Below, in pieces: positions 1 to 58,271 of a stretch of 58,271 nucleotides of DNA. The notes beneath the pieces were generated by a model, which worked only from the letters and a program-made list of their open reading frames with translations, ran no database searches and was not told the origin of the DNA. The translations under genes were made by a program, and so were the position numbers. Source of the DNA: Geobacteraceae bacterium (GTDB taxonomy: Bacteria; Desulfobacterota; Desulfuromonadia; Desulfuromonadales; BM103); contig JAHEDT010000015.1 in the NCBI GenBank assembly GCA_024641085.1, forward strand, positions 1 to 58,271, given 5' to 3'. The first letter of the stretch is position 1. Each line of letters opens with the position of its first letter.

Positions 1-355
1 GGGACTGGGAACGACGATCATTCCCCAGATCGAGGGTGGCCACCAGGGTAAGAATCAGGTTGTGACTTCGGGAGAACTGACCGCGCTGGCCGACTATGCC
101 GACACATTCGACCCGCCGGTGGTCACACCGCCGCCGTCCGGGGATCGGACCGGTGAACAGGTGTTCGACCAGGAATGTGCCATCTGCCACGCAATGGGCA
201 CGCACGACACCAGCAGCATTTACGGTGACCTGGCGGGACTGGGAACGACGATCATTCCCCAGATCGAGGGTGGCCACCAGGGTAAGAATCAGGTTGTGAC
301 TTCGGGAGAACTGACCGCGCTGGCCGACTATGCCGACACATTCGACCCGCCGGTG
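1..355 (+). repeat. Exact in-frame 121-base direct repeat inside the cytochrome gene
   Basis: Bases 1-121 are identical to 235-355 (period 234 bases, exactly 78 codons). The repeated block encodes the end of a cytochrome c domain and a Pro-rich linker (residues GLGTTIIPQIEGG to FDPPV). Absence of any base difference suggests a recent duplication or gene conversion. The first unit is cut by the window edge, so the number of further copies upstream is unknown. Confidence 0.9.
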
Positions 356-901
356 TCCGGTGGCCCACCCGCCGCTTGTGGCAGCTGCCACAGCCTTCCT
401 CCGACGGGCGACGCGGCCGGGGCTCATGCAGTACACACTGCACTGAACGGAGTGGGGACCACCTGCAGCAACTGTCACCCCACCGATGCTGCCCACCCGA
501 GCGGCGGTTTGGTCGATCTCGATTTTGCAGCTGTGTGGGATGCCAAATCCGGTCCCGCCACCGACAACCTGGACGGCACCTGCTCGAGCATCAGCTGTCA
601 CGGTGGCCAAAAGACCCCGGTCTGGGGAAGCGGCACCATCGATCCCGATACGCAGTGCCAGTCATGTCATGCCTCCGGTTCAAGAGAGTACAATAGCTAC
701 TCTTCGGGCGAGCATGGCAGGCATGTCGGCGCACGTATCGCATGTACGACATGCCATGACCCGTCTAAACTGCAGATTGGTCATTTCACCAACCTGAGCA
801 CTCCTGGCTTCGAGCAATCAGCGGCTTCGACGCTCCAGAGCTCACTGAACTACACCGGCTCAAGCTGCAACCCCTCATGCCACGGTTCTGAGCGGTGGTA
901 A
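2..901 (+). CDS. Multihaem c-type cytochrome, Geobacter CxxxxCH/CxxCH type (5' end outside window)
   Basis: The reading frame is open from the first bases, so this is the C-terminal part of a larger protein. The visible part has haem-binding motifs CAICH (about 176-190), CGSCH, CSNCH, a CX4CH site (CSSISCH), CQSCH, CTTCH and a CX3CH site (CNPSCH). The mixture of CxxxxCH and CxxCH sites is characteristic of a repeat family known mainly from Geobacter and relatives, where such proteins are exported and take part in extracellular or periplasmic electron transfer. A 121-base block (1-121) recurs exactly at 235-355, giving a 78-residue in-frame period made of a monohaem domain plus linker. The stop is followed by a palindrome typical of a terminator. 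The total haem number and any signal peptide cannot be seen. The family call is good; the specific role is unknown. Confidence 0.85.
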   Translation, partial: GLGTTIIPQIEGGHQGKNQVVTSGELTALADYADTFDPPVVTPPPSGDRTGEQVFDQECAICHAMGTHDTSSIYGDLAGLGTTIIPQIEGGHQGKNQVVTSGELTALADYADTFDPPVSGGPPAACGSCHSLPPTGDAAGAHAVHTALNGVGTTCSNCHPTDAAHPSGGLVDLDFAAVWDAKSGPATDNLDGTCSSISCHGGQKTPVWGSGTIDPDTQCQSCHASGSREYNSYSSGEHGRHVGARIACTTCHDPSKLQIGHFTNLSTPGFEQSAASTLQSSLNYTGSSCNPSCHGSERW

Positions 902-938
902 TCAAAGATACTCCGGGTTGTACGGCCGGCGGCTCATA

Positions 939-972
939 ACGAAGGGACGAATCATATGATTCGTCCCTTCGT
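939..972. terminator. Bidirectional terminator between convergent genes
   Basis: A perfect 34-base palindrome (ACGAAGGGACGAATC, ATAT centre, then its complement) lies between the cytochrome stop and the convergent methyltransferase stop. A 15-bp stem with a 4-base loop in this position fits a shared transcription terminator, although the flanking T-tracts are weak. Confidence 0.6.
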
Positions 973-996
973 CCTTTGCGCTAAAGATTTTTAAAG

Positions 997-1656
997 TTAC
1001 CGGGCCAGCTCACCCATCAGGAGGCGATTCTTGGGCGTGATGTCGTCGGGTATCTGTTGCGTGAAAATCCTGTAGCCCCTGCTGTGCAACCTGTTCGCCC
1101 TGGCAACATCCACCGCCAGAGGGCCGTCAAGCCAGCCGCCCAGGCCGCCCTGGTCGGCATCGTCTAGATTGTGGCAGCAGGGGAGTAGGGCCAGCCGCGC
1201 GCCGATAGCAGTCGCCCGCTCCAGGATCAGGTCGGTCAGGGATCCGCAGGCGTGCACGGAAACGACCAGATCGGTCGGCTCAAGTGCGACTTTTTCGAGT
1301 GGCGACTCGATCAAATGAACGCGATTCGCTAGCCTGGGCCAGGTTCCGATCAAGCAGGCATGAAGACCTTTAGATGAGGCAGGAAGGTTGCGATCGACAG
1401 CCAGGGCCTGCGTTGAACTGTCGTCGAGGAGGAGCAGCAGAGCCGCGGTCAGACCGTGACCGCAGGCCAGGTCGACCACGCGCCCGCCCCGGAACCGTCG
1501 CCGTACCCGCCGGGCGACCTCCCAGGCTTCGAAGAGCTCTTTGCGGGGCAGGCAGCCCGCCTGGCATACGGCGCGGCCCACCTTGTCGAACAGGGTCTCG
1601 CCGGGGAAGAGAACCAGCTCTTTTTCAGTCAGACGGTTTTTGGAGGAACGTATCAT
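997..1656 (-). CDS. Class I SAM-dependent methyltransferase
   Basis: The protein has a class I methyltransferase motif I (VVDLACGHGLTAAL, about residues 62-75 from the ATG) followed by an acidic residue after the second strand (AVDRN), as expected for S-adenosylmethionine binding. Later motifs include VSVHACGSLTD and LLPCCHN, a pattern seen in methyltransferase-like proteins of the GSTCD/trmO-neighbour type (methyltransferase domain 32). The substrate is not evident. The ORF extends 19 codons further to a TTG at 1713, three bases from the upstream gene; the ATG at 1656 is chosen because neither site has a clear ribosome-binding sequence. It is the last gene of a leftward operon. Confidence 0.7.
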   Translation of the reverse strand: MIRSSKNRLTEKELVLFPGETLFDKVGRAVCQAGCLPRKELFEAWEVARRVRRRFRGGRVVDLACGHGLTAALLLLLDDSSTQALAVDRNLPASSKGLHACLIGTWPRLANRVHLIESPLEKVALEPTDLVVSVHACGSLTDLILERATAIGARLALLPCCHNLDDADQGGLGGWLDGPLAVDVARANRLHSRGYRIFTQQIPDDITPKNRLLMGELAR

Positions 1657-1716
1657 AACATCAGCGGTGAGGGGCGCGGCAGGAGGCACGAGAAAAATTT
1701 TAATGAGAGCCAAGCG

Positions 1717-2079
1717 CTACGCACCGCGCACTTCCCTACTTTCCTGACACTCGAAGCAAAAGGCTGCTTCCGGCTGTGCTTTCAGGCGGGCATAGCCGAT
1801 CTCCTCTTCGCAGTCCACGCACCTCCCATATTCGCCATTGGCATGGCGGCGCAGGGCGGCCTCTACGCGTGCCAGGCGGACCCGGGCCGTGCGCCGGTTG
1901 GCCTGGAGCATGCTCTGCTGCTGCATGGCTGCCACGCGCGAAAGCCGGCCGATCGGTTCGTCGAGGCTGACCGGCTGAGCGCCGTCACTCGTATCGGCCA
2001 GCAGTTTGTGAAGTTCTTCACTCAAATCGGACAACAGCCGGTACAGCTCTGAGCGCTGCAGCTCGTTCAGCTCATTCAT
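1717..2079 (-). CDS. DksA/TraR-type C4 zinc-finger protein
   Basis: A 120-residue protein with an N-terminal helical coiled-coil region and a C-terminal C4 zinc finger, CVDC...CFEC (about residues 87-110), the hallmark of the DksA/TraR family. Family members bind the RNA polymerase secondary channel and tune initiation, often with ppGpp. The usual catalytic Asp pair at the coiled-coil tip (DxxDxA) is not obvious here (the region reads LARVEAALRRHANGEYG), so it may be a zinc-finger paralogue rather than true DksA. The start codon overlaps the stop of the upstream hydrolase by eight bases, implying translational coupling. Confidence 0.8.
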   Translation of the reverse strand: MNELNELQRSELYRLLSDLSEELHKLLADTSDGAQPVSLDEPIGRLSRVAAMQQQSMLQANRRTARVRLARVEAALRRHANGEYGRCVDCEEEIGYARLKAQPEAAFCFECQESREVRGA

Positions 2080-2794
2080 GAGAAGCTTTCAGGTCGGAGA
2101 AAAAGGCGCTGATCAGCCGGGCACCGTTCTCCGGTTGGGCCAGCAGGATGATGTGCGGCCCGGCGACCCTCTCCACCCGCAGTTGCGGGAGATGTCTTGC
2201 CAGGGCTTCTGCTGCGCGCGGCGGGACCAGCCGGTCGCGGCTAGCCTGGATATAAAGAGCGGGGCCGGAGAAAGTTGTCTCGGGCGGTGGCGGCAGATTG
2301 GCAAGAATCTGCAGCCGCCGCGAGAGAACCTTCTGTTTGACGGACAGTAGTGCCCGCTGAAAAAGTTTGACCGCATCCGCCGGAGCGCCGCCAAGACAGA
2401 GGCCGCGGCTCAACAGCGGGGTTGTAAACAGTTTCAGCAGCAGGGATTGCGGCATATGGCATGCTGCATCGAGCAGGAAGGGGCTCGGGTGGCGGGCGAA
2501 GGTCGCAACGAAAATGACGCCGCGCAGATTGTCCGGCGGTTCCGCAAGCAACTGCAGGCTGACCGGCCCGGAAAAGGATTCGGCCAGCAGAACAAACGGC
2601 CGGTCCTCCGGCAACTGCTGACGGGCGAAATCGACATGCTCCTGGAACGACATGACGAGGTCGGCCGGGTAACTGACCACCTGGGTGGACATCCCTTCAG
2701 GAAGGCAGCTCGTCAGAGGTGCAAAGAACAGGCCCGTGCCGTCGAGGCCCGGCAGTATCACCAGGGTGGTCGTTCCGGCGGTCATGGGTGGCAT
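2072..2794 (-). CDS. Alpha/beta-hydrolase fold protein
   Basis: The sequence opens with a strand and oxyanion-type loop (LVILPGLDGTGLFF), has a nucleophile elbow LLAESFSGPV (GxSxG-like, with A in the first position, Ser about residue 83) and a late AGPHIILLAQP segment that probably supplies the catalytic His. These features define a serine hydrolase of the alpha/beta-hydrolase fold. There is no signal peptide, so it is probably cytoplasmic; the substrate is unknown. A GTG nine codons upstream (2821) would also be possible; ATG 2794 is preceded by AAGG. It overlaps the zinc-finger gene and follows def by 58 bases in the same operon. Confidence 0.7.
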   Translation of the reverse strand: MPPMTAGTTTLVILPGLDGTGLFFAPLTSCLPEGMSTQVVSYPADLVMSFQEHVDFARQQLPEDRPFVLLAESFSGPVSLQLLAEPPDNLRGVIFVATFARHPSPFLLDAACHMPQSLLLKLFTTPLLSRGLCLGGAPADAVKLFQRALLSVKQKVLSRRLQILANLPPPPETTFSGPALYIQASRDRLVPPRAAEALARHLPQLRVERVAGPHIILLAQPENGARLISAFFSDLKASHE

Positions 2795-2852
2795 GATGTC
2801 GGTGCCTTGATCAAAGACCACTTCACTTTTTGCATGACTCGCTTCGCATTTC

Positions 2853-3353
2853 TCACCTCTTTCTGCGATACAGGTCGGTCTTCAGGCTCGAAACCCGGTC
2901 GAGGAAGAGCAGCCCGTCGAGATGGTCAAGCTCGTGCTGGATGGCGATCGCCTCGAACCCGTTGGCCTCGATGACCCGCAGTTGCCCGATGCGGTTCGTG
3001 AACTCGACCACGATATGCTCTGCCCGCAGCACATTGCCGGTGTAGTCGGGAACGCTCATGCAGCCTTCGCGCATGAGTTTACTCCCCGATTTCTCGATGA
3101 TTTCCGGATTGACCATTTCAAGCCGACCGTGATTGTTGTCTTTGCCCAGTTTACTCCTCGAGACATCGACTACGACCACGCGCTGCAATATGCCGATCTG
3201 CGGAGCAGCGACTCCTACCGAATGGCCCGAGTCGACCATGGTGTCGACCAGGTCCTGGATCACTGCAACGACGGTTTTGTCGAGCGCCCTGACTGGTTCG
3301 GCAACCTGCTTGAGGATCGGGTCCGGGTAGATGCGGATAGAACGAACGGCCAC
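2853..3353 (-). CDS. def: Peptide deformylase
   Basis: Removes the N-formyl group from nascent polypeptides. All three diagnostic motifs are present: GVAAPQIG (motif 1, about residues 46-53), EGCMSVP (motif 2, with the metal-binding Cys) and QHELDHLDG (motif 3, HExxH with two metal-binding His and the catalytic Glu). At 166 residues it is of normal length. Translation starts at a GTG (codons V-A-V-R-S) two bases after the stop of the GcvR-like gene, so the two are probably translated together. In many genomes def is paired with fmt; here fmt is absent and the partners are an ACT-domain protein and a hydrolase. Confidence 0.95.
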   Translation of the reverse strand: MAVRSIRIYPDPILKQVAEPVRALDKTVVAVIQDLVDTMVDSGHSVGVAAPQIGILQRVVVVDVSRSKLGKDNNHGRLEMVNPEIIEKSGSKLMREGCMSVPDYTGNVLRAEHIVVEFTNRIGQLRVIEANGFEAIAIQHELDHLDGLLFLDRVSSLKTDLYRRKR

Positions 3354-3355
3354 GG

Positions 3356-3895
3356 TCAGAGTTCCACCGTTGGAATGGTGCGTACCGAGATATCGACCTG
3401 CAGCTGCTCGCGCAACGGGTTCATCCAGACGTTGACATCCTGTTCGCTGACCCCTGCCGGGAGGATCGCTTCGAGGATCATGACATAGACCGGACGTTCT
3501 TCGCTGCCGACCAGCTTGGTGTTGAGGTCGGTAATGTTGACCTGCTTCTCGCCCATGATCTTGGCAACCCGGTAGACAATGCCCGGTTTATCGGCACCGT
3601 AGACCGAAATCATACAGATCTCCCCTTCGAGGGCCGGGTGAATCTCTCCGCCCGGCTTGAGCACACGTAAGGCGATGGTCAGGTCGGCTTCTTCCAGGGG
3701 CCTGAAAGCGCCGCCAAAGCTTTCGCGGCTGGTGAACTCGGGGTGACCGAGAATCAAAATCATGGCGAACTGTCCGCCGAGGATTGAACAGCTCGAATCA
3801 GCTATGTTACAACCCAGGTCGAAGAGGATCTCGGTCACCTGCGAGACGATCCCGGGGCGGTCGCGTCCGACAATGGTCAGGGCAAAATGGTTCAT
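3356..3895 (-). CDS. ACT-domain protein, glycine cleavage repressor (GcvR) type
   Basis: Two ACT domains are visible: residues about 3-75 beginning FALTIVGRDRPGIVSQVTEI, and residues about 92-170 beginning MISVYGADKPGIVYRVAKI. The DRPGIV/DKPGIV turns bind small effectors, usually amino acids. This architecture matches the GcvR family, which in enterobacteria represses the glycine cleavage genes by binding GcvA. No gcv genes are in view, so the regulated target is unknown here. A strong ribosome-binding site (GGAGGAG) precedes the ATG, and this is the first gene of the leftward operon. Confidence 0.85.
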   Translation of the reverse strand: MNHFALTIVGRDRPGIVSQVTEILFDLGCNIADSSCSILGGQFAMILILGHPEFTSRESFGGAFRPLEEADLTIALRVLKPGGEIHPALEGEICMISVYGADKPGIVYRVAKIMGEKQVNITDLNTKLVGSEERPVYVMILEAILPAGVSEQDVNVWMNPLREQLQVDISVRTIPTVEL

Positions 3896-4013
3896 GGTCT
3901 CCTCCGGTTTTGACTTCGGGACGTAATGACTATACTTTTTAACATGGGCAAGAATTTTTTCAGCATAAAACGGTCAATCCAGGGAGGGCGCCAGTCTCGT
4001 TTCGGGCCCTGTT

Positions 4014-4343
4014 GTGAACGCAATGCCATGGCGTGATCAGGACATCCGTATCGACTACTTCCGCGGCTCCGGTCCCGGTGGACAGCATCGCAACACCAGT
4101 GAAACGGGGGTGCGCATCACCCATCTACCTACCGGTGTCGTGGCGACCGCGACGGAATCGCGCTCACGGCACATGAACCTGCAGCGGGCCATGGCCCGGC
4201 TCGAGGAGAAACTGGCCGCCAGGAACCGCAGGCGCCGTCCCCGCATCGCCACCAGGCCGGGCAAGGCAGCGGTCGCCCGGCGACTGGACGCGAAAATCAG
4301 GCAGGGTGAAAAGAAGCGGGCGCGCAAAAAGGTGGAGGATTGA
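4014..4343 (+). CDS. Stand-alone GGQ release-factor domain protein
   Basis: A small (109-residue) basic protein containing the GGQ motif (GSGPGGQHRNTSETGVRITH) followed by the conserved LPTGVVA segment and a Lys/Arg-rich tail. It therefore consists only of the peptidyl-tRNA hydrolysing domain of class I release factors, without codon-recognition domains. Proteins of this layout (ArfB/YaeJ-like and related RF-like proteins) rescue stalled ribosomes, the basic tail entering the mRNA channel. The GTG at 4014 gives the longest form; ATG 4023 is an alternative. It converges with ctaB. Confidence 0.8.
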   Translation: MNAMPWRDQDIRIDYFRGSGPGGQHRNTSETGVRITHLPTGVVATATESRSRHMNLQRAMARLEEKLAARNRRRRPRIATRPGKAAVARRLDAKIRQGEKKRARKKVED

Positions 4344-4396
4344 CTCGCGGCCGTCGCAGTGACCTCAACGTCTTCTGCGAAATGTGTCAAAGTCCC

Positions 4397-5296
4397 TCAA
4401 AAAACCAGTCGGGTCAACAAGCCGTTGAGGAGGATAGTGCCCAGCACGAGGCCGAGATAGAGGTGCAGCCCGATACGGAGCCTGCCGGCAGTTTTCTCGA
4501 CAAACAGGGATTTACGGTGGGTGCGCGTGGCCCAGACCGCAAAGGAGATGGCAAGACCCGCAATCAGACCCTGGAGGATTGGTCTTTGCACCAGCTGCAT
4601 CGGCGGCAACAGCAGGGTCGCGGTGACCATGCCGAGGATCCAGAAGTGACTGATGTTCAGCATCTGGTGCCGGGAGAGTTTCTCCGGCAGGACCTTGAAG
4701 CCGACCCGTTGCAGCTCGTCACGATCGGGCAGGGCCAGCAGCCAGTAGTGGGGGACCTGCCAGAGTACCATCAGTAGAACCAGGGTGAGGGGGCGGGGGT
4801 CGAGCGGGTCGCCGCCGGCCGCCATCCAGCCGATCAGCGGCGGCAGGGCTCCGCAGGGGGTCCCGGCAATCACCGCGAGCGAGGAAAACCGCTTCAGCGG
4901 GGTATAAACCAGCAGGTACCAGCCGGTCGCCACCAGGCCCAGCAGGGCTGTGGCCCCGCCGGTTGTCACAAAGAGGATGACCAGGCCGCCGCTGCCGAGG
5001 ATCACACCGATCGCCATGCCGGTGGTGGCCGTGAGCTCACCGCAGGCCAGCGGGCGGCGACAGGTGCGGCGCATCAGTGCGTCGGTAAAGCGTTCCTGCA
5101 CCTGGTTGAGGACCGAGCAGGAGGCACTCAGCAGGAAAATCCCCCAGGCGAGGGCCCAGAGAGTGGTCCAGGGTACCTGGAGGTCTGATGCCAGGGCTCC
5201 CGACAGGGCCGTCAGCGCGACCATTGCCGACAAGGGCAGTCTGATCAAGCGGCTTAGTGCCGTCAGGTTGCTCATGGTCCCGGAATAGCTCTGCAT
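4397..5296 (-). CDS. ctaB: Protoheme IX farnesyltransferase (UbiA family), haem O synthase
   Basis: Adds a farnesyl group to haem B to make haem O, the first step toward the haem A or O used by the adjacent oxidase. It is a polytopic membrane protein of about nine hydrophobic segments and normal length (299 residues). The prenyl-diphosphate site reads LNQVQERFTDALMRRTCRRP (about residues 62-82), so the usual NxxxDxxxD has Glu in the first acidic position. The second motif region (YTPLKRFSSLAVIAGTPCGA) is well preserved. The ATG overlaps the ctaC stop by one base, placing it at the end of the oxidase operon. No ctaA (haem A synthase) is in the window. Confidence 0.88.
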   Translation of the reverse strand: MQSYSGTMSNLTALSRLIRLPLSAMVALTALSGALASDLQVPWTTLWALAWGIFLLSASCSVLNQVQERFTDALMRRTCRRPLACGELTATTGMAIGVILGSGGLVILFVTTGGATALLGLVATGWYLLVYTPLKRFSSLAVIAGTPCGALPPLIGWMAAGGDPLDPRPLTLVLLMVLWQVPHYWLLALPDRDELQRVGFKVLPEKLSRHQMLNISHFWILGMVTATLLLPPMQLVQRPILQGLIAGLAISFAVWATRTHRKSLFVEKTAGRLRIGLHLYLGLVLGTILLNGLLTRLVF

Positions 5297-6618
5297 TACT
5301 TCAAGGTTTCCAGCCAGGCTTGCAGTGCCTTGATATCGTCGTCGCTCAATCCCGGGTAGGGGGGCATCGCCGCGGGATAGCCTTCGGCGACTTCCGCCGC
5401 CGGTTCGCGGATGGCACGGATCAGGTAACTTGCATCGGCCTGCACCTTGAGCGTCTTACCATCCTTGACGACCGTCCGTTCGCTGCCCATCAAACCTTTT
5501 AATGACGGGCCGACCCGGCGGCTGCCGTCTGTGCTGTGACAGCCGAGGCAGGCGTTTTTGCCGGCCAGCTCCTCGCCTCGGCTGACCGGGTCGGATACGG
5601 CGGCTTTGGGCTCTGCCGGTTTGGTCTCTTCAGTTTTTTCAGCCGGTTCAGCTTTTCCCGCGGGCTCCGCTGCTTCATGCTCCTGTTTGGTCTCGACCTT
5701 GGTCCCCTCTGCATTGAGCCCCATCAGGTAATCGATAATCCCGGTCAAGTCCTCCTCGGGGATGCGTCCCGCATAGGCCGGCATGGCAGGAGGATAGCCC
5801 TCGACGATATCCGCTCCCGGTTCGACGATGGCCTTTCGCAGGTAGTCGTTATCGGTGGTCAGGGTTCGTTGTTCACCGTTGCTGGTTACGACAACCTGCC
5901 GTCCGCCGATGCCCTGGAAACTCGGTCCGACCATGCGTGAGCCGTCAAGGGAATGGCAGCCGAGACAGCCATGCTTCTGCAGTAACTCCTTGCCGATATC
6001 GGTGACGAGTGGCTTGGCATTCAACCAGGCAGCAAACTCCGGAGCCGGGATCGCTTCGACCGTGGTAATCATCTTGGAATGGCCGACGCCGCAGTACTCG
6101 GCGCAGAAAAGATCGTAGCTGCCTGGTTGATCGGCGACGAACCAGGCGTAATTCTTCATCCCCGGGACGCAATCGCGCTTGACGCGGAAGGCCGGTACGT
6201 AAAAGCTGTGCAGTACATCCTCTGCGACTATGAGCACTTTGACCGGTTGGCCGACCGGCACGTAAAGTTTGTCGGAGGTCTTGCCGTTCTCGTAGGTGAA
6301 GAGCCACGACCACATGCGTGCAGATGCTGTCACCGGCACGGCGTTGTCGGGGATCCGCCGCAGGGAGAGATAGCCCTCCCAGCCATACCAGAACATCACC
6401 ATGACCAGTAGAGAAGGAATCACCGTCCAGGTGACTTCCAGCCAGATATTGTGGTCCTTCTGGCTGATCGGCAGTGGTTGACGCTTGCGGTTGTAGCGCC
6501 AGCAAAGGTAAACCGTGGCCACCGTGATGCCGAGAAAGGCGATGCCGCTGATGCCAAATATGACGTAGAAGGCCTTGTCGACAGCTTCGGTGGTGGTGAT
6601 CAGGGGTTGCGGATTCAC
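5296..6618 (-). CDS. ctaC: Cytochrome c oxidase subunit II with two fused cytochrome c domains
   Basis: The N-terminal part has the subunit II hairpin (two membrane segments, residues about 18-38 and 60-80) and the CuA-binding cupredoxin domain with the first His in DVLHSFYVP and the ligand loop CAEYCGVGHSKM. After it come two tandem cytochrome c domains, each with a CLGCHS haem site (about residues 219 and 358) and distal Met in PPAMPAY and PAAMPPY. They are joined by a Glu/Pro/Ala/Lys-rich linker. Most caa3 enzymes carry a single haem c domain on subunit II; a dihaem form is less common. Translation starts at GTG with AGGAG upstream, eight bases after ctaF. Confidence 0.93.
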   Translation of the reverse strand: MNPQPLITTTEAVDKAFYVIFGISGIAFLGITVATVYLCWRYNRKRQPLPISQKDHNIWLEVTWTVIPSLLVMVMFWYGWEGYLSLRRIPDNAVPVTASARMWSWLFTYENGKTSDKLYVPVGQPVKVLIVAEDVLHSFYVPAFRVKRDCVPGMKNYAWFVADQPGSYDLFCAEYCGVGHSKMITTVEAIPAPEFAAWLNAKPLVTDIGKELLQKHGCLGCHSLDGSRMVGPSFQGIGGRQVVVTSNGEQRTLTTDNDYLRKAIVEPGADIVEGYPPAMPAYAGRIPEEDLTGIIDYLMGLNAEGTKVETKQEHEAAEPAGKAEPAEKTEETKPAEPKAAVSDPVSRGEELAGKNACLGCHSTDGSRRVGPSLKGLMGSERTVVKDGKTLKVQADASYLIRAIREPAAEVAEGYPAAMPPYPGLSDDDIKALQAWLETLK

Positions 6619-6626
6619 GTCAGCTC

Positions 6627-6911
6627 CTAACGGTAAAGGACGTCAACAAAAGTTAAGCCGATAAAGATAGCCAAAATCGCCAGTGCCGAGAACAGGGCCA
6701 GCCTGAACAGGCGATCCTCGTATTTCATGTGCATGAAAACCGCCACCACCAGCCCGGATTTAAGCGTGGCGATGCCGAGCGCCACCCAGATGTTCCATGC
6801 CCCGAAATGAAACTGGGCCACGGCGACCGTGATGCCGGTGAGGATCAGCAGGGCGAGCCAGATGACCAGGAAGGTTTTGTACGGTACGATATGGACATGT
6901 TCTTCGGACAT
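6627..6911 (-). CDS. ctaF: Cytochrome c oxidase subunit IV (prokaryotic caa3 type)
   Basis: A 94-residue protein with three predicted membrane helices (FLVIWLALLILTGITVAVA, a Trp-containing middle helix IWVALGIATLKSGLVVAVFM, and a C-terminal helix). The segment KSGLVVAVFMHMKYE is typical of the small subunit IV of bacterial caa3/bo3 oxidases, which stabilises the complex. The ATG at 6911 with GAGG five bases upstream is preferred over the GTG two codons earlier. It lies between ctaE and ctaC, separated from ctaE by about 135 bases. Confidence 0.85.
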   Translation of the reverse strand: MSEEHVHIVPYKTFLVIWLALLILTGITVAVAQFHFGAWNIWVALGIATLKSGLVVAVFMHMKYEDRLFRLALFSALAILAIFIGLTFVDVLYR

Positions 6912-6917
6912 AATCAC

Positions 6918-7046
6918 CTCGATTTTTCACAGGCACAGCTCGCAGGGAGAACCAATAACGTGGCAAAGCTGCTACCCGGTGCATTTTTTGTGAAATGTGT
7001 AGACCTGACCCCTTGTTAGGCTTTTCGCGTCCCTTGTCCCGAACGT
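6918..7046. repeat. Intra-operon spacer with dispersed repeat-like sequence
   Basis: The only long spacer inside the oxidase operon. It holds a GTAGACCTGACCCCTTG block and TTTCGCGTCCCTTGTCCCG. The second resembles GCGTCCC-rich blocks at 21507-21521 and 22333-22350. No gene or clear hairpin was found. It may be a decayed intergenic repeat element; this is inference. Confidence 0.35.
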
Positions 7047-7652
7047 TTAATGCAGGATCAAATAGTACAACGGGAAGATGAATATCCAGATCAGGTCAAC
7101 CAGGTGCCAATAGAGACCGGCATTTTCGAGGATGACCCAATCGTCGGCATTGACCCGGCCACTTTTGATCAGGATCATGGCCCAGGTCAGGATCAGCCCG
7201 CCGATCACCACGTGGATCCCGTGCAGCCCGGTGGTCAGGTAGTAAAGATTGAAAAAAGTGACTTCACCGGGCATCATCTCCTTCATGTGGGGCGAGCCGG
7301 GATAGATGCCGTGGTGAATCTTGGCGCTCCATTCGAAATACTTGTTGATCATGAAGATCGCGGCGCAGGCGATGGTGCCGCCGAGCAGGCCAAGGCAGAG
7401 GCGCTTGGCGCCGCGGCGCAGGGCGGTGATCGAGACGGCGACGAAAAGACTGCTGGTGAGCAGCACCAGGGTGTTGCCGCCGCCGAACCAGACATTGAGT
7501 TCCTTGCCTGCGGAAATGAATTCCTTGGGATAGCGCGCCAGGTAGACGGAATAGAGGATGAACAGCCCGCCGAACAGCAGCACCTCGGTGAATAGGAAGA
7601 GCCACATGCCGAACTTGGCTCCGGTATAGTCCTTATGGATGTGGCCGCTCAT
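7047..7652 (-). CDS. ctaE: Cytochrome c oxidase subunit III
   Basis: A 201-residue protein with five predicted membrane helices, as in the short bacterial form of subunit III. Recognisable family segments are AKFGMWLFLFTEVLLFGGLF near the N-terminus, TTGLHGIHVVIGG in the third quarter and the terminal NAGLYWHLVDLIWIFIFPLYYL helix. The Glu in the first helix (FTEVLLF) is the conserved acidic residue of this subunit. Its start overlaps the end of ctaD by four bases, so the two are coupled. Confidence 0.93.
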   Translation of the reverse strand: MSGHIHKDYTGAKFGMWLFLFTEVLLFGGLFILYSVYLARYPKEFISAGKELNVWFGGGNTLVLLTSSLFVAVSITALRRGAKRLCLGLLGGTIACAAIFMINKYFEWSAKIHHGIYPGSPHMKEMMPGEVTFFNLYYLTTGLHGIHVVIGGLILTWAMILIKSGRVNADDWVILENAGLYWHLVDLIWIFIFPLYYLILH

Positions 7653-9277
7653 AGGATCCCCGCCTTTTTGAAATCATAGGGGCCGTGGGTGACCACCGGG
7701 TCTTCTTCGCCGAAATTTTCCATGGTCGGCGGCGACGATATCTGCCACTCGAGACTGGCCCCTCCCCATGGGTTGGCTCCCGCCGGGTCACCCTTGAAGA
7801 TCCCCCGGAAGACATTGACAAACATCAGGATCAGACCGATCGCCAGGATCCAGGAACCGACCGTGGCCAGCTGGTTCAGTCCGGTAAACTCCGGCAGGTA
7901 ATCCCAATAGCGCCTGGGCATGCCCTGCATGCCGACCACCATCATGGTGATATAGAGAATGCAGAAGCCGATGAAGATGACGCCCCAGGCGACGGTCGCC
8001 ACGGTCTTGTCGTACATGCGGCCGTAGATCTTCGGCAGCCAGTAGTGCATGGCGGCAAAGAAGGCCATGCCGGTGCCGCCGAACATGACGAAGTGGAAGT
8101 GCCCGACCACGAAGTAGGTGTCATGCACGTGGATGTCGGTTGCCGCCGCGCCGAGCACCAGTCCGGTCAGGCCGCCGATGGTGAAGAGCAGGATGAAAGA
8201 CAGGGCGTACAAAAGCGGTGGATCGAGCAGGATTGAACCCTGGTAGAGGGTCGCCAGCCAGTTGAACACCTTGATCGCCGAGGGGATGGCGACGATGAAG
8301 GTCAAAAACGAGAAGATCAGGACCGCCATATCCGACATGCCGCTGGTATACATGTGGTGTGCCCAGACCAGTGAACCGGCGAAGGCGATGGCCAGGCTCG
8401 AGACGACGATCGCCTTGTAGCCGAAAGCCGGCTTGCGGGCGAAGACCGGAATGATGTCGGAGACCACACCCATGCCGGGCAGAACCATGATGTAGACTGC
8501 CGGATGGGAGTAGATCCAGAACAGGTGCTGGAACATGATCGGGTCGCCCCCCTGGGTCGGGTCGAACAGGCCGGCGCCGATCACCCGCTCGGCAAAGAGC
8601 AGGGCGACGGTGATGCCGATTACCGGGGTGGCCAGGATCTGGATCCAGGCGGTGGCGTAGAGCGACCAGGTGAAAAGCGGGATGCGCATCCAGGTCATGC
8701 CCGTGGTGCGGAGGCGATGCACGGTGGTCACGAAGTTGAGTCCGGTGAGGATCGACGAGAACCCGAGGAAAAAGACCGCCATCGCCGCCAGAGAAACGTT
8801 GGTGCTGGTCTGGGCCGAGAAGGGGACGTAGAAGGTCCAGCCGGTGTCGGGCGGCCCGCCGCCGGTAAAGAGCGAAGTCACCGCCATTATTGCCCCAGTG
8901 ATGTATAGATACCAGGAAAACAGGTTGAGCTTCGGGAAGGCAACGTCGCGGGCACCGATCTGGATCGGCATGATCAGGTTGCCGAAGGCTGCCGGGATGC
9001 CGGGGATGATAAAGAGGAAGATCATGATCACGCCGTGCAGGGTAAAGGCGGCGTTATAGGCCTGGGGACCCATGATTGTCTCGCCGGGCGCGAACAGTTC
9101 CAGGCGGATCAGCAGACCGAGCACAACTCCGATGCAGAAGAAGGCGACGATACACCAGAAGTAGAGCAAACCGATGCGCTTGTGGTCGGTGGAGAATATC
9201 CAGCCGAAAATGCCGGAATATTTGGCTTCATCGAAAAAGCCGCGGTCGCTGGTTGCCGTGGCAGTCACATCACTCAT
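7649..9277 (-). CDS. ctaD: Cytochrome c oxidase subunit I, A2-type haem-copper oxygen reductase
   Basis: Catalytic subunit that reduces O2 to water and pumps protons. It has twelve hydrophobic helices, the CuB ligands in IYSHPAVYIMVLPG (His cross-linked to Tyr) and VWAHHMYTSGM, and the haem ligand region HDTYFVVGHFHFVMFGG. The signature YSHPxV replaces the GHPEV of A1 enzymes: the D-channel Glu is absent and Tyr/Ser take its place, which defines the A2 subfamily seen in caa3 oxidases such as those of Rhodothermus and Thermus. At 542 residues the length is normal. It overlaps both sco1 and ctaE by four bases. Confidence 0.97.
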   Translation of the reverse strand: MSDVTATATSDRGFFDEAKYSGIFGWIFSTDHKRIGLLYFWCIVAFFCIGVVLGLLIRLELFAPGETIMGPQAYNAAFTLHGVIMIFLFIIPGIPAAFGNLIMPIQIGARDVAFPKLNLFSWYLYITGAIMAVTSLFTGGGPPDTGWTFYVPFSAQTSTNVSLAAMAVFFLGFSSILTGLNFVTTVHRLRTTGMTWMRIPLFTWSLYATAWIQILATPVIGITVALLFAERVIGAGLFDPTQGGDPIMFQHLFWIYSHPAVYIMVLPGMGVVSDIIPVFARKPAFGYKAIVVSSLAIAFAGSLVWAHHMYTSGMSDMAVLIFSFLTFIVAIPSAIKVFNWLATLYQGSILLDPPLLYALSFILLFTIGGLTGLVLGAAATDIHVHDTYFVVGHFHFVMFGGTGMAFFAAMHYWLPKIYGRMYDKTVATVAWGVIFIGFCILYITMMVVGMQGMPRRYWDYLPEFTGLNQLATVGSWILAIGLILMFVNVFRGIFKGDPAGANPWGGASLEWQISSPPTMENFGEEDPVVTHGPYDFKKAGIL

Positions 9278-10203
9278 AGATTCTTATCCTTCTTTGATTT
9301 CCTGCCGCTCAACACCAGGTAGGCGGCGAAAATGGCCAGGGTCGTCAGGATAGCGGTGGCGGAAACACGCAAGATATTAAACACATAAGTCTTCTGCTCC
9401 GGGTCGAAGCTGAAGCAGTACTGGACCACTTTGCGGATCGTGGTGCCGACATGCCCCGATTTGGCCTCGTAGAGAGCCAGGGTCAGGTCCTTAGGTACGA
9501 TGTGAGTCCCGTGCAGATAACGTACAATCTGTCCCTGTGGTGAGACAACGAAAAAAACCACCGGGTGCAAAAAATCATGCTTGACCCGCTGGAAATAAAA
9601 ACCGGCGGCATCGGTCAGCTGGCGGATGCTTTTCAGATCTCCAGTCAGGAATCGCCAGGCCTGACCGGGATACTGGTGCTTCATCGCCGCGTAGTAGGTG
9701 TCGCGGCTGCGGCGGGCGAGTTCCGACTGCTCGGTTTCGTCAAAACTGAACGAGATGACCTGGTAGTCCTCGCCTGCCTTGAGTTTGATGCCGGGGAGAA
9801 CCCGGGCCAGGTCGCCCTGCAGGAAATGGCAGACATTGGGGCAGCGGTAATAGACCGGGGCAATCACGGTCGGCTTGTTCACCAGGTCGCCAAGCTTGAC
9901 CGGGTTGCCCTGTTCGTCACGGAAAACCAGGTCGAGGGGGATGTAAGTTCCCAGGTGCTCCTCAAGACCGACCTTGTCGGCAGTCGCCTCGGGATGAGTA
10001 TGCTCTCCCGGTTCCTGCATGTTCCCGGCTTGGCCCTCGTGGGCCATCCCGGCCGGTTCGCTCTGCTGGTGCTGGGGGACGGCGGCTGCCGCGGGAAAAC
10101 TGAGCAGTATCATCCATAAGAGCAGCAGGAAAATGTCCCTCGGACAGGCCCTCCGACTGCGCCAATGCCTTGCAATCACATTGTTAAACATAGGTCCCGT
10201 CAT
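9274..10203 (-). CDS. SCO1/SenC-type copper chaperone with C-terminal membrane anchor
   Basis: Thioredoxin-fold protein needed for loading copper into the CuA centre of subunit II. The copper-binding CxxxC is CPNVCHF (about residues 139-145), and the partner His is in FLHPVVFFVV. An N-terminal hydrophobic segment (IFLLLLWMILLSFPAAAA) exports the protein. A second hydrophobic helix near the C-terminus (AILTTLAIFAAYLVLSG) suggests membrane anchoring at both ends or signal cleavage plus a C-terminal anchor. It is first in the oxidase operon and overlaps ctaD by four bases. A His-rich stretch follows the signal peptide. Confidence 0.9.
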   Translation of the reverse strand: MTGPMFNNVIARHWRSRRACPRDIFLLLLWMILLSFPAAAAVPQHQQSEPAGMAHEGQAGNMQEPGEHTHPEATADKVGLEEHLGTYIPLDLVFRDEQGNPVKLGDLVNKPTVIAPVYYRCPNVCHFLQGDLARVLPGIKLKAGEDYQVISFSFDETEQSELARRSRDTYYAAMKHQYPGQAWRFLTGDLKSIRQLTDAAGFYFQRVKHDFLHPVVFFVVSPQGQIVRYLHGTHIVPKDLTLALYEAKSGHVGTTIRKVVQYCFSFDPEQKTYVFNILRVSATAILTTLAIFAAYLVLSGRKSKKDKNL

Positions 10204-10232
10204 GGGAAAGAGATGAAGTGAAAATCCCGGTA

Positions 10233-10260
10233 ATCATATCAATTTTGTGAGAATATGCAA
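10233..10260 (-). promoter_or_regulatory. Candidate sigma-70 promoter of the oxidase operon
   Basis: Reading leftward: TTGCAT, 16-base spacer, TATGAT. It lies about 30 bases before the sco1 start codon and is the best match in the divergent slyX/sco1 spacer. The position would give a very short leader. Confidence 0.45.
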
Positions 10261-10397
10261 ATTGTTAAGTGTACTGACCTGATTGCGCATCCCCGGCACT
10301 TCTGATAGCATATGCCCGCCTAGAGCCTGTCTTGGCGGACAGATCGCCGCCACTTGCGGTTCCGATTACGACAGGCCCGTTCCTTAAGGAGGCTGCC

Positions 10398-10589
10398 ATG
10401 GATGAGCTGACGGGACGCATTATTGAACTGGAAATTCGCTACACCCACCAGACCAGTTTGGTCGAGGAACTGAATATCGAGCTTACGGCAGCCAATGCGC
10501 GTATCGACCAGCTGGAGCGCCAGGTCAGATCCCTGCATGACATGCTCGGTAGCCTGGAACCTGAATTTACCCAGTCTCCTGACGAATAA
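10398..10589 (+). CDS. slyX: SlyX family coiled-coil protein
   Basis: A 63-residue, almost entirely helical protein with heptad-like spacing (ELEIRYTHQTSLVEELNIEL, RIDQLERQVRSL), matching the SlyX family in length and pattern. SlyX proteins are widespread but their function is not established. The ATG follows a strong TAAGGAGG sequence at the proper distance, which rules out the longer ORF beginning at 10332. Its TAA overlaps the ATG of the rhodanese gene. Confidence 0.85.
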   Translation: MDELTGRIIELEIRYTHQTSLVEELNIELTAANARIDQLERQVRSLHDMLGSLEPEFTQSPDE

Positions 10590-11086
10590 TGATGTTCGAT
10601 GATATGAAACGCATTGGCCTGGAAGCCTGCGTACTGATTGCCCTCGGCGCCTTGTTCGGCCTGACCTTGAACCACCAGCTGGTCATGGATGCCTTCTCCG
10701 GCCGCCTCGTCCCTCAGCAGCGCCAGCCAGTCCAGGAGCTTGTCCCGGTCGTCTCACCGGTGCCGGTCCTGCTTGATGAAGTCCGGCAGTTGACGGCGTC
10801 CGGTGCGCTCCTGGTCGATGCCCGTAACCCGGAACTTTATGCTATGGGGCATATTGAAGGGGCCGTCTCGTTGCCGATCGTTGAGATCGACGACGCGTTG
10901 CCCGGTTTTCTTGACCGCGTCACCAAAGGCCGGAGCATCATTACCTACTGCAGCGGCTTCGGTTGTCCGGACTCATTCGACCTGGGCCTTCGCTTGATCG
11001 AGGCCGGTTACCGGGACGTACGGGTCTTTGAAGGCGGCTTTCCTGAATGGCGTGACGCCGGCCTGCCGGTCGCGGGGGAGGGCTGA
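10589..11086 (+). CDS. Membrane-anchored rhodanese-like sulfurtransferase
   Basis: An N-terminal hydrophobic helix (ACVLIALGALFGLTLNHQLV) is followed by a single rhodanese domain: VDARNPELYAMGHIEGAVSLP, then the active-site loop YCSGFGCPDS with the catalytic Cys, and the closing segment VRVFEGGFPEWRDAGLPV. Such proteins carry persulfide sulfur or act in periplasmic redox chemistry. It is translationally coupled to slyX upstream and to the MauE/DoxX gene downstream (one-base overlaps). The pairing of rhodanese with a DoxX-like membrane protein suggests a shared redox or sulfur-related job, but the substrate is not known. Confidence 0.85.
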   Translation: MMFDDMKRIGLEACVLIALGALFGLTLNHQLVMDAFSGRLVPQQRQPVQELVPVVSPVPVLLDEVRQLTASGALLVDARNPELYAMGHIEGAVSLPIVEIDDALPGFLDRVTKGRSIITYCSGFGCPDSFDLGLRLIEAGYRDVRVFEGGFPEWRDAGLPVAGEG

Positions 11087-11532
11087 TGACCGGAGTTCAG
11101 AGAGTGCTCTATCATCTGGCTCGCCTGGCGCTGGCTCTGGTCTTCGTCTACGCCGGCGCGGTCAAGATGCAGGACGTGGTCGCTTTTGCCGGTCATGTGG
11201 CGGCCTACCAGATTCTTCCCTATGCGATGAATTACCTGGTTGCCGCGACCCTGCCGTACATTGAATTCCTTGCCGGAATCCTGCTGCTGCTCAACCTCCG
11301 GGTACGCCCTGCCCTGGTGGCGGTCGGCGCCATGACTGTGTGTTTCATGGCGGCCCTGGTCTCGGTTTTAGCCCGTGGCCTGGAGATCGACTGCGGATGC
11401 TTCGATCCGGGGGGCGGGCAGGATGTCACCGCCGGTGTCGCCCTGGTGCGCGACATCGGTCTGATGGCCCTGCTGGCGCTGACCTGGTGGCTGCGCAGCC
11501 GAACGATCACAGGAAGCGCGAGTCGCGAATAA
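11086..11532 (+). CDS. MauE/DoxX-like four-helix membrane protein
   Basis: A 148-residue protein with four hydrophobic segments, beginning LARLALALVFVYAGAVKM and containing the conserved YQILPYAMNYLVAATLPYIE stretch. A DCGCF cysteine pair precedes the last helix. These features match MauE/DoxX-family proteins, where the CxC or CxxC motif is linked to disulfide or quinone-dependent redox steps. Coupled to the rhodanese gene by a one-base overlap. Confidence 0.8.
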   Translation: MTGVQRVLYHLARLALALVFVYAGAVKMQDVVAFAGHVAAYQILPYAMNYLVAATLPYIEFLAGILLLLNLRVRPALVAVGAMTVCFMAALVSVLARGLEIDCGCFDPGGGQDVTAGVALVRDIGLMALLALTWWLRSRTITGSASRE

Positions 11533-11580
11533 CCACACAAGCCATCAACGCCAAAAACGTTTATCAGCGAAATCGCTCAT

Positions 11581-12639
11581 ATGACCTGGAAATCACAGTT
11601 GGCCGACAGTGTCGTCACCCCGGAGCAACTGGCCGAGCGCTTCGGGATCGACCCCGAGCCGCTGCGGGCGGTGGCCGCCCGCTACCCCCTGCGCATCACA
11701 CCGCATTACCTCGGTCTGATCGAGACGCCGGGTGACCCGATCTGGCGGCAGTGTGTCCCTGACCTGAGGGAACTTGCGATCGACGATCTCCCCGAGGACT
11801 CCCTGAATGAAAGCAGCTTTTCACCGGTGCCGGCGCTCGTGCATCGCTACCCCGATCGTGCCCTGCTGCTGGTTTCAGGGCAGTGCGCCGGCTACTGCCG
11901 TTTCTGCACCCGCAAGAACCGCGTCGGCACCAGGGCCATGGCATTCAGTGCGGCCCAGATTGACGCGGGTCTTGACTATATCGCCAGCACTCCGGGGATT
12001 CGTGATGTGATCCTGACCGGCGGAGATCCGCTGCTGCTCGATGACCCCCGGCTGACAGAGATTCTGACCCGCCTGCAATCTATTGCCCATGTCGAGATGG
12101 TCCGCATCGGCAGCCGGGTGCCGGTGACCCTGCCGCAGCGCATCACGCCGCAGCTCTGTCGCTTGCTGGCCCGCTTCCAGCCGCTCTACCTCAACACCCA
12201 CTTCAACCATCCGCGGGAGCTGGTGGATGCCAGCATCGCTGCCTGTGCACGTCTGGCGGACGCCGGCATCCCCCTGGGCAACCAGACCGTCCTGATGCGC
12301 GGTGTCAATGACGACCCGGAGGTGATGATTACGCTCTGTCGCGGCCTGCTGAAAGCGCGGGTGCGCCCATACTACCTGCACCACCTGGACCAGGCCCGCG
12401 GGACGGCGCATTTCCGGGTACCGGTAGAGCGCGGCCTGGAGATCATCGCGGCCATGCGCGGCCGGGTTTCAGGACTGGGGATTCCGCAATACGTGGTCGA
12501 TCCGCCGGGGGGCCAGGGCAAGGTGCCGCTGCTGCCGGAGAACCTTCTGCAGGTGGGGGAGACGCTCAAGGTGCGGACGGCCGGCGGCATGGTCGAATTA
12601 CCCAACCGTACGCCGCTGCGTGACGTCTCCTCGGCTTAG
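11581..12639 (+). CDS. KamA-family radical SAM aminomutase, candidate EF-P lysine 2,3-aminomutase (EpmB-type)
   Basis: Radical SAM enzyme with the cluster motif CAGYCRFCTRKNRVG (CxxxCxxC, about residues 102-109) and SAM-binding GGDPLL. It also shows NTHFNHPRELV, NQTVLMRGVND and PYYLHHLDQ. The end (YVVDPPGGQGKVPLLPENL) provides the PLP-lysine region of KamA proteins. At 352 residues it is close to E. coli EpmB (about 340) and lacks the extra C-terminal domain of classical lysine 2,3-aminomutases. The cluster motif is nearer KamA than E. coli EpmB. EpmA, EF-P and EfpL lie within 10 kb, so conversion of lysine to (R)-beta-lysine for EF-P is the best inference; free beta-lysine for osmoprotection is the alternative. 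Confidence 0.85.
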   Translation: MTWKSQLADSVVTPEQLAERFGIDPEPLRAVAARYPLRITPHYLGLIETPGDPIWRQCVPDLRELAIDDLPEDSLNESSFSPVPALVHRYPDRALLLVSGQCAGYCRFCTRKNRVGTRAMAFSAAQIDAGLDYIASTPGIRDVILTGGDPLLLDDPRLTEILTRLQSIAHVEMVRIGSRVPVTLPQRITPQLCRLLARFQPLYLNTHFNHPRELVDASIAACARLADAGIPLGNQTVLMRGVNDDPEVMITLCRGLLKARVRPYYLHHLDQARGTAHFRVPVERGLEIIAAMRGRVSGLGIPQYVVDPPGGQGKVPLLPENLLQVGETLKVRTAGGMVELPNRTPLRDVSSA

Positions 12640-12692
12640 CCTGGGCCGGTCCTGGTCTGGCGCCCCCGGGCCGGAAACCTGTCGCGGACAAC

Positions 12693-13463
12693 TCAGAAAC
12701 GGCTGCCGGTACGGGTCGTGGGGCGCCTGCCGAGCTGGCTGTTGTGGCTGGCGAGACTCTGCGCTATCTGTGCGGCCTCTTGCTCGCTTAATAAACCCTG
12801 CTCGATAAAATAGCTGCCAATCCGTTGCTGCAGGGACTGTTGATATATGAGCAGTGCGTCCACCTGGTGCGGGTTGAGATAGCCCAGCTCGAGGGCCTTC
12901 TTGCCGAAACGCACGGCGTGACCACGGTGGCTGAGAATCTGCGTCACCCTTGCCTCTGACAGCCAGCCCCACTTCTGGGCGATGAAGCCTAGGGTTGGCC
13001 GCTGCCGGCGCTGCCAGACCAGGGCTTCGATCAGCTGCTGGTAGGTGACCTTCCCCTGGTAATAGCTGTACATGCCGAACTCGAGGGGAATGGCCGGGAC
13101 GGATGATTGACGAACATGGGGCTTTTGCTTCGTGCTTTGGTATGCAGCCCTTCTGCACTGGTACGATGGTGCCGGCCCGGGGCCCCAGAGGGGGGGTGAC
13201 TGGCGGCTGCGGCGGCGCTTTTCGAGGAAATCGATGATCAGTTCATAGGCCTGGCGGATCTCCCGAAAACGCTCGGTCTGCTGCTTGCGGATCTGCACTG
13301 AAGAACCTGCATAGCCGTCAGGATGGTGGGTCTTGGCCTGGCTGCGATAGGCGCTCCTGGCGCCGCTCGGCTGAAGACCGTCGAGGAAGTCATGGGAGAC
13401 GACTTCATGACCGAACAGGGTTCGACAGGCGTTGAACAGGGTTGTATCAGAATGCAGGTACAT
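12693..13463 (-). CDS. J-domain protein with duplicated MshEN-like C-terminal domain
   Basis: The N-terminal part is a J-domain (about residues 10-85) with a HHPDG loop between helices II and III, the HPD motif that stimulates DnaK-type ATPases, and the closing FREIRQAYELI helix. After a low-complexity linker the C-terminal half holds two related 45-50 residue units: YYQGKVTYQQLIEALVWQ...LGFIAQKWGWLSE and ALELGYLNPHQVDALLIYQQ...IGSYFIEQGLLSE. This G-x-L-…-Q-x-x-x-A-L pattern resembles MshEN/type II secretion ATPase N-terminal domains. No client is evident. ATG 13463 is used; a TTG three codons earlier is possible. Confidence 0.75.
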   Translation of the reverse strand: MYLHSDTTLFNACRTLFGHEVVSHDFLDGLQPSGARSAYRSQAKTHHPDGYAGSSVQIRKQQTERFREIRQAYELIIDFLEKRRRSRQSPPLWGPGPAPSYQCRRAAYQSTKQKPHVRQSSVPAIPLEFGMYSYYQGKVTYQQLIEALVWQRRQRPTLGFIAQKWGWLSEARVTQILSHRGHAVRFGKKALELGYLNPHQVDALLIYQQSLQQRIGSYFIEQGLLSEQEAAQIAQSLASHNSQLGRRPTTRTGSRF

Positions 13464-13552
13464 GATCGGCAATGGCCTTTGTGTCAGAGCGGTCCCAGTT
13501 TTTTAAGGCCTATCATCCAAAAAAAGCACATCAAAACATAAGCCATTGACTC

Positions 13553-13690
13553 ACGCAATGACGCGGAGACAAAGAGAGCAATGCCAAGACTCTGGTATTT
13601 TCTTAAGATTTATGAACATTCCCTCTGCGTCTTTGCGCCTCTGCGTTAAACATTTTTTTGGTGATAGACCTGTTTTTTATAGCCTGTCGG
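13553..13690. repeat. Dispersed inverted-repeat element, copy A
   Basis: Left arm ACGCAATGACGCGGAGACAA and right arm CTCTGCGTCTTTGCGCCTC (to about 13651) are imperfect inverse complements. They are followed by ATAGACCTGTTTTTTATAG. The same arrangement, diverged, recurs at 24281-24430. The pattern is like short intergenic repeats seen in many environmental proteobacteria. No ORF is present in the spacer 13464-13746. Confidence 0.5.
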
Positions 13691-13746
13691 GTGGGTAGAA
13701 ACAAGGGGCTTATCACAGTAAATGAAATTTCGGCTGACGATCGTGT

Positions 13747-14661
13747 TCAGAGCTCTTCCGGTGTGAATGCGACCACGTCGTCGATTCTGGCGGCATCGGT
13801 CAGCAGCATGATCAGTCGGTCGAGGCCAAGGGCGATTCCTGCTGACACGGGCATCGCGCTCAGCTCAGCGAGAAACTTTTCCGGCAGGGGGTACGGGGTT
13901 TTTCCGGCACCCCGGCGGGTCGCTTCGTCGGCTTCGAAGCGGCGGCGCTGCTCATGCGGATCGGTCAGCTCCGAGAAGGCGTTGGCCAGTTCCAGGCCGT
14001 CAATGTACAGCTCAAAACGCTCGGCAAGCTGCGGTTGACCCGGTTTGGTACGGGCCAGGGCCGCCAGGCTGGTGGGGTACTCGGTCAGAAAGAGCGGCCG
14101 GTCTTTGCCGAGGTGCGGTTCGACTTCGGCCGTCAAAAGCTCTTCAAAACAATCCCCGGCCAGGGCCTCATCGATGCTCTTCGACGCGTAGCGGGCAAAG
14201 GCGTCGCTAACGGTCAGCTGCGGCCATGGCCTTGCCAGGTCGATGGTCCGCCCCTGCCGTAACAGTTTGCCCGTCGGTACCAGGGTGACCAGCAGTTCCA
14301 TACATTCGGTCATCAGGGCATGGTAGTCGACTCCGCTGAGGTACCACTCGAGCAAGGTGAATTCCGGGAGGTGATACTGGCCTCGCTCGCCGTCGCGCCA
14401 GACCCGGCAGATCTGAAAGAGCTGCTCGCAGCCGGCCGCCAGCAGGCGCTTCATGGCCAGCTCCGGCGAGGTGTGCAGGGTCCATCTGCCGCTGGCGACC
14501 GCGTCGATGTGTGGCTCGGGGGCGTTGGTCGGGATGCGGTGTGGGGTCTCCACCTCAAGGTAGCCGCGCTTGATGAAGAAGGTGCGGATGTCCTGGATAA
14601 TCCTGGCTCTTTCCGCCAGAGCGTCACGTTTGCGGGCCAGGGCCCAGTTCGGTTCGCTCAT
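13747..14661 (-). CDS. epmA: EF-P lysyl/beta-lysyl ligase (PoxA/GenX/YjeA)
   Basis: Homologue of the catalytic domain of class II lysyl-tRNA synthetase without the anticodon-binding domain (304 residues). Motif 1 region (RGYLEVETPHRIP), motif 2 (FQICRVWRDGERGQYHLPEFT) and motif 3 (AGIALGLDRLIMLLT) are intact. EpmA attaches (R)-beta-lysine to the conserved Lys of EF-P. The start codon overlaps the end of the RND permease by four bases, so it is translated as the last gene of the efflux operon, an unusual location. EF-P itself lies about 6 kb away. Confidence 0.93.
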   Translation of the reverse strand: MSEPNWALARKRDALAERARIIQDIRTFFIKRGYLEVETPHRIPTNAPEPHIDAVASGRWTLHTSPELAMKRLLAAGCEQLFQICRVWRDGERGQYHLPEFTLLEWYLSGVDYHALMTECMELLVTLVPTGKLLRQGRTIDLARPWPQLTVSDAFARYASKSIDEALAGDCFEELLTAEVEPHLGKDRPLFLTEYPTSLAALARTKPGQPQLAERFELYIDGLELANAFSELTDPHEQRRRFEADEATRRGAGKTPYPLPEKFLAELSAMPVSAGIALGLDRLIMLLTDAARIDDVVAFTPEEL

Positions 14662-17600
14662 GGTTGCTCGCTCTCCACGTCCGAGCCGAAGGCTCTGTGC
14701 AGCCAGTGCAGGAAATCTTCGACCAGAAGGTAGAGGCTGGGGACCAGGAACAGAGTGATCAGGGTGGCGAAGAGGATGCCGAAACCGAGGGAGATGGCCA
14801 TCGGAATCAGGAAGCGGGCCTGGCGCGAGGTTTCGAAGATCATCGGGGCCAGGCCGCCGAAGGTGGTCAGGGTGGTCAGGATGATCGGCCGGAAACGGCG
14901 GGTTCCTGCTGCGCAGATCGCCACATAGGCGGTGACCCCTTCCAACCTCTGGCGGTTGGCGTAGTCGATCAGGACCAGGGAGTCGTTGACCACAACTCCC
15001 GAGAGGGCAACGATCCCCATCATGCTCATCAGGCTGAGGCTGTAGCCCATGAGCAGGTGCCCCAGGGTGGCGCCGACCACGCCGAAGGGGATCGCCAGCA
15101 TGACGATAAGCGGCTGGCTGTAACTGCGGAAGGGGATCGCCAGCAGGAAGTAGATGGCGAACAGCGCCAGGAGGAAGCCGTTGAACAGGCCGCCGGTGCT
15201 TTCCTTCATCCTGGCCTGGCGGCCCTGGTAGCCGTAGGTCAGTCCCGGGTAGTTGTCAGCCAGCTCCGGCAGGACCTGGCTGTCGAGGGTGGCGAGAATC
15301 TGGCTGGTCTGGTCAATCGGTTCGACATCGGCTGAGACCGTGACGGTGCGGCGGGCGTCGCGCCGGTTGATGGTCGTGTAGGCCCGGCCGCGTTCGACCT
15401 CGGCGACTTCGAAAAGCGGTACGAAGGTGGCGGCCGGGGTGCGAATCATCAGGTTCTCGATATTGAATTCACTGCTGCGCTCATCCTCCGGCAGGCGCAC
15501 CCGGACCGTAACCTCGTTGCGGCCGCGCTGCTGACGCAAGGCCTCGGTGCCCGAAAAAGCGCTGCGCACCTGGCGGGCGATCTCATGAGACGTCAGGCCG
15601 AGGCTTTCGCCGCTCGGCTTGATGCGGAAGTCGAGCTGTTCCTTGCCCGGGGTAAACCCGTCGTCGATGTCCTTGACGTTGGCGAAATCTCCCAGCCGCT
15701 CGGCCAGGGCGCTGCTGGCCTGATCAAGAACCGCTGTATCGCGATGCGACAGTTCCACGGTCAATGCGCCGCCGCCGCCGGGCCCACCGCGATCCGACTC
15801 GTAGCGCAAAGATTCCAGGCCGATGACCGGGCCGACCTGCTCACGCCAGAGCTGGGTGACCGTTCCGGTATTGAGCGGCCGGACGCCTGGCGGTGTGAGG
15901 TAGGCCGTGATGCCGACCTGGTTTTCATCGACCAGGGCGAAGACCCCCTGCAGCAGTTGCTTGCCGCCATTGGCGGCCGCGACGTCTTCAATGCCGCGAA
16001 CCAGTCTTTCCTGCACCTCCTGGGCCGCAGTCAACGGGCTGCCGGCCGGCAAAACGGCGGTCACCACCGCCCGGTCCGATTCGACCCGCGGCATCAGGAT
16101 CATGCCGATACGCCCGCTCATGACATAGCTGACTGTGATCAGCAGTATGGCCAGGCCGATGGCGACGGTCAGGCTGCGCCAGCGAATGCTCAGCTCAAGC
16201 AGCGGCCGGTAGCGGTTTTCGATGAAGCGGGAGACCGCGGCGCTGAAGCCCTGTTGCCAGTTGTGCAGCCGTTCGGTGATGCGGCTGGACGGGGTGCTCC
16301 GGGTGTGGGCGAGGTGGGCCGGCAGGATAAACAGAGCCTCGACCCAGGAAATCGTAAATACGGTGATCACCACCACGGGGATCGCCATCCAGATCTTGCC
16401 CATGGTGCCGGGGATGAAATAGAGCGGCAGGAACGCCACGATATTGGTCAGGATGGCGTAGGTAACCGGAATGGCGACGTTGCGGGCGCCTAGGATGGCG
16501 GATTTGGCCATGCCATAGCCGCGCTGGCGGTATTCGTAGATGTTCTCGCCGGCCACGATGGCATCGTCGACCACGATTCCGAGGGCGACGATGAAGGCGA
16601 ACATGGACATGATGTTGATCGACACCCCCAGGGCAGGGAGAAAGAGCAGGCCGCCGAGGAACGAGGTCGGGATCCCCATGGTCACCCAGAAAGCCAGCTT
16701 GAACTCAAGAAACAGGCCGAGCAGCAGCAGGACCAGGACCAGTCCCATGCAGGCGTTCTTCAGGAGCAGGTTGAGGCGCTGTTCGTAGACCTCCGAACGG
16801 TCACGGTTGATGTCCCAGTCGATTCCCGCCGGCAGGTCGGCCTCGATTTCGCTCATGGCGTCACGGACGGCCCGAGAGACGCCAATCGGCGTTTGCTCGC
16901 CGACCCGGTAGACATCGAGACCGATGGTGCGCTGGCCGTTGTAGGTGGCAAACCGGTCACTGTCCTCGAAGGCCTCGCGGACTGTGGCGACATCCTCAAG
17001 GAGAACCACACTGCCGTCGGCCGTGGTGATGACCGGGATGCGGGCAAACTCACTGGCCCAGTCGCGGCGGTCCGAGACCCTCAGCAGGATGTCGCCGCCG
17101 ACCGTCTCGACGGCTCCGCCCGGGATCTCGGTCGAGGCGGCCGCGATGCTCCGCCCGATATCATCGAGGGTCAGGTTGTAGGTGCGCAGTTTCGCTTGAG
17201 GAGCATCGACGTGAATCTCCAGTGCCCGTGCACCCGAGAGGTCGATTTGGGTGATGCCGGGGTCCTGCAGGAGTCGGTCACGAACCTGCTCGGCGGTTTC
17301 GCGCAGGGCCGCTTCCGAGGCGTCGCCGTAAAACTGGATATTCAGCACTTCATGACGGTGGGCGCGCAGAGATACCTGGGGCTCTTCGGCATCGTCCGGG
17401 AAGGTGCGGATTCGATCGACTTCCTGCTTGATCTCCTGGTACACCTTCTGCTGGTCGGCATCAGCGAGCAGCTCGATGTTGACTGAACCCTGACCTTCAC
17501 CTGCAGTCGCGGTCAGTTCCTTGACCCCTTCAAGGCCGCGGACCGCCTCCTCGACGACCAGGATGATTCCCTGTTCGACTTCTTCGGGGCTGGCCCCAGG

Positions 17601-17783
17601 GTAACTGACGCTGACCCTGACCTGGTCGAGCTCGTACTCGGGAAAGACCTCCTTCTTAATCGTTCCCGAGACCAAGATCCCGCCAAGCAGCAGGACAATC
17701 ATCAGCAGGTTGGGGGTGACCCGGTTGTAGGTCATCCAGGCGAGCGGCCCCCGTTGCCAGGGCTCTTTGCGCAATCGGCTCAT
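14658..17783 (-). CDS. RND efflux permease (AcrB/HAE1-like)
   Basis: Inner-membrane proton-driven pump of 1041 residues with the RND plan: one N-terminal helix, a large periplasmic porter loop, then helices including the proton-relay segment IVALGIVVDDAIVAGENIYEY (helix 4, paired Asp residues), a second periplasmic loop and the C-terminal helices ending in GIVALSGVVVNDSLVLIDYAN. Start segment PWQRGPLAWMTYNRVTPNLL is typical of the family. It forms a tripartite system with the adaptor and outer-membrane factor upstream, overlapping the adaptor gene by four bases. Substrates cannot be inferred from sequence. Confidence 0.93.
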   Translation of the reverse strand: MSRLRKEPWQRGPLAWMTYNRVTPNLLMIVLLLGGILVSGTIKKEVFPEYELDQVRVSVSYPGASPEEVEQGIILVVEEAVRGLEGVKELTATAGEGQGSVNIELLADADQQKVYQEIKQEVDRIRTFPDDAEEPQVSLRAHRHEVLNIQFYGDASEAALRETAEQVRDRLLQDPGITQIDLSGARALEIHVDAPQAKLRTYNLTLDDIGRSIAAASTEIPGGAVETVGGDILLRVSDRRDWASEFARIPVITTADGSVVLLEDVATVREAFEDSDRFATYNGQRTIGLDVYRVGEQTPIGVSRAVRDAMSEIEADLPAGIDWDINRDRSEVYEQRLNLLLKNACMGLVLVLLLLGLFLEFKLAFWVTMGIPTSFLGGLLFLPALGVSINIMSMFAFIVALGIVVDDAIVAGENIYEYRQRGYGMAKSAILGARNVAIPVTYAILTNIVAFLPLYFIPGTMGKIWMAIPVVVITVFTISWVEALFILPAHLAHTRSTPSSRITERLHNWQQGFSAAVSRFIENRYRPLLELSIRWRSLTVAIGLAILLITVSYVMSGRIGMILMPRVESDRAVVTAVLPAGSPLTAAQEVQERLVRGIEDVAAANGGKQLLQGVFALVDENQVGITAYLTPPGVRPLNTGTVTQLWREQVGPVIGLESLRYESDRGGPGGGGALTVELSHRDTAVLDQASSALAERLGDFANVKDIDDGFTPGKEQLDFRIKPSGESLGLTSHEIARQVRSAFSGTEALRQQRGRNEVTVRVRLPEDERSSEFNIENLMIRTPAATFVPLFEVAEVERGRAYTTINRRDARRTVTVSADVEPIDQTSQILATLDSQVLPELADNYPGLTYGYQGRQARMKESTGGLFNGFLLALFAIYFLLAIPFRSYSQPLIVMLAIPFGVVGATLGHLLMGYSLSLMSMMGIVALSGVVVNDSLVLIDYANRQRLEGVTAYVAICAAGTRRFRPIILTTLTTFGGLAPMIFETSRQARFLIPMAISLGFGILFATLITLFLVPSLYLLVEDFLHWLHRAFGSDVESEQP

Positions 17784-19033
17784 GGCTTGGTTTGCTCTCC
17801 CCCGGCCTGGTCTGTACTCCCAGCGGCCATGGTCCTCAGGCTCATCCCCGCTACCGGAGAGGGGAGGTTGGAGGTTATCAACCGCTCTCCTTCACGGATG
17901 CCACCGGTTACCAGGACATACTCCTGGCCGCGGAAGGCGATCTCCACAGGACGGATATCAAGGGTGTTTCGCTCATCCATGATCCAGAGATGACTGCCGT
18001 CGCGGACCAGGTCGCGCTCGACCTGGGCCGCTTGCGGGACGCTTTCCCCGGCGATCTCGGCCCGGATGTAGCTGCCGAGCAGCAACTCGGGTTGCCCCTT
18101 GGCCCCTGTCCGCAGTGCCAGGGGGTCGGGTATTTCAACCAGCAGCTTGGCCATGCGCCCCTGCTCCTCGACCATGGCCGTCAGGCCGAGTACCCGACCG
18201 GTCCGGTATTGTGCGGCACCCCAGGCCGCGCTGTCGTAGACACGGACCTGCGAGCCGTCGGCACGACCCTCCTGTCCGGTACTGATCCATTTCAGCAGGC
18301 TGGACGGGACCAGCGCATCGATCCAGTAGCTGTCGCTGCCGACCAGGGTTGCCAGGGTGGCGCTCGGCGAAACGCTGGTGCCGAGATTGATCTCGCGGGA
18401 GATGACCACGGCGTTGAAGGGTGCCGTGACAACCGTGCGCTGCAGGTCCAGACGGGCCTGCTCGAGTCGAGCCTTGGTCGCGTCCAGAACCGCCTTGATA
18501 TTGGCCAGCTGCGGTTCCCGCAGCATCAGGGCCTTCTCTTCATCAGTAACCGTTTCGCCGAGCAGCTCGTATTCCTTGCGGGCGACCCGCTGCTGGCCCA
18601 GCTCGATCTGCCAGTCCGCTTTGACCCTGGCGACCTCACTGGCGAGTTGCTGGATTGCGAGCTGGTAGTCGCTCGGGTCGATGGTGAGCAAGGGCTCGTC
18701 TTTGGCAAACCGACCACCGGGGATCAGTTTGTCGCTCATGCTGATGATCTTGCCGCTGACCTGGGGCTTGAGTATGACTTCACGCTGCGGGATGACCGTG
18801 CCCATGACGCTGATGGTCGTCGCATGTCGATCGAATTTGATCGGGCGCACATCGACGATCGTTGCATTGCGGACCTTGGGCCGTGGTTTGGCTTGAGGGC
18901 CCGTCTGGAGCAGCCAGGCCGCAACGGCCACCGCGGCGATGACGACGAAGGCCGGCAGCAGCAGCCGCAGGGCGGCCTTGCGATTTCGCGAAGATGCTGC
19001 TGGGGGCGTCGGTTGCTGCAGGTCTGTAGCCAT
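17780..19033 (-). CDS. RND periplasmic adaptor (membrane fusion protein)
   Basis: An N-terminal membrane anchor (LRLLLPAFVVIAAVAVAAWLL, about residues 21-41) is followed by the barrel-sandwich half-motif KPQVSGKIISMSDKLIPGGRFAKDEPLL. Next come an alpha-helical hairpin (IQQLASEVARVKADWQIELGQ), a second lipoyl half-motif (TVVTAPFNAVVISREINLG) and the beta-barrel domain. This is the standard order of HlyD/AcrA adaptors linking pump to outer-membrane channel. ATG 19033 lies one base after the outer-membrane factor stop with AGGTGA upstream. Confidence 0.92.
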   Translation of the reverse strand: MATDLQQPTPPAASSRNRKAALRLLLPAFVVIAAVAVAAWLLQTGPQAKPRPKVRNATIVDVRPIKFDRHATTISVMGTVIPQREVILKPQVSGKIISMSDKLIPGGRFAKDEPLLTIDPSDYQLAIQQLASEVARVKADWQIELGQQRVARKEYELLGETVTDEEKALMLREPQLANIKAVLDATKARLEQARLDLQRTVVTAPFNAVVISREINLGTSVSPSATLATLVGSDSYWIDALVPSSLLKWISTGQEGRADGSQVRVYDSAAWGAAQYRTGRVLGLTAMVEEQGRMAKLLVEIPDPLALRTGAKGQPELLLGSYIRAEIAGESVPQAAQVERDLVRDGSHLWIMDERNTLDIRPVEIAFRGQEYVLVTGGIREGERLITSNLPSPVAGMSLRTMAAGSTDQAGGEQTKP

Positions 19034-19034
19034 G

Positions 19035-20465
19035 CTATTCACCTTGTATGGTCGGTTGATTGAGATGGCGGGACATCTCCCAGCCTCCGGCCAGAGCCCG
19101 GCAGAGGTTGACACGGTTCTCGAAGAGCTGACGGTGGGCGGTCATCCGGGTCCGTTGCAACTGCTGCTCGGAGAGCAGGGAAATCAACACTCGCTGGTAG
19201 TCCTCGGCCCCGTTGAGGTAGCGGTCGCGGATGCGCTCGGTTGCCTGGGTGGCCAGGACCAGCTGGCGATCGATGCTGGCCAGGTATTCCTGCTGGTGCT
19301 GTTCCAGGGCCAGGGCATCCTCGATTTCGGTCAAGGCCGCAAGGACCGTTTGGCCGTAATCGTGCAAGGCTTCTGCGGCCACAGCCTGGCTGCGCTCGAC
19401 TTCGGCTTGGCGCCGGCCGCCGTCGATCAGTGGCACCAGCAGGTTGGCGGCCAGAGATGCCAGCCAGTCGTCGAACAGCTGCTCGATCTGCTCTCCTCCG
19501 GTGTTGGCACGGCCGGTCAGGTTGAGACGAGGCAGCCGGTCAGCCTCAGCTGCCACCACCCGCTGATCTGCGGCCAGCAGCCGCAGCCACGCCGAGCGCA
19601 CGTCGGGGCGTCGTGCAAGCAGGCTGCTCTGCAGGCCGGTCGCCGGCAGCGGTGGCAGATCGCCGAACATCAGTACGGTCAGTACCGGCCCCTGGTCGGG
19701 AGGGAGACCAGCGAGTATCGCCAGCTGATTCTGCAGGACCTGTCCCCGGCCGTTTGCCAGGGCCAGCTCACCGCGCCGGTTTTCGACGACCTGACGCTGC
19801 TGCAGCAGGTCGGCGATTCCCACCTGCCCGGTGCGGAACTGCAGGCTGATCAGTTCGAGGGTCTGCCGGTTGGTTCGCAGCTGCTCTTCGAGGATCTGGA
19901 CCTGACCACGCTGTTCAAGCCATTGGAACCAGGTGGTTGCAACCTGGGCAGACAAGGTCAGGGCGGCCGTCTGTAATTCCTCTGCAGTGGCCCGGGCGTC
20001 AAGCTCTGCTGCTTCCTGGGTCGAGCCGATCCGACCCCAGAGGTCGATTTCATAACTGGCGGCGAGTCCGAGGTCAAAGTCCTGCGACGAGTCTCTGCGG
20101 GAATCGACCCGCGTGGAGGTGGTGCTGAAGCCTGCACTGCCGTCAAGCCTTGGCATGAGGTCGGCACCGGCCTGGCGTGCCACGGCGCGGGCCCGGTCGA
20201 GGCGGTCCCACGCCCCCTGCAAGGTGAGATTTCCCGCCATGGCTTGTTCGATCAGGCGGTTGAGAGTGGGGTCGGCAAACGTCAGCCACCACTGCTCGGG
20301 CAACGGCTCCTGGCCGGTTGCTGAGAAAACACCCTGCGGCTGAAGGTCAGGGACTGGTCGGCTGATCGTCGGGGTGCAGGCGGCAAGCAGCAGGAGGAAA
20401 CTCAGGCAGAGCCATCTGCAGTTGGTGACGAAATGGTTGTCAGTTTGCAAGTGTTTGCTCGGCAT
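19035..20465 (-). CDS. Outer-membrane efflux lipoprotein (NodT/OprM family)
   Basis: A signal sequence with lipobox LLLLAAC (Cys about residue 29) predicts a lipoprotein. Two outer-membrane-efflux repeats follow: WWLTFADPTLNRLIEQAMAG starts the first, and the second lies around residues 270-450. Characteristic are DLMPRLDGSAGFS, AASYEIDLWGRI and NLLVPLIDGGRRQAEVE. This trimeric beta-barrel/alpha-barrel channel is the exit duct of the RND pump. It is the first gene of the leftward operon: outer-membrane factor, adaptor, permease, epmA. Confidence 0.92.
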   Translation of the reverse strand: MPSKHLQTDNHFVTNCRWLCLSFLLLLAACTPTISRPVPDLQPQGVFSATGQEPLPEQWWLTFADPTLNRLIEQAMAGNLTLQGAWDRLDRARAVARQAGADLMPRLDGSAGFSTTSTRVDSRRDSSQDFDLGLAASYEIDLWGRIGSTQEAAELDARATAEELQTAALTLSAQVATTWFQWLEQRGQVQILEEQLRTNRQTLELISLQFRTGQVGIADLLQQRQVVENRRGELALANGRGQVLQNQLAILAGLPPDQGPVLTVLMFGDLPPLPATGLQSSLLARRPDVRSAWLRLLAADQRVVAAEADRLPRLNLTGRANTGGEQIEQLFDDWLASLAANLLVPLIDGGRRQAEVERSQAVAAEALHDYGQTVLAALTEIEDALALEQHQQEYLASIDRQLVLATQATERIRDRYLNGAEDYQRVLISLLSEQQLQRTRMTAHRQLFENRVNLCRALAGGWEMSRHLNQPTIQGE

Positions 20466-20835
20466 ACCTGGGGTCCTCTGTTGGCAACCATGGTCCGGTC
20501 CGAGCCGGGAAAATCAGATCATCACGAACACAGGATTGCCTTTGGTGCCAGGAATGTGCGCTCTGTTCAGACCCGGTTTCCCGCGCCGATCGGTTCCATG
20601 GTGGCCAGTTGACAGGAATAACAGAATTATCAGGATTTTGACCGGAAAGCAAAAGGTCAATGCACGCGGCCTGGCTGGGCGTGCTACTTCTCTCCTGTAC
20701 CTCCTGGAAAAATAAAGTCGGTTCCGGGTATGGATTGCGCTTCAGGTCGACGTTATCCTAGACGAAGCAGCGGTAAAAAAGTTTAAAAAAAAACGCCCGC
20801 AAGCGGACGTTTTTCCCTTCGAATGGCTGCCGAAG
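20466..20835. other. Intergenic region between efp and the efflux operon
   Basis: No convincing gene. It contains a degenerate ACAGGAATAACAG-type run at 20611-20639 (TTATCAGGATTTT), resembling dispersed intergenic repeats, and the efp terminator at its right side. The promoter of the leftward efflux operon should be near 20470-20560, but no strong match to consensus was seen. Confidence 0.5.
20783..20815 (-). terminator. Rho-independent terminator of efp
   Basis: Stem CGCCCGC / GCGGACG (one mismatch) with an AA loop. It is flanked by an A-run on the left and T-run on the right, so it can act in the leftward direction just after the efp stop. Confidence 0.7.
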
Positions 20836-21399
20836 CTATTCCTTGACGCGGGTCACATATTCGCCGGTGCGGGTGTCGATCTGAATCAGGGTGCCCTGTT
20901 CGACAAAAGACGGGACCTGCAGAGTGTAGCCGGATTCTACGGTGGCTGGCTTGTTGTTGCCGGCGGCCGTGTCCCCCTTGACCCAGGGATCGGCCTGGCT
21001 GACACGCAGGTTGACGAAGTTGGGCAGCGTCACGCCGATGCCGCGCTCACCGTGCATGAGCACTTTCACCTCCATGTTGTCGACCAGGAAATAATGATCG
21101 TCGCCAAGCACCTCTTCACTGATGGAGGTCTGCTCGTAGCTCTTCTGGTCCATGAACACGTAGCCGGATTCGTCTTTATAGAGATACTGCATATCGCGTT
21201 CATCGAGGCTGGCCGGCTCAAAGCTTTCCCCGGAACGATAGGTGCGGTCGAAAAGGGAGCCGGTGATCATGTTGCGCAGCTTGCACTTGTAAAGCGCCTG
21301 CCCCTTGCCGGGCTTGGTGAAGTCGAACTGCGCGACGACATGGGGCTCGCCATCGATCATCACTTTGAGCCCTTTTTTCAAGTCTGCACAACTGTACAT
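20836..21399 (-). CDS. efp: Translation elongation factor EF-P
   Basis: Relieves ribosome stalling at consecutive prolines. The 187-residue sequence has the three EF-P domains: KOW-like domain I with the loop FTKPGKGQA whose Lys (about residue 34) is the site of beta-lysylation, then an OB domain, and a terminal OB domain ending in TLIQIDTRTGEYVTRV. The tip Lys with upstream PG matches the EpmA-modified class rather than rhamnosylated (Arg tip) forms. ATG 21399 is supported by AAGGAGT five bases before it; the longer form adds only five residues. Divergent from efpL. Confidence 0.95.
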   Translation of the reverse strand: MYSCADLKKGLKVMIDGEPHVVAQFDFTKPGKGQALYKCKLRNMITGSLFDRTYRSGESFEPASLDERDMQYLYKDESGYVFMDQKSYEQTSISEEVLGDDHYFLVDNMEVKVLMHGERGIGVTLPNFVNLRVSQADPWVKGDTAAGNNKPATVESGYTLQVPSFVEQGTLIQIDTRTGEYVTRVKE

Positions 21400-21447
21400 G
21401 GGAAACTCCTTCAAGAAGCTTGAATAGCGCTATTTTACGGAAGTGCA

Positions 21448-21476
21448 GTTATACACAAAAGACCGACCCGTGTCAT
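21448..21476 (-). promoter_or_regulatory. Promoter of efp
   Basis: Reading leftward: ATGACA, 17-base spacer, TATAAC. A near-consensus sigma-70 promoter about 50 bases before the efp start codon. Confidence 0.6.
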
Positions 21477-21611
21477 CGGTTTTTTCAGACCAGGGCGCGG
21501 CTCCTGGGACGTGGGACGCGAAAGTCAAAACTCTCAAGGTCAACCGCTTGACAAGCTTTGGCTCTTTTCCCCACATTTTCACCTCTCCCCTTGTCTACAA
21601 GATTATCCAAC

Positions 21612-21640
21612 TTCACTGCCAAAACAACATGTGCTACATT
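21612..21640 (+). promoter_or_regulatory. Candidate promoter of efpL
   Basis: TTCACT, 17-base spacer, TACATT, about 75 bases upstream of the efpL ATG. Moderate match to consensus. The whole 314-base spacer 21400-21713 is shared by the two divergent EF-P genes and contains no other gene. Confidence 0.4.
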
Positions 21641-21713
21641 CTCGCAGCTGATTAACCATGGGATAGCTTCCGTCAGGACAGCCCATGTCAACAGACTACC
21701 AGGAGAACACGAT

Positions 21714-22274
21714 ATGACATCCAACGATTTAAAACGCGGCCAGGTGATTCTGCTCGACAGTTCCCCCTGCCTGGTCCTCGAGGTGAGCAGTCAGAGCCCT
21801 TCGGCACGTGGCGGCAGCACCCTGATCAAGACCAAGTACCGCAACCTGCTCACCGGCCAGGTGCTGGAGAAGGCCTTCAAGGCCGGTGATCGCGTTGATG
21901 CCGCCGACTTCGAAAAGCGTAAGGGGCAATTCCTGTATGCCGACGGCGACAACGGCGTATTCATGGATCTCGAAAGCTACGAGCAGTATGAACTGGGCGA
22001 GGAGATGTACGGCCCGGTTAAGGGTTATCTGCTCGAAGGCACCGAGGTGGTCATCGGCGTTTTCGAAGGACAGGTGGTGTCCGTCGAACCACCGATGAAC
22101 GTGGAACTGCTCGTGGTCGAGACCGCCCCGGCAATCAGAAATGCCACCGCCCAGGCCCAGACCAAGGAAGCCACCCTGGAGACCGGCCTGAAGATCCAGG
22201 TCCCCGCCTATCTTGAAACCGATGAGAAGGTCAAGGTCGATACGCGGGATGGACGGTTTATTTCCAGGGCTTAA
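21714..22274 (+). CDS. efpL: EF-P-like protein EfpL (YeiP)
   Basis: A second EF-P family member (186 residues). The domain I loop reads SSQSPSARGGSTLIKTKYRN, with Arg where EF-P has the modified Lys. E. coli YeiP/EfpL has the closely similar SPTARGAAT loop, so this is assigned to that subfamily rather than to EF-P. EfpL is reported to help ribosomes through proline-containing stall motifs without EpmA modification. The C-terminus (KVKVDTRDGRFISRA) is conserved. ATG 21714 has AGGAGA seven bases upstream; the longer ORF from 21558 has an unrelated head. It is transcribed away from efp. Confidence 0.9.
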   Translation: MTSNDLKRGQVILLDSSPCLVLEVSSQSPSARGGSTLIKTKYRNLLTGQVLEKAFKAGDRVDAADFEKRKGQFLYADGDNGVFMDLESYEQYELGEEMYGPVKGYLLEGTEVVIGVFEGQVVSVEPPMNVELLVVETAPAIRNATAQAQTKEATLETGLKIQVPAYLETDEKVKVDTRDGRFISRA

Positions 22275-22364
22275 AAGTCGGGGCGCGGGACGCGGAAGAC
22301 CGGTTAAGCAACCAAAGTCAGATGATTTTGATTTTCGCGTCCCTCGCTCCGCGTGCCACGGCCC

Positions 22365-22396
22365 GAAGGCTTTTCGCAAAAATGCAAAAAGCCTTC
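22365..22396 (+). terminator. Possible terminator after efpL
   Basis: Ten-base inverted repeat GAAGGCTTTT ... AAAAGCCTTC with a 12-base loop, 90 bases beyond the efpL stop. It is not followed by a clean T-run, so the call is weak. Confidence 0.35.
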
Positions 22397-22610
22397 ATTC
22401 TTCCCTCGCAGTTCTGCAAAACTATGTTTTAGACCTCCGGTAAAAAAGCCTTAAAACCCCAGTCTGCCTCGCTTCTCCCCGTCGCATCCACTGTCACACG
22501 GCACGCGCTGCTCGCCTGCCTTTCTGGCTGGGCCTCAGCTGTTTTGCATTCTTGCAAAAAGCTCCTTTGCCAGTCTCTGCCGGCGCTCTCCGGATAACTC
22601 TCTCAAGCCT

Positions 22611-22724
22611 ATGAAATCATTGATTAAAAAGTTTTTTCACGGAGGTGTTGCGATTGGTATGCGAGTTGCCAATACGGTTCTGCACGAGACGATTACGCGC
22701 ACTGCCAAGAAAGATACGGCCTGA
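22611..22724 (+). CDS. Possible 37-residue small ORF upstream of the OFA carrier
   Basis: ATG AAA TCA ... GCC TGA encodes a short basic peptide starting MKSLIKKFFHGGVAIGMRV and ending in TAKKDTA. The TGA overlaps an ATG (22724) that opens in-frame into the OFA carrier gene, so ribosomes could in principle be coupled. No good ribosome-binding site precedes it, and it is not recognised as any family. It may be chance. Confidence 0.25.
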   Translation: MKSLIKKFFHGGVAIGMRVANTVLHETITRTAKKDTA

Positions 22725-22864
22725 TGTTTACCAGTAATCCCGGAAGTCAGCGTAAAAAGCCGGTCATCGGTGTCATCAAAGCCCGCTGGCCGCTGTCTTT
22801 CCGGGTTCAGCAGTTGAGTCTAGACGGTTTGGATCATTCGATAGCTATCATCAAGGAGGCAGAG

Positions 22865-24178
22865 ATGAACAAGCAGAACGTGTCCGCAAAACGCGGTTGG
22901 ACGGTTGTCCTGGCTGGTACCGGCATCAACCTGGCCCTCGGTATCCTCTACACCTGGAGCATCTTCAAGGGGGCGATCGCCGATTCAATCGCTGCCGGAG
23001 GCCCCGGGGCCTTTGCCTGGGACAAGGCGTCGATCAACGATCCCTACGCCACGGCCTGTCTGACCTTCGCCGTGGCGATGATTCTGGCCGGCAAGGTCCA
23101 GGACAAGTTCGGCCCCCGCATCACCTGTATGATCGGCGGAGTGATGGTTGGTACCGGTTTCATGATCATCTCCCAGACCACCAGTTATTGGGCCTGGATC
23201 GCCGGGTTCGGCGTCATGGCCGGTATGGGGATCGGTTTCGGCTACTCTTCTGCCACGCCGCCGGCCCTCAAGTGGTTCCCGCCGGCCAAGACCGGCCTGA
23301 TCGCCGGGATCGTCGTCGCCGGCTTCGGTCTTGCCTCGGTTTATATCGCACCGCTCGCCCAGTTCCTGCTCGGTGCTTACGGCCTGCAGCAGTCGATGTT
23401 GTATTTCGGGATCGGATTTGTCGCCGTCACCTGCTTCTTCGGCCTGTTCCTCTCCAACCCGCCGGCCGGTTACATCGCCGATCCCGGTGCTGCCAAGCTT
23501 GTCTCCAGACGTTCCGCCACGGACGACAAGTCCCCCGCGCAGATTCTGCGCACAGCTAAATTCTACACCCTGTGGACCTGTTTCTTTATCGGCGCCGGGG
23601 CCGGTCTCATGGTGATCGGCAGTGCCAAGGGACTTGCCAAGGCGAGTATGGGTGAACTGGCCTTCCTGGTCGTCGCGATCATGGCGGTCGGCAACGCCGC
23701 CGGTCGCATCGTTGCCGGCGTGGTCTCCGACAAGATCGGCCGGGCCAACACCCTGGTGGTCATGCTGGTCTTCCAGGCCGCCCTGATGTTCCTGGCCATC
23801 CCGGTGATTGACGGCACTTACAACAACCCGCTGGCAATGCCCCTGCTGGTCACCTTCATGGTCTTCAACTATGGCACCAACCTCTCACTCTTCCCGTCCT
23901 TTGCCAAGGATCTTTGGGGTGCCAAGCACTTTGGCATGAACTATGGCATCCTCTTCTCCGCCTGGGGGGTTGGGGCCTTTGCCCTGGTGCGCGTTGCCGA
24001 GATGCTCAAAGTCAAGACCGGCGGCTTCACCATGTCGTTCGCAGCCGCCGGTGCCCTGCTGGTGGTCGGCGCCATGCTCGCCGGTACGCTGAAAACCCGT
24101 AAAGCCGAGGTCCCGGTACTCGAAGGCGCTTTCGAGGAAGAGAACGACCTCGTCCTGGCCAAAGCCGCCAACGACTGA
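22865..24178 (+). CDS. MFS transporter, OFA (oxalate/formate antiporter) family
   Basis: A 437-residue carrier with twelve hydrophobic helices. The N-terminal signature RGWTVVLAGTGINLALGILY followed by TWSIFKGAI is typical of the OFA family. A loop with KVQDKFGPR corresponds to the MFS motif between helices 2 and 3, and GVVSDKIGRAN is its repeat between helices 8 and 9. OFA members exchange small carboxylates such as oxalate/formate, or act as monocarboxylate uptake systems. The actual substrate is open. ATG 22865 is favoured by AAGGAGG; the ORF extends 47 codons upstream with unconserved sequence. Confidence 0.85.
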   Translation: MNKQNVSAKRGWTVVLAGTGINLALGILYTWSIFKGAIADSIAAGGPGAFAWDKASINDPYATACLTFAVAMILAGKVQDKFGPRITCMIGGVMVGTGFMIISQTTSYWAWIAGFGVMAGMGIGFGYSSATPPALKWFPPAKTGLIAGIVVAGFGLASVYIAPLAQFLLGAYGLQQSMLYFGIGFVAVTCFFGLFLSNPPAGYIADPGAAKLVSRRSATDDKSPAQILRTAKFYTLWTCFFIGAGAGLMVIGSAKGLAKASMGELAFLVVAIMAVGNAAGRIVAGVVSDKIGRANTLVVMLVFQAALMFLAIPVIDGTYNNPLAMPLLVTFMVFNYGTNLSLFPSFAKDLWGAKHFGMNYGILFSAWGVGAFALVRVAEMLKVKTGGFTMSFAAAGALLVVGAMLAGTLKTRKAEVPVLEGAFEEENDLVLAKAAND

Positions 24179-24222
24179 TTGCCTGTCACCGTTTGCAAAC
24201 CCTCCTTCAGGTTCAAACGGCC

Positions 24223-24256
24223 ACGGTCCCGCCACTCTTGGCGGGACCGTTTTTTT
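24223..24256 (+). terminator. Rho-independent terminator of the OFA gene
   Basis: Perfect 12-bp stem (ACGGTCCCGCCA and its complement), CTCT loop, then seven T residues, 45 bases after the stop. Confidence 0.9.
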
Positions 24257-24280
24257 CGGCTCTATAACCTGAAAAAGTTG

Positions 24281-24430
24281 AACGCAGAGACGCAAAGGCC
24301 GCAGAGGGATAGCGCGCAAATTTAAACAAGTCAAGCCCCTGGCATTGCGCTCGGCGTCTTAGCGTTAGTAACTGGCTTAACTTTTGTTGTGCCATTCGTT
24401 TCAGTTATAGGTCCGTTTTTTATGACTTGA
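24281..24430. repeat. Dispersed inverted-repeat element, copy B
   Basis: Arms AACGCAGAGACGCAAAGGCC and CATTGCGCTCGGCGTCTTAG are imperfect inverse complements. A TATAGGTCCGTTTTTTATGA block follows, paralleling copy A at 13553-13690. The spacer 24257-24586 holds no gene. Confidence 0.5.
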
Positions 24431-24586
24431 AAGTGCAATGCCCGAATCCACCCGGAAACCAACCCCCTGAGGCAGGCTATCCGCGTTGGACCAAGTCAAC
24501 TATTCTATTCCCTGGTGAATTGATCTATATTTTGTAGCTAGCTCACTGGCTCTCACCCATAGCTATCTTGCGAAAGCGGCTGACTC

Positions 24587-26590
24587 ATGACAATGACAGT
24601 AAAGCGATCCGTTTGCCCCTACGATTGTCCTGATGCCTGCGGTCTGCTTGTCGATGTCGAAGGTGGCCGGGCGGTGCGGGTTTCCGGAGACCCGGATCAT
24701 CCCTATACACGGGGGACGCTGTGCCCGAAGATGAATCGTTACCAGGACACGGTTCACTCCGCGCGACGCCTGACCACTCCCTTGCTGCGCACCGGTGGCA
24801 AAGGCGCTGGAGAATTCCAGCCGATCGCCTGGGACGAGGCTGTCGAGCTTATCGCACGACGCTGGCGGGCCATTATCGCCGAGTCGGGCGCCGAAGCGAT
24901 CCTGCCTTATTCGTACGCCGGGACGATGGGCCTGATACAGCGTAATGCCGGTCATCCGTTCTTCTATCGCCTCGGTGCCTCACAGCTCGACCGCACCATC
25001 TGCACCCCGGCCAAGGCGGTCGGCTGGGCGGCGGTGATGGGGGAGACTCCGGCTCCGCACCCTGACACGGTGGCCGACAGCGACCTGGTGATCCTCTGGG
25101 GAATCAATGCAGCGGCAAGTAACATCCACTTTCTCCACGGCGTGCGACAGGCCAAAAAACGCGGCGCTCAAGTCTGGCTGATCGACACGTACCGCACCGA
25201 GACGGCAGCGTTGGCCGATCGAACCTTCCTGGTGCGGCCGGGACACGACGGCGCCCTGGCCCTCGGCCTGATGCACCTGCTGGTAATGGAGAAGCTGGTT
25301 GATCGCCTTTTCCTGGAGACGTCCGTCCAGGGATTTGCCGAACTGGAACGCCAGGTTCTCCCCGATTACCCGCCGGAGCGGGTCTCTGAGCTGACCGGCC
25401 TTGCCGAGGCGACCCTTCAGGAGATGGCGCGAGCTTATGGCCGTGCCCGTGCGCCATTCATCCGCATAGGTGGAGGGCTTTGCCGCTACGGCAACAGTGC
25501 CATGACGGTGCGCAGCATCGTTGCCCTGCCGGCCCTGGTCGGGGCCTGGGGCAAGCCTGGCTGCGGCTGCCTGTGTGGCACCAGTACCGTGGGTGCCTTC
25601 GCCATGAACGAGGTGCTGAGGGAGGATTTCATGACCACGCCGACCCGGCTGATCAACATGAACCAACTCGGCGAGGCCCTCAACGAACTGTCTGATCCGC
25701 CCGTGCGCAGCCTCTATGTCTACACCTCTAACCCGGCGGCCGTCGCCCCTGACCAGAACCGCGTACTGCAGGGCCTGCTCCGCGACGACCTGTTTACCGT
25801 GGTCCACGAACGCTTCTTGACCGACACCGCCCGCCATGCCGACATTGTGTTGCCGGCGACCACGTCCCTCGAGCACAGTGATCTCTACCGTTCGTACGGG
25901 ACATACTGCATCCAGCGGGCGCAGCCGGTGATTCCAGCGGTTGGCCTGAGCAAGTCGAACTGGGAGGTGTTCGCCCTGCTCGCCGAGGCGATGGGCTTTG
26001 AGGAACCATTCTTCCGCCAGGGTGCCGATGACCTGATCGATCGGCTCCTGGCGATCCCGAAGCCGATGCGCGCGGGGATAGACCTGTCTGTGCTGGCTCA
26101 GGGCCGGGCCGTGGAGTTGCCGACACCACAGGGGCCGCCGGTCTTTGCCACTCCTTCGGGGAAAATCGAATTGCTCAACCCTCGCCAGCCGCGACCGTTG
26201 CCGGTCTTTACCCCGCCATACGGCGGCGAGCTGTCGCTGAGCCTGATGACGGCCCCCTCTCTCTATGCACTCAACTCGTCTTTTTACGAGCGGGATGATC
26301 TGCGGCAGAAGCAACAAGCCATGTGTCTCAAGATGAACGCTGCGGATGCCGCTGCACGCGATCTGACGGACGGCGCTGAAGTGATCGCCGCCAACGAGCA
26401 TGGGCAGGTCAGCTTTATCCTGCAAGTCAGCGATCAGGTGCCGATCGGTGTGGTGGTGGCCGAGGGGGTCTGGTGGATTGAATTCGCGCCGGGGAAGCGT
26501 TCGGTCAATGCCCTCACGTCCCAGCGTCTCACCGACCAGGGTGCTGGGAGCACCTTTTACGACAACCGGGTGGAGGTGCGGAAGGTCTGA
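24587..26590 (+). CDS. Molybdopterin oxidoreductase with N-terminal [4Fe-4S] site
   Basis: A 667-residue member of the DMSO-reductase superfamily. The iron-sulfur motif is CPYDCPDAC...GTLCPK (about residues 9-50). Cofactor-binding regions include LILWGINAAASNIHF-like segments, the STVGAFAMNE loop, and the C-terminal molybdopterin-dinucleotide domain beginning near residue 545. TICTPAK around residue 140 may supply a Cys ligand to Mo. There is no Tat signal, so it is probably cytoplasmic. No partner subunit adjoins it, so it is an orphan; the reaction (formate, sulfur compound or other) is unknown. The mod/mob/moeA operon lies just downstream on the other strand. Confidence 0.85.
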   Translation: MTMTVKRSVCPYDCPDACGLLVDVEGGRAVRVSGDPDHPYTRGTLCPKMNRYQDTVHSARRLTTPLLRTGGKGAGEFQPIAWDEAVELIARRWRAIIAESGAEAILPYSYAGTMGLIQRNAGHPFFYRLGASQLDRTICTPAKAVGWAAVMGETPAPHPDTVADSDLVILWGINAAASNIHFLHGVRQAKKRGAQVWLIDTYRTETAALADRTFLVRPGHDGALALGLMHLLVMEKLVDRLFLETSVQGFAELERQVLPDYPPERVSELTGLAEATLQEMARAYGRARAPFIRIGGGLCRYGNSAMTVRSIVALPALVGAWGKPGCGCLCGTSTVGAFAMNEVLREDFMTTPTRLINMNQLGEALNELSDPPVRSLYVYTSNPAAVAPDQNRVLQGLLRDDLFTVVHERFLTDTARHADIVLPATTSLEHSDLYRSYGTYCIQRAQPVIPAVGLSKSNWEVFALLAEAMGFEEPFFRQGADDLIDRLLAIPKPMRAGIDLSVLAQGRAVELPTPQGPPVFATPSGKIELLNPRQPRPLPVFTPPYGGELSLSLMTAPSLYALNSSFYERDDLRQKQQAMCLKMNAADAAARDLTDGAEVIAANEHGQVSFILQVSDQVPIGVVVAEGVWWIEFAPGKRSVNALTSQRLTDQGAGSTFYDNRVEVRKV

Positions 26591-26604
26591 AGTGTCCTGA
26601 CAAG

Positions 26605-26627
26605 CCGACAAGCGACATCCTTGTCGG
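26605..26627 (+). terminator. Possible terminator between convergent genes
   Basis: CCGACAAG, 7-base loop, CTTGTCGG, 15 bases after the oxidoreductase stop. The T-run is poor. Confidence 0.45.
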
Positions 26628-26676
26628 AAACTTTAATCCGATTGTATGAATTTAGGCGGTCGTTGCGTTAGGGTCG

Positions 26677-27867
26677 CTATAGCAGTAAAACGTCCACCTC
26701 AGTTCCCCGGTCCAGTTTGTGAATACCAGCCGGCACCGAGATCATGGCATTGGCGGCACTAAGGCAGCGATTCTGTCCCGATCCCTGGTGTTGCGAGACG
26801 ATGACCCGGTAGCCGTTTGCCTGCCACTCAAGCCTGCACCAAAGAAATGCCTGGCGTGTACCGCCGCCTTTGATCCCGTTGTTCAAGACGGCTCTGCGTC
26901 TTTCCGGAAGGACGTTGACCTGTCCGGCCAGTCGTTTTAATGCCGGCTTGACGAATAACTCGAATGTTGCGGCTGTTGCTGCAGGATTGCCGGGCAGGCC
27001 GAAGTAGGGCTTGCCCTCGAGCATGCCGAACAGTACCGGCTTGCCAGGTTTGATGGCGACCTTCCAGAAGATTTTCCTGAAATTCCGTTTTTCGAGTACC
27101 GCTTGAACGTGATCTTTTTCCCCAACCGATACGCCGCCGGTTGAGATGATGGCGTCGGCATCAAGCGCCTGGTCGATAAGCTGGCTGAGGGTCTCAGGAT
27201 CATCGGCGCCAATCCCGATACTCACTGGAACGAAGCCGCATTCTGACAGGCGGGTTCTCAACAGGTGCAGGTTCGAGTTGATGACCTGACCGGGACCGGG
27301 AACCCGCCCGAGTTCTACCAGCTCATCACCGGTGGAGATCACCGCAACTCGCGGTTTCGGGTAGACTTTGACCCGTTCGACGCCGACGCTCGCCAGTAGC
27401 GCAATGTCACCGGCACGCAATTGCGTCCCCGCTTCAACCAGAATATCATTGACCCGACACTCTTCCCCCCGATAGCGAACGTGCTGGCCGGCTTGCGGTG
27501 GACTGGTTAAGTGAACGCAGCCGCCAGCTTCCTCCTGGGCCTCTTCGATCGGAACCACGGTATTGGCCCCTTTCGGCAGCGCCGCTCCGGTGGTGATGCG
27601 GACCGTTTGTCCAGGCAGCACTTCGTCTCGATAAGGATGCCCTGCGTAAGAGGCCCCAACAATTGCGAACCCGGTGTCAGGGGCGGCGGATCCCCCCGCG
27701 AGGGCAAAACCATCCATAGCCGAGTTGTCGCAACACGGCATGTCCCAGCGTGCCTGTGCCGGGGAAGCCAGAACGAGCCCGGCGGCCTGGTTGAGCGGGA
27801 GTTCTTTGGGTTGTAAGGGAGACAAAGTGTCGAGAGCCTGTTGCAATGCGTCATCATAACTGATCAT
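26677..27867 (-). CDS. moeA: Molybdopterin molybdenumtransferase
   Basis: Inserts molybdenum into adenylylated molybdopterin. Recognisable MoeA features are the N-terminal MISYDDALQQALDTL, the substrate loop CCDNSAMDGFA, GQTVRITTGAALPKGAN, the MPT-binding domain (VAVISTGDELVELG, IISTGGVSVGEKDH) and the C-terminal FGLPGNPAATAATFE. The start is placed at ATG 27867 because AAGGAGG lies six bases upstream; the ORF continues upstream for about 70 unconserved codons that overlap modC. It overlaps the end of modC by 14 bases and is the last gene of the Mo operon. Confidence 0.93.
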   Translation of the reverse strand: MISYDDALQQALDTLSPLQPKELPLNQAAGLVLASPAQARWDMPCCDNSAMDGFALAGGSAAPDTGFAIVGASYAGHPYRDEVLPGQTVRITTGAALPKGANTVVPIEEAQEEAGGCVHLTSPPQAGQHVRYRGEECRVNDILVEAGTQLRAGDIALLASVGVERVKVYPKPRVAVISTGDELVELGRVPGPGQVINSNLHLLRTRLSECGFVPVSIGIGADDPETLSQLIDQALDADAIISTGGVSVGEKDHVQAVLEKRNFRKIFWKVAIKPGKPVLFGMLEGKPYFGLPGNPAATAATFELFVKPALKRLAGQVNVLPERRRAVLNNGIKGGGTRQAFLWCRLEWQANGYRVIVSQHQGSGQNRCLSAANAMISVPAGIHKLDRGTEVDVLLL

Positions 27868-28981
27868 CATGATCCTCCTTCCAGACATCCGGACTCTCCA
27901 GCGGGATCGTCCAGAGACTGCGCTTGCGCAGGCAGACTCGCAGGGCGTCGCCGACGGCATAGCCCAGGTCGCGCATGGCACAGTTTGGTAGTTCGACATC
28001 GACGGTGATGCCGCTGTCTTGCAACCTGACGCAGAGTGTATGTGTGCCGCCGAAGACCAGGATATCGTCGACGGTGGCATGGAACAGGTTGTCCTGCAGC
28101 TCGGGGCCGATCGGTTTGTTGGGACGGATGACCATCACTTCCTCCGATCGGATGCCGGCGGCGAGTCGGAGCCCCTTCTTGGCACCGGCATAGCCCGGCG
28201 CTTTAAGATGAATGCCGTTGCCGAGCCACAATGAACCATCCGGCAGGACCTCTTCGACGGTCAGGTCGAAGATATTCTGGTTGCGCAGGAACCGGGCCAC
28301 GTCGATAGTGGCCGGTCGATAGTAGATATCATCACGGGAACCAACCTGTTGCAGCTGGCCATGGATCATCACTGCGATCTGTTCTCCGAGCATGAATGCC
28401 TCTTCCTGGTCGTGGGTCACATGGAGAATCGTGACACCCATCTGCAGGTTGATCTCGCGCAATTTGACCTGAAGCTGCCGTTTGATGGTCGCGTCGAGGG
28501 CCGAAAAGGGTTCATCGAGGAAAAGCAGGCGCGGATTTGGCAGCAGGGCCCGAGCGAGGGCAACGCGCTGCTTTTCGCCACCCGACAGGGTCGACACGTC
28601 ATTACGATCAAGAATGTTGTGCAGATCAAGCAGGTCGACCAGGCCGGCGAGCCGCGCAGCAACCTGTTCTTTGTCCAATTGACGTCTTTTTGCGCCGAAC
28701 AGGATGTTGTCGCGGGCGCTGAGGTGTGGGAAAAGAGACAGGTCCTGGGGGAGATAGGAGATGTGGCGCTGCTCCGGGACGGTACGTGTGACATCCTTGC
28801 CATCGATCCAGACGCAGCCGCTGGCGGGAGAGATAAGCCCCATGCAGGTTTCCAGGAAAAGGGTTTTTCCGGCACCGGAGGGGCCGAGCAGGGTGAGGTA
28901 GGAATCCCCCTCGAGGTCGATGTCGACAGGCCCCAAGGTAAAGCTCCCTCGCCGGGCGGCGAGTTGTTCGACCCGGATCAT
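27854..28981 (-). CDS. modC: Molybdate/tungstate ABC transporter ATP-binding protein
   Basis: ABC ATPase with Walker A GPSGAGKT (about residues 33-40), signature LSGGEKQRVALARAL, Walker B LLFLDEP and switch His in HVTHDQEEA. A C-terminal TOBE-type domain (from about residue 245) is the regulatory oxyanion-binding part found in Mod/Tup/Cys ATPases. Neighbouring permease, binding protein, ModE-like regulator and cofactor genes point to molybdate or tungstate. The start overlaps the permease stop by four bases. Confidence 0.9.
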   Translation of the reverse strand: MIRVEQLAARRGSFTLGPVDIDLEGDSYLTLLGPSGAGKTLFLETCMGLISPASGCVWIDGKDVTRTVPEQRHISYLPQDLSLFPHLSARDNILFGAKRRQLDKEQVAARLAGLVDLLDLHNILDRNDVSTLSGGEKQRVALARALLPNPRLLFLDEPFSALDATIKRQLQVKLREINLQMGVTILHVTHDQEEAFMLGEQIAVMIHGQLQQVGSRDDIYYRPATIDVARFLRNQNIFDLTVEEVLPDGSLWLGNGIHLKAPGYAGAKKGLRLAAGIRSEEVMVIRPNKPIGPELQDNLFHATVDDILVFGGTHTLCVRLQDSGITVDVELPNCAMRDLGYAVGDALRVCLRKRSLWTIPLESPDVWKEDHDDQL

Positions 28982-29763
28982 CGCTTTTGCTCCATAACCA
29001 TGCGCACACCGAACAGGACCAGCAGCGAGATGCCGATCAGGATCACCACCAGAGTGACAGCGCGCGGCAGGTCTGCCATTGACATGGCGAGGTAGATGCT
29101 GCTCGGCAGGGTGGCGGTTTGTCCTTTGGCGGTTCCAGCCACCATGACTGTGGCGCCGAATTCACCGACCGCCCGGGCCCAGGTCAGGATGACCGCGGCC
29201 ACTATGCCGCGTCTGGCCAACGGCAAAGTGATATGACAAAAGCTGCCAAAAGCCGAACACCCCAGCAAGCGGGCGACCTGTTCCTGCCGAGGATTGATCT
29301 GCTCGAAAGTCGCCTTGAGCATGCGCACGCTGATGGCGACCACCACGGTAAACTGGGCGAGGATGACGCCGGCCATGGTGAAAGGGACGGTCAGTCCGAA
29401 GCTGGCAAGCAGGCTGCCGAAGGCCGTATTCCATGACATCAGGATCAGGGTGCCGAGGGCGATCGGCGTGAGCACCATCGGCAGATCGATGAAAGTATCG
29501 ACAAGACGCTTACCCGGAAAGTCGAGGCGGGCCAGCGCGTAGGCGGACGGGATAGCCACGGCCACGGCAACGGCACTGCTGACGGTCGCGGCAACCAGGC
29601 TCAGGGTGATCGCCGAGTGGATGTCCGCTTGGGATAATTGCTCGAAGAACCCGGTGAGGCTGAAGAACGCGGCCTGGCTGCCGACCAGCAGCAGGAAGTA
29701 GCCGGCGAGGGCGGCCAGCGGCAGGAGCATGCTGATTTTAAAGACCGTGTCGCGTTGCAGCAT
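28978..29763 (-). CDS. modB: Molybdate/tungstate ABC transporter permease
   Basis: A 261-residue inner-membrane protein with about six helices and the ABC permease EAA-type loop (LLGCSAFGSFCHITLPLARRG). It forms the channel of the importer with ModC and ModA. The start is the ATG at 29763 (MLQRDTVFKISML) overlapping the modA stop in a TGATG arrangement; the longer ORF is antisense-like sequence in modA. Confidence 0.9.
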   Translation of the reverse strand: MLQRDTVFKISMLLPLAALAGYFLLLVGSQAAFFSLTGFFEQLSQADIHSAITLSLVAATVSSAVAVAVAIPSAYALARLDFPGKRLVDTFIDLPMVLTPIALGTLILMSWNTAFGSLLASFGLTVPFTMAGVILAQFTVVVAISVRMLKATFEQINPRQEQVARLLGCSAFGSFCHITLPLARRGIVAAVILTWARAVGEFGATVMVAGTAKGQTATLPSSIYLAMSMADLPRAVTLVVILIGISLLVLFGVRMVMEQKR

Positions 29764-30596
29764 CACCAGCCCTCCGGCAGTGAATAGATGCCGCCAATCC
29801 GCGCTTGTGGGGCGAATTCGCGGGCAGAGCTTTGATCGGTCAGATAGCCCCACTTCTGAAAAATCGCCCGCCCCTCGGCGGATCTAAGAAAGGCAAGCAA
29901 GTTTTCGGCCGCCTGGCGATTGTGCGTATGCCGCAAAACAGCGGCCGGGATGTACGCCAGGCGTGGGACTTCTTGCGGAGCGAGCAGAATGGCGTCCATG
30001 AACTCTGGATTCCAAGCAGCAAATTCACGCCAGCCGAGTACGGCATCCACCAGGTTGAGGGGAATCATGGCCGCCGCCTTGGCGCAGCTTTCCACCATGC
30101 CGCGCAGGTTAGGCCGGATTTTATCCAGCATGTCATTAGCCTCGAGGATTTCCACCGCATAGAGCCCGACGCAGACCCCGTTCGGATCGGCAATGCCGAC
30201 CCGTAGCCCCGGCCGTTTCAAATCCTGTAAGCCTTTGATGCCGTAAGGATTCCCCTTGGCGACCAGGATCGCCGGAACCAGATAAGCGACTGTGACCACC
30301 TCGTCCTCGATCAGGTCGAACGATCTGGCTTTCTCCATATAGTCAGGTGATCCCGGGATATAGAGATCGCCCAGACCGGTCAATCGAATCTGATTGAGCA
30401 TGGCGCCGGATCCGCCGAGGTGAAGGGTGACCGGGATGCCGGTTCTCGCCTCGAATGCCTGCGAGGCTTCTTCGAGCGCTGGCTGCGAGGCGGAACCGGC
30501 AAAAACCACGACGGGCAGGGTTGTCGCGGCACGCGTCGACAGAACGATGGACAACAGAAAACCGAGAGCGACCAAACTACGTTTCAACATCGTCAT
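29763..30596 (-). CDS. modA: Molybdate/tungstate-binding periplasmic protein
   Basis: Extracellular solute-binding protein with signal peptide (LKRSLVALGFLLSIVLSTRA) and a type II fold. Key segments are VVFAGSASQPALEEASQAFE, LHLGGSGAMLNQIRLTGLGD and the C-terminal lobe LAFLRSAEGRAIFQKWGY. The oxyanion is normally held by main-chain and Ser/Thr groups, here plausibly the GSAS and GGSG loops. Molybdate versus tungstate cannot be distinguished by eye. The 5' end overlaps modE; ATG 30596 or 30590 is the likely start, with no strong ribosome-binding site, which suggests coupling to modE. Confidence 0.85.
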   Translation of the reverse strand: MTMLKRSLVALGFLLSIVLSTRAATTLPVVVFAGSASQPALEEASQAFEARTGIPVTLHLGGSGAMLNQIRLTGLGDLYIPGSPDYMEKARSFDLIEDEVVTVAYLVPAILVAKGNPYGIKGLQDLKRPGLRVGIADPNGVCVGLYAVEILEANDMLDKIRPNLRGMVESCAKAAAMIPLNLVDAVLGWREFAAWNPEFMDAILLAPQEVPRLAYIPAAVLRHTHNRQAAENLLAFLRSAEGRAIFQKWGYLTDQSSAREFAPQARIGGIYSLPEGW

Positions 30597-30939
30597 GGCC
30601 AACATCAAAGCATTCAGAAAAACAACGGTCTGCTGCATCGTTGACCCTTGTGCGCATTTCCATGAACTGCTGCATCAGTTTGAGGGCCTCGGGCGTCAAA
30701 CTTGCAGCTCCGCCGCCCTTCCCGCCAACCCGACGCTCCATCAGGGGGAAGGGGGCCGCAGCCTCCATGGCCTGCAGCTGGGCCCAGACCTTTCGATACG
30801 ATAGCCCCAGTTGACGGGCTGCTGCACTGATCGACCCGTTGCGCTGTATGGCCGACAGGAGGCGATAGCGGCCGTCGCCGAGAAAGGACTGGCCTTTGAC
30901 TTCCAACCAGATTTTGCTGCGCACCCGTAGTTCTTTCAC
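30577..30939 (-). CDS. ModE-type winged-helix regulator lacking molybdate-binding domains
   Basis: A 120-residue protein consisting of the ModE N-terminal DNA-binding domain: SKIWLEVKGQSFLGDGRYRLL, LLSAIQRNGSISAAARQLGL (helix-turn-helix) and RKVWAQLQAMEAAAPFPLME. In E. coli ModE this is followed by two TOBE domains that bind molybdate; they are absent here. Similar short ModE-like proteins occur in many bacteria, where sensing must be done otherwise. Being inside the operon, it probably controls this mod/mob/moeA set. It overlaps modA downstream and mobB upstream. Confidence 0.87.
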   Translation of the reverse strand: MKELRVRSKIWLEVKGQSFLGDGRYRLLSAIQRNGSISAAARQLGLSYRKVWAQLQAMEAAAPFPLMERRVGGKGGGAASLTPEALKLMQQFMEMRTRVNDAADRCFSECFDVGHDDVET

Positions 30940-31445
30940 AACAGGAACCTCTCCACGATCAGGTCGCAGATCCCCCGGACGTCATTGATATCGTAAAGTG
31001 GCACATCAATGTCCTGGATGCTGTCCGAGGCGACTGCAATCAGGGTTGGGTCAATTTCCTGACCACGACAGATCAGTGTTTCACTGCGCTCCCGCCGATG
31101 AACTTCGATTTTTGGCATTGAACTCTTCTTGAAGCCTTCGGTCAGAACAATGTCCACATCCCCACAATAAGTGGCAACGCTTGCGGCCAGGCTCGGCTCC
31201 TCTCCAGCCTGGTGCTGCTTGACCATGGCGAGCTTCTCCGGCGAGGTGATCAGCATGGTGTCGGCACCGGCCCGGGTCAGTCGCCAGGAGTCCTTTCCTT
31301 CGCGGTCGATGTCGAAGCTGTGGGCATCGTGCTTGATGGCCCCGACCCGGTAGCCGCGCCGCTTCATCTCAGCGATCAATTTCTCCAGCAGGGTGGTTTT
31401 GCCGGTGCCGCTCTTGGCGACGATTGAAACGATGGGTGGGGTCAT
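30936..31445 (-). CDS. mobB: Molybdopterin-guanine dinucleotide biosynthesis protein B
   Basis: GTP-binding adaptor for MobA. The P-loop is IVAKSGTGKTTLLEKLI (about residues 6-22), followed by GAIKHDAHSFDIDREGKDSW, a MobB hallmark, and LTEGFKKSSMPKIEV. The start at ATG 31445 has GAGGAAC upstream and overlaps the mobA stop by four bases; the 58-codon upstream extension of the ORF is shadow of mobA. Length (169 residues) is normal. Confidence 0.93.
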   Translation of the reverse strand: MTPPIVSIVAKSGTGKTTLLEKLIAEMKRRGYRVGAIKHDAHSFDIDREGKDSWRLTRAGADTMLITSPEKLAMVKQHQAGEEPSLAASVATYCGDVDIVLTEGFKKSSMPKIEVHRRERSETLICRGQEIDPTLIAVASDSIQDIDVPLYDINDVRGICDLIVERFLL

Positions 31446-32041
31446 GTCTGTTCCTCCCTCAGGCGGGCCAACTGGTCCGGTGTGTTGATATTCAACAGAC
31501 TGCGCTGCCAATCGCTCGGCAACTGATGCCAGTCGAGGAAGTGGATGTTGATGCGCTGATAAAAGTCGTAGATACGGTATTGACCCTGTTGGAGCATTTC
31601 CTCCATTTGCGGTAGGCATCGCTTGTGGTAGAGGGCGAAGACCGGCTCGTAGCCATCCGGGGTTCGCGGCACCACGGCATCGAATCCGTTGCGTCTGCTG
31701 ACCAGCAGTTCGAGAATCCGCGCGTCGGGGTAGGGCATGTCGCAGGGTGCCACAAAGATCCAGTCAGTCTGCGCGGAGCGCAGCCCCGTATAGAGGCCAC
31801 CCAGGGCGCTTCCCGGGTAGATGTCGGGGATGACCGGCAGGTCGGGTGTTGCCAGGTCCGGCCGGTCTCCGGCGACAAAAACCGTTTGGAAATAGCGACG
31901 CAGCAGGTCAAGGGATCGGGAGAACAGGGTTTGTCCTGCCACTTCGATGCGCGCCTTGTCGTATCCCATGCGGCGGCTCTGGCCACCTGCGAGCAGGACC
32001 CCGGTGATGGCGGCCATGAGTTCGTTGTGCGAAATATGCAT
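31442..32041 (-). CDS. mobA: Molybdenum cofactor guanylyltransferase
   Basis: Attaches GMP to Mo-molybdopterin to give the bis-MGD cofactor required by nitrate reductase and the DMSO-reductase family. The nucleotide-binding signature is LLAGGQSRRMGYDKA (about residues 17-31), followed by VAGDRPD, the acidic APCDMPY and EPVFALYHKRC. At 199 residues it is of typical length. It is the first gene of the leftward Mo operon and is divergent from the nar operon across 265 bases. Confidence 0.93.
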   Translation of the reverse strand: MHISHNELMAAITGVLLAGGQSRRMGYDKARIEVAGQTLFSRSLDLLRRYFQTVFVAGDRPDLATPDLPVIPDIYPGSALGGLYTGLRSAQTDWIFVAPCDMPYPDARILELLVSRRNGFDAVVPRTPDGYEPVFALYHKRCLPQMEEMLQQGQYRIYDFYQRINIHFLDWHQLPSDWQRSLLNINTPDQLARLREEQT

Positions 32042-32050
32042 AGCGAAAAC

Positions 32051-32079
32051 AGTATAATCAGGCCGTTGAAAAAATGAAA
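32051..32079 (-). promoter_or_regulatory. Candidate promoter of the mob-mod-moeA operon
   Basis: Reading leftward: TTTCAT, 17-base spacer, TATACT, ending about ten bases before the mobA ATG at 32041. If used, the leader is nearly absent; translation could start at the internal ATG 32017 instead. Weak -35. Confidence 0.3.
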
Positions 32080-32098
32080 CCGCTTGTTTTGCGTTTTT

Positions 32099-32137
32099 TT
32101 GATGCAGGTCAATTATAGGAATAAAACATTGTATTAT
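32099..32137 (+). promoter_or_regulatory. FNR/CRP-type site and -10 box of the nar operon
   Basis: TTGATGCAGGTCAA (32099-32112) matches the FNR consensus TTGAT-N4-ATCAA with one change. A TATTAT -10 box sits at 32132-32137. The distance from site centre to the predicted start of transcription (about 32144-32147) is close to the -41.5 expected for class II activation. This is the only strong FNR-like site seen and is upstream of the nitrate reductase operon, which supports anaerobic control. The leader to the first codon is about 160 bases. Confidence 0.65.
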
Positions 32138-32306
32138 AGATAGGGCGACAGGAATTGTTGCCTTGGCCGACCAGGTTCCTTTCTGAAACAGTTCCTCTCC
32201 TTCTCACCATCAAGTTGCTTTTACATAGCTGCAACAGCAGATCTTCTCGTTTCTTGAACACGACAACTGAATATCTTGGCGCTTTTCGGCTGGAAGAGGG
32301 AGACCG

Positions 32307-32833
32307 ATGACTAGACTCGCGGTGAATTGCTTTTCGTTGCTGACTGTTGGGCTGCTCCTGTTCTCAGCACCGGCTTTGGCTCAACAGGGAGACCCGCTGC
32401 GCGGTGAAGCTCTCTTTGCCGGAACCGTCAGTTTTGCACAGGGTGGCGCTCCCTGCCTCGCCTGTCACGCTATCGGCGGGCACGACCTGGGACAGGCTGC
32501 CGGAGCCAGCTACGGACCGGATCTGACTGCACTGTTTACGGATTACGGTGAGGACGGCGTCGCCGGCATCCTCGAGGATCCAGCGGCATTTGAGAGCATG
32601 CAGGCGATTTTCGCCGAACATCCCCTGAGCGACCAGGAGCGGGCCGACCTGAGTGCCTTTTTCGCATCGGTGGCAGAGAGTGAAAAAACTGACATCGGTG
32701 TCAGGCTGACCGGTCATGTCGTGTTGGCAACGATGATCTTTCTGGTTCTGATCGGTGCGTTAGGCTGGCGGCGTTTGCAGGGGGTGAGAAAGCCCCTGGT
32801 CGAGAAGGCCCGATATGGGAAGGGAGGGATCGC

Positions 32834-32837
<4 letters not shown>
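32307..32837 (+). CDS. Membrane-anchored monohaem cytochrome c of the nar operon
   Basis: Signal peptide ([15 protein letters not shown]), one haem site CLACH (about residues 50-54), axial-Met region around [13 protein letters not shown], and a C-terminal helix [17 protein letters not shown] that anchors it. It is the first gene of the nar operon and overlaps narG by four bases. In some nitrate respirers (for example Thermus narC) a cytochrome c encoded at this place passes electrons to the Nar complex; that role is inferred here. Confidence 0.85.
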
Positions 32838-36454
<3,617 letters not shown>

Positions 36455-36477
36455 CGTCCAGGGTCGATCAAGGAGCT

Positions 36478-37971
36478 ATGACTATGAATATACGTGCACA
36501 GGTGTCATCGGTTTTCCATCTCGACAAGTGTATCGGCTGTCACACCTGCAGCATCGCCTGCAAGAACCTCTGGACCGATCGCAAGGGCGTCGAATACATG
36601 TGGTGGAACAACGTGGAGACCAAACCCGGGACCGGCTACCCGACCAAGTGGGAAGATCAGGAGCGCTACAACGGCGGCTGGGAACGTTCCGGTTCGCAAT
36701 TGAAGCTGAAGCTCGGCGGCAGGGCCGGCCTGATCGGCAAGATCTTCCACAACCCGAGCCTGCCGACCATGGACGATTACTATGAGCCGTTCACCTATCG
36801 CTACGGTGACCTGACCAGCGCCCCGGCCGGCGATGATCAGCCGACCGCCCGGGCGGTCTCGATGGTCAGCGGCAAGCCGATGAAGATCGAAGCCGGGCCC
36901 AACTGGGATGACGATCTGTCCGGTTCCAATATCTATGCCGCCAATGACCCCGGAGTCGTACAGCTCAGTGCCGAAGAGCAGCAGCAGCTGTTTGCCATTG
37001 AGAAAATGGTGTTTTTCCACCTGCCGCGTATCTGCAACCATTGCCTGAATGCCGGTTGCGTCGCCAGCTGCCCTTCGGGGGCCATCTACAAGCGCGGCGA
37101 AGACGGCATCGTTTTGATCAACCAGGACAAGTGTCGCGGCTGGCGGATGTGTGTCTCGGCCTGTCCCTACAAGAAGACCTACTACGGCTGGGCCAGCGGC
37201 AAATCGGAAAAATGCATTCTCTGCTACCCGCGCCAGGAGGCCGGTGAAGCTCCCGGATGTTTTCACTCCTGTGTTGGCCGCATCCGCTTTCTCGGCGTCC
37301 TCCTCTATGACGCCGACCGCATCGAGTCGGTTGCCTTGCAGGACGACCAGAACCTGGTTGCCGCCCAGCGTGAAATAATTCTCGACCCCTTCGATCCGCA
37401 GGTCATCCTGGGTGCCAAAAGATCGGGTGTCCCCGAGCAAATCCTCAAGGCCGCCCAGAAATCGCCGGTTTACAAGTTTGTCAAGGAGTGGGGGATCGCC
37501 CTGCCGTTGCATCCGGAATTCCGGACCCTGCCGATGCTCTTTTACGTTCCGCCACTGCTGCCGGTCCTGTCGATGGACAACCAGGGCAAGCAGAAACTGG
37601 CCGATGACTTTTTCACCAGCCTGGAGCAGGCCCGTTTGCCGATGCAGTACCTGGCAGGCTTGTTTGCCGGCGGCAACGCGGAAGAGGTCAAGTCTGTCTA
37701 TCGCAAGTTGATTGCCGTGCGCCTGCAAAGACGCCACCTGAGTGTCGGGGATCTTTCTGCGGACGAAGCGGCCAAGGCGTGCACGGCCGCTGAGCTGAGT
37801 TCCGAGGCCGTCAATGCTATCTACCGCATGACTGCACTGACCAGGATCAAGGAACGCATCGTTGTTCCACCTATGCTGAGAGAGCAGGCAATCGAAGCCG
37901 GCATGGACCCTGAGCAGCACAAACAGGAGATGGGCTTTGGCAGCCGTCGTCCACCGAAGAGGCGTTGGTAG
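36478..37971 (+). CDS. narH: Respiratory nitrate reductase beta subunit
   Basis: Electron-transfer subunit with four iron-sulfur clusters. Cys groups are CIGCHTCSIACKN (residues about 20-32), CNHCLNAGCVASCP, CRGWRMCVSACPYKK (with the Trp that makes the cluster [3Fe-4S]) and CILCYPRQEAGEAPGCFHSC. The C-terminal third is the NarH-specific membrane-contact region. Length 497 residues is typical. The ATG pair (36478, 36484) is preceded by AAGGAGCT. Confidence 0.97.
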   Translation: MTMNIRAQVSSVFHLDKCIGCHTCSIACKNLWTDRKGVEYMWWNNVETKPGTGYPTKWEDQERYNGGWERSGSQLKLKLGGRAGLIGKIFHNPSLPTMDDYYEPFTYRYGDLTSAPAGDDQPTARAVSMVSGKPMKIEAGPNWDDDLSGSNIYAANDPGVVQLSAEEQQQLFAIEKMVFFHLPRICNHCLNAGCVASCPSGAIYKRGEDGIVLINQDKCRGWRMCVSACPYKKTYYGWASGKSEKCILCYPRQEAGEAPGCFHSCVGRIRFLGVLLYDADRIESVALQDDQNLVAAQREIILDPFDPQVILGAKRSGVPEQILKAAQKSPVYKFVKEWGIALPLHPEFRTLPMLFYVPPLLPVLSMDNQGKQKLADDFFTSLEQARLPMQYLAGLFAGGNAEEVKSVYRKLIAVRLQRRHLSVGDLSADEAAKACTAAELSSEAVNAIYRMTALTRIKERIVVPPMLREQAIEAGMDPEQHKQEMGFGSRRPPKRRW

Positions 37972-37973
37972 CC

Positions 37974-38549
37974 ATGAATGAACTGGCCAGGCATCAGGAA
38001 ATCTGCAGGCAGTTTGCCGCATTGCTCTGTTATCCCGACGTCCGTGTCAAGGAACGTACGGTTGAGTGCGCCGGGCAGTTGGAAGGGATCACGATCGAGG
38101 CCAGCCGTTTTCTGCGCCGATTCAGTGACTTTCTAGAAACCAGCGATTTCTCTCGTATCGAGGAGGCCTTTACCGGGACCTTTGATCTGCAGGCTCTCTG
38201 CCACCCCTATGTCGGCTACCAACTCTGCGGAGAGAGTCAGCAACGCACCATGTTCATGATCAAACTGGCAGAGCTCTACCGGCAGCATGCGTTCACTCCC
38301 GGCAACGAGCTCCCCGATCACCTGAGCGAGGTGTTGCGTTTTGTCGGCTCGATCAGCGACCGGGATTGCCGGCGGGAAATTATCCAGGAAGGGCTTTTGC
38401 CCGCACTAGCCAAAATCACCTTGGGGGTCGAGGTGGAGAATCGTCCCTACCTGGACCTGCTCTGGGCTGTGCAAAGCTTTCTGAACGAGACAGCCACACC
38501 TGACAGCGAGCGACTGGCAGTCGACCGGCAAAAGGAGTGTTTATCATGA
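37974..38549 (+). CDS. narJ: Nitrate reductase assembly chaperone
   Basis: All-helical 191-residue NarJ/TorD-family protein. It binds apo-NarG and aids Mo cofactor insertion and membrane attachment. Recognised by ICRQFAALLCYPDVRVKE near the N-terminus, HPYVGYQLCGESQQRTMFM, and LPDHLSEVLRFVGSISD in the middle. ATG 37974 follows the narH stop by two bases; a TTG nine bases earlier is less likely. Confidence 0.93.
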   Translation: MNELARHQEICRQFAALLCYPDVRVKERTVECAGQLEGITIEASRFLRRFSDFLETSDFSRIEEAFTGTFDLQALCHPYVGYQLCGESQQRTMFMIKLAELYRQHAFTPGNELPDHLSEVLRFVGSISDRDCRREIIQEGLLPALAKITLGVEVENRPYLDLLWAVQSFLNETATPDSERLAVDRQKECLS

Positions 38550-39223
38550 GTGACATGATTTTGTTTGGCGCGTTTCCTTACGTGGCAGTGGCCCTGATGG
38601 TCGGTGTCGGTCTTTACAGGTATTGTGTCGATCGCTACTCCTGGTCGTCGCAATCTTCCCAGTTCCTGGAAAGTCGCGTCCTGTTCTGGGGTTCGGTGCC
38701 CTGGCACTACGCCATCCTGATGATTCTGCTGGCCCACTTTCTGGCCTTCCTCTTCCCGACGGGTTGGGGCGTAATTCTCGGCAGGCCCATTCGACTCTAC
38801 CTGCTCGAAGTGACCGGCCTGGGCCTGGGCCTCAGCACTTTGATTGCGCTCGCCCTGCTGATTTTTCGCAGGGTGCTCAACGCCCGGGTTTCAGCCGTAA
38901 CCACGATCGTCGACTGGCTGGTCCTGGTCGCACTTTTCCTTCAGGTCGCGACGGGCGTCTACATTGCTTTTACCCTGCGTTGGGGCTCTGTCTGGTATCT
39001 GCATACGGCAACCCCGTGGCTCTGGTCGCTGGTGAAGTTCGACCCCCAGGTTCAGTATCTGGCTGTCATGCCGACAGTGGTCAAGCTGCATGCGTTCAAT
39101 GCTTTTCTGATCATTGCGCTGTTTCCTTTCTCGAGGCTGGTTCATGTTGTCAGCGTACCTTTGGCCTACCTGTCACGCCCATACCAGGTTGTGATCTGGT
39201 ACCGGAGTCGGGTCGGCCGCTAG
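38546..39223 (+). CDS. narI: Respiratory nitrate reductase gamma subunit, dihaem cytochrome b
   Basis: Membrane subunit with five helices that takes electrons from quinol through two b haems. His ligand positions are visible in VPWHYAILMILLAHFLAF (helix 2) and TVVKLHAFNAFLIIALFPF with RLVHVV (helix 5). Length 225 residues is normal. ATG 38546 overlaps the narJ stop in an ATGA and has AAAGGAG upstream. Confidence 0.95.
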   Translation: MSDMILFGAFPYVAVALMVGVGLYRYCVDRYSWSSQSSQFLESRVLFWGSVPWHYAILMILLAHFLAFLFPTGWGVILGRPIRLYLLEVTGLGLGLSTLIALALLIFRRVLNARVSAVTTIVDWLVLVALFLQVATGVYIAFTLRWGSVWYLHTATPWLWSLVKFDPQVQYLAVMPTVVKLHAFNAFLIIALFPFSRLVHVVSVPLAYLSRPYQVVIWYRSRVGR

Positions 39224-39255
39224 CAGGTTGTTAAGACCAATATGAAAGGTGCATC

Positions 39256-40794
39256 ATGCAGGAAACCGTAACCGCTCAATCACACAAAGTCCTCTTCCTG
39301 AATACTCTCGCCTTCACGGTCTGCTTCGCAGCCTGGATGTTCAATGGCGTGCTGGTGACCTTCCTGGCCGACAACCAGGTTTTCAAGTGGGGCCCGATCG
39401 AGATCGGCTGGCTGATGGGCATCCCGGTCCTGACCGGGTCGATCTTCCGCCTGCCGGCGGGGATGCTGACCGACAAGTTCGGTGGCAAACCGGTGTACGG
39501 GACTCTCCTGTTTGTTTGTGCGATCCCGATGTTCCTGCTTTCCAAGGCGGACAGTTTTATGACTTTCGCCCTATGCAGCTTCGGGTTTGGACTGGCCGGG
39601 GTCAGCTTTTCCATCGGCATCGCCTTCTCCTCGGTCTGGTACCCGCGCAAATATCAGGGGACGGCTCTCGGCATCTTCGGCGCCGGCAACGCCGGTGCTG
39701 CACTGACCACCCTGCTGGCGCCAACCCTGCTGAACAAGCTGACCAACAATGGCGCCAACCTGGAGGGGTGGCGGCAACTTCCAGTCTATTACGCGATCAT
39801 GCTCGCAGTCATGGGCGTCATTTTCTTTATCTTCGCAGACAACAAGAAGCCGGCTTCGTCGACCAAGAGCTTCCGCCAGATGCTCACCCCGCTCAATGAT
39901 GTCAAGGTCTGGCGGTTCGGCCTCTACTATTTCCTGGTATTCGGCTGTTTTGTGGCCTTCTCGCAATGGCTGGTGCCTTACTTCGTCAATGTCTATTACC
40001 TGCCGCTGGTTACCGCCGGCCTCTTCGCCGCGGCGTTCAGCCTTCCTTCAGGGGTGATCCGTGCCCTCGGCGGTTGGATGTCCGACAGGTTCGGCGGCCG
40101 AGCCGTGATGTACTGGGTGCTAGGTGCTTCGGTGCTGATCAGTTTTCTGGTCATCATCCCGAAGATGGATATCTACTCCCCGGGGCGGGGCGTGATGGCG
40201 AAGCGCACCGGCACGGTGACCGCCGTTACGGATACGACGGTCGAGGTGGGGGAGATGACCTACAACATCAGGCAGAAACCCGCAATCGAAAGTTACGTGG
40301 ACAGCCAGATGCTGATTTTCCCGACCAAGCAGGCCTGGCAGGAGCCGATTGTGGAAGTAGGGCAAACGGTCAAGAAGAAGGAGCTGCTCGCCAAGGGGGT
40401 GACCCGCATCTTTTTCCAGGCGAACGTCTGGATCTTTGCAGTCTTAGTCATCCTGCTTGGCAGCATCTGGGGAATCGGCAAGGCGGCGGTCTATAAACTG
40501 ATTCCGGACTATTTCCCTGAAGAGGTGGGCGTGGTCGGCGGCATGGTCGGTGTCCTCGGTGGCTTGGGCGGCTTCATCTGCCCGATAGTCTTTGGCTATT
40601 TACTCGAATACACAGGGTTATGGACCAGCTGCTGGATGTTCATGTTCCTGCTCTCACTGGCCTGTCTGCTGTGGATGCATCTGACTGTCCAGAAAATGAT
40701 GAGAGAGAAGCACCCTGAAGATATGCAAAAGATCGAAGAAGAGAGAGCAACTATATTCGAGGATTACGCCAAGGAGGCAACGCATGTCGATTAA
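39256..40794 (+). CDS. narK: Nitrate/nitrite MFS carrier with inserted soluble domain
   Basis: A 512-residue NarK family carrier. Nitrate signature regions are conserved: FGFGLAGVSFSIGIAFSSVW with the Arg/Lys-rich follow-on YPRKYQGTALGIFGAGNAG, and GVVGGMVGVLGGLGGFICPI late. Between the helix after GGRAVMYWV and the next (VWIFAVLVILLG) about 80 residues are inserted (about 304-385). They are rich in beta-strand patterns: RTGTVTAVTDTTVEVG, then VEVGQTVKKKELLAKGV. That looks like a lipoyl/biotinyl-type half-barrel without a modified Lys motif. It is followed without gap by a second narK, as in many nitrate respirers that carry two types. Confidence 0.9.
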   Translation: MQETVTAQSHKVLFLNTLAFTVCFAAWMFNGVLVTFLADNQVFKWGPIEIGWLMGIPVLTGSIFRLPAGMLTDKFGGKPVYGTLLFVCAIPMFLLSKADSFMTFALCSFGFGLAGVSFSIGIAFSSVWYPRKYQGTALGIFGAGNAGAALTTLLAPTLLNKLTNNGANLEGWRQLPVYYAIMLAVMGVIFFIFADNKKPASSTKSFRQMLTPLNDVKVWRFGLYYFLVFGCFVAFSQWLVPYFVNVYYLPLVTAGLFAAAFSLPSGVIRALGGWMSDRFGGRAVMYWVLGASVLISFLVIIPKMDIYSPGRGVMAKRTGTVTAVTDTTVEVGEMTYNIRQKPAIESYVDSQMLIFPTKQAWQEPIVEVGQTVKKKELLAKGVTRIFFQANVWIFAVLVILLGSIWGIGKAAVYKLIPDYFPEEVGVVGGMVGVLGGLGGFICPIVFGYLLEYTGLWTSCWMFMFLLSLACLLWMHLTVQKMMREKHPEDMQKIEEERATIFEDYAKEATHVD

Positions 40795-42388
40795 TCTTGA
40801 TAAATGGGATGTCGAAGACGAGCAGTTCTGGAATTCCGCGGGCAAAAAGATCGCCACCCGCAATCTCTGGATATCGATTCCGAGCCTTTTGTGCGGGTTT
40901 GCCGTCTGGCTCTACTGGAGCATCATTACCGTCCAGATGATCAACCTGGGCTACCCTTTCACTCAATCGCAACTGTTTACCCTCTCGGCGATTGCGGGAC
41001 TGACCGGGGCCACCCTGCGCATCCCCAGTTCCTTCCTGATCCGCATCGCCGGGGGGCGTAATACCATTTTCTTTACGACCGCCCTGTTGATGATTCCGGC
41101 AATTGGGACCGGGTTTGCACTGCAGAACAAGGCGACCCCCATCGAGGTCTACTATTTCCTCGCCTTGTTCTCAGGCATCGGCGGCGGCAATTTTGCATCA
41201 TCCATGTCGAACATCAGCTTCTTTTTCCCCAAGCGGGTGCAGGGGACCTCGCTCGGCCTCAATGCCGGCTTGGGCAACTTCGGTGTTACCACCATGCAGA
41301 TCCTGATCCCACTGGTGATGACCATGGGCATCTTTGGTGGCGCTCCGCAGACCCTGATCAACACCAGCGGCACACTGATCGGCAAAATCCCGGCGGGGAC
41401 CGAAACCTACATTCACAATGCCGGCTTCGTCTGGCTGGTGCTGCTGGTGCCGCTGGCTTTCGCCGGCTTCTTCGGAATGAACAATATCACCACCGATACA
41501 GTGTCCCCGGATGTCGGCTCAACACCGCTCAGCTTTGTGAAAATTACGGGACTGCTGCTGATCGCTTTCGTGACGGCCTCTGCCGGCCTGTACCTGCTGC
41601 TGCCGGCCCCGGTCGGACTCGGCCTGCTCAGCAAGTGGATCGTTCTGCCGCTGGTGATCGCCGCCACGGTATTCGGCATGAAGTACCTGACCAAGGGGAA
41701 TCTGCGTGCCAATCTCGATCGGCAGTACCGGATTTTCGGCAATAAGCACACCTGGGCTATGACCGTTATCTACACTATGACCTTCGGTTCGTTCATCGGC
41801 TATTCGGCGGCTTTTGCCCTGTCGATCAAGGTCATCTTCGGTTTTTCCCACATCATGGCAGATGGGGTCCTCACGCATAACACCGCGAATCCAAACGGGC
41901 CCAGTGCCTTGATGTTTGCCTGGATGGGACCTTTTATCGGTGCCCTGATCCGTCCGGTTGGCGGCAAGATTTCCGATAAACTCGGTGGCGCCATCGTCAC
42001 CCAGTGGGTCTCGATCGTCATGATCCTTTCCGCTCTGGGCTGCGCCTATTTCATGAAGGCCGCCTATGCTTCGGCAACTCCGGAGAGCTATTTCGTGCCG
42101 TTCCTGATTCTTTTCATCGTTCTGTTTGCCGCAACCGGTGTCGGCAACGGTTCGACTTTCCGCTCTATCGCGATCATCTTTGACAAGGAACAGGCCGGAC
42201 CGGTGCTTGGCTGGACGTCGGCGGTGGCTGCCTATGGGGCCTTCATCATCCCTCAGGTATTCGGTGAGCAGATCAAGGCAACCACGCCGGAATATGCACT
42301 CTATGGGTTTTCGGTGTTCTATTTTATCTGCCTGGTGCTCAACTGGTGGTTCTATACGAGAAAGAACGCCTATATCCAGAATCCGTAG
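40784..42388 (+). CDS. narK: Second nitrate/nitrite MFS carrier
   Basis: A 534-residue NarK-type carrier with twelve to fourteen predicted helices and conserved nitrate-site segments (SNISFFFPKRVQGTSLGLNA, GLGNFGVTTMQILIPLV, GNGSTFRSIAIIF). Its soluble N-terminus DKWDVEDEQFWNSAGKKIA is typical of the NarK subgroup that includes E. coli NarK/NarU. One of the pair probably works as nitrate/proton symporter and the other as nitrate/nitrite antiporter, but which is which cannot be read here. The ATG overlaps the preceding gene by eleven bases; AAGGAGG is upstream. Confidence 0.92.
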   Translation: MSINLDKWDVEDEQFWNSAGKKIATRNLWISIPSLLCGFAVWLYWSIITVQMINLGYPFTQSQLFTLSAIAGLTGATLRIPSSFLIRIAGGRNTIFFTTALLMIPAIGTGFALQNKATPIEVYYFLALFSGIGGGNFASSMSNISFFFPKRVQGTSLGLNAGLGNFGVTTMQILIPLVMTMGIFGGAPQTLINTSGTLIGKIPAGTETYIHNAGFVWLVLLVPLAFAGFFGMNNITTDTVSPDVGSTPLSFVKITGLLLIAFVTASAGLYLLLPAPVGLGLLSKWIVLPLVIAATVFGMKYLTKGNLRANLDRQYRIFGNKHTWAMTVIYTMTFGSFIGYSAAFALSIKVIFGFSHIMADGVLTHNTANPNGPSALMFAWMGPFIGALIRPVGGKISDKLGGAIVTQWVSIVMILSALGCAYFMKAAYASATPESYFVPFLILFIVLFAATGVGNGSTFRSIAIIFDKEQAGPVLGWTSAVAAYGAFIIPQVFGEQIKATTPEYALYGFSVFYFICLVLNWWFYTRKNAYIQNP

Positions 42389-42601
42389 ATGTTAAAACGC
42401 ACGTATGATCCGGTTGCCGAATCTGATGGCCTGCGGATTCTGGCCGGCCGCCTTTCCCGGGGGGGATCGCGGGAACTCGCAAAAATTGATTATTGGGTCA
42501 AGGAGATTGCCCCGTCTGATCAACTGCACAAATGGTATGGACATGATCCGGGAAAGAGGCCCCGGTTCAGAGAGAAATTCTTCCAGGAACTAAATGAATA
42601 G
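42389..42601 (+). CDS. Truncated DUF488-family protein
   Basis: Directly abuts the narK stop. The 70 residues (YDPVAESDGLRILAGRL, IDYWVKEIAPSDQLHKWYGH and DPGKRPRFREKFFQELNE) align with the first part of DUF488 proteins, normally around 115-150 residues. The expected C-terminal part (TLLYAAKD-like segment) is absent after a TAG, and no continuation is seen in the other frames over the next 100 bases. It may be a decayed gene or a naturally short form. Confidence 0.65.
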   Translation: MLKRTYDPVAESDGLRILAGRLSRGGSRELAKIDYWVKEIAPSDQLHKWYGHDPGKRPRFREKFFQELNE

Positions 42602-42761
42602 CCGACTGCAATGGCAGAACGGGTCAGGCCTGTCAGGGGGAAACCGGGGCTTTTATCTGCAGTTCCCGCAGCCTTTGGAACAATGGTGTCGCACTCTAAA
42701 CTATAGTTTAATTGTACACGGCTGGAATATAGATTCAGGATTAACCAACCAGGAGAGTATT

Positions 42762-43202
42762 ATGCCTCATCTCGACCTGAAAGAGCTCAGTCTAAAGATC
42801 CTTGCCCAGGCTCCCGATGCGATCATGTTCGCCGATCGCGAAGGTACCATCCGCCTGTGGAACCAGGGTGCCGAGAGAATTTTCGGCTATTCTGCCGAAC
42901 AGGCAATAGGGCAGTCACTCGACATCATTATTCCGGAAAAAATCAGGGCGCGTCACTGGGATGGTTATCACAAGACCATGGCGACCGGGCAAACGCGTTA
43001 CGGGACAGAAATGCTGTCAGTCCCGGCGACGCACCAGAGTGGCGCCCGGCTCTCGACCGAGTTTTCCATCGTGATGCTGGTTGATGACGACAACCGGCCT
43101 TTCGGTGTCGCGGCCATCATGCGTGATATTACCGAGCGGCACCTGCAGGACAAGCAGTTGCGCGAGCGCCTGGCTGAGCTTGAGGCTGCGCAGAAGGGTT
43201 GA
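42762..43202 (+). CDS. Single PAS-domain protein
   Basis: A 146-residue protein with one PAS domain: ILAQAPDAIMFADREGTIRL, WNQGAERIFGYSAEQAIGQS and the PAC part FSIVMLVDDDNRPFGVAAIM with RDITERH. It ends in a short coiled coil (LQDKQLRERLAELEAAQ). No output domain is present, so it may bind a ligand or partner and act through another protein. It follows the nar operon; ATG 42762 has AGGAGAG upstream and the longer ORF from 42594 is not supported. Confidence 0.82.
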   Translation: MPHLDLKELSLKILAQAPDAIMFADREGTIRLWNQGAERIFGYSAEQAIGQSLDIIIPEKIRARHWDGYHKTMATGQTRYGTEMLSVPATHQSGARLSTEFSIVMLVDDDNRPFGVAAIMRDITERHLQDKQLRERLAELEAAQKG

Positions 43203-43574
43203 TCGGCGGCAGTCATTGCTTGATTTCATGGCCGCCTGACAGACAAGCCCGATGGCCATGGTCTTGTCGGTCATCGCTCCTGAGTCGCTCTGATTCCTTT
43301 CAGGCTGAGAAATTCAAAGGTAATCTGGTCACATATGCAGGACCGTTTGGCGGTCGAATTCAGGACGTACTTTGATTCAAATTTAATTGCTGTATGGCTC
43401 GATCACCGGGTGGCGGTAACGGTTGTTGCATCGATCCTCCGGCCCAATCTCCCATAACGTCCTCATCAATCCTGAGTTTTAATATTGCCAAGAATTCCTA
43501 TAGCAATTAAAATCACTTGGAATATTGCTTGGGTGCGGTCTCTTCTGAATTCCAATCATTATCGGAGGTTCTTC
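43203..43574. other. Spacer after the nar/PAS genes
   Basis: No gene was recognised. A hairpin (TGACAGACAAG and CTTGTCGGTCA, one mismatch) at 43237-43273 could end the nar transcript, though it lacks a T-run. The right part is AT-rich and should contain the promoter of the following gene. Confidence 0.4.
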
Positions 43575-43982
43575 ATGTTAAAGAAAATGATCAGGCCGGT
43601 GAGTTTATGCTTAGTTTTTTCATTCCTCATCCTCAACTGTACGGTGCACACGGCTCAGGCTCAGATGGTTGAGACCCATACCGTCATCGCAGGCCAGCAG
43701 GATGCCGCCCACCGGGCTCAAGTGACCAATTTTCTGGCCCGTGAAGATGTCAAGCAGGTCATGATTCAATACGGTGTTGATGCTGTCGAAGCACAAAAAA
43801 GAGTGGACAGCCTTTCAAGTGCCGAGTTGGCAAAAATTGCCGATTCCATGGAGCAGTTGCCTGCTGGTGGGAGTGCTTTGGGTACGGTCGTAGGTGCCGC
43901 GCTTTTCGTCTTCGTCATTTTATTGATCACGGACATCCTGGGTTTCACCAATGTGTTCTCATTTGTTAACCACCAACGCTGA
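43575..43982 (+). CDS. PA2779-like small membrane protein (DUF6627)
   Basis: A 135-residue protein with a signal peptide (SLCLVFSFLILNCTVHTAQA), a soluble middle (RAQVTNFLAREDVKQVMIQYGVDAVEAQ) and a hydrophobic helix near the end (ALGTVVGAALFVFVILLITDILG). This is the pattern of the PA2779 family, usually next to a PA2778-type peptidase as here. Function unknown. ATG 43575 is supported by CGGAGG; the longer ORF start is not. Confidence 0.8.
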   Translation: MLKKMIRPVSLCLVFSFLILNCTVHTAQAQMVETHTVIAGQQDAAHRAQVTNFLAREDVKQVMIQYGVDAVEAQKRVDSLSSAELAKIADSMEQLPAGGSALGTVVGAALFVFVILLITDILGFTNVFSFVNHQR

Positions 43983-44955
43983 GCAGACAACGGAAACTCG
44001 TTTGGGACAGGTCGGCAGTCGGATGATTGCCGGCCTGTTATTTTTGGTGCTCTCCGTTTTCCTGTCCAGTTGCAGTTTCCCGCCGGGTGGACTGCTGCCC
44101 CAAGAACCGCAGGGGCCTGCAAAGGCCATGGTTACGGGAGTCCCTTTTTTTGCCCAGGAGGAATTGCAGTGCGGGCCCGCGGCCCTTGCTATGGTGCTGA
44201 ACTGGAGCGGGGTTGATGTCGATCCTTCCGACCTCACGTCAGAGGTCTATACCCCGGGACGTCAGGGCAGTCTACAAAGCTCACTGGTAGGTTCGGCCCG
44301 CAGGCATGGCCGGGTTGCTTACCCCATCTCCGGTAGCGATGCCCTGATGGCCGAGATTTCTGCCGGCCATCCGGTGATCGTTTTGGTCAACCTCAGTTTT
44401 TTCTGGTATCCGAAATGGCACTATGCCGTGGTTATTGGCTATGATCAAGAGAAGGAGGAGGTAACCCTCCACTCAGGACTCAACGCCGGTGAGGTTCTCA
44501 GCTTCTGGACCTTCAAGAATATCTGGCGGCGGGGCGAGTACTGGGGCCTACTGGTCCTGCCACCAGACCGGATGCCTGATGGAGCTGCAGAAGGGGCGTG
44601 GCTTACCGCGGTTGCCGGCCTGGAAAATGCCGGGCAGTGGCAGGCTGCCGCAAGCGGTTATTCCGCTGCACTGAAACGCTGGAATAAGAGTTTTGTCGCC
44701 TGGATGGGGCTTGGCAACAGCGCGTACAATTTGCATGATTTAGATGCGTCCGCCGGGGCTTTCCATCAGGCCACTCTACTTCAACCACAAAACGGTATGG
44801 CCTTCAACAATCTTGCCCATGTCTTGGCCGAGCAGGGCCGCCTGCAAGAAGCCCTGACTGCGGCGCAGCGCGCTGTTGACCTTGGCGGCCCATTCATCGA
44901 CATATTTCGTCAAACCCTGGAAGAGGTCAAACTCATCCCACTAGTGCCAAGGTGA
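43951..44955 (+). CDS. PA2778-type C39-like cysteine peptidase with TPR tail
   Basis: A lipoprotein-type head (LLFLVLSVFLSSC), then a papain-like C39 domain with ELQCGPAALAMVLNW (catalytic Cys about residue 70 of the longest form) and WHYAVVIGYD (catalytic His), followed by about three TPR-like repeats (WQAAASGYSAALKRWNKSFVAW, NGMAFNNLAHVLAEQG). Such enzymes lie with a PA2779 gene and are of unknown substrate. The start is uncertain: 43951 gives overlap with the preceding gene, while TTG 44002 or ATG 44023 gives a better signal peptide. Confidence 0.83.
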   Translation: MCSHLLTTNAEQTTETRLGQVGSRMIAGLLFLVLSVFLSSCSFPPGGLLPQEPQGPAKAMVTGVPFFAQEELQCGPAALAMVLNWSGVDVDPSDLTSEVYTPGRQGSLQSSLVGSARRHGRVAYPISGSDALMAEISAGHPVIVLVNLSFFWYPKWHYAVVIGYDQEKEEVTLHSGLNAGEVLSFWTFKNIWRRGEYWGLLVLPPDRMPDGAAEGAWLTAVAGLENAGQWQAAASGYSAALKRWNKSFVAWMGLGNSAYNLHDLDASAGAFHQATLLQPQNGMAFNNLAHVLAEQGRLQEALTAAQRAVDLGGPFIDIFRQTLEEVKLIPLVPR

Positions 44956-45021
44956 TCTTCTCTCCAAGATAGGCGGGACGATCCTGGTCTCGTTCTCACC
45001 ACTTTCATGATGAGGATTTCT

Positions 45022-45399
45022 ATGCCTGACGTTCCGGTATTCTTACTTGCCAATCTGGTTGTGCAAGATACAGACAAATACCGCAAGTACGAGAAGGGGT
45101 TCTTCCCGATCCTCTGGAGATACGGCGGCGAGCTGCTGACCTACGACGACAATCCTCACACCTTTGAAGGGACTGCGCCCAGGCCGGGCAGAGTGATCAT
45201 CCTGAAGTTTCCCTCGGAGCAACAAGCGCGTAAATGGTATGCTGACTCTGACTACCAAGCACTGTCAGCGCACCGCCGCGCCGGCACGCAATTGGAGTTT
45301 CTGACGATGGTGCGCGGGATGGCGCCTCGCGTTCAGAAAGGTAGAAAAGTCAGCTTAGTGCGCCGGTCCAGGTCACTCTTGCGGGATTGCGAGTCATGA
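45022..45399 (+). CDS. DUF1330 domain protein
   Basis: A 125-residue ferredoxin-like fold protein with VFLLANLVVQDTDKYRKYEK and FEGTAPRPGRVIILKFPSEQ plus YADSDYQALSAHRRAGTQLE, all typical of DUF1330. Function unknown for the family. ATG 45022 has GAGGA five bases upstream. A short basic C-terminal extension follows the domain. Confidence 0.8.
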   Translation: MPDVPVFLLANLVVQDTDKYRKYEKGFFPILWRYGGELLTYDDNPHTFEGTAPRPGRVIILKFPSEQQARKWYADSDYQALSAHRRAGTQLEFLTMVRGMAPRVQKGRKVSLVRRSRSLLRDCES

Positions 45400-45557
45400 C
45401 GTTGTCTGCCAGATTGCAGCACACTCACTATTAGCTGATAGTGAAATAAGGGAGGTTCGCCTTCGATCTTTTCCTGACTTGTGTCCGTACAGGTGACCTG
45501 CGAGAGTACGTAGATTCACGATCGCTTGCTCCGATTTCCAGGCTGCTGAAAGAAATT

Positions 45558-45959
45558 ATGAAAAGCTGGCTGACTGTCCTTGCCTGTTTTGCTCTTGTGC
45601 TGGCTTTGTCGAACTGTGCAAAATCATCTGCCAGCCTCGACCGGGTCTATGTCAAAAACGCAACAGGCAGCAGGATCACGGATGTCAAAATCAATCATCA
45701 ACCGGCGCAATGGTTCGGCTCTGTCAACGCGATCCTGCCGCAGAGGTCACTGGACATCGGGTTCCCAGGACAGCCAGTCCCGGCCAGAAAAGCCTCCGTC
45801 AGCTGGCGCGATGGCGATGGCGTGGAATGGTCTCTTGATATTGACCTCCCTTATGATCAGACGCTGGAAAAAGCCGGCCGGCCCATGAGCCTGATTTACA
45901 TTATCTATCCATCTGGGCGCCTCGATGTGCACCTGCTTGAATCCTTAAAGATGAACTAG
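45558..45959 (+). CDS. Hypothetical lipoprotein
   Basis: A 133-residue protein with signal peptide and lipobox ALSNC (Cys about residue 20). The mature part is a compact beta-rich domain (RVYVKNATGSRITDVKIN, LPYDQTLEKAGRPMSLIYII) without recognised family. Not clearly in an operon with its neighbours (spacers of 158 and 496 bases). The upstream spacer has a small hairpin TCACTAT/ATAGTGA at 45425-45444. Confidence 0.65.
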   Translation: MKSWLTVLACFALVLALSNCAKSSASLDRVYVKNATGSRITDVKINHQPAQWFGSVNAILPQRSLDIGFPGQPVPARKASVSWRDGDGVEWSLDIDLPYDQTLEKAGRPMSLIYIIYPSGRLDVHLLESLKMN

Positions 45960-46455
45960 CTTGTTCCTCTCTGTCGAGGCACATGCCGGGCGCCTCGATT
46001 GCGCTGGTTCGCTCTCAACAGCGAAACCAGGGCATTGATGACTCATTTCTTGGCATTGTCGAAACAGGAGATCGTATCTCTCCAAGGCTGTTTGTTCTTT
46101 TAGGGGGAGGGGCAGGTAAGCTGTAAAGAGCTTACAGGGAGGCAGCTTTTGATTGGTTATGACGGAACGTCCTCCCCTAGAGATGGTCTGAGACGAAAGA
46201 CCTGCCTGGTGCCTGTCGTACAATAATTCCTTTGACAAAATAAAGAACTGCCCCCAATAATCAATTTATTAATGTTTGTCTTGGCCTGCGGGGTAAGGCA
46301 ATGGCACAAATACAATCGAAGATATTTCATCGGGGAAAACGACGACCGCTGTCAACGGCATGATGCCGGGCTGCGGTTTTTTATTTGCGAAGAGCAATTG
46401 GACACCAATCCCCAGGCGCTTTCGATTTCTTGTCTGAGGGTAAGGAGGTAGCGCC
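45960..46455. other. 496-base spacer with leader terminator
   Basis: No gene was recognised in either strand. A perfect TTGACA at 46232-46237 may be a -35 element (the matching -10 is poor). A structured terminator-like hairpin lies at 46345-46385, upstream of the next gene. Confidence 0.45.
46345..46385 (+). terminator. Terminator-like hairpin in the leader of the 46456 gene
   Basis: Nested stem: outer ACCGC/GCGGT and inner CGGCA..ATGCCG. A run TTTTTTATTTG follows immediately. It is 70 bases before the lipoprotein start codon and in the same direction. It could block read-through or act as an attenuator. Confidence 0.55.
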
Positions 46456-48042
46456 ATGCGGAGATTCAGGTCTTGTACTTGTCTGGTTCTGGCTCTCACC
46501 CTGACCTTTTCCGGGTGCGGATTCTACGAAGTCAAACCCACTACTATCGAACCGGGGCAGCTTACCTCCCAGACGGAGGCGAAAATCAGTTCCCCAACCA
46601 AGGCCCATCTCAAGGACGGCGGAGTGGTCCTGTTTCCGAACGGCTTTGAGGTTGTCGGTGACCAGCTCAAGGGTTTTGGGGAACAATACGACCTGACTCG
46701 GGAGCATCGCACCCTGGTCGACCAGGTGCCATTAAGCGAGGTGGCCGCTCTCGAGCAGTACGAGAAGGAACTGGATGCGGTGACAAGCACTGCAGCCACC
46801 ACCCCTGTGGTCGTGGCTGGCGTTATCGGGGCTATCGTTCTGTTCAAAGCGATTTTTGGATCCTGCCCGACAGTCTATTCCCTGGAGGGTGAACCGCAGC
46901 TGGAGGCCGAACTCTTCAGTCACAGCATCAGCCGACGCTTCGAAGGGAAAGACCTCGATCTGCTCAGTGAAACCGCCCTGCGCAACGGCGGCTATCATCT
47001 TAGGGTGGCCAACGAAGCTCCGGAAACCCATTACATCAACAACCTCACGCTCGAGATGGTGGATCACGCCGCCGGCACCAGGGCGTTTCCCTCTCCAGAT
47101 GGCAAGATACTGGTTGCCGAGGGCAACGCCCCCTTTACCGCCCGGAGCCGCATGGGAGAGGATTCTACTGCCGCGTTGACTGCGCGCGACGGGGCGGCTT
47201 ACCGGTCCAGCCCGGTGCTGGTCCGTGAACTCGCTGATGGGGTCGTCGCCGAAGACTGGATAGACCTGACGATTCCGGTCCCGCCGGAAAAGCAGGGGCA
47301 ACCCATGGTCGTTGCCCTGCGCCTGCGCAACACCCTCATGGCGACCGTGCTGCTCTACGACGTCATGCTCAAGGCCCAGGGGATTCACGCCCTGGACTGG
47401 CTCGGCGAGGAGACCCGGAACCCCCTTTCTGCCTGGCGCATCTACCGCTGGTTCGATCAGAACTACGGCCTGCATATCCAGTCCTGGGATGGCGAACGGT
47501 TTGTCTCGGCAGCCAGTCTGAACCCAACCGGTCCGATTGCCTGGCACGAGGTGGCGGTCACCCTGCCTCCTTCTGAAGGGCCTGAGGCCCGCATCCGGAT
47601 TTCTTTCCTGCCGGACAACTGGATGGTGGAATGGGTCGGGGTCGGCTACCAGGCTGTTTCTTCGGCAACGGTTCGGTCCGTTGCTGCGGCGGCGGTGGAT
47701 GATCTGCCGGGAAACGAAGGGGAACGCATTCTTTCGCCACTCCGTGAGAATGACTCAACCTATTTCATGACCTCCCCCGGCGAGAGCCATACCCTGTTCT
47801 TCCCGGCAGAGCCGCCGGCTCCGGGCGCCGTACGCACCACTTTCCTGCGCTCCGGCGGGTTCTATGTCGAGTGGCTGCGGGAGGACTGGTTCAAGGAGGC
47901 CGGCACGGTCGCCAAAGGTCCGGGCTTCCAACCCGGCAGCGCTGCGATCCAGCAGACCGCTCAACTCTGGCTTGAGAAAAAAGCCTTCATGGAACAGCGC
48001 TTCCTCGAAACCAAAATCCCGCTGGCGGGAGATGCCCGATGA
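46456..48042 (+). CDS. Hypothetical large lipoprotein
   Basis: A 528-residue protein. The N-terminus has a lipobox-like FSGCGF (Cys about residue 21). A hydrophobic stretch, TAATTPVVVAGVIGAIVLFKAIFG (residues about 112-135), lies inside. The remainder is mixed alpha/beta with Trp-rich segments (WFDQNYGLHIQSWDGERFV, WHEVAVTLPP, DNWMVEWVGVGYQAV). No domain was recognised. AAGGAGG precedes the ATG. It overlaps the next lipoprotein gene by four bases, so the two form an envelope module of unknown role. Confidence 0.7.
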   Translation: MRRFRSCTCLVLALTLTFSGCGFYEVKPTTIEPGQLTSQTEAKISSPTKAHLKDGGVVLFPNGFEVVGDQLKGFGEQYDLTREHRTLVDQVPLSEVAALEQYEKELDAVTSTAATTPVVVAGVIGAIVLFKAIFGSCPTVYSLEGEPQLEAELFSHSISRRFEGKDLDLLSETALRNGGYHLRVANEAPETHYINNLTLEMVDHAAGTRAFPSPDGKILVAEGNAPFTARSRMGEDSTAALTARDGAAYRSSPVLVRELADGVVAEDWIDLTIPVPPEKQGQPMVVALRLRNTLMATVLLYDVMLKAQGIHALDWLGEETRNPLSAWRIYRWFDQNYGLHIQSWDGERFVSAASLNPTGPIAWHEVAVTLPPSEGPEARIRISFLPDNWMVEWVGVGYQAVSSATVRSVAAAAVDDLPGNEGERILSPLRENDSTYFMTSPGESHTLFFPAEPPAPGAVRTTFLRSGGFYVEWLREDWFKEAGTVAKGPGFQPGSAAIQQTAQLWLEKKAFMEQRFLETKIPLAGDAR

Positions 48043-48662
48043 GACGGGTGCTGGTATTTAGTATTATGGCTGTGCTTTTGACGGCGTGCGAGGTCTATGT
48101 AAAGGCCCCTGAAAACGGCGTGCTCATTCCGGGAGGGGAGCCCGTGGTGGTCACCCTGACCGGTGGCGAGTCCCTGGTCGGGGAACTTTTGATCGTGACC
48201 TTGAACGACCTCGTCATCAACACGCAGGGACAGAATCTGGCGGTGGACTTTTCGAGAATTCAACAGGTCCAAGTCGAGCGGTTTGGTTTGACCCTGTATG
48301 GCGACTGGTGGCAGAAATTGCCTCCTTACAGCCGCTATCCCAAGGGATTGACCGCTGAACAGAGGCAGTTTTTGAAGATAGAGGCGGCTCCTGTCGTAGA
48401 ATCGGATCAGGGGAATGTCGGCAGCGAAAATCCTCCTGTTTTAGGCCCGGTTATCGGGGGCAAGGTTTTTGAACTGAAACCGGGTGATGTCGTCTTAATT
48501 GAGACAAAATTTGGCGGAACAAAAGAGGTCACAGTATTAAGTGTTTCGAAAAACGTCATGAGCTGTACTTATAACGAGGTTAATACTCCTTATAAAACAG
48601 CTGCTGCGTTTATTGATTATTCTCAAATAACCAGGATAACCCTCATAAAAAGGAATAACTAA
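48039..48662 (+). CDS. Hypothetical lipoprotein, coupled to the preceding gene
   Basis: A 207-residue protein with lipobox LLTACEV (Cys about residue 16). Two segments look like related beta-rich units: VVVTLTGGESLVGELLIVT with INTQGQNLAVDFSRIQQVQV, and KVFELKPGDVVLIETKFGG with AFIDYSQITRITLI. Each ends in an Ile/Val-rich strand following a Ser, as in small barrel repeats. Function unknown. Its start overlaps the previous stop by four bases. Confidence 0.7.
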   Translation: MRRVLVFSIMAVLLTACEVYVKAPENGVLIPGGEPVVVTLTGGESLVGELLIVTLNDLVINTQGQNLAVDFSRIQQVQVERFGLTLYGDWWQKLPPYSRYPKGLTAEQRQFLKIEAAPVVESDQGNVGSENPPVLGPVIGGKVFELKPGDVVLIETKFGGTKEVTVLSVSKNVMSCTYNEVNTPYKTAAAFIDYSQITRITLIKRNN

Positions 48663-48750
48663 GGAATGTCATTCCATACTGAATGACTCCTGAGGGAAAA
48701 AGGTCGGTCCTTCAGTCCTCTAATACGGACAGATTTTAATTTTCAATCTT

Positions 48751-48785
48751 ATGGCCACCCTGAAGCTGGTGGCCATTCTTATTGG
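48751..48785 (+). terminator. Terminator of the lipoprotein operon
   Basis: Perfect 9-bp stem ATGGCCACC / GGTGGCCAT with an 8-base loop, followed by TCTTATT, about 90 bases after the stop. Confidence 0.75.
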
Positions 48786-48908
48786 TATTGGGATTCTTGG
48801 CCAACCTGCAAAAACAGGCTGATTGACGCTGTGATGTTGGATGCAGCAAATCCAGGGACACTTGGTCGTGCCTGTCTCTCACTCAAATAACTGAGGGCGG
48901 CTTCAAAT

Positions 48909-48925
48909 ATGACTTGACAGGTCAT
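48909..48925 (+). promoter_or_regulatory. Candidate operator over a -35 element
   Basis: ATGAC TTGACAG GTCAT is a 5+5 palindrome with a 7-base centre that contains a perfect TTGACA. A GntR-like regulator could bind here; no such regulator gene is in the window. Confidence 0.25.
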
Positions 48926-49141
48926 CTATGGGTGGTATTCATGGACAAAGCCCGCGGGGCATCAAAATAGCCACATGGCAAAGCAACTGACGATATTTGT
49001 AATCGTGGTGCTGAAGCAGAGGATTGCTTCAAAATGCTCCTGAGAGGCACGACCCGCAATACGTCGTCCTCGTAGATCATGCCAGGCAGCGCTGATCGCC
49101 CATTTCCTTCAGCTCGAAAAAGTAGCTCACGCCAATTACGG

Positions 49142-49147
49142 TATAAT
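49142..49147 (+). promoter_or_regulatory. Candidate -10 box of the hydroxyproline operon
   Basis: TATAAT within GGTATAATGTC, about 90 bases before the ATG at 49236. No good -35 at 17 bases, so an activator may be needed. Confidence 0.35.
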
Positions 49148-49235
49148 GTCATCGGAGGACGAGTCGCCAGGCTTGTCCACTTTCCCATTACCAGGCAAAA
49201 GCGGAACTTGAGCCCGCTCTGCAGACAGGATCACC

Positions 49236-50339
49236 ATGAAAATCACTCGCATCCAAGCCTACCGTGTCGAACTGCCGTTGCACGAAACCACCTACAAGTG
49301 GAGTGGCGGAAAAGCAGTCACCGTGTTCGACAGCACGATCGTGCGCGTGGAAACCGATGCCGGTTTGACCGGGTATGGCGAAGTCTGTCCCCTCGGACCC
49401 TTCTACCTGCCCGCCTATGCCGACGGTGTTCGCGCCGGTGTGCGGGAACTCGGCCCGCACCTGATCGGCGAGGACCCGCGACAGCTCGGCAAGCTCAACC
49501 GCAAGATGGACGCCGCGTTGAAAGGCCATCCCTACGTGAAGAGCGGTCTTGATATCGCCTGTTGGGATATCCTCGGCCAGGCCACCGGCCTACCGGTGTG
49601 CGAATTGCTGGGCGGCCGCTATGGCGAGGATGTGCACCTCTACCGCGCGATCTCCCAGGAGTCTCCGGACGAGATGGCGGCCAGGGTCGCCGGCTATCGC
49701 GCCGAGGGGTATCGGCGCTTTCAGCTGAAAGTGGGCGGTGACCCGGATGTGGATATCGACCGGATTTTCGCGGTCGCCGAAAAGCTTGAACCGGGTGACC
49801 GCCTGGTGGCCGACGCCAACACCGGCTGGGTCCAGCACGAGGCGGTGCGGGTGGCCAAGGCGGTGCGCGACGTGGATGTGTACATTGAGCAGCCGTGCCT
49901 GACCTACGAAGAGTGTCTCGCCGTGCGCCGGCAGATTCCCCACCCCTTTGTGCTCGATGAAAATATCGACGACCTGTCAATCCTGCTGCGAGCGAAAGCC
50001 GATCTCGCCATGGATGTGGTGAACCTGAAGATCAGCAAGCTCGGGGGGCTTACCAGGATTCGCCAGGCCCGCGACCTGTGCGTCAGCATGGGGATCGGGA
50101 TGACCCTGGAAGATTCCTGGGGAGGGGATATCGCCACCGCCGCGATCGCCCATCTGGCTCACAGCACCCCGACCGAATTTCTCTTCACCACCACCGATTT
50201 CAACAGCTACGTTACGGTCAGTACCGCTGACGGCGCGCCGCAACGCCAGAACGGACGCATGGCGGCGTCTACGGAGCCGGGCCTCGGCATCCATCCGAAG
50301 ATGGACGTGCTGGGAGAGCCCTTGGTGGACGTGAGTTGA
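49236..50339 (+). CDS. Enolase-superfamily enzyme, probable cis-3-hydroxy-L-proline dehydratase or hydroxyproline(-betaine) epimerase
   Basis: Mandelate-racemase/muconate-lactonizing type protein of 367 residues. The catalytic Lys is in [12 protein letters not shown] (about residue 165), metal ligands in [18 protein letters not shown] and VLDENIDD, and the second Lys in [13 protein letters not shown]. Known relatives in this context are cis-3-hydroxy-L-proline dehydratase and 4-hydroxyproline betaine 2-epimerase. The adjacent epimerase, DapA-like lyase and D-amino acid dehydrogenase point to hydroxyproline breakdown. Which reaction this enzyme has cannot be decided by sequence reading. Confidence 0.8.
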
Positions 50340-50395
50340 CATAGCTCGTTGCAGAAAGATGAACCCTAAACATCAATTGAAGCGGAGAACTCGAT

Positions 50396-51304
50396 ATGGC
50401 AAATCATTCCTGGACAGGCGTTTTCCCGGCCGTCACCACGCAATTTCGCAAAGACCTTTCCCTCGACATTGAGGCTACGGCGAGCCATTGTGAGGCTCTG
50501 ATCGCCTCTGGCATCAAGGGCCTGATTGTGGGTGGATCGTTGGGTGAAAACCAAACTCTCGACCCGCGTGAAAAGCGGCTGCTGGTCGCGGAAGTCGTGA
50601 AGGCGGCGGCGGGGCGCGTGCCGGTTCTCAGTGGCGTGGCCGAGATGAGCACCTCGGCAGCCTGCCAGTATGTGCGTGATTGTGAAAAGTTGGGAGCCAG
50701 CGGTTTCATGATCATGCCGGCAATGGTCTACAAGGCCGACACGCGCGAAGCGATGCATCATTTCCGCCGTGTTGCCGCGGCCACCAATCTGCCGTGGATG
50801 TTGTACAACAACCCGGTCGGCTACCCGGTGGACATCACCCCGGCCCATTTCGCCGAACTCGCCGACATCCCCAACCTGGTGGCCTTGAAAGAGAGTTCCG
50901 CCAACACGCGGCGGATTACCGAACTGCGCATCGAGGTAGGCGATCGCTACAGTCTCTTCGTCGGGGTCGACGATCTGGTGCTCGAGGCCTCGATCCTCGG
51001 TATCGATGGCTGGGTCGCAGGCTCCGGCATCGCTTTCCCGGCGGAGAACCAGCGTTTCTGGGAACTCACCCGGGCGGGGAAGTGGGACGAGGCCAGGGAA
51101 CTGTACCGCTGGTTCTACCCGCTGTTGAAGCTCGACACGCACATCAAGTTCGTGCAGTACATCAAGCTCGCAGTTCAGGAGACCGGCCTGGGCCATGAAT
51201 GGGTGCGCGAACCCCGTCTGCCCCTGGCCGGAGAAGAGCGCGAGCAGGTGCTGGCAATTATTCGACACGGCATTGTGAACCGACCGCGACTGGAGGCTCG
51301 CTAG
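50396..51304 (+). CDS. DapA-superfamily lyase, probable 1-pyrroline-4-hydroxy-2-carboxylate deaminase
   Basis: A 302-residue TIM-barrel enzyme of the dihydrodipicolinate synthase family. The Schiff-base Lys is in LVALKESSAN (about residue 163) and the catalytic Tyr in WMLYNNPVGYP. The early GGSLGENQTLDPREK corresponds to the usual G-T-T-G-E loop, here GSLGE. In hydroxyproline operons this family deaminates 1-pyrroline-4-hydroxy-2-carboxylate to 2-oxoglutarate semialdehyde, which is the likely role. Its TAG overlaps the GTG start of the next gene. Confidence 0.82.
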   Translation: MANHSWTGVFPAVTTQFRKDLSLDIEATASHCEALIASGIKGLIVGGSLGENQTLDPREKRLLVAEVVKAAAGRVPVLSGVAEMSTSAACQYVRDCEKLGASGFMIMPAMVYKADTREAMHHFRRVAAATNLPWMLYNNPVGYPVDITPAHFAELADIPNLVALKESSANTRRITELRIEVGDRYSLFVGVDDLVLEASILGIDGWVAGSGIAFPAENQRFWELTRAGKWDEARELYRWFYPLLKLDTHIKFVQYIKLAVQETGLGHEWVREPRLPLAGEEREQVLAIIRHGIVNRPRLEAR

Positions 51305-52242
51305 TGCACCGGATAACGGTGATCGACACGCACACCGGCGGGGAGCCGACACGTGTCATCCTGGCCGGGGGGCCTGAACTTCAGGGCGATACTCTGGCTG
51401 CACGGCGGGAATGCTTTCGCTCGCAATTCGACCACTTCCGCCGTGCGGTCAATTGCGAACCACGTGGTTCCGATGTGATGGTCAGCGCATTGCTCTGTCC
51501 GCCGATCGATGCATCCTGCGTGGCGGGGGTGATCTTTTGCAACAACGTCGGTTATCTCGGCATGTGCGGTCACGGTACCATCGGCGTGGGTGTGACCCTG
51601 GGTCATCTGGGACGAATCGCCGCCGGACGCCACGTACTGGACACGCCCGTCGGAAAAGTTCCCTTCGAGTATGACGGCAGGCACACGGTTGCTCTGGAGA
51701 ACGTGGCCAGTTATCGTGCGGCGGCGAACATCACCACGCAAGTCGCGGGCTTGGGCAAAATCACCGGCGACGTGGCCTGGGGGGGCAACTGGTTCTTCCT
51801 GGTCCGTGATCACCAGGAGACGCTCGAGTTGCACAATGTTCCCCGCCTGACCGACGTGGCACTGCGTATCAAGGCCGCGTTGCGTCAACAGGGAATCACC
51901 GGTGATAACGGCGCCGAGATCGATCATGTCGAACTGTTCGGCCCGCCGCAGCATCCCGGGAACCACAGCCGCAACTTCGTCCTGTGTCCAGGGGGAGCCT
52001 ACGATCGTTCACCGTGCGGCACCGGTACCAGTGCAAAAGTGGCCTGTCTGGCGGCCGATGGCAAATTGTCCCCGGGGGAGATTTGGCGGCAGGAGAGTAT
52101 CCTGGGAAGTGTTTTCGAAGCGTCGTTCCAGCAGCAAGGGAGTGCAATCCTGCCGCGTATTGCCGGACAGGCGCATGTCACCGCGGAGGCGACCTTGCTG
52201 GTGGATGATCAGGATCCCCTGGCGTGGGGGGTCGGTGGATGA
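51304..52242 (+). CDS. 4-hydroxyproline 2-epimerase (proline racemase family)
   Basis: Begins at GTG 51304 (MHRITVIDTHTGGEPTRVIL), in a TAGTG overlap. Both catalytic Cys are present: GYLGMCGHGTIGVGVTLG and SPCGTGTSAKVACLAADG. Two Cys indicate a racemase/epimerase, since trans-3-hydroxyproline dehydratases of this family have Thr at the second site. It would convert trans-4-hydroxy-L-proline to cis-4-hydroxy-D-proline, the entry step of the pathway. Length 312 residues is normal. The longer ORF start at 51199 is antisense-like sequence in the upstream gene. Confidence 0.9.
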   Translation: MHRITVIDTHTGGEPTRVILAGGPELQGDTLAARRECFRSQFDHFRRAVNCEPRGSDVMVSALLCPPIDASCVAGVIFCNNVGYLGMCGHGTIGVGVTLGHLGRIAAGRHVLDTPVGKVPFEYDGRHTVALENVASYRAAANITTQVAGLGKITGDVAWGGNWFFLVRDHQETLELHNVPRLTDVALRIKAALRQQGITGDNGAEIDHVELFGPPQHPGNHSRNFVLCPGGAYDRSPCGTGTSAKVACLAADGKLSPGEIWRQESILGSVFEASFQQQGSAILPRIAGQAHVTAEATLLVDDQDPLAWGVGG

Positions 52243-53495
52243 ACGCCAAGGCGGAGCAGGTGGTCGTCGTCGGTGGGGGGGTTGTCGGCGCCGCATGCGC
52301 GTACTATTTGAGCAAGGCGGGTCGTGCGGTGACCCTGATCGAGCAGCGCGCATTCGGCAGCGGTTGCTCCCACGGCAACTGCGGTTACGTCTGCCCGAGC
52401 CACGTCCTTCCTTTAGCGGGCCCTGGCGCACTCTGGGGTACTCTGAAGACATTGTTCATGAGGAATTCGCCCCTGTTGGTACGATGGCGCCTCGATCCCG
52501 CGATGTGGCGGTGGTTCTGGCAGTTCACCCGCAAATGCAACCAACGCGACATGCTGCACGCCGGACACGCCATTCAAGCCCTGCTCACGTCGTCGCGGGC
52601 GCTTTATGACGAACTGGTTGCCGCAACCCTGACCGACATCGAATGGGAAACCTTGGGATTGCTGCTCGTGTTTCAGTCGCAGCACGGCATGGACCACTAC
52701 ACTGAAACCGATCGACTGCTCCGCCGTGAATTCAATATGGGGGCGACCCGATATGATGGCCCCGCGCTGCTCGAACTCGAACCTTCTTTGAAAACGGGGA
52801 TCGCCGGCGCCTGGCATTACCAGACAGACGGGCATTTGCGTCCGGACAAACTGATGCGCGCGTGGCAGCGTGTGCTTGCCGCGCAGGGCGTCGAAATTCG
52901 CGAGCAGTGCGAACTGCGCGAGCTCGTGGTCGAAGGCCGCCTCGCGCGACGGCTGGTCACCAATCACGGGGACCTTCCTGCCGACCAGGTGGTGGTAGCA
53001 ACCGGAGCCTGGACACCTCTCCTGCAGCGGCTACTCCGTGCCCCGATTGCCATCCAGCCTGGCAAGGGGTACTCGCTGACGATGCCCCGGCCGAGGGTCT
53101 GTCCGAAATATTCCATGATCTTCGATGAACACCGGGTGGCGGTTACGCCGCTGGCCAGCACCTACCGGATCGGTTCGACAATGGAGTTCGCGGGATACGA
53201 TCGCAGCCTGAACCCAAATCGCTTGCAATTACTGCGCGACGGTGCAGCGCTCTACTTGCGCGAGCCGCATGCCGAGCCTGTGCTTGAGTCGTGGATGGGA
53301 TGGCGGCCGATGACCCCGGACAGCTTGCCCCTGATTGGCCGTTCCCCCGCCATTGAGAACCTGTTCATTGCGGCCGGGCATGGCATGCTGGGGGTCTCGA
53401 TGTCTCCGGGCACAGGGCGCCTGGTCGCCGAGTTGGTGTCGGGAGAAACCCCGCATATTGATCCCTCCCCCTATGCTGTGGGACGATGCCTTTAA
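52239..53495 (+). CDS. FAD-dependent D-amino acid (D-hydroxyproline) dehydrogenase
   Basis: DadA-like flavoprotein of 418 residues. The dinucleotide-binding motif is VVVVGGGVVGAACAYYLSKA at the N-terminus; SHGNCGYVCPSH and the C-terminal MGWRPMTPDSLPLIGRSP with GHGMLGVSMSPGTGRLVAEL are family signatures. In this operon it most likely oxidises cis-4-hydroxy-D-proline to the pyrroline handled by the DapA-like lyase. The ATG overlaps the epimerase stop (ATGA). The final enzyme (2-oxoglutarate semialdehyde dehydrogenase), a transporter and a regulator are not in the window. Confidence 0.88.
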   Translation: MNAKAEQVVVVGGGVVGAACAYYLSKAGRAVTLIEQRAFGSGCSHGNCGYVCPSHVLPLAGPGALWGTLKTLFMRNSPLLVRWRLDPAMWRWFWQFTRKCNQRDMLHAGHAIQALLTSSRALYDELVAATLTDIEWETLGLLLVFQSQHGMDHYTETDRLLRREFNMGATRYDGPALLELEPSLKTGIAGAWHYQTDGHLRPDKLMRAWQRVLAAQGVEIREQCELRELVVEGRLARRLVTNHGDLPADQVVVATGAWTPLLQRLLRAPIAIQPGKGYSLTMPRPRVCPKYSMIFDEHRVAVTPLASTYRIGSTMEFAGYDRSLNPNRLQLLRDGAALYLREPHAEPVLESWMGWRPMTPDSLPLIGRSPAIENLFIAAGHGMLGVSMSPGTGRLVAELVSGETPHIDPSPYAVGRCL

Positions 53496-53716
53496 TCGCC
53501 CGCAGGAGCCACCATGTGGCTGCGGCCTCCATACAGCTTCTGCAGTCAACCCTGGCCCGATCAACTCGCCGCTTCTGGCTGGAGTCTGCGTTCGATCGGG
53601 TCCGACCAGGCAGCCGGCAAGTGGCCAAAGGCAAGAATATCTGCTCTTCCGTGGCTATCATTCGTTGACAGACTTCCGCTCATGTCGCAATATGGCGGCT
53701 TCTTTCTGGAGACGCC

Positions 53717-55165
53717 ATGACCGCTGACCGCCGCCCATATTCACCTTCCTCCTTGAAATCCCGCGCCGAGGAACTGACCCTGACCATCGAGCGTATCGAT
53801 GAGGATGGACTCGGTGTGGCAACCCATGATGGCAAACCGGTTGTGGTATTCGATGCCCTCCCCGGGGAGCAGGTGGTGGCCCGCGTGACCCACGCCGGGC
53901 GCTACAGGTCCTTTGCCACGACGCTGCGCGTGCTGCAGTCGTCCCGCGAGAGGATTCCCAGGAATCCCTGCCCGCATTATCGCAACTGCCAGAGCTGCGC
54001 CATATTGAGCTGGCGCTACCAGGCCCAGTTGGCCAGCAAGCAGAAACGTGTGGTCGATGCTTTGGCGGCTTACCCGGGCCTGTCCGGGGTCGTCCCCGGC
54101 GAGATCTGGGCCGCCCCTGAGGGGTTCGGCTACCGGGCCAGCGCCAAGCTGGCCGTAGCCCGCAAACGCGGCAAGCCCCTGGTCGGCATGTACCGGCGCG
54201 GCAGCCATGACGTGGTTGATATCGCCGCCTGCCCCCTGCACCACCCGCTGATCAACCGGGTGGCTGCGGTCGTTCGCGAGGAACTCGAGCGTCGCAACAT
54301 CTCGGCCTACGACGCTGATCATCGACGTGGTCTGCTACGCTACCTGCTGGTGCGGGTCAGTCCGACCTACGACAAGGCGATGGTCACCTTCGTCACCAGT
54401 GAACGTAACTACAGCGAGGTCACCAAACTGGCCAAGTGGTTGCAGCGCAAGGTTCCCGAAGTCATCTCCATCCACCAGAACGTCAACGCCGGTTCCGGCA
54501 ACGTCATCCTCGGCCGCGAGACCTACAAGGTGCTCGGTACGCCGGACCTGATTGACAAGGTCGGTGATGTGCGCTTGCGACTCGGCCCGACCTCGTTTTT
54601 GCAGGTTCATCATGCCCAGGCCGCTCACATCTATCGCCTGGTTTGCGACTGGTGCGATCTGCGGGCCGGTGAGTCGGCGCTCGATCTTTACTGCGGCGTC
54701 GGGGGTATCAGTCTGCATCTGGCCGCCAGTGCCCACCAGGTGCTTGGCGTCGAGACCGTCGCCGAAGCGGTGCGTCATGCCCAGGCCAACGCCATCATGA
54801 ACGGCTTCGGCAATTGCAGGTTTATCGCCGGAGATGTCGAAGAGATTCTCGGCGAGGCCTTCCCGCTGACGACAAAACCGGGTGCCGTGGTGATCAACCC
54901 CCCGAGAGCCGGGTGCAGTCCGCAGGTTCTTGCGGCGATTGCCGCCATGCAGCCGCGGACGCTGGTCTATGTTTCGTGTCATCCGGCCAGCCTGGCCCGC
55001 GACCTGGCTCTCCTGGTGGAGTACGGCTTCCAGATTGCTCAAGTACAGCCGGTCGACATGTTCCCCCAGACTCCCCATGTCGAGAATGTCGTCCGGCTGG
55101 TGTTCACCGGTGTCAAGCAGCCGAAAAGAACGGCTGCATCAGGACGGGCAGGCAGGCATCGCTAA
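53717..55165 (+). CDS. rlmD: 23S rRNA (uracil-1939-C5)-methyltransferase
   Basis: TRAM domain at the N-terminus (LTIERIDEDGLGVATHDGKP), then the [4Fe-4S] cysteines in CPHYRNCQSCAIL plus a Cys near CPLHH. The SAM domain has LDLYCGVGGISLHLA, VVINPPRAGCSPQVL (the NPPR motif) and the catalytic Cys in YVSCHPASLARDL. This is the RumA/RlmD type, which makes m5U in 23S rRNA. Length 482 residues is typical. CTGGAGA lies before the ATG. The spacer 53496-53716 contains nothing recognised. Confidence 0.92.
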   Translation: MTADRRPYSPSSLKSRAEELTLTIERIDEDGLGVATHDGKPVVVFDALPGEQVVARVTHAGRYRSFATTLRVLQSSRERIPRNPCPHYRNCQSCAILSWRYQAQLASKQKRVVDALAAYPGLSGVVPGEIWAAPEGFGYRASAKLAVARKRGKPLVGMYRRGSHDVVDIAACPLHHPLINRVAAVVREELERRNISAYDADHRRGLLRYLLVRVSPTYDKAMVTFVTSERNYSEVTKLAKWLQRKVPEVISIHQNVNAGSGNVILGRETYKVLGTPDLIDKVGDVRLRLGPTSFLQVHHAQAAHIYRLVCDWCDLRAGESALDLYCGVGGISLHLAASAHQVLGVETVAEAVRHAQANAIMNGFGNCRFIAGDVEEILGEAFPLTTKPGAVVINPPRAGCSPQVLAAIAAMQPRTLVYVSCHPASLARDLALLVEYGFQIAQVQPVDMFPQTPHVENVVRLVFTGVKQPKRTAASGRAGRHR

Positions 55166-55241
55166 TGCCGTTGGCTTAAGGAGCGGGTAGCGCAGACGGT
55201 TTGTCTGGTCCGGAGTCGTTCCTGGTAGCGCAGTCGTTTGT

Positions 55242-55269
55242 TTGACGGATCAGGCAAAGCATCTATAAT
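55242..55269 (+). promoter_or_regulatory. Promoter P1 of the 55471 gene
   Basis: TTGACG, 16-base spacer, TATAAT. One of the best consensus matches in the window. It would give a leader of about 195 bases. Confidence 0.6.
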
Positions 55270-55354
55270 TTTTTTGCACGATCACCGACAAGATCCTGAG
55301 TCAGGGTCACAACTGAGTTCACTGGTCGTCGACACTGCTCAGGCTAACAAAGCC

Positions 55355-55384
55355 TTGGCGGTTTGCATGTTGCAGCGTTATAAT
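55355..55384 (+). promoter_or_regulatory. Possible promoter P2 of the 55471 gene
   Basis: TTGGCG, 18-base spacer, TATAAT, nearer to the gene, leaving a leader of about 80 bases. Confidence 0.45.
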
Positions 55385-55470
55385 GCCGATTATGCCGTGG
55401 GGGGGAGGTTTGCAGGTGACCCCGGGGCCCTGAATTTGGGCACCGCTAAGCTCCATGGAGCATTACGCTT

Positions 55471-55842
55471 ATGAGTTACGAAATGTCGGTTGCCTTCACC
55501 GGCAAATATGTCCTGGCGAACTCCATTGGTGACAAGAGTTACCAGACGGCCGTGGCCCTTTGGAAGCAAATCACCAAAGTGTGTGAGCAGCACAACTGCT
55601 ACAGGGTGCTCGGCATCGCCGAATCAACCACCGCGATGCCGATCATGGACTCCATGAACCACGCCCAGCTCTTCAAGGATTTCGAAATCACGAACAGGTA
55701 CCGCATTGCCTGGGTTGAACTGAACCCCAAAGCTCTTGGGAATCTCAAGTTCCTCGAAACGGTTCTGCTCAATCGCGGCATGCTGAATGGCAAGACGTTC
55801 GATGATGTTGAAGAGGCTAAAAAGTGGCTGCTCGAAGGGTAG
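55471..55842 (+). CDS. Small cytoplasmic protein, SpoIIAA/STAS-like
   Basis: A 123-residue soluble alpha/beta protein beginning [20 protein letters not shown], with [20 protein letters not shown] and [20 protein letters not shown] later. The alternation of strands and helices resembles SpoIIAA-like (STAS) small proteins common in Geobacter relatives. No catalytic residues are evident. Two good promoters precede it and the leader is long, so it may be regulated at that level. Confidence 0.6.
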
Positions 55843-55949
55843 CTTTGCACTCCGTTCCAACTTTTTCCCGTTGTCTCTCTGCCAAATGTGTTCGCTGACG
55901 ACTGACTGCTTTGTCCCCTCCGGCCAAGCCGCAGTGGGAGGAGGGTGAT

Positions 55950-56552
55950 ATGCGCTATCTCTGGTTGGCTGTATTCTCTGCCACCCTGATATGGTCAGGT
56001 GTCGACCCGAAGGATACCCTGACCTGGATTCTCGAAGTCCTGCCGGCCCTGATTGGCTTCGCACTCCTGGTGGCAACCCGCCGCCGCTTCCCGCTGACCG
56101 GATTGGCATATACCCTGATCCTGGTGCATTGCATCATCCTGATGGTCGGCGGCCATTACACCTACGCCGAAGTGCCTCTGTTCGACTGGATCAGGGACTG
56201 GTTTGGGATGGAGCGCAATAATTACGACAAGCTCGGCCATTTTGCCCAGGGGTTCGTCCCGGCGATTGTCGCACGCGAGATCCTGGTGCGCAACGCCATC
56301 GTCGCCGGCAGGGGTTGGCTGGCTTTTATCATCGTCTGCATCTGTCTGGCCATCAGCGCCTTTTATGAACTGGTCGAGTGGTGGGTGGCGGTCTTTTCGG
56401 AACAAGCTGCCGAAGCATTTCTCGGCACCCAGGGTTATGTTTGGGATACCCAGGCGGACATGATGTTCGCAATGATCGGAGCGATTGCTGGACTGGTGCT
56501 CTTGTCGAGGATGCATGACAGGCAGATGAATCGTGTAGCGCGAGGCGAGTAG
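55950..56552 (+). CDS. DUF2238 (YjdF-like) inner membrane protein
   Basis: A 200-residue protein with about six membrane helices. Diagnostic segments are HCIILMVGGHYTYAEVPLFD, NNYDKLGHFAQGFVPAIVAR and ISAFYELVEWWVAV with the closing WDTQADMMFAMIGA. The many conserved charged residues in helices (H, D, E) suggest a channel or enzyme, but no function is established. ATG 55950 is preceded by GGAGGAGGG. Confidence 0.87.
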   Translation: MRYLWLAVFSATLIWSGVDPKDTLTWILEVLPALIGFALLVATRRRFPLTGLAYTLILVHCIILMVGGHYTYAEVPLFDWIRDWFGMERNNYDKLGHFAQGFVPAIVAREILVRNAIVAGRGWLAFIIVCICLAISAFYELVEWWVAVFSEQAAEAFLGTQGYVWDTQADMMFAMIGAIAGLVLLSRMHDRQMNRVARGE

Positions 56553-56584
56553 CGCGAGACGCGCAAAACTCAACGGGACATGGA

Positions 56585-56620
56585 AAAGGGGCCAGGAATT
56601 AGATTCCTGGCCCCTTTGTT
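56585..56620. terminator. Strong bidirectional terminator
   Basis: Perfect 15-bp stem (AAAGGGGCCAGGAAT and its complement) with a TAG loop, lying between two convergent genes, with A/T ends on both sides. Confidence 0.88.
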
Positions 56621-56651
56621 TCTTCAGCTATCCGCCTCGCACCTCGCGGTT

Positions 56652-57038
56652 CTATGGTGCTATCGGCATATTGTAATCTGTTATGATAACGTCCATTTTC
56701 AACAGAAAACGGCCGAATTCGTTGAAGGTCATGCTGGCCGGTTTGACCAGGAAGAGCGCAACGACACCGACAACCGTGGCTGCGGCCACCCAGTTGAGCA
56801 CAAGGTTGCGCAGTTCCCAGTTTGGTTCCTCAACCTCCTCATGCTCTTTTTGCTCTCTGGCCGGAAGCTTTTCGGCCATCTGCCGCATGATTTTTCCTGA
56901 ACTGAGAAAAATCAAAGCAGAGATGGCGAACTGCGGCAATATTTCCAGTGATGCCTGTCCGGTACCCAGTGCGCCGGCATAGAATGCCAGCACGCCGAGC
57001 CCGAGCAGGGTCATCTGGCGGCTGAGCTTTGCATTCAT
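56652..57038 (-). CDS. Hypothetical membrane protein
   Basis: A 128-residue protein with three hydrophobic helices (LLGLGVLAFYAGALGTG, ILPQFAISALIFLSSG, LVLNWVAAATVVGVVALFLV) and a charged Lys/Glu-rich loop between the second and third (KLPAREQKEHEEVEEPNWEL). No family recognised. It lies 63 bases after the cysteine-rich YaaH-like gene in the same direction, so co-transcription is possible. Confidence 0.6.
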   Translation of the reverse strand: MNAKLSRQMTLLGLGVLAFYAGALGTGQASLEILPQFAISALIFLSSGKIMRQMAEKLPAREQKEHEEVEEPNWELRNLVLNWVAAATVVGVVALFLVKPASMTFNEFGRFLLKMDVIITDYNMPIAP

Positions 57039-57101
57039 GTTATGAGTCTCTCTCTGCGATCAGTCATTATACAGGAAAGCTAGCGGTATCGACCTCTCCT
57101 G

Positions 57102-57884
57102 TCAAGACCGGATCTTTCCCGACTTGGCCAGCTCCAGATGCAATAGCTGCCGTGCTTCGTTGCCGAGATGACGGATGCCGAAGTAGAAGCCGGGCAGGCT
57201 GCTGGTCAGACCGAGAACGATCGCGCCGTATAGAAAGTAGGCGTTTGTCGTGGCGTGGGCCATGGCGAGCAAGAGGAGGAAAGCCGTCATCATGGCAAAT
57301 ACCAGCCGGCAGATACGGGTCAACTGTTCGAGTCCCTGGCAGATGATCAGGGTGAACATCCCCCACATGGCAAAATAGCCCATCATCGGAATCGGGCCGG
57401 GAAGCGAACCGTATCCCGCTCTTGGCAAAATATCGATAGCCAGAATGGAGAGCCAGAAGAGCCCGCTGCCGGTAAATGCGATGGCACGCAGGACGTTGTT
57501 TTTGAGAGCGCTTAACCCGGCCGAGATTTGACCGATTGCACCCAGCATGAGAATGACGGCCAGAAGGTGCAGATTCAGTGACAGGGCCGGCAATTTGTCC
57601 ACGGCATAGGTCGCCGCGGTGACTCCATAACAGAAGAGGCCGAGTATCGGTGGGTTCTCCGGTTTCCCAAACGGCGCGGGTGGAACCGGGGGGCTGGTCT
57701 TCGGCCGCTCCGGCGACTGATGCCCGAGGCGATTGGCAAGTTCACGATACTTCTGGCAATCCTGGTACTGGCAGGAGCAGAACTTGATGATCATGCTGGC
57801 ATCGTGGGAGGAGATGTAGCCGCACCCGACATCACAGACATCTTCGTCGTGATCATAGTAGGGACAAACCGCTGCGTCCTGCAT
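57102..57884 (-). CDS. Cysteine-rich domain fused to a YaaH/GPR1/FUN34-type membrane protein
   Basis: Residues 1-50 form a cysteine-rich head: CPYYDHDEDVCDVGCGYI, then FCSCQYQDCQKY (six Cys). A Pro-rich linker follows. The rest has six hydrophobic helices with family segments PPILGLFCYGVTAAT, LGAIGQISAGLSALKNNVLR and AFTGSGLFWLSILA, matching the acetate/succinate carrier family YaaH (SatP). The usual NPAPLGL is NPPILGL here. The head is like cysteine-rich modules found alone or with PilZ domains in this bacterial group; it could bind a metal or sense redox. Function of the fusion unknown. Confidence 0.72.
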   Translation of the reverse strand: MQDAAVCPYYDHDEDVCDVGCGYISSHDASMIIKFCSCQYQDCQKYRELANRLGHQSPERPKTSPPVPPAPFGKPENPPILGLFCYGVTAATYAVDKLPALSLNLHLLAVILMLGAIGQISAGLSALKNNVLRAIAFTGSGLFWLSILAIDILPRAGYGSLPGPIPMMGYFAMWGMFTLIICQGLEQLTRICRLVFAMMTAFLLLLAMAHATTNAYFLYGAIVLGLTSSLPGFYFGIRHLGNEARQLLHLELAKSGKIRS

Positions 57885-57914
57885 ATGCGTCTCCTGGCTA
57901 GATAAAAGTTGGCT

Positions 57915-57960
57915 GAAAAATGGGCCCGGCCGTCAGGCAACAGAGAATCGGGCCGGGCCC
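57915..57960 (-). terminator. Terminator-like hairpin upstream of the cysteine-rich YaaH gene
   Basis: Leftward reading: GGGCCCGGCC, 19-base loop, GGCCGGGCCC, then ATTTTTC. Perfect 10-bp stem ending 37 bases before the start codon. It may end an upstream leftward transcript or attenuate this gene. Confidence 0.5.
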
Positions 57961-58205
57961 GATTGCAGTCACGTTGATATTAATCAGCAAACCATGTACC
58001 AACATCATGCGTGTGCTAAAAATTCATTTAGACGATTGATTACAGGTAGTTGAGTTTTTTCTGGTGGGGCTTTTCTGCCGCGGGAATTCGCAGATTTGCA
58101 AAATCGCCAAATCTGCATTTGCATTTGTGCAAACGAGCCGCGAAATAGGAAAATGCGGCGCCGAACAAGATCAACCTGGCCAAATGGGGGGTCTGGTACC
58201 ATTTT

Positions 58206-58271
58206 CTTACAGCTTACAGCTTACAGCTTACAGCTTACAGCTTACAGCTTACAGCTTACAGCTTACAGCTT
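58206..58271 (+). repeat. Heptanucleotide tandem repeat (CTTACAG)n
   Basis: Nine complete perfect copies of CTTACAG starting at 58206, plus three further bases, run to the window end, so the true copy number is unknown. No spacers and no ORF. Confidence 0.95.

Follow-up and report, generated by a model that had tools for sequence, protein, structure and literature searches.

What keeps the genes for elongation factor P (EF-P), its probable modifying enzymes and its paralogue EfpL together in a bacterium outside the gammaproteobacteria, and what sets the ratio of their products? EF-P is an abundant protein, and catalytic amounts of the enzyme that modifies it should suffice. The question is raised by the window, by which we mean the whole stretch of 58,271 nucleotides analysed from a Geobacteraceae bacterium (GCA_024641085.1, contig JAHEDT010000015.1), where efp, epmA, an aminomutase gene and efpL lie within 11 kb. 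We regard it as very likely that this is the EF-P beta-lysylation block of the Desulfuromonadales with efpL beside it, interrupted here by an RND efflux operon, and that a hairpin carried by epmA in relatives has mostly been lost from pump-linked genes. By homology, the EpmB-clade aminomutase would convert L-lysine to beta-lysine, EpmA would couple this product to K32 of EF-P, and the modified EF-P would relieve proline stalling; EfpL, whose loop is two residues longer and would carry an unmodified Arg at its tip, would act beside EF-P.

Gene content of the locus

Families, profile cut-offs, loop residues and spacing were checked for the four genes named in the first-pass annotation, and all four are present where it had placed them. 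The epmA gene (13747..14661, minus strand; TIGR00462, 339.3 > 286.9) encodes a 304-aa EF-P lysine aminoacylase whose sole Pfam match is tRNA-synt_2, without an anticodon-binding domain; its nearest solved chains are 3g1z and 3a5z, and A277 (in GIALGLDR) aligns with A298 of E. coli EpmA. The product of efp (20836..21399, minus strand; TIGR00038, 243.5 > 185.8) falls on the EF-P side of the tree and has its Lys loop tip at K32 in KPGKGQ, a motif found in 40 of 41 efp rows of the order, the window included, the remaining row being out of register.

The clustering of the four genes, as first described, stands as far as their presence goes, but passed over two interruptions: the RND efflux operon (14658..20465, minus strand) between efp and epmA, and, between epmA and the aminomutase gene, a gene for a DnaJ-like protein with an MshE-type c-di-GMP motif (12693..13472, minus strand; NF053729, 51.7 > 38), which has a counterpart in 14 of 40 epmA loci, the window included. 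Nor is the modification set ‘complete’, as had been claimed: EpmC (PF04315) was detected in none of 21 genomes, among them the window's own, whereas the E. coli control was positive. A search for EarP (PF10093) gave no match in the window's genome or in the control genomes and was thus uninformative. No Rfam family reached its gathering score in the window or in the loci of four relatives, and PP motifs are few in the proteins of the block, suggesting no feedback.

An ancestral block in the Desulfuromonadales

We counted gene neighbourhoods in 58 genomes, including the window's own. The efp and epmA genes share a contig in 53 of the 56 genomes showing both, and are < 500 bp apart in 45; efp and efpL share a contig in 41 of 52, and are divergent within 500 bp in 30; and an aminomutase gene is on the epmA contig in 38 of 56 genomes, 35 of which have the two within 12 kb of each other. 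These counts drew on 56 EfpL, 57 EF-P and 56 EpmA places, some of them fragments, and on 82 KamA places, mostly the better-scoring ones (AblA-type rows of c. 50% identity and all lower rows were excluded, with three exceptions). Because the arrangement recurs across the order, it is not due to chance, and the suggestion that the four genes are co-inherited is borne out: they are not scattered in all close relatives. The ancestral block consists of divergent efpL and efp, an efp–epmA operon and an aminomutase gene convergent with epmA.

The proximity of the four genes is therefore the inheritance of an old block, most of which was already known. Clustering of efp, epmA and epmB across phyla, including outside the gammaproteobacteria and with Desulfuromonas acetoxidans named, was published in 2010 (PMC2821294), and EfpL was reported outside the gammaproteobacteria, in Thermodesulfobacteria, in 2024 (PMC11611912). 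In E. coli (yjeA, yjeK, efp), epmA, efp and the EpmB-clade aminomutase gene are likewise near each other, with epmB and efp divergent across 41 bp and epmA 6.4 kb off. The window differs from that system in the RND operon that splits efp from epmA and in having no detected EpmC, and its relatives differ in the hairpin within epmA.

The aminomutase groups with EpmB

The aminomutase (11581..12639, plus strand; 352 aa) meets the KamA family profile TIGR00238 but misses the cut-offs of both the EpmB model TIGR03821 (250.7 < 369.3) and the AblA model (391.7 < 525.4), being nearer to the latter. It was first taken for AblA from these HMM scores alone, an assignment dropped after trees placed the enzyme with EpmB. 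No match anywhere in the window's genome reaches the TIGR03821 cut-off, which was exceeded in only one of 14 control genomes and so may cover the gamma branch alone; this suggests that the curated model misses non-gamma members of the clade. In a careful tree of 75 of 95 rows, from which near-copies and long branches (including the paralogue L003 of the same genome) had been removed, the enzyme lies inside a 53-row EpmB clade (support 100/95) with alpha and gamma EpmB and apart from AblA. This position supports the EpmB-type assignment, although an AU test did not reject at 5% a tree with gamma EpmB outside the clade (p-AU 0.20). The gamma EpmB branch is very long in the KamA trees (1.8–2.0).

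Residues C102/C106/C109, R111, D270, D307 and K314 align with C125/C129/C132, R134, D293, D330 and K337 of 2A5H. Position 290 (2A5H numbering) is H in all gamma (7/7), alpha-type (19/19) and Desulfuromonadales-type (40/40) rows, versus Y in AblA (10/10) and in the C117-type paralogues (7/7).

Might the enzyme instead be an AblA-like lysine 2,3-aminomutase making (S)-beta-lysine for another use, or might one of the two further KamA paralogues of the genome serve EF-P? The better AblA score would fit, as would D330 (2A5H numbering) and R112, which are shared with AblA (10/10) in place of the E and K of the seven gamma EpmB compared; and the C117 paralogue scores slightly better on the EpmB model (263.9 versus 250.8). 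We nevertheless consider this improbable given the tree position, the proximity to epmA in 35 of the 38 genomes where the contig is shared, and the lack of a full C-terminal AblA domain (the LAM_C match spans only positions 1–39 of 127); moreover, G034, G040 and G053, which are closed genomes, have their AblA-type and C117-type paralogues > 370 kb away. For the EpmB-type enzyme that we favour, the AblA-like pocket residues make either enantiomer of beta-lysine a possible product. Judged from these residues, EF-P in these bacteria is possibly loaded with the (S) form by an enzyme with an AblA-type pocket, which makes the chirality of EF-P modification outside the gammaproteobacteria an easily tested question.

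EfpL and the efp–efpL intergenic region

The efpL product (21714..22274, plus strand) misses the YeiP model TIGR02178 (145.9 < 264.05) and NF003392 (173.2 < 216), and passes NF011175 (316.2 > 301), a profile titled plain EF-P; its reading as an ordinary EF-P from that NCBIfam profile was ruled out by loop and tree. We selected 76 of 144 rows and dropped three long branches; in the careful tree of the remaining 73, the protein falls on the EfpL side with E. coli EfpL (37 rows, 100/97). Its loop SPSARGGST, with an Arg tip as first described (R32), resembles the SPTARGAAT of E. coli EfpL (YeiP) in the Arg tip, in the Pro three residues earlier and in a loop two residues longer, and P30 and R33 of the E. 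coli protein are conserved in all 36 non-enteric EfpL. Tree and loop thus support the assignment to EfpL, though the YeiP cut-off is missed and a rival grouping was not rejected at 5% (p-AU 0.054). As with YeiP, the gene co-occurs with an EpmA-type EF-P; it differs in being divergent from efp. E. coli EfpL (R33) acts without modification (PMC11611912), and its K51 is an acetylation switch; 35 of 36 non-enteric sequences have V there.

The start codons of the divergent efp and efpL are 314 bases apart (intergenic region 21400..21713), as noted in the first pass, which had also proposed opposed promoters. The efp side of that proposal recurs: the window has a promoter-like ATGACA-17-TATAAC (21476-21448, minus strand), and a looser scan found efp-side matches of at least 9/12 in 25 of 26 such regions, of which only nine were equalled by no more than five of 100 shuffles. 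The efpL side does not, reaching 9/12 in seven of 26 regions and beating shuffles in none. A sigma-70 scan of 11400–22700, which requires T as the final −10 base, gave one site, below the shuffle mean of 2.2, and the efp–efpL region had none.

An efflux operon between efp and epmA

The RND operon, identified by family profiles, comprises OMF (19035-20465), adaptor (17780-19114) and permease (14658-17783) genes, all on the minus strand. An RND permease lies between efp and epmA in eight of 41 efp loci (the window, L004, L007, L011 and L013–L016), with the OMF recognised in seven of these. At its junction the permease stop overlaps the epmA start as ATGA in seven of the eight (in the window at 14658..14661, minus strand) and as GTGA in one. 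Immediately downstream of efp in the window is a strong intrinsic-terminator-like hairpin (20785..20818, minus strand; 15-pair stem, T9), and such an element occurs 3′ of efp in all nine loci where pump genes come after efp. The suggestion that the four genes are co-regulated is therefore not supported for this genome: with a terminator-like hairpin of its own behind efp, epmA overlapping the stop of a pump gene and no recurrent promoter on the efpL side, joint regulation looks broken. In the window's lineage, efp transcription would stop at its own terminator, and epmA would have become the final gene of the pump operon.

A hairpin within the coding sequence of epmA

In relatives with an intact efp–epmA operon, synonymous codons 18–27 of epmA contain a hairpin, which is a new finding. 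The 42-nt segment folds with an MFE of −15.6 to −30.6 in all 88 operon-type genes, compared with −12.0 in the window, where a weak remnant covers codons 16–29 (14575..14616, minus strand); all 10 pump-linked epmA genes tested fold more weakly than all 88, and in 73 of the 88 no other part of the gene folds more stably. Sites were located by motif in the discovery set (45 loci, mostly from other phyla, had no motif and gave no value) and by alignment to R18 of the window in the hold-out set, with fold and null unchanged. Four loci (L170, L211, L214, L243) were removed from the hold-out as discovery copies and L242 had no placement; L239 was reassigned to the pump group once its RND was found, and L178 (upstream unknown) was set apart.

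Could the hairpin simply follow from the encoded peptide (ARI...IRA) together with codon bias? Both peptide halves do have near-mirror codons. However, no more than 15 of 300 same-gene synonymous redraws were as stable in 82 of 86 genes tested (32/34 discovery, L019 and L036 having no null value, and 50/52 hold-out, as forecast), and among 29 loci of the class that belong to other orders, only two pass this test. CGG is used at the hairpin's two Arg codons in 91% and 95% of cases, compared with 22% elsewhere in epmA; these are the two strongest of 173 codon columns tested, although codon excess in the hairpin over the rest of the gene reaches only p 0.037 (10 columns). We therefore think this origin highly improbable.

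Covariation was examined in 85 of the 88 sequences, the other three being identical copies. Sixty cells are altered on both sides of the stem, versus 19.7 in shuffles (0/500 as high) and 3–17 in slid registers, and the compensatory changes fall at third codon positions. Counted by pair instead, five pairs have changes in both partners, a value reached by 107 of 500 shuffles. These data bear on whether the palindrome is a DNA operator, or a regulator's mRNA-binding site, rather than a transcript-end hairpin. Such a site would account for a core, CCCGGATC/GATCCGGG, that is highly conserved where the T run is not. Yet pairing is retained in some genomes despite letter changes (e.g. GCACGG/CCGTGC, GCTCGA/TCGAGC, GCGCGG/CCGCGC), a pattern that recognition of the sequence by a protein would not favour, and the loop letters vary; we thus hold an operator or binding site to be rather unlikely.

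The hairpin would more readily serve as an attenuator or in transcript-end protection. Internal operon terminators and attenuators inside coding sequences are known (PMC10450193, PMC7815308), and the epmA hairpin could similarly lower expression of a downstream gene; it differs in recurring at the same codons across an order and in its imperfect T run, and termination is putative. We had forecast at least five T after the hairpin in most hold-outs, and the result (29/52) lends termination little support; the run occurs in 29 of 36 discovery genes (58 of 88 operon-type genes overall) and in five of 10 pump-linked genes. Such frequencies are little above the fraction of Phe codons that read TTT (0.53), so intrinsic termination at the hairpin is not established.

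In relatives with intact operons, the hairpin would most likely allow a single promoter to supply EF-P in quantity but EpmA sparingly. Although efp and epmA share an operon there, a hairpin in synonymous epmA codons would be a simple and testable explanation of how the ratio is set. The wider reading, that epmA also acts as a regulatory RNA through its coding sequence across the Desulfuromonadales, its hairpin ending or protecting the efp transcript, and that this element became dispensable and decayed once an RND pump came upstream, we offer tentatively, as a distinct possibility. The pump-linked lineages, in whose epmA genes the hairpin would have been mostly lost, are a natural loss experiment; the window's segment is still better folded than most synonymous redraws (7/300 as stable). 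In the discovery set, a link between the T run and a short efp–epmA gap was seen by eye.

Gene content and synteny of the EF-P block

The first-pass annotation described a complete EF-P modification set clustered with efpL at 11581–22274, and open reading frames and family models bear out its gene calls, its loops and the 314-base gap between efp and efpL. From the left, slyX, rhodanese and MauE/DoxX genes (10332–11532) are followed by a KamA-family aminomutase (11581–12639, + strand), a DnaJ-like protein with an MshE-type c-di-GMP motif (12693–13472, − strand), epmA (13747–14661, −), an RND permease, adaptor and outer-membrane factor (14658–20465, −), efp (20836–21399, −) and efpL (21714–22274, +). 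The efflux operon, absent from that annotation, fills about 6 kb of the 11-kb stretch. The genome itself comprises 151 contigs and 3.5 Mb. The DnaJ-like gene adjoins epmA in 14 of 40 epmA loci, mostly in the window's family.

We examined synteny in 58 genomes (the window's own, one from its genus, 20 from its family and 36 from its order), querying them for EfpL, EpmA and the aminomutase and calculating distances from match positions. Both efp and epmA were present in 56 genomes, on one contig in 53, on the same strand in 53 and within 500 bp in 45. Of the 52 genomes with both efp and efpL, 41 had the two on a single contig; they were divergent and no more than 500 bp apart in 30 genomes, or no more than 12 kb apart in 38. 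Both epmA and an aminomutase occurred in 56 genomes; the two shared a contig in 38 and lay at most 12 kb apart in 35, 33 of these convergent. The block of efpL, efp, epmA and aminomutase is ancestral, and its recurrence among these relatives supports the earlier proposal that the four genes are co-inherited. In three closed genomes (G034, G040, G053) no more than 1.1 kb separates epmA from the gene of the EpmB clade, and the other KamA paralogues are more than 370 kb away. However, linkage of epmA to the EpmB-clade gene is usual rather than universal, since the two lie 2.3 Mb apart along the record in closed G033 and 35.5 kb apart in G024.

MauE was recognised upstream of the aminomutase in 18 of 51 loci, many of them truncated, and rhodanese in 14. 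MauE also adjoins the aminomutase in three loci (L058, L060, L061) where epmA is on another contig, which in draft genomes need not mean that the genes are apart. An earlier survey reports efp, yjeA and yjeK clustered in 183 of 725 genomes analysed, naming Desulfuromonas acetoxidans, and two EF-P copies each in Geobacter uraniireducens and Pelobacter carbinolicus (PMC2821294).

Affiliation of the aminomutase

The window aminomutase passes the KamA subfamily model and scores below the cut-offs for the EpmB (250.7 vs 369.3) and AblA (391.7 vs 525.4) subgroups; no match in the window's genome passed the EpmB cut-off. When EpmA loci were sampled from at least 80 named contigs, the linked aminomutases fell into two main kinds among the matches listed, the gammaproteobacterial nearer E. 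coli EpmB and the alpha- and deltaproteobacterial nearer the window's. A careful tree placed both in one 53-row clade (100/95), with AblA outside and a KamA paralogue from the window's own genome (contig C117) in the sister group. Forcing gammaproteobacterial EpmB outside was 21 log units worse but not rejected (p-AU 0.20), which calls for caution over this long branch.

By alignment, the enzyme retains the cluster cysteines and equivalents of R134, D293, D330 and K337, which we take to be the catalytic positions of clostridial 2A5H. At the 31 columns separating AblA from gammaproteobacterial EpmB it matches AblA at 15, EpmB at five and neither at 11. Rows of the gammaproteobacterial, alpha and Desulfuromonadales types have H at position 290, where AblA and the C117 type have Y; at position 330 the seven gammaproteobacterial EpmB have E and the remaining rows of the clade D. 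E. coli YjeK yields (R)-beta-lysine and classical LAM the (S) form (PMC2821294), so by sequence the window's enzyme could make either.

In L078, L080–L083 and L095, from Syntrophaceae and from other MAGs labelled deltaproteobacterial or Myxococcota, efp and epmA are linked to an aminomutase of another KamA lineage, close to that of Leptospira; thus it seems that a beta-lysine source was recruited to the neighbourhood of efp on two occasions. The C117 paralogue (G000:C117:15073–16065; L002:1495–2598), of a sort found in several members of the order, directly follows a GNAT gene and an ATP-grasp (D-Ala-D-Ala ligase-like) gene, both read by eye. A third, very divergent KamA (G000:C151:95803–96642; L003) lacks aligned equivalents of D293, D330 and the PLP-lysine, and its neighbours, by eye, are a GntR-type regulator and an alpha/beta hydrolase.

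EpmA, EF-P and EfpL

Window EpmA has Ala aligned with E. coli A298, presumably the residue that sets beta-lysine selectivity, and EF-P carries the PGKGQ loop. EpmC was found in none of 21 genomes searched, the E. coli control being positive. Window EfpL falls short of the YeiP model and scores nearer some ordinary EF-Ps than E. coli EfpL; all 37 EfpL rows, enteric included, nevertheless lay on one side of the tree (100/97), and a rival tree grouping enteric EfpL with Arg-type EF-P gave p-AU 0.054. According to a recent report, Thermodesulfobacteria have EfpL, EfpL co-occurs with beta-lysylated EF-P, and acetylation at K51 impairs E. coli EfpL (PMC11611912). This position is V in 35 of 36 non-enteric EfpL sequences, so the acetylation switch is not expected in the window's protein.

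An efflux operon between efp and epmA

An RND permease separates efp from epmA in eight loci (the window, L004, L007, L011, L013–L016), and in each of them the permease stop codon and the start of epmA overlap, as ATGA in seven and GTGA in one. A strong terminator-like hairpin directly follows the efp stop (window 20818–20785, − strand) in all nine loci with pump genes after efp, these eight and L017. Because of the overlap and the hairpin, the efp–epmA operon is predicted to be split in the window's lineage, efp ending alone and epmA joining the pump genes. Close permease homologues (75–83%) are on other contigs in relatives that lack this arrangement, among them G003 and G004; G009 has none above 47%. 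One pump-linked case, G159 of another family (f17), arose unforeseen in the hold-out. There a relative of the same permease lies directly upstream of epmA (G159:C155; L239, L286), which suggests a second insertion or transfer; the two genes do not overlap, and about 330 bases separate the permease end from the part of epmA that was matched.

A hairpin within epmA

In the search for terminators after efp, most relatives with an intact efp–epmA operon had their best hairpin within epmA, at the RARIxxxIRAFF codons. Our test, fixed before the hold-out genomes were examined, compared the 42-nt fold with 300 synonymous-codon redraws from the same gene. At most 15 redraws were as stable in 32 of 34 genes tested from the discovery set, in 50 of 52 hold-outs, and in 46 of the 48 hold-outs with the efp end within 100 nt of the site. 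The site was the gene's most stable 42-nt place in 73 of 88 operon-type epmA. All 10 pump-linked epmA were weaker (−1.7 to −12.9) than all 88 (−15.6 to −30.6), and among them only the window's (7/300) had so few redraws as stable. G159 lacks the hairpin and its genus mate G051, with no pump there, has it, as does G009, which has no pump at that place and shares its genus with pump-linked genomes. It was not found in G008 (L178), where the region upstream of epmA is not visible.

Covariation was computed on 85 sequences against 500 shuffles, which leave relatedness in place. Paired cells (89.9% vs 84.0), cells changed on both sides (60 vs 19.7), further pair types (20 vs 14.8) and the covariation score (0.198 vs 0.106) were equalled by no shuffle, although 107 shuffles reached the five pairs with change on both sides. 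Slid registers gave at most 17 doubly changed cells, and this control is the better guide because shuffling does not remove relatedness. Four pairs link third codon positions on both sides; in three, Watson–Crick counts beat every shuffle (60/88 vs a maximum of 51, 86 vs 83, 72 vs 65), and the fourth (81) equals the highest shuffle value. CGG occupies Arg codons 20 and 26 of epmA in 91% and 95%, and 22% elsewhere in epmA.

We infer, tentatively, that the hairpin may act on the efp:epmA ratio. It could do so by terminating transcripts. This would fit the stability of the stem, a left flank that by eye is rich in A, the run of five T that follows in 58 of 88 operon-type genes, and the loss of the hairpin where efp carries a separate terminator. 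Against termination, just 29 of 52 hold-outs have the T run and five of 10 pump-linked genes have it too, near codon expectation. Protection of the efp transcript end would serve that ratio equally, with no need of a T run. Our literature searches turned up operon-internal terminators in general and none described for efp–epmA.

Beyond the order, most loci failed the hairpin test: two of 29 from other orders of the class passed (L261 at only −7.7, L267 at −22.4), as did four (L090, L095, L099, L117) of the 32 named loci that represent other groups. The Desulfobulbaceae epmA of L090 (1254–2153) has a stable hairpin and T7 at the same codons in other letters, perhaps having arisen independently.
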